In this document: positions 1-21,196 of the stretch, piece by piece
Layout of the letters: each line of letters opens with the position of its first letter
Numbering within the stretch: the stretch's first letter is position 1
Source of the DNA: Bacteroidia bacterium
GTDB lineage: Bacteria > Bacteroidota > Bacteroidia > Bacteroidales > Azobacteroidaceae
Reading direction: 5' to 3'
Assembly: GCA_025996895.1 (NCBI GenBank)
Contig: BNTW01000049.1
Location: 1 to 21,196 of the forward strand
DNA length: 21,196 nt
Program-made: the position numbers and the translations under genes
Notes under the pieces: model-generated
What the model saw: only the letters and a program-made list of their open reading frames with translations
Told to the model about the DNA's origin: nothing
Database searches by the model: none

Positions 1-166
1 GAAAATTCTCTATGGAAAGTATTATGAAACGCCTCTTATATTTCACGAGGCTATCCGCGAGTTTTTTGATACGGTCTGCATAAAATATGAATCGGAATTG
101 AAAAATTTATTGACTCTGAAGTTCCAACTTTTTGATAAGTTCAATGCACAAAAGCTTGCCGCGTAA
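1..166 (+). CDS. IS630-like transposase, C-terminal fragment (cut by window edge)
   Basis: The frame starting at base 2 is open from the window edge to a TAA at 164-166 and encodes about 54 residues. The pattern is LYGKYYET...F..AI.EFF......Y..EL..LLTLKFQ, which resembles the extreme C-terminus of IS630-family DDE transposases of Bacteroidetes; the catalytic part lies outside the window. The stop is followed within about 5 bases by a TA dinucleotide (170-172 region), where the sequence turns into a serine-recombinase gene on the other strand. IS630 elements insert at TA, so the right end of the element probably lies at about 168-172. The family call comes from memory of the C-terminal pattern, not a search. 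Confidence 0.7.
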   Translation, partial: KILYGKYYETPLIFHEAIREFFDTVCIKYESELKNLLTLKFQLFDKFNAQKLAA

Positions 167-575
167 AGTATAAAATTACGCCTTCGGCTTTTTTGCGTGC
201 CAATGCCTCTTTTGTGCGCTGCGAAATGAGGTTGCGCTCAATTTCGGCGGAAAGACCGAAGGCAAAGGCGAGGACTTTGCTGTTAATGTTGTTTCCGAGT
301 TCGTAATGCTCTTTTATGGTAAAAACCATTATGTCTTTTTCCATACAAGTATGCAAAATGCTCATAATCTGCATTAAATTGCGCCCCAGCCGCGACAATT
401 CCGTTACAATCAAAATGTCGCCTTTTTGCATTTTTTCCAAAAGAAAGCCGAATTTGCGTTCGGAAAGTTTTTTGGTGGCACTGATAGTTTCTTCTATCCA
501 TTCGTCAATTGGCAAAGATTTTGCTTTGGAATAATTGGTTATTTCAAAGCGTTGATTTTCGACAGTTGAGTCAGT
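141..575 (-). pseudogene. Serine recombinase (resolvase/invertase) fragment lacking both ends
   Basis: The open frame of 145 codons carries the middle of a resolvase/invertase catalytic domain: TVENQRFEI near its beginning, then LSRLGRNLMQ (the conserved LSRLGR helix), and the AEIERNLISQRTKEAL helix. The N-terminal YIRVST segment with the nucleophilic serine is absent, because a stop codon (576-578) sits just before residues TDSTVENQ. At the other end the usual EGVxLGRP linker and DNA-binding helix-turn-helix are replaced after EGVIL by unrelated residues and a stop at 141, coinciding with the edge of the IS630-like element. The gene therefore looks interrupted by that insertion and separately truncated at its 5' end. 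It cannot be an active recombinase. Confidence 0.8.
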
Positions 576-755
576 TTAAATTGGTCTAGAGGGGTCTATT
601 TGCTTCGGTTTTTCCACCAATGCCTGTTTTTTGCGCAAGCGTAAAGAGGCATTATTGCAGGCATCACTGCAAAAGCGAGTGTTTACGGTTTTCGCTTCAA
701 ATGCTTTTCCGCAATGCTCGCATATTTTCGGTAATTTCAATTTACTAACTCCCAT
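576..755 (-). pseudogene. Zinc-finger N-terminus of an excisionase-like/HTH protein, probably truncated
   Basis: ATG at 755 opens a 59-codon frame ending at TAA 576-578. It starts MGVSKLKLPKICEHCGKAFE and has a CxxC (residues 12 and 15) and a CxxxC (29 and 33), a small treble-clef-like zinc site followed by a basic stretch (LRLRKKQ). In Bacteroidetes mobile elements this kind of N-terminus normally precedes a helix-turn-helix excisionase domain; here the protein stops first. The recombinase remnant continues in the same frame directly after the stop, so a deletion probably joined two genes. A promoter-like sequence lies about 110 bases upstream. It could instead be an intact small zinc-finger protein. 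Confidence 0.5.
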
Positions 756-863
756 ATATCGGTTTTTTATATCGTTTTTTGTACTGAATAAGCGCTAATA
801 AAAATTTATAAGACTGTATTAAGCGCACATTCTCACTAAATAAGGCGCGGTACAAATCCGATA

Positions 864-892
864 CAAAGATACAATAAATATTCGATATACAA
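864..892 (-). promoter_or_regulatory. Bacteroidetes-type promoter for the zinc-finger remnant
   Basis: On the minus strand TATCTTTG (871-864) matches the TAnnTTTG -7 box. A TTG lies 18 bases upstream as the -33 element. Predicted transcription starts near 857, leaving a leader of about 100 bases to the ATG at 755. The stretch 756-921 otherwise shows only AT-rich sequence. Confidence 0.5.
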
Positions 893-921
893 GCATAAAT
901 ATCAATAAATATTTATCAACA

Positions 922-954
922 AAAAAGCGGTAACACATTGTGTTACCGCTTTTT
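922..954 (-). terminator. Rho-independent terminator of dnaK
   Basis: A perfect 15-bp stem (arms 922-936 and 940-954) with a 3-base loop lies 33 bases beyond the dnaK stop. The GC-rich core GCGGTAACAC is flanked by A and T runs on both sides, so it could work in both directions and insulate dnaK from the mobile debris. Confidence 0.9.
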
Positions 955-986
955 ATCTATTTTTGATATTTGCTTTGTGAGGGGCT

Positions 987-2960
987 TTACTTCACTTCCT
1001 CAAAATCCACATCAGTAACCTCATCCCCGCCCCCTTGCGGAGCGCCCCCACCTTGTTGTTTCTGTGTAGGATCAAAAGGCCCGCCTTTTCCGGCGAAAGG
1101 ATTGTTAGGACCGAAAGGATCGCCTGCTGCACCTGCACCACCGCCTGCTTGCGCTTGCGCATTATACATTTCCTGACTGGCTGCCTGGAAAGTACTGTTC
1201 ACTTCGGCAATACCGGCTTCGATGCCTGCAATATCCTGTGCTTTGTGCGCTTCTTTCAGTTTAGCTACTGCAGCTTCAATAGGTCCGCGTTTGTCGGCTG
1301 GAATCTTGTCGCCGATTTCTTTCAGCTGTTTTTCCGTTTGGAAAATCACGCTGTCGGCTTGATTCAGTTTGTCAATTTTTTCTTTTTCCTTGGCATCTGC
1401 TTCTGCATTGGCTGCCGCTTCGTCTTTCATCCGTTGGATTTCTGCATCGCTCAGGCCGCTGGAGGCTTCGATGCGGATGCTTTGTTCTTTCCCGGTTGCT
1501 TTGTCTTTGGCCGATACGCTTACTACACCGTTGGCATCAATATCAAATGTTACTTCGATTTGAGGTACTCCGCGCGGAGCCGGCATGATGCCGTCCAAGT
1601 GGAATTTTCCGATGGTCTTATTGTCTTTTGCCAAAGGACGTTCGCCTTGCAACACGTGGATTTCCACCGAAGGCTGATTATCGGCAGCTGTCGTAAACGT
1701 TTCGGATTTTTTGATTGGAATCGTTGAATTGGATTCAATCAATTTTGTCATCACACTACCCATCGTTTCGATACCCAAAGACAATGGAGTAACATCCAAC
1801 AATACCATGCCACCTAAGTTGCTGTCGCCGGAAAGGATAGCTCCCTGAATAGCTGCACCGATGGCTACCACTTCGTCCGGATTTACGCCTTTGGAAGGCA
1901 CTTTGCCGAAGATTTTTTCCACTTCTGCCTGAATGGCAGGAATACGGGTCGATCCGCCGACCAAAATTACCTCCTGAATATCTTTAGCCGTCAATCCGGC
2001 ATTTTTCAACGCTTTTTCGCACGGCGTAACCGTTGCACGAATTAATTTGTCTGCCAATTGTTCAAATTTCGCACGGGTCAGAGTTTTTACCAAGTGCTTC
2101 GGCATGCCATCTACCGGCATGATATACGGCAGGTTGATTTCCGTCGATGTCGAGCTCGACAGTTCGATTTTTGCTTTTTCGGCTGCTTCTTTCAGACGTT
2201 GCATGGCCATCGGATCTTTACGCAAATCAAGGCCTTCGTCCTTTTGGAATTCGTCAGCCAACCAGTCGATAATCACGTGGTCGAAGTCGTCACCACCCAA
2301 GTGCGTGTCGCCGTCGGTCGATAATACTTCAAACACACCGCCGCCCAATTCCAAAATAGAAATATCAAACGTACCGCCGCCCAAGTCATAAACGGCAATT
2401 TTCATGTCTTTGTCCGATTTATCCAATCCATAAGCCAAAGCGGCAGCCGTTGGCTCATTAATAATACGTTTCACTTTCAAGCCCGCAATTTCGCCCGCTT
2501 CGATAGTCGCCTGACGTTGCGAGTCGGAAAAATAGGCCGGAACGGTAATCACTGCTTCCGCCACTTCGCTGCCTAAATAATCTTCCGCCGTTTTCTTCAT
2601 TTTTTGAAGAATCATGGCCGAAATTTCCTGCGGAGAATACAAACGGTTGTCAATATCCACGCGAGGCGTATTGTTGTCGCCGCGAACTACCTTATAGGGC
2701 ATACGCGAGATTTCTTTTTGTACCTGATCGTAGGTTTCACCCATGAAACGTTTAATCGAAAAAATAGTTTTTGTCGGATTTGTAATTGCCTGACGTTTAG
2801 CGGGGTCGCCCACTTTACGTTCGCCGTTTCCTACAAACGCCACCACTGAAGGCGTCGTCATTTTGCCTTCGCTGTTCGGAATCACCACCGGTTTGTTGCC
2901 TTCCATTACGGCCACGCACGAGTTGGTTGTTCCTAAGTCAATTCCAATAATTTTCCCCAT
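987..2960 (-). CDS. dnaK: Chaperone protein DnaK (Hsp70)
   Basis: ATP-dependent Hsp70 chaperone acting in the cytosol with DnaJ and GrpE on unfolded proteins. The 657-residue product starts [18 protein letters not shown] (phosphate-1 loop), carries [14 protein letters not shown] (phosphate-2, about residue 190-205) and [11 protein letters not shown] (adenosine loop, about 340). The linker [15 protein letters not shown] introduces the substrate-binding domain, and a Gly/Pro/Gln-rich tail ends in [12 protein letters not shown], the EEVD-like bacterial terminus. The tail makes it a little longer than the 638-residue E. coli protein. It is monocistronic: a strong terminator lies 33 bases downstream, and neither dnaJ nor grpE is adjacent. 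The start has no Shine-Dalgarno sequence, only AT-rich leader. Confidence 0.98.
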
Positions 2961-3013
2961 AATTTTAATTTATTTATTTGTTTTACTTATTCTAAATTTT
3001 CACCTATTGATTT

Positions 3014-3069
3014 AACAAATGATATGCCATTCTTTCAAAAACACAAAATATCCGACATTTTGTCAGATA
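3014..3069 (-). promoter_or_regulatory. Candidate dnaK promoter with upstream palindrome
   Basis: Upstream of dnaK is a 21-base near-palindrome at 3049-3069 (TATCCGACA-TTT-TGTCAGATA on the plus strand; 9-bp arms, one mismatch). On the minus strand it is followed by TGGCAT (3029-3024) and TTTGTT (3019-3014). The GG and the downstream G are 10 bases apart, as in -24/-12 sigma-54 promoters, although the -12 GC is GT. Alternatively TTTG-N19-TATCATTTG resembles a primary-sigma promoter with one extra base in the -7 box. Either gives a start near 3004 and a leader of about 44 bases. No CIRCE element is present. Confidence 0.4.
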
Positions 3070-3130
3070 AAGTTTCTGAAACTAATAATAATTTAAAAGG
3101 AATTTTGTTTTGAGAACTTGTTTAAACGCA

Positions 3131-3242
3131 GAAAAAGGGAATTCTCCCGAACTCCCTAATCCAATCTTTGTTAACCTTAAATCTAATACTATTATGAAAA
3201 AACCACGATACAAAAGTACAACATGAAATTGTATTTTGTCAA
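3131..3242 (-). ncRNA. Candidate small RNA between ackA and dnaK
   Basis: A minus-strand promoter with TTG (3242-3240), a 21-base spacer and TACTTTTG (3218-3211) predicts a start near 3205. The terminator at 3156-3132 follows about 50 bases later, giving a transcript of roughly 75 bases with no sizeable ORF. It contains the stretch AAGGTTAACAAAGATTGG (about 3181-3164) and the terminal hairpin. Alternatives are an internal promoter reading through to dnaK, or a plus-strand leader for the ten-codon ORF starting with ATGAAAAAA at 3194. Together with the dnaK promoter this covers the gene-free stretch 2961-3283. Confidence 0.35.
3132..3156 (-). terminator. Terminator downstream of ackA
   Basis: On the minus strand GGGAGTTC-GGGA-GAATTCCC forms an 8-bp stem (one G-U pair) with a 4-base loop, followed by TTTTT (3136-3132). 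It lies 128 bases after the ackA stop and upstream of the dnaK promoter region. It may end the pta-ackA transcript, a short RNA starting near 3205, or both. Confidence 0.65.
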
Positions 3243-3283
3243 GTTTTTTCTCGTAATTAAAGTTAAGTGATTGTTAAATGACT

Positions 3284-4477
3284 TTAATTCAGCAAATTCA
3301 ATGTATCCAAAGCAATCATTAATTCCTCGTCGGTGGGAATAAGAGTTACTTTTACCTTTGAATTTGTCGAACTTATTAGGGCTTCCTCGCCTCGTATCTG
3401 ATTCGCTTGGTCGTCGATTTCGACACCCATAAAATTCAATCCTTCGCAAACCTTTTGACGCAGTTTGATTTGATTTTCGCCTACACCGCCGGTAAAAACG
3501 ATAATATCTACACCACCCAAAGCAGCGGCATACGCGCCGATGTATTTTTTAATGCGATAGATGTACATATTGAGAGCTAATTTCGCCCGCTCGTTGCCGT
3601 CTTGAATGGCTGCGTCTATTTCCCGCATATCGGACGAAACGCCTGATGTGCCCAAAACGCCGCTATATTTATTGACAATTGTGGAAATCGCCTGCGCACC
3701 CACATTTTCTTTTTCCATGATATAGGTCAAAACGCCCGCATCGACATCACCGCTACGTGTTCCCATCAGCAAGCCTTCGACCGGTGTCATGCCCATAGAC
3801 GTATCGACCGACCGGCCGTTTTTGATAGCAGCAATTGACGCGCCGTTGCCGATGTGGCAAGTGATAATTCGCTGTTTCTCGTAGGGAACATTCAGGAATT
3901 TGCAAACCTGTTGTGATACGTAGCGGTGGCTCGTTCCGTGAAATCCATACCGGCGAATGGCGTATTTTTCGTACAACGAATACGGCAAACCATACATATA
4001 CGCATAATCGGGCATAGTTTGGTGAAAAGCCGTGTCGAAAACGCCCACTTGCGGTGTGTCGGGCATTAATTCTTTTACCGCTAAAATACCGTTTAGATTA
4101 GGCGGATTGTGTAAGGGTGCTAAATCAATACACTCGATGATTTTTTGTATTACTTCGTCATTAATAATTACACTCGAATTAAATTTTTCGCCACCATGCA
4201 CCACGCGGTGTCCCACAGCATCAATTTCGGACAGTGATTGAATACAACCATATTTTTGGCTTGTAATCACACCCAAAATATATTCGATACCCGCGCGGTG
4301 TTCCAGAATTTCACCTTCCAAAATCACTTTTTCGCCGCTGGGCAATGCCAACTTCAGAAAAGAACCGTTTAATCCTATTTTTTCAACACCTCCCTGGGCT
4401 AATGCGGTCTTTTTGTCCATGTCCAGCAACTTGTATTTGATGGACGAACTCCCGCAGTTCAAGACTAATATTTTCAT
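3284..4477 (-). CDS. ackA: Acetate kinase
   Basis: Cytosolic kinase interconverting acetyl phosphate + ADP and acetate + ATP, the ATP-yielding end of acetate fermentation. The 397 residues match the usual length of about 400. Family signatures are clear: MKILVLNCGSSSIKYKL at the N-terminus, HRVVHGG (about 91-97), DTAFHQTMP, YGFHGTSHRYV, ITCHIGNGASIAAI, DTSMGMTPVEGLLMGTRSGD, and VFTGGVGENQ near the C-terminus. It is the last gene of a compact operon after pta and a dehydrogenase-like gene, starting 6 bases after the latter's stop. A hairpin terminator lies about 130 bases downstream. Confidence 0.98.
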   Translation of the reverse strand: MKILVLNCGSSSIKYKLLDMDKKTALAQGGVEKIGLNGSFLKLALPSGEKVILEGEILEHRAGIEYILGVITSQKYGCIQSLSEIDAVGHRVVHGGEKFNSSVIINDEVIQKIIECIDLAPLHNPPNLNGILAVKELMPDTPQVGVFDTAFHQTMPDYAYMYGLPYSLYEKYAIRRYGFHGTSHRYVSQQVCKFLNVPYEKQRIITCHIGNGASIAAIKNGRSVDTSMGMTPVEGLLMGTRSGDVDAGVLTYIMEKENVGAQAISTIVNKYSGVLGTSGVSSDMREIDAAIQDGNERAKLALNMYIYRIKKYIGAYAAALGGVDIIVFTGGVGENQIKLRQKVCEGLNFMGVEIDDQANQIRGEEALISSTNSKVKVTLIPTDEELMIALDTLNLLN

Positions 4478-4483
4478 TTGATT

Positions 4484-5455
4484 TTATTTAAAAAATGGAT
4501 TGGTTCCGATAATTTTACCTTTCTCATACACAAAAAATCCTTTTTCCGTCCGCGTTCCGAGTTGTTGCGTGCGGTACAGACGCCACAGCAAAGGCGACGG
4601 CTTATATTTTTTGTCTCCATATTCGTTAAACATATCTTCCATTAAAGGCACAATTTTCTCGATACCGATCAGGTCGGCCATTTTGAAAATTCCGCTGCGC
4701 ATGCCATAAACCACTTCCGTCAACCGGTCGATGTCTTCCATAGACGACACGTTTTCCAGTACCATTTGGCAGGCCTCGTTGAGTAAAACAATCATCAGGC
4801 GCATGCTGACCAGACCGTTGCTTTCATGCACTTCGATAATGTCGTATTTTATCAGCTTGGCAAACAAAATTACTTTATTATATACCTCTTCCGAAGTATA
4901 GATACTTTTCACGACTTCCAAAATCTTGGCGTCAGTGTGGGCAATCGGAAAGTGCAAACTTACGCAACGCTCTTTATGTTTCAGGGCAGAAGCCAACTCG
5001 CTGATAATCACCGTTGTAGCATTTGTTGCGATAATCGCTTCGGGCGAAACCACTTTTTCGATTTCCTTAAACGCTTCTTTGCGCAGGTCGGTGCTTCGTT
5101 CTCCGGTTTCATTATCGTAGCGGATACACTCAATCACGAAGTCGCAATCTTTGAGGTCTCCGTAATCGGTCGAACCTTTGATGCGTCCCAAGATGGATTT
5201 TTTCTCGCCCGGCGTAAGTCCCCAATTCTCAATCCGGCTGTCCAAACCCTCGCTGATTCGCTCGAAAGCGAAATTGATACGCTCCTGATTGACTTCAATA
5301 AAAATCACTTCCAATCCCGCAGAAGACGTCAAACGGATAATATTTCGTCCGTCCCTGCCTGCCCCCACTACTCCAATCTTGGAGAAGAGGGATTTTCGTC
5401 TGTCTTTTGAAACGAGGCCAAAAGGCTCAATCGCTTCAATAATCGTCTCATCCAT
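4484..5455 (-). CDS. 3-hydroxyacyl-CoA dehydrogenase-like protein with altered active site
   Basis: The 323-residue protein has the two-domain layout of 3-hydroxyacyl/3-hydroxybutyryl-CoA dehydrogenases. It has an NAD-binding Rossmann fold with GAGRDG at 31-36 after a 25-residue N-terminal extension, and an all-helical C-terminal domain ending near GTRTEKGFFVY. Compared with family members, the His (168, in SLHFP) and Glu (180, in ILEVV) of the catalytic dyad are kept. The NTSSL motif reads NATTV, so Ser becomes Thr, and the Asn of PGFIVNR aligns with Met218 in NGLVSMR. The gene starts 1 base after the pta stop and ends 6 bases before ackA, so it is surely co-transcribed with acetate metabolism. 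It may be a dehydrogenase with a different substrate, or a CoA/NAD-sensing relative; the substrate cannot be told from sequence. Confidence 0.8.
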   Translation of the reverse strand: MDETIIEAIEPFGLVSKDRRKSLFSKIGVVGAGRDGRNIIRLTSSAGLEVIFIEVNQERINFAFERISEGLDSRIENWGLTPGEKKSILGRIKGSTDYGDLKDCDFVIECIRYDNETGERSTDLRKEAFKEIEKVVSPEAIIATNATTVIISELASALKHKERCVSLHFPIAHTDAKILEVVKSIYTSEEVYNKVILFAKLIKYDIIEVHESNGLVSMRLMIVLLNEACQMVLENVSSMEDIDRLTEVVYGMRSGIFKMADLIGIEKIVPLMEDMFNEYGDKKYKPSPLLWRLYRTQQLGTRTEKGFFVYEKGKIIGTNPFFK

Positions 5456-5456
5456 A

Positions 5457-6470
5457 TTATTTTGCTTTTTTATTTCCTATTGCCTGATTAGCGCAAATCG
5501 CCACCATTTTGTAGATATCATCGACCGAACATCCCCGCGACAAGTCGTTCACCGGCGCAGCCATTCCCTGCAAAATGGGACCAACGGCTTCCGCATTGCC
5601 CAAGCGTTGCACGAGCTTGTAAGCGATGTTTCCACATTCCAAATTGGGGAAGATCAGCACGTTGGCATTTCCCGCAACCGGACTTCCGGGGGCTTTGCTT
5701 CTGCCTACAGAAGGAACAATCGCTGCATCGGCTTGCAATTCGCCGTCAATCTGCAAATCGGGTGCCATTTCTTTGGCTATTCGAGTGGCTTCCACCACTT
5801 TATCCACTAATTCATGTTGCGCGCTTCCTTTGGTCGAAAAACTCAACATCGCCACGCGAGGCTCAATACCGACAATCGCTTGGGTCGTATGTGCCGTAGC
5901 TACAGCAATTTCCGCCAATTCTTGAGCGGTCGGATTGGGCATAACCGCACAATCGGCAAATACTAAAATTCCGTTGTCGCCGTAAGATTTATTTTGTACG
6001 AACATCAAAAACGCACCCGAAACCACACTGATACCCGGTCGGGTTTTGATGATCTGCAACGCCGGACGCAACACATTGCCGGTTGTGTTTTGCGCACCTG
6101 CAATTTCTCCGTCAGCATCGTCGTTTTTAATCATTAAGCAACCCAGATACAACGGATTTTCCGTCAGTTCGCGGGCTTGCTCAATAGTCATTCCTTTGCT
6201 TTTCCGCAAATCGGCGAGCAGTTGTGCATATTTTTCCTTTTTTGCATGGTTGAAAGGGTCGATGATCGTGGTTTTCTCTATATTTGTAAGATTATATTTT
6301 TTGGCTAATTCTTTGATTTCGGAAGGATTACCGATTAAAATAATATCCGCCACCACGTCGGCCGTCAGCTGATCGGCTGCGCGTAACGTTCGTTCTTCCG
6401 TTCCTTCGGGGAGTACGATACGCTGTTTGTTTGCTTTCGCTCTCGCGACAATGTCCTGAATTAAATCCAT
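5457..6470 (-). CDS. pta: Phosphate acetyltransferase
   Basis: Cytosolic enzyme converting acetyl-CoA + phosphate to acetyl phosphate + CoA, feeding ackA. At 337 residues it is the short form consisting only of the PTA_PTB catalytic domain, without the N-terminal regulatory DRTGG region of enterobacterial Pta. Visible family signatures are RIVLPEGTEERTLRAA near the N-terminus, GEIAGAQNTTGNVLRPALQII, FADCAVMPNPTAQELAEIA, MLSFSTKGSA, DGELQADAAIVP, SPVAGNANVLIFPNLECGNIAYKLVQR and GPILQGMAAPVNDLSRG. It is the first gene of the pta - dehydrogenase-like - ackA operon. Its promoter lies in the 130-base gap shared with the divergent CotH gene. Confidence 0.97.
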   Translation of the reverse strand: MDLIQDIVARAKANKQRIVLPEGTEERTLRAADQLTADVVADIILIGNPSEIKELAKKYNLTNIEKTTIIDPFNHAKKEKYAQLLADLRKSKGMTIEQARELTENPLYLGCLMIKNDDADGEIAGAQNTTGNVLRPALQIIKTRPGISVVSGAFLMFVQNKSYGDNGILVFADCAVMPNPTAQELAEIAVATAHTTQAIVGIEPRVAMLSFSTKGSAQHELVDKVVEATRIAKEMAPDLQIDGELQADAAIVPSVGRSKAPGSPVAGNANVLIFPNLECGNIAYKLVQRLGNAEAVGPILQGMAAPVNDLSRGCSVDDIYKMVAICANQAIGNKKAK

Positions 6471-6492
6471 AAAAGTAAAAATAAAGTTTATG

Positions 6493-6528
6493 CAAAGATA
6501 TGAAAAATTGCAATATCGAGATTACAAA
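6493..6528 (-). promoter_or_regulatory. pta operon promoter
   Basis: Minus-strand TATCTTTG (6500-6493) fits the TAnnTTTG -7 box, with TTTG at 6528-6525 as a -33 candidate, although the 24-base spacer is longer than usual. The predicted start near 6487 gives a leader of about 17 bases. Confidence 0.5.
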
Positions 6529-6560
6529 ATAGGATATTTTTAAAAATCAAAAGAATTTTA

Positions 6561-6568
6561 TACTTTTG
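6561..6568 (+). promoter_or_regulatory. CotH gene -7 promoter box
   Basis: Plus-strand TACTTTTG matches TAnnTTTG and lies 32 bases before the ATG at 6601, predicting a leader of about 26 bases. No clear -33 box is seen. The promoter is back to back with that of pta. Confidence 0.5.
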
Positions 6569-6600
6569 TAGCAAGTTAATACAATATAGAACAGATTAGA

Positions 6601-9600
6601 ATGAAGACTCTTTTTTTTACAGCCTTATTTATATGTTCCGGTTTGGGATTGCAGGCACAATACACAGGTACTCCCTATCCCGGCGGCATACCCCATTCGC
6701 TTCCGGGCATTGTTGAGGCGGAACATTTTGATGCCGGCGGAGAAGATATTTCGTGGCACGATGCAAATTCCGGTCAGGAAGCCAATGCCGGAAACTATCG
6801 TCCGGATACTGACGTGGAGTTTGAATTCCGCGACAACGATAATTATAATATCGGCTGGTCGGGCGGCGGAGAATGGTTGAAATATACCGTTTCGATAGAA
6901 ACCGGTGGTTATTACAGAGCCTCGTTTAATTTGGCTTCGGACGGTGACCGCATTTTTTATGCGACCATTGATGAGGTGGAAATCTGCCGTTTTAATACCA
7001 ATACACACAACTGGGGCACTTTTCAGGATTATGTTGCTGAAAATTTGATTTTGCTTCCGCGCGGTGTGCATGTTATCACGATATATCCTGAGGGAAACAA
7101 TATAGATCGTTTTCAGTTTGATTATATCGATGGAAGTGTTACAGAAAATCCGGAGCCGATGTTGCGGCTGACCGAATTGATGTCGAACAATGTTTCGGCC
7201 GTCATGGACGAAGCCTATAATTACAGTATGTGGGTGGAAGTGCATAATACAGGAACAGAATTGGAATACGCCAGCAATTATTATTTTACCGACAATTTGG
7301 CTCAACCGCGTAAATGGACGCCGGCGGGACAGTGGATTGCCGGCGGAGCTTATGCTCTCTTTTGGTTTGAACGCGCTGATTACACAGGCCATGCTCCTTT
7401 CAAACTTTCTCCCGAAGGCGGAAATCTGTATTTATTGGATAAAAATGAAAATATCCTTGACCAAGTCACCTATCCTCGTCAATATCGCAATGTGTCGTAT
7501 GGGAAAACCGGCGACAACGGAGAATGGGTATATTTTACAGGGCATAGTGCCGGTGCTTCCAACTCCGGCAAACAGCCGGTTTCAGCATTTGTCTGCACCA
7601 AACCAAATTTTTTACTTCCGGGCGGTTTTTATACTTCTGCCGTACAAATACAATTTGAAACGCCTTTTGAAGGCGAAACCATTCATTACACGACAGACGC
7701 TTCAGAGCCGACAATCACTTCACCCGCATACAGTCCCGGAACAGCCATACAACTTTCAAAAACTACTTGTGTCCGTGCTGTTGCCTTTGCCGACAATCAT
7801 ATTCCGAGTGAGATTGTAACCGCTACTTACTTCATCAATGAACGGAAATTTAATTTGCCGGTCGTTTCGATTGTTACACAACAGGAAAATTTGACCGATA
7901 ATACGATAGGTATTTATGTAGGAGGAACGAACGGGATTTCCGGCAACTGTGCCGATGCTCGCAACTGGAATCGCGACTGGGACCGGCCGGCCAACATGGA
8001 ACTGATTGACACAACCGGCATGGTCAGGATAAATCAGGAGCTGGATATTGCTGTTGCGGGTGGTTGTTCGCGCAACAATCCGCAGAAATCGCTGAAACTT
8101 TCGCCTCGTAAAAAATTCGGAGATAATCGTCTGCGCTATGATTTTTTCGCGTCTAAACCGGGGAAAAAATACAAGGATATTCAAATTCGCAATTCAGGCA
8201 ACGATTTTGGGAGTACCATGATGCGCGATGCTTTGATGCAGTCGCTGATTATCGGCCGAATGGATATTGACTACCTGGCCTACGAGCCGGCAGTCTGCTT
8301 TATGAATGGAGAATATTACGGTATTCAAAATCTGCGCGAACGGAGCAGTAAGGACTATTTATATACCAATTATGGCTTGGACGAAGACGAATTTATTTTG
8401 ATTGACAATCAGACTGCGGCTTCCAACCAAGAGTATAACGATTTGTTTAATTATGTGCGTAACAATAATTTAGCCTCTTCGTCGGTCTATCAAACGGTAT
8501 CGGACCAGTTAGACGTTGAGGAATACATGAATTACATGATTGCGCAAATTTTTTACAGCAATATCGACTGGCCGCACAACAATTACAAAATCTGGAAAAA
8601 GTTTGATGGCGGCCGGTGGCGATTGATTTTATTCGATACCGATTTTGGGTTTTCGCACAGTCCGAATCCTAATTACGACCACAATACGGTGCGCTATGTT
8701 TTTCAAGAATCCGACGAACGGATTACGCTTCCGTTGCGGCGGTTAGTGAACAATGCGGCATTTAAGAAACAGTTTATCAATCACTTTTGCGTGCAGGTTT
8801 CTTCCACGTTTGCTACCAACCGCGTGAATACCCTCATCGATTCGTTGAGTGCCAAAATCCGTAGTGAAATGGTTTATCACAAACAAAAATGGGGAGGTGG
8901 TAATTTCGACGCCGAATTGAATGTTATGAAGACCTTTGCTAAATATCGTCCCGACCGGGTGATGCAATATTTGGGACAGCAGTTTTTCCAATCAGCTCCG
9001 GTGCGTAACGTAGCGATAACGTCCAATATTGATTCTGTTTCATTTACGTTCAACGGTGAACCGGTGCCCGACAATCCCGTTACACTGAAATATTTTAAAA
9101 ATAATCAGATTGAAATTCAATCTTTTACAGATTCGGAAACATATTGTTTTCAACATTGGGAAATATCGGAAGCCCCACATGAAACCGTTTTGATTGCACA
9201 GAAAACGCAATGGAAATACTTCGATTCCAATCGTTTGCCGGCTTCCGACTGGAATAAAAAGGAATATAATGATGAGTCGTGGAAAAACGGCAATGCACCG
9301 CTGGGTTATGGGTCCTTTGAAAAAAACACCACGATTAGTTACGGCACCGATGCGAATAATAAATATTCTACCGCTTATTTTCGCAAAACATTCTCTATTG
9401 ATGACATAGAAAAAATGGAAAATTTTATTGCTGCTGTTTGGGCTGACGACGGTGCGGTTGTCTATCTGAACGGACAGGAAGTTTTTCGTTTCAACATGCC
9501 TGCCGGAAACGTTTCGTATTCAACTTTTTCTAAAGAATGTAACGACGGTGTTAATTCGGAATTTGCGATTCCGAAAACGCTGTTTCAACCGGGAGAAAAT

Positions 9601-10017
9601 GTGCTCGCAGTCGAAGTGCATCAATGTACTTCATACAGTTCCGATTTGATTTTTGATTTCAATTTGACTTGTACCGAACGGCTTTCCGGCAGCGATGTTT
9701 CAATCGTTGAAACACCGCTCTATTCTGCCCGCCTGTCGGATAATATCTCCCTGAAAGCGGTGTATGCACCCTGTGGTTTAGGACAAAAACAGGTGGAAAC
9801 GGGATCGTTGATACGAGTTTATCCTGCTGTAACAGAAGAGATTGTAAGTATCGAAAATGCAGCAGGTCTTCGATTGCAAATCAACAGTATTACCGGCCTG
9901 ACTGTTTATAAATCCATTGTTCCGGCCGACCATTTAGACCTCAATATCGGCTTTTTGCCTTGTGGAATATATATTGTTAAGATTGATAAACAAGCATTTA
10001 AGGTTATAAAACAATGA
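6601..10017 (+). CDS. Secreted CBM6 / lamin-tail / CotH-kinase protein with T9SS sorting domain
   Basis: A 1138-residue exported protein. The signal peptide is residues 1-19, with cleavage likely after LQA. Domains by eye: CBM6-like carbohydrate-binding module (about 21-175, with IVEAEHFD and the WLKYTV strand); lamin-tail-like domain (about 186-315); chitobiase C-terminal-like domain (about 335-410, IHYTTDASEPT); CotH kinase domain (about 415-775). The last holds NIDWPHNNYKIWK and LFDTDFGF, which fit its catalytic Asp/Asn and metal-binding DxD motifs. Then comes a galactose-binding-like beta domain (about 870-1040) and a type A T9SS sorting domain (about 1070-1138, LDLNIGFLPCGIYIVKI). CotH phosphorylates spore-coat proteins in Bacillus; the substrate here is unknown. 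The protein is predicted to be outside the cell or surface attached. plsC follows 11 bases later. Confidence 0.88.
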   Translation: MKTLFFTALFICSGLGLQAQYTGTPYPGGIPHSLPGIVEAEHFDAGGEDISWHDANSGQEANAGNYRPDTDVEFEFRDNDNYNIGWSGGGEWLKYTVSIETGGYYRASFNLASDGDRIFYATIDEVEICRFNTNTHNWGTFQDYVAENLILLPRGVHVITIYPEGNNIDRFQFDYIDGSVTENPEPMLRLTELMSNNVSAVMDEAYNYSMWVEVHNTGTELEYASNYYFTDNLAQPRKWTPAGQWIAGGAYALFWFERADYTGHAPFKLSPEGGNLYLLDKNENILDQVTYPRQYRNVSYGKTGDNGEWVYFTGHSAGASNSGKQPVSAFVCTKPNFLLPGGFYTSAVQIQFETPFEGETIHYTTDASEPTITSPAYSPGTAIQLSKTTCVRAVAFADNHIPSEIVTATYFINERKFNLPVVSIVTQQENLTDNTIGIYVGGTNGISGNCADARNWNRDWDRPANMELIDTTGMVRINQELDIAVAGGCSRNNPQKSLKLSPRKKFGDNRLRYDFFASKPGKKYKDIQIRNSGNDFGSTMMRDALMQSLIIGRMDIDYLAYEPAVCFMNGEYYGIQNLRERSSKDYLYTNYGLDEDEFILIDNQTAASNQEYNDLFNYVRNNNLASSSVYQTVSDQLDVEEYMNYMIAQIFYSNIDWPHNNYKIWKKFDGGRWRLILFDTDFGFSHSPNPNYDHNTVRYVFQESDERITLPLRRLVNNAAFKKQFINHFCVQVSSTFATNRVNTLIDSLSAKIRSEMVYHKQKWGGGNFDAELNVMKTFAKYRPDRVMQYLGQQFFQSAPVRNVAITSNIDSVSFTFNGEPVPDNPVTLKYFKNNQIEIQSFTDSETYCFQHWEISEAPHETVLIAQKTQWKYFDSNRLPASDWNKKEYNDESWKNGNAPLGYGSFEKNTTISYGTDANNKYSTAYFRKTFSIDDIEKMENFIAAVWADDGAVVYLNGQEVFRFNMPAGNVSYSTFSKECNDGVNSEFAIPKTLFQPGENVLAVEVHQCTSYSSDLIFDFNLTCTERLSGSDVSIVETPLYSARLSDNISLKAVYAPCGLGQKQVETGSLIRVYPAVTEEIVSIENAAGLRLQINSITGLTVYKSIVPADHLDLNIGFLPCGIYIVKIDKQAFKVIKQ

Positions 10018-10028
10018 TAGGGTAAAGT

Positions 10029-10781
10029 ATGAAACGGGTTTTGCTTTTTATTTATCAACTTTTTATCTGGTTGCCGATTTCTCTTCCGGTAACGATTTTG
10101 ACCGCACTTGTTACCACTGCCGGTTGTTTTTTCGGTGGAGAACGAATTTTTAGCTATTATCCCGGCCGGTGGTGGTCGAAAATCATGTGTGCGATTACGC
10201 TTTGTCCGGTGAAAGTAAGCGGAAAGGAAAATTTGAACAAAAATCAGTCCTGTGTTTTTGTGGCCAATCATCAGGGTGCGTACGATATTTTCCTGATTTA
10301 CGGCTATTTAGACGTTCCGATTAAATGGATTATGAAGCAGAGTTTGCGGAGAATTCCTTTTGTCGGAAAAGCCTGCGAAATGGCCGGTTTTATTTTCGTT
10401 GATAATTCTTCGCCTCAAGCGGCGGCAAAAACCATTCATGAAGCCGAACAACGTCTGAAAAACGGTGCGTCTGTCGTCCTTTTCCCCGAAGGCTCGCGAA
10501 GCCAGACCGGTGAATTGGGCAAATTCAAAAAAGGCGCGTACCAAATAGCGTTGGATTTGAAATTGCCGATTGTTCCGGTAACAATCAACGGGTCGTATCA
10601 TGTTTTGCCTAAACATTCATGGCTCATTCACCCGCACCGGTTGCAAATGACTATCCATGAGCCGATTGCTACAGACAATATACCGGCAAACAACCTGCGT
10701 GAGGCGGCTACGGCTATTCATACCCTGCTGGAACAATCGCGGACAGCGATCGAAACTTCGCTTATAAAGGATTGGCACTGA
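10029..10781 (+). CDS. plsC: 1-acyl-sn-glycerol-3-phosphate acyltransferase (PlsC family)
   Basis: Membrane-associated acyltransferase making phosphatidic acid from lysophosphatidic acid. The 250 residues are typical for the family. A hydrophobic N-terminal segment (about 4-40) anchors the protein. The catalytic HX4D motif is in VANHQGAYDIF (about 77-87), and the FPEGSRS motif that binds the glycerol phosphate follows, then GAYQIALDLKLPIVPVTING. The gene starts 11 bases after the CotH gene and probably shares its transcript. Its 3' end overlaps the converging metallopeptidase gene by 20 bases. Several PlsC-like paralogues usually occur in Bacteroidetes, and some acylate other lysolipids, so the exact acceptor is not certain. 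Confidence 0.9.
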   Translation: MKRVLLFIYQLFIWLPISLPVTILTALVTTAGCFFGGERIFSYYPGRWWSKIMCAITLCPVKVSGKENLNKNQSCVFVANHQGAYDIFLIYGYLDVPIKWIMKQSLRRIPFVGKACEMAGFIFVDNSSPQAAAKTIHEAEQRLKNGASVVLFPEGSRSQTGELGKFKKGAYQIALDLKLPIVPVTINGSYHVLPKHSWLIHPHRLQMTIHEPIATDNIPANNLREAATAIHTLLEQSRTAIETSLIKDWH

Positions 10782-11673
10782 ACGTGTCGCCGTAAGAAAT
10801 ATCTCCTGTTTTGTAGCCTTTATTAAACCACGTGTAACGCTGCTTCGACGTGCCATGTGTGAACGAATCGGGTTGAATATAGCCCTGCGTTTCCTTCTGC
10901 AACGTGTCGTCACCGATTTGTGAAGCGGCATTTAAGGCGGCTTCAATATCTCCCGGATCTAATATATGAAATTGACTGTCCGTGTGATTTGCCCATACGC
11001 CCGCATAAAAATCCGCCTGCAATTCCAAACGCACCGACAATTCATTGGCTACTGTTTTCGACGAGCGTGCCATTTGCGCATTGACCTGGTCTAACGTCCC
11101 CAACAGCTTCTGAACGTGGTGTCCGACTTCGTGCGCAATCACATACGCATAAGCAAAATCTCCTCCTGCGTGAAACTGTGTCGCCATCTGATTGAAGAAG
11201 GACAAATCCAAGTAAATTTTTTCGTCGGCCGAACAATAAAACGGCCCTACGGCTGCGTCAGCTACACCACAGCCGGATTGTGTTCCCTGCGTATAAAATA
11301 CTAACGTCGGCTTCCGATACGTTTTTCCCATTTGGTTGAAAATATCCGTCCAAACATCTTCGGTCAATTTCAATACTACTTCAGAAAACCGCATCATCGA
11401 ATCTTCTTCCGCTGAAGATTGATATTCGCCCGTCTGCGTTTGCTGTGTCGGGAGTTCGCTCGATAACTGAAGCAAAGTCAGAGGATTAACCCCCATCAGC
11501 CACAACACTAAAATCACGATAATCGTCCCGATACCGCCTCCGCAACCGCAACCTTTTCCGCCCAGCAAACCGCCGAGATTTCCACCAAAATTTCCGCTGA
11601 AACCACCGGAACTACCGCCTTGTCCGCGCCGGTCTTCCACATTTTCACTTCCTTGTCTTCCTTGCCATTGCAT
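10762..11673 (-). CDS. ypfJ: Membrane-anchored neutral zinc metallopeptidase (YpfJ family)
   Basis: The 303-residue protein has the family layout. There is a cytoplasmic N-terminus starting MQWQGRQGSENVEDRRG, a Gly-rich low-complexity stretch (19-48), one transmembrane helix (about 49-68), and an extracytoplasmic peptidase domain. The zinc motif HEVGH is at 181-185, and LELQADFYAG (216-225) supplies the third ligand and following Asp. Conserved cysteines (C135, C147) flank a YC motif, and the domain ends with RYTWFNKGYKTGD. The natural substrate of this widespread family is not established. The gene converges on plsC with a 20-base overlap of coding ends, leaving no room for a terminator between them. 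Confidence 0.9.
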   Translation of the reverse strand: MQWQGRQGSENVEDRRGQGGSSGGFSGNFGGNLGGLLGGKGCGCGGGIGTIIVILVLWLMGVNPLTLLQLSSELPTQQTQTGEYQSSAEEDSMMRFSEVVLKLTEDVWTDIFNQMGKTYRKPTLVFYTQGTQSGCGVADAAVGPFYCSADEKIYLDLSFFNQMATQFHAGGDFAYAYVIAHEVGHHVQKLLGTLDQVNAQMARSSKTVANELSVRLELQADFYAGVWANHTDSQFHILDPGDIEAALNAASQIGDDTLQKETQGYIQPDSFTHGTSKQRYTWFNKGYKTGDISYGDTFSANPL

Positions 11674-11699
11674 AATTTTTAGCTTTTTGAATTGAAAGT

Positions 11700-11707
11700 C
11701 AAAAATA
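11700..11707 (-). promoter_or_regulatory. ypfJ -7 promoter box
   Basis: Minus-strand TATTTTTG fits TAnnTTTG and lies 27 bases before the ypfJ ATG. It is back to back with a similar plus-strand box at 11713-11720. Confidence 0.4.
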
Positions 11708-11712
11708 ATACT

Positions 11713-11720
11713 TATTTTTG
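11713..11720 (+). promoter_or_regulatory. -7 promoter box of the decayed DUF3857-type locus
   Basis: Plus-strand TATTTTTG lies 29 bases before the ATG at 11749. ATTG at 11691-11694 is a possible -33 element (18-base spacer). The promoter seems to have survived although the gene behind it is broken. Confidence 0.4.
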
Positions 11721-11748
11721 TTTTTTAATCTAATTTAAACACGCTTTT

Positions 11749-13184
11749 ATGAGAAAAGTTTTGATATTCTTCGGGATTTTGTTTTTTGTTCAGCCGGTTC
11801 GGTAAAGAGTTGAATAACAAAGGAATATTAAAAGAAGAAACTGCCATAATCAAAGCGGTGGGAGATGACGACGAAAATAAATTGCGGGCGGTGCTCGATT
11901 TGGTGCGCGAAAAAATCAAATGGAACGACCAGGAAAGAATATTTATCAACGGTGTTTCAAAGGCATTGAAAGAAGGCGTCGGAAACAGTGCACAAATCAA
12001 CTCTGTGCTTTTGAATACCTTGAAAAATGCGGGATACAACGCCAATCCGGTGGCGATGAGCCTTCGTTCACACAGACGGCTTCCTTTGACTTATCCGAGT
12101 ATCGACAATTTCAATTATTTTGTGGTACAGGTAGTTACGCCGGAAAAAACGTATTATTTGGACGTCACTCGCTCTTACACCGACCTCAATCTGCTTCCGG
12201 TGGATTGTTTGGTCGATCGAGCGTTATGTATTCAGACGAACGGATACAATTGGATTGATTTGTCGGCCGTTTGCACCGGCTCGGAACGTATCAGCCTGCT
12301 GCTTTCCTTTAACGAAGACGGCTATTGGCCGGCAAAAAAATGGCTTCTTATGGGGGCGAATCGGCCTTTTCTTTCCGCAAAGATTATGTTCAGACAAAAG
12401 ATGAAGCAACGTATATAGAAGATTTGGAAACGAAAAACGACATCAGTATTTCCAATTATAAAACGGATGAAAAACGCAATCCGGCACTCAGTTGCACCGA
12501 AACATACGATTTCGCTTCCAACGGCAATACTTTGGGCGACGAGGAGTTGATTGTGATTAATCCGTTGCTGTTTGAAGGATTGAAAAACAATGTTTTCAAA
12601 TCGGAAGAACGGAAATTGCCGGTCGAGTTTTATTATCCGCGTGACGAACGGATTAATGTCAGTTTTACTATTCCCGAAGGTTATGCCATAGAGGAAGTGC
12701 CTGTTTCCGAAAAATATTTGTACGGCGACAGCAACTTACTGGAATACAGCTATATCGTGCAAAAAAGCGAAACAACGGTGCAAATCGCCTACCGGCTGAC
12801 GATTAAAACCTGTATTGTTCCGGCGACCGAATACGAATTACTGCGCGATTTTTGGGCGAAAATATGTGCAAAAAATAATCAAGTCATTGTTCTACCCGGA
12901 AATACGATATTGTCCTGAAATCAACTATCCATCAAAAAGATACGGTTTCTATCCAAATTCCGGAAGGCTACGAAATCGAAACCCGTCCCAAACCGACGGA
13001 AATCGAATCGGAATACGGTTATTTCAAATCGGAATTTTCCGAACAAGCCGGCGAAATCACTTACAGGCAAGCGCTTGAAATCAAGCCGGGACGCTATCCC
13101 GCTTCCGCATTCGACGATATGAAGAAGTTTTACAACCGGATAGAGGCGTTGCAAAATACAAAAATCGGGCTGAAAGCGAAGTAG
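11749..13184 (+). pseudogene. Decayed DUF3857/transglutaminase-like secreted protein(s), two paralogue remnants
   Basis: Three reading frames together cover one degraded locus. A signal peptide (MRKVLIFFGILFFVQ, from 11749) soon meets a stop. From about 11790 in another frame comes the helical and transglutaminase-like core (KIKWND; GNSAQIN, where the family often has Ser instead of the catalytic Cys; FNYFVVQV; YYLDVTRS) up to about 12335. At the A7 run 12334-12340 the frame shifts again and continues through AFSFRKDY, INPLLF and IPEGYAIEE to NNQVIVL at about 12893. In the third frame (from about 12897) a second C-terminal piece follows, RKYDIVLKS...IPEGYEIE...LKPGRYPA-like, ending at TAG 13184. 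It repeats the same domain end and so comes from a paralogue. The roughly 200-residue DUF3857 domain expected after the signal peptide is missing. Confidence 0.75.
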
Positions 13185-13202
13185 AGTAAGATACAATAAT
13201 TA

Positions 13203-13216
13203 CACCTAATCGGGTA
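13203..13216. promoter_or_regulatory. HipB operator 1 (distal)
   Basis: CACCTAATCGGGTA, one base off the TACC-N6-GGTA palindrome of the two other sites. Its centre is 41 bp upstream of operator 2. Confidence 0.65.
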
Positions 13217-13243
13217 TAATTTATATAGAAAGTGATTAATTTG

Positions 13244-13257
13244 TACCTAATCGGGTA
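13244..13257. promoter_or_regulatory. HipB operator 2
   Basis: TACCTAATCGGGTA, a TACC-N6-GGTA palindrome over the expected -33 region of the hipB promoter. It shares the ACCTAATCGGGTA core with operator 1. Confidence 0.75.
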
Positions 13258-13276
13258 TATTTTCAAATTATTATAC

Positions 13277-13284
13277 TATCTTTG
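13277..13284 (+). promoter_or_regulatory. hipB promoter -7 box
   Basis: TATCTTTG matches TAnnTTTG. It lies between operators 2 and 3, so bound HipB would block both promoter elements. The predicted start near 13290 gives a leader of only about 12 bases. Confidence 0.6.
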
Positions 13285-13298
13285 TACCCAAACAGGTA
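13285..13298. promoter_or_regulatory. HipB operator 3 (proximal)
   Basis: TACCCAAACAGGTA, a TACC-N6-GGTA palindrome immediately after the -7 box and covering the expected start of transcription. Its centre is 41 bp from operator 2. Confidence 0.75.
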
Positions 13299-13302
13299 TA
13301 AT

Positions 13303-13524
13303 ATGGAACAATTATCGTTATCAAAGTATGTGAAGCAGGTGCGAAAACAGTATGGTTTGACGCAGGTTGATTTGTCTGAAAAGGCGGGAGTCGGGCTTCG
13401 TTTTGTCAGAGAATTGGAACAAGGCAAACCCAACCTGCGAATGGATAAAGTGAATCAAGTACTTAGTTTGTTCGGAACAGAATTAGTGCCTGCGCCTGTA
13501 AATAAAACCACATTGAACGTATGA
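13303..13524 (+). CDS. hipB: HipB-like XRE-family antitoxin/repressor
   Basis: A 73-residue DNA-binding protein with an XRE-type helix-turn-helix: YVKQVRKQYGLTQVDLSEKAG, then VGLRFVRELEQGKPNLRMDKVNQVLSLFG. It is the first gene of a hipB-hipS-hipT operon and the presumed autorepressor at the three upstream palindromes. The ATG at 13303 is chosen because the protein then begins MEQLSLSKYV. An upstream in-frame TTG (13282) lies inside the -7 box and operator 3 and would not be in the transcript. The stop overlaps the next start (ATGA). In HipBST systems the HipB-like protein boosts neutralisation but HipS is the main antitoxin. Confidence 0.9.
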   Translation: MEQLSLSKYVKQVRKQYGLTQVDLSEKAGVGLRFVRELEQGKPNLRMDKVNQVLSLFGTELVPAPVNKTTLNV

Positions 13525-13850
13525 GACAAGCAAAAGTATATTTTCAAAATCAATTGGCAGGAATATTGACTGAAGATGAAAGCGGTTTTACATTTCTGTA
13601 TGATTCCGGTTATTTGCAAAATGAGGATTCGGAAGCCATCAGTCTGACGTTGCCTTTGCAAAAAGAGCCTTTCCGAGATACCGTTTTATTTCCATTCTTT
13701 GACGGATTGATTCCGGAAGGTTGGTTATTGAATATCGCCGAGAAAAATTGGAAAATCAATGGTCGCGACCGGATGTCTTTGCTTTTGGCTTGTTGCAAAG
13801 ATTGCATCGGCACAATCAGTATCGTACCGAATAATGTAGAGGAGGAATAA
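13521..13850 (+). CDS. hipS: HipS-like antitoxin (stand-alone HipA N-terminal subdomain)
   Basis: The 109-residue protein equals only the N-terminal subdomain of HipA (couple_hipA family): VYFQNQLAGILTEDESGFTFLYDSGYL, then AISLTLPL and the conserved FPFFDGLIPEGWLLNIAEK stretch. In classical HipA this is fused to the kinase; here it is a separate gene, as in tripartite HipBST where the small protein is the antitoxin that binds the kinase. It overlaps hipB by 4 bases (ATGA), and hipT starts 2 bases after its stop, so translational coupling is likely. A damaged partial copy of its 3' half lies at about 14812-14886. Confidence 0.85.
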   Translation: MRQAKVYFQNQLAGILTEDESGFTFLYDSGYLQNEDSEAISLTLPLQKEPFRDTVLFPFFDGLIPEGWLLNIAEKNWKINGRDRMSLLLACCKDCIGTISIVPNNVEEE

Positions 13851-13852
13851 AT

Positions 13853-14791
13853 ATGGGAAAATGTTTGTATTGCTACAAAGAATTAGAAGCAGGGCAAGTG
13901 GATTTTCATCCACAATGTTCTAAGGCGATTTTTGGAACGACAACGCCTCCTCTTCTTCCTTATACCCGTAAAAATCTGACGGAATTGGCAGAGCAAGTGA
14001 TAAGAACGCAAACGACTATCACGGGCGTTCAACCGAAATTATCCTTGGATTTTGCGGAAGAAGAGACTCCCAAACGCTTTACCATTGTTGGCTTATGGGG
14101 TAGATATATCCTAAAACCGCAAACGGAAATCTATCCAAGTCTTCCCGAGTTGGAAGATGTAACCATGCATTTGGCAAGCATAGCGAAGATACAAACGGTG
14201 CCTCATTCCCTCATTCGATTTGAAGACGGCGAACTTTGTTACATTACAAGAAGGATTGACAGAGGCGATAAGGGCGAGAAATACCCGATGGAAGATATGT
14301 GCCAATTGTCGGAACGGCTCACTGAATACAAGTATAAAGGTTCGTATGAACAGATTGCGAAGTTGATTCTGAAATATTCGCATACGCCTAAATTAGATGT
14401 GATTAACTTTTGGGAACAAGTGCTGTTTTGTTGGATAACAGGTAATGCGGATATGCACCTCAAGAATTTCTCTTTATACAGCATTCGCAAAAACATCTAC
14501 AACTTAACTCCGGCTTACGATATGCTTTCAACCGCCTTGATAATGCCCGAAGATAAGGAAGAGTTGGCATTAACCCTCAACGGCAAAAAACGAAAAATCA
14601 CGCGGGAGGATTTTATCAAAGCATTTCAATCATCTAATTTGGAGGATAAGATTATTGCCAATATTTTTGGAAAATTTGAGAAAGCGGTGCCGTTTTGGAT
14701 GGACTGTATTCATGATTGTTTTTTGGATGAGGGGATGAAAGAGCGGTATGTGGGGTTGATAAATGGGCGGATGGATACACTACGCAATTAA
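13853..14791 (+). CDS. hipT: HipT-like serine/threonine kinase toxin
   Basis: The 312-residue kinase is the C-terminal part of HipA as a separate protein. It starts with a CxxC...HxxxC element (C4, C7, H19, C22) that may bind zinc, then the Gly-rich/autophosphorylation loop TTITGVQPKLS (54-64), ATP-binding lysine in RYILKPQT (K88), catalytic loop GNADMHLKNFSL (197-208; D200, N205) and metal-binding PAYDML (D223). All key kinase residues are present, so it should be active. HipA phosphorylates GltX and HipT phosphorylates TrpS in E. coli; the target here is unknown. HipS, encoded just upstream, should neutralise it. The operon ends near 14791 and a hairpin terminator lies at 14945. Confidence 0.88.
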   Translation: MGKCLYCYKELEAGQVDFHPQCSKAIFGTTTPPLLPYTRKNLTELAEQVIRTQTTITGVQPKLSLDFAEEETPKRFTIVGLWGRYILKPQTEIYPSLPELEDVTMHLASIAKIQTVPHSLIRFEDGELCYITRRIDRGDKGEKYPMEDMCQLSERLTEYKYKGSYEQIAKLILKYSHTPKLDVINFWEQVLFCWITGNADMHLKNFSLYSIRKNIYNLTPAYDMLSTALIMPEDKEELALTLNGKKRKITREDFIKAFQSSNLEDKIIANIFGKFEKAVPFWMDCIHDCFLDEGMKERYVGLINGRMDTLRN

Positions 14792-14811
14792 TAAATAATA
14801 AAAATTAAGAA

Positions 14812-14922
14812 TCATTCCGGCTTTACAGTTGAATATTGCAGAGAAAAGTTGGAAAATCAATGGTTGCGACCAAATGTCTTTGCTTTAAACGGAAATCTAT
14901 CCAAATCTTCCTGAATTGGAAG
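14812..14922 (+). pseudogene. Relic of a second hipS-hipT copy with internal deletion
   Basis: About 20 bases after hipT, 14829-14886 matches the hipS segment starting at 13729 (LNIAEKNWKINGRDRMSLL region) with about 6 mismatches in 58 bases. It then switches directly to hipT sequence: 14887-14922 matches 14121-14156 (TEIYPSLPELE region) with 3 mismatches in 36. ATTCCGG at 14815-14821 extends the hipS match upstream. About 330 bases between the two segments are deleted and no frame remains. Most differences are transitions. It is the decayed remnant of a tandem or related hip module. Confidence 0.8.
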
Positions 14923-14944
14923 TCCAAAAATTGTGTAAATGAAA

Positions 14945-14974
14945 ACTACAGACCGGAAAGTTTGTAGTTTTTTT
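14945..14974 (+). terminator. Terminator hairpin at the hip side (copy A)
   Basis: Stem ACTACAGAC / GTTTGTAGT (one G-U pair), loop CGGAAA, then a run of seven T on the plus strand. It should end transcripts coming from hipBST. Confidence 0.75.
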
Positions 14975-15195
14975 GTGCGCCGTGCATGGCAATTAACTTG
15001 GCATTCGCTTAAAGTCATTACTATTTGGTAAATAAGCTTTGTTCCAAAATATACATTGCACAGCCGGCTAAATATCCTGGTTAGCCCTTGTCGGATATTT
15101 AGCCGGCTGTGCAATGTATATTTTGGAACAAAGCTTATTTACCAAATAGTAATGACTTTAAGCGAATGCCAAGTTAATTGCCATGCACGGCGCAC

Positions 15196-15231
15196 AAAAA
15201 AACTACAAACTTTCCGGTTTGTAGTTTTTTT
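15196..15231. terminator. Symmetric terminator hairpin at the B/C junction
   Basis: A7, stem CTACAAAC / GTTTGTAG, loop TTTCCG, T7: a perfect bidirectional terminator 47 bases after the nhaD stop. The loop is reverse-oriented relative to the hairpin at 14945, marking it as the fold-back junction. Confidence 0.8.
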
Positions 15232-15277
15232 GTGCGCCGTGCATGGCAATTAACTTGGCATTCGCTTAAAGTCATTA

Positions 15278-16558
15278 CTATTTGGTAAATAAGCTTTGTT
15301 CCAAAATATACATTGCACAGCCGGCTAAATATCCGACAAGGGCTAACCAGGATATTTTTTTGAGATACCAGATAAAGTCGATTTTTTCCATTCCCATCAC
15401 GGCAACGCCCGCTGCTGAGCCGATAATCAAAATGCTGCCTCCTGTGCCGGCGGTATAAGCCAGAAATTCCCAAAAATAATGATCCATCGGGAAATCATAC
15501 ATGCCCATCGCACCGGCTACCAACGGCACATTATCGACAATGGACGAAAGAACTCCAATAATCGTTGTAATCAAATAATATTTGCCCGGCTCTGCCATCG
15601 GGATTTTGTCGAGCGAAGCGGAAAGTGCTGCTAATTGTCCGCAGGTTTGCAACGCATTTACTGCCATCAAAATACCCAAAAAGAACAGAATGCTCGGCGT
15701 ATCAATACGAGTTAATATATTATTGACGGAAAGGAAGTTGCTGTCTTTTTCGGGACGCCTTTTGTGCATAAATCCGGTAACAATCCAGAGTACGCCCAAT
15801 CCACCCAGCATGCCCAGATACGGCGGCAAATGCGTAATGGTTTTGAAAACCGGAACAAAAAGCAACGCTCCTACACCCAAAAAGAAAACGAAATTGCGTT
15901 CCCCATTGGAAATCGAGAAACGATGAGCGTTTTCCACCGCTTTTTCCGGCCGGCTCACGTTCCCTTTCAGCGTAAAAGAAAGTATTAAAATCGGAACGAT
16001 AATTGAGACTGTGCTCGCCAAAAACGTAGCTGCAATAATATGAACAGCACTTACTTTGCCCGCAATCCACAACATAATCGTGGTTACATCACCAATCGGC
16101 GACCAAGCACCGCCCGCGTTCGCCGCCAAAATAACAATTCCGGCAAAAAACCAGCGGTCGTTTTTATCCCCAATCAACTTGCGCAGAAGGGCAATCATCA
16201 CAATCGAAGTCGTCAGGTTGTCCAAAACGGCCGACATGAAAAAAGTGATTATGCTGATAATCCACAGAAGCGTTGTCTTCTTGGTGGTAGAAATCTTGTC
16301 GGTAATAATCCGAAAACCTTCATGCACATCGACCAACTCGACAATCGTCATCGCACCCATCAGGAAAAACAGAATTTCGGCAACTTCCCCCAGCTGTTCG
16401 ACCAGCGTGTCGTGTGCTTCCGGCAGATAAGTGATGCCCAACACCCACATCACCGTTCCGAGCAACAGAGCGGTCGCACTTTTATTAATATGTAACGGGT
16501 GCTCCAGCGCAATGCACGCATAGCCTATCACAAAGACGATTATCATTAAAACGAACAT
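15278..16558 (-). CDS. nhaD: Na+/H+ antiporter, NhaD type
   Basis: Inner-membrane antiporter of the NhaD/ArsB ion-transporter superfamily, exporting Na+ (or Li+) in exchange for H+. The 426-residue protein is almost wholly hydrophobic with about 11-12 transmembrane helices. Family motifs are LPEAHDTLVEQLGEVAEILFFLMGAMTIVELVD, the SAVLDNLTTSIV motif and the later SSIVDNVPLVAGAMGMY motif, with acidic residues in the helix breaks, and GGAWSPIGDVTT. The ATG at 16558 (MFVLMIIVFVIGYACIAL) is chosen because the open frame further upstream runs through the divergent mutS gene and is not hydrophobic. The last 19 codons and the terminator are part of the triplication downstream. Confidence 0.95.
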   Translation of the reverse strand: MFVLMIIVFVIGYACIALEHPLHINKSATALLLGTVMWVLGITYLPEAHDTLVEQLGEVAEILFFLMGAMTIVELVDVHEGFRIITDKISTTKKTTLLWIISIITFFMSAVLDNLTTSIVMIALLRKLIGDKNDRWFFAGIVILAANAGGAWSPIGDVTTIMLWIAGKVSAVHIIAATFLASTVSIIVPILILSFTLKGNVSRPEKAVENAHRFSISNGERNFVFFLGVGALLFVPVFKTITHLPPYLGMLGGLGVLWIVTGFMHKRRPEKDSNFLSVNNILTRIDTPSILFFLGILMAVNALQTCGQLAALSASLDKIPMAEPGKYYLITTIIGVLSSIVDNVPLVAGAMGMYDFPMDHYFWEFLAYTAGTGGSILIIGSAAGVAVMGMEKIDFIWYLKKISWLALVGYLAGCAMYILEQSLFTK

Positions 16559-16588
16559 AGATATAATTTTAGAAATTAAAAACGGCAA

Positions 16589-16596
16589 CAAAGATA
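16589..16596 (-). promoter_or_regulatory. nhaD -7 promoter box
   Basis: Minus-strand TATCTTTG fits TAnnTTTG. The start is expected near 16582 with a leader of about 24 bases. It supports the ATG at 16558 over earlier in-frame codons. Confidence 0.5.
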
Positions 16597-16608
16597 AGGA
16601 ATATTTAG

Positions 16609-16616
16609 TATATTTG
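16609..16616 (+). promoter_or_regulatory. mutS -7 promoter box
   Basis: Plus-strand TATATTTG fits TAnnTTTG, with an expected start near 16623, which favours the ATG at 16646 for mutS. Confidence 0.5.
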
Positions 16617-16645
16617 TCCTCAAATTGACAAATTCTGTTTATTTT

Positions 16646-19258
16646 ATGGCAAAAGATACCGGTGAAAGTCCCCTGATGAGGCAATATTACGACATCAAGG
16701 CCAAGCATCCTGATGCGATTTTGCTTTTCCGCGTAGGCGATTTTTATGAAACTTTTTCGACAGATGCAATCTTGGCGTCCGAAATATTGGGCATAACCCT
16801 CACTCGCCGTGCGAGCGGAACAAATCAATATACGGAATTGGCCGGATTTCCGCACCACGCTTTGGATACTTATTTACCGAAATTGGTGCGCGCCGGCAAA
16901 CGAGTGGCAATTTGCGACCAGCTCGAAGACCCGAAACTGACAAAAAAATTAGTCAAACGTGGGATTACCGAATTGGTAACGCCGGGGGTTTCGATTAGCG
17001 ATAATGTTTTAAATCATAAGGAAAATAATTTTTTGGCTGCTGTTCATTTCGGAAAGACATTTTGCGGAGTCGCCTTTTTTGATATTTCTACCGGAGAATT
17101 CTTAACAGCCGAAGGTACAACGAATTACATAGATAAACTCATCAATAATTTTTCGCCGAAGGAAATTTTGCTGGAACGAAGCAAGCGTAAAGTGTTTGAG
17201 GCAGCATTTGGTGCGAAACTTCCGACTTTTGAGATGGAAGATTGGGTTTTTACGGAGGACACGGCACGCGGGCGCCTGTTGAAACAGTTTCAGACAAAAA
17301 ACCTCAAAGGTTTTGGCGTGGAACATTTGGTCAACGGGATTATTTCGGCCGGAGCCATCCTGTATTATCTGGATATTACGCAACATACGCAGACCGGCCA
17401 TATCACCTCGTTGTCCCGAATCGAAGAAGACCGCTACGTGCGATTGGATAAATTTACTGTTCGCAGTCTGGAATTATTAAGCACCATGAACGAAGGCGGC
17501 AAATCGCTGCTGGACGTCTTGGACCGTACCGTAACATCCATGGGCGCCCGGATGTTGAAACGTTGGGTGGTTTTTCCTTTAAAAGAAGTCAAGCCGATTG
17601 AAGACCGCTTGAATGTGGTGGAATATTTCTTTAAATGTCCCGAAATGAAGGAAATGCTTGACCGGCAGTTGAATTTAATCGGCGATTTGGAACGCATTAT
17701 TTCTCGCGTGGCCGTCGGTCGTGTAAGTCCGCGCGAAGTGGCTCAACTGAAAGTTGCATTGAATGCACTTGCACCGGTCAAAGAGGCCTGTTTGGCAGCC
17801 GGCGAACCGAGTTTGAAACGTATCGGCGAGCAGTTAAATCTTTGTACACTTATCCGCGAACGGATTGAACGCGAATTAGTGGCCGACCCGCCTGTTTTGT
17901 TGAATAAAGGAAATGTGATTGCTAAAGGTGTTAACGCCGAACTCGACGAGTTGCGCCACATTGCTTATTCGGGAAAAGACTATTTGCTTCAAGTGCAGCA
18001 ACGGGAAAGTGTGGCAACCGGCATTCCTTCATTGAAAGTAAGTTACAACAATGTGTTCGGTTACTATATCGAAGTAACCAACGTACATAAAAATAAGGTA
18101 CCTTCGTCTTGGATTCGCAAACAAACGTTGGTTAATGCGGAACGCTACATCACCGAAGAACTGAAAATATACGAGGAAAAAATTCTCGGGGCGGAAGATA
18201 AAATCACCGTGTTGGAAGCGAAATTATTTAACGAATTGGTGCTGGAATTGATGGAATATATCGCGCCTGTTCAGACTAATGCCACGCTGATTGCGCAAAT
18301 CGATTGCCTGCTGTCGTTTGCCAAAGTCGCCGAACGCAACAAATACATTCGGCCGCAAATCGACGACAGCAACATCCTGGATATTAAAAACGGACGCCAT
18401 CCGGTCATCGAAATGCAATTGCCGGCCGGTGAAACCTATATCCCCAACGATGTGTATATAGACGATAAAACCCAGCAAATCATCATCATTACCGGTCCGA
18501 ACATGGCCGGTAAATCCGCGTTGTTACGTCAGACGGCGTTGATGACGTTGATGGCGCAAATCGGATCGTTTGTTCCGGCCGAAGCTGCACACATCGGATT
18601 GGTTGATAAAATTTTTACGCGGGTGGGCGCGAGCGACAATATTTCGCTGGGCGAATCCACTTTTATGGTGGAAATGAATGAAGCCGCCGATATTCTCAAC
18701 AACTTGTCCGACAGAAGTTTAATTCTTTTTGACGAGTTAGGGCGTGGAACTTCCACTTACGACGGTATTTCCATCGCTTGGGCGATTGTGGAGTATATTC
18801 ACGAACACCCGCGCGGACAGGCGAAAACGCTTTTTGCAACGCACTATCACGAATTGAACGAAATGGAAAAATCGTTTAAGCGCATCAAAAACTACAACGT
18901 TTCGGTGAAAGAAGTAGATAACAAAGTGATTTTTATGCGCAAGTTAGTGCCGGGCGGAAGCGAACACAGTTTCGGGATTCATGTGGCGAAGATGGCGGGA
19001 ATGCCGCAAAGCATTGTCAAAAGAAGCAACGAAATTCTGTCGCAATTGGAAACGGACAACCGGAAAAACGGCATTTCCAAGCCGATCGAAAAACTGTCGG
19101 CCACGCGCGAAGGCTATCAAATGAGCTTTTTCCAATTGGATGACCCGGTGCTTGAGCAAGTCAGGGACGAAATCAACAATCTGGATATTAATAACTTAAC
19201 TCCGATGGAGTCGCTGAACAAATTAAGTGACATCAAACGGATTTTGAAAGGGAAATGA
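16646..19258 (+). CDS. mutS: DNA mismatch repair protein MutS
   Basis: MutS recognises mismatches and small loops and recruits MutL. The 870-residue protein has the full MutS1 layout. The mismatch-binding domain has the GDFYETF motif (about 30-36, Phe and Glu contact the mismatch), followed by connector, core and clamp domains. The ATPase has Walker [14 protein letters not shown] (about 617), the [11 protein letters not shown] signature, Walker [17 protein letters not shown] (about 692) and the ATHYHEL switch. The C-terminus ends [17 protein letters not shown]. The ATG at 16646 is preferred to the in-frame TTG at 16625, which lies at the predicted transcription start. It overlaps the following glycosyltransferase start by 4 bases, so it leads a four-gene run. 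Confidence 0.98.
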
Positions 19259-20256
19259 AGATGATGTATTCGATTATTGTACCGGTGTATAATCGTCCCG
19301 ACGAGGTGGCGGAACTGTTGGAAAGCCTGACACAACAAGAAGGCGATGTCGCGTTTGAAATCCTGATTGTGGAAGACGCAGCCCAATCGCCCTGCGATAA
19401 AGTGGTTGAAACTTATAGCCATCGGCTGAATATCCGTTATTTCAATATTCCCGGCACCGACCGCAGTTACCGGCGCAACTACGGCATGCAGCAAGCGAAA
19501 GGCGATTATTTCATTTTCTTCGATTCGGATTGCATTATTCCGCCGGAATATTTTCAAAATCTCGACCGGCACTTGCAAACGAATTACAGCGATTGTTTCG
19601 GCGGCCCCGATGCTGCACACGAGTCGTTTTCGGACGTGCAAAAGGCGATTAATTATTCTATGACGTCGTTTTTTACGACCGGAGGTATTCGCGGCGGCAA
19701 AAGCCAAATGGAGAAATTCAAGCCACGCACGTTCAACATGGGATTTTCGCGCGAGGTTTTTGAGAAAGCCGGCGGATTTAAGGATATGTTCGGCGAAGAC
19801 ATTGACCTTTCGATTCGCATTGCCGAAGCCGGTTTTCGCACTTCGCTGTTTCGTGATGTGTTTGTGTATCACAAGCGGCGCGTGAGTTTTAAGAAATTCT
19901 TCCGGCAGGTACATAATTTCGGTGTTGCCCGTGTCAATTTGGGCATTTTACACAAAGGCTCGTTGAAGGCGGTACATACCTTTCCCGCGCTGTTTTTGTT
20001 GAGCGGAATAGTGGTTATTGCCTTAGCGATTTTCGTTTCGCCGTTGTGGTGGCTACTTCCTGCAGCTTATACATTATTGTTGTTTGTCGATGCGCTCATT
20101 CAAATCAAAGACGGCAAAACCGCCTTGCTCGCCGTCTGGGCGTCCTACATTCAAATCATCGCCTACGGCTGGGGATTTCTGAAATCATTTGTGCAGAAGA
20201 TTATTTTCCGGCAGGGGTTGGAGGATAGTGAAACGTTGAAAAAAATATATAATTGA
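19255..20256 (+). CDS. Family 2 glycosyltransferase with C-terminal membrane segments
   Basis: Transfers a sugar from a nucleotide donor, probably to a lipid-linked glycan at the inner membrane. The GT-A fold begins [20 protein letters not shown] and has the metal-binding DxD in FFDSDCIIP (about 86-94) and [10 protein letters not shown] near the acceptor site (ED motif, about 180). About 60-70 hydrophobic residues near the C-terminus ([16 protein letters not shown] to YGWGFL) form two or three membrane helices. The 333-residue length assumes ATG 19255, which overlaps the mutS stop as ATGA; ATGs at 19261 and 19264 are equally possible. The following cytidylyltransferase suggests a role in O-antigen or other surface polysaccharide. 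Acceptor and donor cannot be told. Confidence 0.9.
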
Positions 20257-20269
20257 ATAACGAAATACA

Positions 20270-21052
20270 ATGAAAACAGTGATTTTATGCGGCGGTTACG
20301 GCACACGTATTCGTGATGTGGCTGAGAATATTCCCAAGCCGATGGTGCCGATTGGCGGTTATCCGATTTTGTGGCACATCATGAAATATTATTCTACGTT
20401 CGGATACGACGATTTTGTGCTGTGTCTGGGTTATAAGAGCGAAGTGATCAAGGATTTTTTCTTCAATTACGAAATCCATTCGAGCGATTTTACGCTGAAA
20501 TTGGGCGAGAAAGACAGCTTGGTGCGCCATAATTCGCACAGCGAGGAAGGTTGGACAATCACCATGGCAGAAACAGGGCTGAATGCGATGACCGGAGCGC
20601 GGTTGAAACGGATTGAAAACTACATCGGCAACGACGATTATTTTATGCTTACCTACGGCGATGGCGTGGGCAATGTGGATATTCGAAAATTAGTGGAATT
20701 TCATCAATCGCATGGAAAAATCGCCACGCTGACGGGCGTCTATCCTCCGGGACGTTTCGGCGAACTGGTTGTCGGCAACGACAATCATGTGCTGGGTTTC
20801 AACGAAAAACCGCAAGTGAGCGGCGGACGGATCAACGGCGGATTTTTCATTTTCAACCGGGCGGTTTTTTCGTATTTGAACGACGACGAAAATCTGGTGC
20901 TGGAACAGGAACCGATGAAAAAATTGGTGGAAGACGGTCAGCTGATGGTTTTTGAACATGACGGTTTTTGGCAGCCGATGGACACTTCCCGCGAATACAG
21001 TTTGTTGAATCAGTTATATAACGATAAAAAAGCACCATGGGTGAAATGGTAA
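20270..21052 (+). CDS. rfbF: Glucose-1-phosphate cytidylyltransferase
   Basis: Makes CDP-glucose from CTP and glucose 1-phosphate, the first step to CDP-3,6-dideoxyhexoses and related sugars. The 260 residues match the family. The nucleotide-binding N-terminus is VILCGGYGTRIRDVAENIPKP, followed by MVPIGGYPILWHIMKYY; then LCLGYKSEVIKDFF, YGDGVGNVDI, PPGRFGELVV, NEKPQVSGGRINGGFFIFN and FWQPMDTSREY, all typical of RfbF/DdhA. It starts 13 bases after the glycosyltransferase and its end overlaps the start of the CDP-glucose dehydratase gene. That adjacency confirms the cytidylyl rather than thymidylyl specificity. Confidence 0.95.
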   Translation: MKTVILCGGYGTRIRDVAENIPKPMVPIGGYPILWHIMKYYSTFGYDDFVLCLGYKSEVIKDFFFNYEIHSSDFTLKLGEKDSLVRHNSHSEEGWTITMAETGLNAMTGARLKRIENYIGNDDYFMLTYGDGVGNVDIRKLVEFHQSHGKIATLTGVYPPGRFGELVVGNDNHVLGFNEKPQVSGGRINGGFFIFNRAVFSYLNDDENLVLEQEPMKKLVEDGQLMVFEHDGFWQPMDTSREYSLLNQLYNDKKAPWVKW

Positions 21053-21196
21053 AAAATCCGTTGTTCGGCGGCGTATATGCCGGCAAAAAAGTTCTTATTA
21101 CCGGAAATACCGGTTTTAAGGGAAGTTGGCTAACGGTCTGGTTCTTGCAGCTGGATGCAAAAGTCTATGGCATTTCGCGCGATATTCCGACACAAC
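21037..21196 (+). CDS. rfbG: CDP-glucose 4,6-dehydratase, N-terminal part (cut by window edge)
   Basis: An open frame from ATG 21037 (or 21046) runs to the window end, about 53 codons. VYAGKKVLITGNTGFKGSWL holds the NAD-binding TGxTGFxG motif of the short-chain (SDR) dehydratases, and GFKGSWL followed by VWFLQLDAKVYGIS is characteristic of RfbG. It overlaps the rfbF stop by 16 bases (7 if the second ATG is used), indicating coupled translation. It converts CDP-glucose to CDP-4-keto-6-deoxyglucose. The catalytic YxxxK and the remaining pathway genes lie beyond the window. Confidence 0.9.
   Translation, partial: MGEMVKNPLFGGVYAGKKVLITGNTGFKGSWLTVWFLQLDAKVYGISRDIPTQ

What the first reader, a model, noticed from the sequence alone, without database searches (positions are those of the whole stretch)
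14942..15357. Short direct-inverted-direct triplication with both junctions at hairpin sequences
Seen directly: three copies of the nhaD 3' end in order direct, inverted, direct. In intact copy C the element AATATCC-(15 bases)-GGATATT (15328-15356) is itself a small inverted repeat, and at the A/B junction that 15-base spacer is present in reverse orientation. At the B/C junction the terminator hairpin loop (CGGAAA in copy A) is likewise flipped to TTTCCG. This is what two snap-back or template-switch events at quasi-palindromes predict, the model proposed for symmetric tandem inversion duplications. Such a small, nearly identical example (1 mismatch in 136) would be very young. Long perfect palindromes are usually unstable in cells, so its persistence is itself notable.
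Basis: partly seen in the sequence, partly recalled or inferred. Interest (0 to 1): 0.8.

Follow-up and report, generated by a model that had tools for sequence, protein, structure and literature searches.

The report
Small inverted triplication beside nhaD
A 140-base piece at the end of a bacterial gene has been copied twice more beside itself, the middle copy backwards, and small flipped markers at the joins show how a DNA-copying error probably made it; structures of this size were recently described in yeast and tumours.

Summary
Three copies of the nhaD 3' end lie direct-inverted-direct: B/C palindrome arms are 141 nt, no mismatch, 6-nt loop; A/B arms are 136 nt, one mismatch, 15-nt loop. 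Nothing comparable was found in the rest of 786 kb sampled from this genome. It has the architecture of the "small inverted triplication" (SIT) named in 2026 from yeast and cancers. Replaying 12 template-switch histories, only two give the sequence exactly: inter-strand switches on oppositely moving strands, or an inter-strand switch followed by a fold-back. Double fold-back, and two inter-strand switches by one strand, fail. The single mismatch is thus explained by the switch, not decay, and "very young" is not shown. No SbcD passes its cut-off and no SbcC was found in this genome; loss of either stabilised SITs in E. coli. That may explain persistence, but a palindrome survey gave mixed results. 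Main caveat: a draft assembly without reads, so a chimera is not excluded. Each copy also carries a 27-nt stub of a group II intron.

The parts
14942..15077 (+). Copy A (direct): left terminator hairpin, intron stub, end of nhaD up to the right arm AAATATCC; joined to the hip-side flank
14942..14971 (+). Left inverted repeat in its outer (inferred ancestral) state: arms 14942-14953 and 14960-14971 (12 bp, one mismatch at 14951), loop CGGAAA 14954-14959; terminator-like hairpin followed by T7 in the hip direction
15078..15092 (.). A/B junction spacer: reverse complement of the native 15-nt spacer at 15335-15349
15070..15210 (-). Copy B (inverted): exact reverse complement of 15217-15357
15211..15216 (.). 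B/C junction loop TTTCCG: reverse complement of the loop in copy A; flanked by arms that are now perfect (15208/15219)
15217..15357 (+). Copy C (direct), continuous with the intact nhaD gene; holds the native right inverted repeat 15327-15334 / 15335-15349 / 15350-15357 inside the nhaD coding sequence
   Evidence: spacer orientation supported by 4 genus relatives whose match runs across it (G013, G029, G002, G010)
14975..15001 (+). 27-nt stub of the 5' end of a group II intron, directly after the T tract; repeated at 15169-15195 (-) and 15232-15258 (+)
15278..16600 (-). nhaD, NhaD-type Na+/H+ antiporter; intact, its last 80 nt lie in copy C
   Evidence: passes the cut-off of NF038006, 160.9 against 80 bits; below that of TIGR00775, 408.5 against 577.1
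13282..14791 (+). hipB-like HTH, HipA N-terminal and HipA C-terminal genes, convergent with nhaD; left flank

Best explanation
A small symmetric inverted triplication (SIT) made by a DNA replication error. Shown: a unit bounded by two short interrupted inverted repeats (a terminator-like stem on the left, an 8-bp repeat inside nhaD on the right) is present as direct-inverted-direct, outer spacers native (the left one by parsimony only) and both inner spacers flipped. Inferred: a nascent strand copying leftwards from the nhaD side copied at least 10 of 12 bases of the near arm of the stem, moved to the partner strand, paired with its far arm and copied back. The second junction arose either by the same kind of inter-strand switch on an oppositely moving strand, giving a hairpin-ended or inverted-dimer intermediate recombined into the locus, or by fold-back of the same strand at the right repeat. 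The structure probably survives in part because this genome appears to lack SbcCD. It leaves nhaD intact and may give it a better terminator; no selected function is claimed.
For: Repeat geometry. Replay of 12 histories for each of 5 left switch positions: with the switch past the stem mismatch (10-12 arm bases copied), 0 differences for 'independent inter/inter' and for 'from nhaD side, inter then snap', 1 difference for 'from hip side, inter then snap', 6-20 for the other nine. Spacer inversion with arm homogenisation is a published outcome of an intermolecular switch during the first arm (PMC8604942, passages). Size and junctions resemble SITs: medians 148/160/148 bp, spacer 30, junction 6 (PMC13334657, parts 1-4 of 8 read). 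Loss of sbcC, sbcD or rep stabilised SITs in E. coli; G000 has only a 33-bit SbcD match against a cut-off of 77.65, in a protein that scores better as LpxG/YaeI-type phosphoesterase, and no SbcC match at E<=1e-3 (11 of 20 first-look candidates scored). RecA is present.
Against: No reads and no unduplicated sister genome. The native state of the left loop rests on parsimony. In wild-type E. coli SITs fell only to about half and then stayed, so SbcCD does not fully erase them and its absence is not required for persistence; rep was not looked for here. No genome of the 58 passes the SbcC cut-off, so SbcC absence rests on E-values. The PolA 5'-3' exonuclease domain, the bacterial counterpart of FEN1 (recalled), is present, so the defect that drives SITs in yeast is not evident. 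Spacers of 6 and 15 nt are short against the 40-80 bp preferred at yeast ODIRA junctions (PMC10766183, passages). Palindrome density follows SbcD status within the genus (14 in 331 kb without, 0 in 235 kb with) but not in the order (2 in 351 kb without, 3 in 293 kb with), nor in G000 outside this locus (4 in 786 kb). A spacer might also flip later by recombination between the long arms, which would blur the readout.
Confidence: 0.7

Rival explanations
1. Assembly or amplification artefact: the genome has one copy, and chimeric molecules formed at the two hairpins (for example in multiple displacement amplification) were stitched into the contig.
For: Draft assembly of 258 contigs, library type unknown. 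MDA gave about one chimera per 22 kb, 85% inverted, often primed at 2-21 nt of complementarity (PMC1855051, passages); a single inter-strand chimera also flips the spacer. Of 12 exact matches of 40 nt or more at stretch starts of the G000 sample, 10 are 127 nt long, suggesting a k=127 short-read graph; the longest exact self-match here, 141 nt, exceeds that.
Against: Two inter-strand switches by one MDA strand would not flip both spacers, so two separate chimeras would be needed and the true single-copy form would have to be missing. At k=127 the 126-nt A/B match is resolved, so reads joining the A-specific base 14951 to the flipped spacer should have existed (inference). Inverted exact repeats of 40 nt or more within 6 kb occur in 785,745 sampled bases only here, three times in L117 (which holds group II introns) and once in L176 (42 nt). 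The assembly resolves other repeats over 127 nt (774, 185, 157, 145 nt).
Confidence: 0.2
2. Fold-back (snap-back) tandem inversion duplication in the manner proposed for Salmonella: the nascent strand folds on itself at one repeat and returns at the other.
For: Same final architecture, bounded by short inverted repeats; the model is described in PMC4689423 (passages).
Against: Fold-back at both junctions is off by 7-20 bases, and every one-strand history starting with a fold-back is off by 7 or more. Fold-back survives only as the second step after an inter-strand switch, or with later spacer flips.
Confidence: 0.06
3. Selected regulatory structure: the triplication is kept because it makes a strong bidirectional terminator or a long dsRNA hairpin between hip and nhaD.
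For: In the nhaD direction the predicted stem goes from -9.7 (40-nt fragment) to -12.9 kcal/mol (35-nt fragment) and is followed by T7 in place of T4.
Against: By eye none of the 29 nhaD downstream stretches displayed has it, and the triplication scan of 232 sequences found it only here apart from REP-like pairs in L149. The hip side already has a hairpin of -13.6 kcal/mol with T7 in copy A.
Confidence: 0.04

Closest known systems
Small inverted triplication (SIT), yeast rad27 mutants and human cancers (PMC13334657, parts 1-4 of 8 read)
   Same: Direct-inverted-direct, about 140 bp per copy, short spacers, short reverse-complementary junctions at both ends
   Different: In the assembled chromosome of a wild bacterium, not a mutant; no FEN1-type defect evident; spacers 15 and 6 nt against a median of 30
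Tandem inversion duplications / inverted triplications of bacteria under Lac selection (Salmonella, Kugelberg 2010, not held; E. coli, PMC3161906, passages)
   Same: Bacterial, two inverted junctions at microhomology, template-switch origin
   Different: Those in E. coli are 5.2-42.6 kb and amplified under selection; here 0.14 kb, unamplified, both palindromic junctions intact
[quoted passage not shown]
   Same: Junctions at short interrupted inverted repeats; two inter-strand switches on opposite strands give exactly the observed spacers
   Different: No replication origin is expected in a 118-141 bp unit; repeat spacing is shorter than the preferred 40-80 bp
Quasi-palindrome correction and spacer inversion by template switch (PMC8604942, PMC5677150, passages)
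   Same: Arms homogenised and spacer inverted
   Different: There the strand returns at the same repeat; here the copy-back ran on to the next inverted repeat

Membership tests
Small inverted triplication | DUP/IN/DUP architecture in one locus | tested here: met
Small inverted triplication | Size near 148/160/148 bp | tested here: met
   118-nt common core, 136-141 nt units against medians
Small inverted triplication | Reverse-complementary junctions of a few bp with short spacers | tested here: met
   8 bp/15 nt and 12 bp (11 paired)/6 nt; medians 6 bp and 30 nt
Small inverted triplication | Arises from an Okazaki-fragment maturation defect (FEN1/Rad27) | tested here: inconclusive
   PolA-type 5'-3' exonuclease domain present in a 970-aa open frame; activity and history unknown
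Small inverted triplication | Stabilised when SbcCD is absent | tested here: inconclusive
   SbcCD not found in G000, but stability was not measured and the palindrome survey was mixed
[quoted passage not shown]
   Right repeat lies in nhaD coding sequence, matched across by 4 relatives; left repeat has no relative to compare
ODIRA product | Inner spacers as made by leading-to-lagging switches at both ends | tested here: met
   0 differences for independent inter/inter; not exclusive, one other history also gives 0
ODIRA product | Replication origin inside the amplified unit | not testable with these tools
   Unit holds a terminator-like hairpin, an intron stub and a gene end; an origin is not expected
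Fold-back TID (Salmonella model) | First junction keeps the native spacer orientation | tested here: not met
   Both inner spacers are flipped; one-strand histories beginning with fold-back differ by 7-20 bases

The most novel reading that the evidence does not exclude
The event was triggered by a group II intron. Introns of this kind in the genus sit right after terminator hairpins, and the left switch site is such a hairpin with a 27-nt intron stub beside it in every copy. An aborted retrohoming that left intron RNA or a nick in one strand could have stalled replication at that hairpin and forced the switch, so that intron stubs and inverted triplications would be two scars of one kind of failed insertion.
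Probability: 0.05. Interest if true: 0.75.

Novelty: new member of a known kind. Interest (0 to 1): 0.45.

Why it matters
SITs were named in 2026 from yeast mutants and tumours, and their authors state that the events driving the second switch remain unresolved. This locus carries three markers (two asymmetric spacers and one stem mismatch) that together exclude most histories, and it sits in a genome apparently without SbcCD, one of the factors that remove SITs in E. coli. If confirmed, it shows that SITs are part of natural bacterial genome evolution, and that spacer orientation at both junctions can help separate fold-back from strand-switch models in any genome with long reads.

Tried and rejected
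Besides this locus, the matches fall on nhaD's own end or on the intron-start part, with one short match each in G012 and G018 that I did not look into; no empty site was seen. Plasmid records gave one distant nhaD.

Chance or a genome-wide habit: rejected. The inverted-pair scan (386 kb own, 765 kb other loci) found one further pair (31 bp, L030); the triplication scan covered 232 sequences (231 loci and the window, 2.8 Mb, this locus present in four of them) and hit only this locus and L149, which holds two inverted REP-like pairs.

SbcCD loss as a general cause of palindromes: tested with 80 stretches from relatives (scan; 6 + 6 genus genomes, 9 + 13 order genomes). It fits within the genus and fails in the order; stretches were chosen by hand, and phylogeny and assembly gaps are confounders.

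MDA-like signature elsewhere: looked for and not found, which does not prove an unamplified library. The 127-nt start-overlap signature was looked for in other sets too: none in three sets, and the fourth was swamped by one repetitive contig. The terminator scanner found nothing, presumably because it demands three G-C pairs; the folds were used instead. Rfam on the window gave one sRNA far from the locus. One literature search returned mostly unrelated papers.

Full report
What is there. The window is contig 49 of an unnamed draft genome (3,121,437 bases, 258 contigs, 97.7% complete, 0.47% contamination). Among named records, the closest NhaD proteins are in 'Candidatus Symbiothrix', 'Dysgonamonadaceae' and 'Bacteroidia' records (that such labels point to termite guts is recalled). 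A hipBA-like set of genes (13282-14791, +) faces nhaD (15278-16600, -). Between them lie three copies of the nhaD 3' end: A 14942-15077 direct, B 15070-15210 inverted, C 15217-15357 direct and continuous with the gene. The B/C palindrome has 141-nt arms with no mismatch and a 6-nt loop; the A/B palindrome has 136-nt arms with one mismatch and a 15-nt loop. The common 118-nt core is identical in all three copies.

Junctions. The right boundary is AAATATCC-15 nt-GGATATTT inside nhaD; its spacer is native in C, where four genus relatives match across it in the same orientation (G013, G029, G002, G010; 77-83% identity), and reversed at A/B. The left boundary is a terminator-like stem, AAAACTACAGAC-CGGAAA-GTTTGTAGTTTT in A, with one imperfect pair at 14951. 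At B/C the loop is reversed and the stem is perfect. That A holds the native left state follows from its continuity with the flank; no downstream stretch I displayed from relatives resembles it (by eye).

Replay. I built the single-copy locus by joining the flanks and replayed inter-strand switch and fold-back at the two repeats, for a strand entering from either side and for two independent events joined by recombination: 12 histories, each with 8 to 12 bases of the left arm copied before the switch. Two histories give the observed sequence with 0 differences: independent inter-strand switches at both ends, and a strand from the nhaD side that switches strands at the terminator and then folds back at the right repeat. 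Both need at least 10 of 12 arm bases copied, that is, past the imperfect pair; with 8 or 9 they are off by one. A strand from the hip side (inter, then fold-back) is off by one base, the stem mismatch, at every position. With 10-12 bases the remaining nine histories are off by 6 to 20. So at least one inter-strand switch is needed in every surviving history, and pure fold-back fails. The logic agrees with the published statement that spacer inversion arises when the first switch is intermolecular and falls in the first arm (PMC8604942, passages).

Age. The one mismatch is accounted for by the switch. That leaves 0 substitutions in 3 x 118 sites, a 95% upper bound near 0.85% per site. This does not show that the event is very young, and gene conversion between copies could reset it.

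Why it persists. In E. coli, plasmid-borne SITs fell to about half by day 4 and then stayed near that level; [quoted passage not shown]). In G000 the SbcD model finds nothing over its cut-off (best 33 bits of 77.65; 6 of 6 candidates scored), and the SbcC model nothing at E<=1e-3 (11 of 20 candidates scored). The weak SbcD match lies in a 364-aa protein that scores better as an LpxG/YaeI-type phosphoesterase, though below those cut-offs too. SbcD passes the cut-off in 16 of 58 genomes, 7 of 34 in this genus counting G000, and 2 of 10 genus members that are at least 90% complete with at most 5% contamination (my count from the table). SbcC passes its stricter cut-off in 0 of 58, but 14 of the 16 SbcD genomes have an SbcC match at E<=1e-35 (my count). 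So absence is common in the lineage and not just a gap in this assembly. RecA and the PolA-type 5'-3' exonuclease domain are present; rep was not searched. As a general test, long palindromes (arms of 20 or more matched bases, gap up to 200) were 14 in 331 kb of genus members without SbcD, 0 in 235 kb with it, 2 in 351 kb of order members without, 3 in 293 kb with, and 6 in 786 kb of G000, two of them this locus. That is mixed, and I do not claim a general rule.

Could it be an artefact? In the G000 sample 10 of 12 exact matches at stretch starts are 127 nt long, which points to a k=127 short-read graph (inference). The A/B match (126 nt) is below that and the B/C match (141 nt) above it; other exact repeats of 145-774 nt are present in the sample, so something beyond k, probably paired reads, bridged them. 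MDA makes inverted chimeras often (PMC1855051, passages), and I do not know whether this library was amplified. But inverted exact repeats of 40 nt or more within 6 kb occur in the sample only here, three times in L117 (which holds group II introns) and once in L176, and a one-strand double inter-strand switch does not fit the spacers. I put an artefact at 0.2; only reads can settle it.

Consequence for the genes. nhaD stays intact in C. In its direction the predicted stem changes from -9.7 to -12.9 kcal/mol (fragments of 40 and 35 nt) and is followed by T7 in place of T4. This may improve termination; I have no evidence of selection.

The intron stub. Each copy contains GTGCGCCGTGCATGGCAATTAACTTGG directly after the T tract. 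It matches the 5' end of a group II intron: five copies in this genome match Rfam RF02001, one of them cut by a contig end, and one carries a group II reverse transcriptase/maturase (TIGR04416, 417.5 bits against a cut-off of 300). Insertion right after terminators is known for bacterial class C introns (PMC8919778, passages); I did not classify this intron. Of 17 places in 6 of 58 genomes (the three copies here counted as one), 12 continue into intron sequence, 4 (this one included) stop at nucleotide 26-27 and 1 stops near 42 (by eye). Three of the 4 stubs follow a terminator-like hairpin by eye; the one in G002:C384 does not clearly. The pattern required a match through nucleotide 26, so shorter stubs could be missed; a 16-nt pattern added 7 places, none after a T tract by eye. 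The stub here differs in letters from the full introns of its own genome (GTGCG against GTGTG), which argues against a very recent joint origin with the triplication.

Literature. Nothing I saw in the searches (15 of 210 listed; 1 of 1; 15 of 41; 30 of 45; 12 of 12) described a small inverted triplication resident in a wild bacterial chromosome; the bacterial cases seen are kilobase-scale under Lac selection (PMC3161906, passages). Most subscription papers are not held, so this is not proof of absence.

Verdict. A recently named kind of replication accident, in an unusual place, with unusually informative junctions. Real with probability about 0.8, and made by the proposed route with probability about 0.7.

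Noticed in passing
window 14975-15001, 15169-15195 (-), 15232-15258; L252 (G000:C1), L254 (G006:C16), L264 (G002:C384): Solo 26-27 nt stubs of the 5' end of a group II intron, with the same end point at 4 of 17 intron-start places; 12 of the 17 continue into intron sequence. How a 5' stub with a fixed end arises is unexplained; the search pattern could not see shorter stubs.
   Followed up: partly
G000 and same-genus genomes: SbcD passes its cut-off in only 7 of 34 genomes of the genus (own included), and SbcC matches largely follow it, suggesting repeated or early loss of SbcCD.
   Followed up: partly
L117 12621-14965 (G000:C55): Two group II introns facing each other over about 2.3 kb, with a reverse transcriptase/maturase frame between them.
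   Followed up: no
L149 (G028:C337) 12206-12901: Two inverted pairs of a REP-like element (GGGATTGCGGGTCAAGCCCGCAATGAC) 0.6 kb apart; the only other hit of the triplication scan.
   Followed up: no
window 3128-3206 (-): Rfam match RF04319 BTncRNA_FopS, a Bacteroidetes sRNA family, just over its gathering score (57.5 against 56).
   Followed up: no
L125 (G000:C60) 9581 and 10415: Exact direct repeat of 774 nt, start to start 834 nt, present in the assembly; a tandem-like duplication.
   Followed up: no
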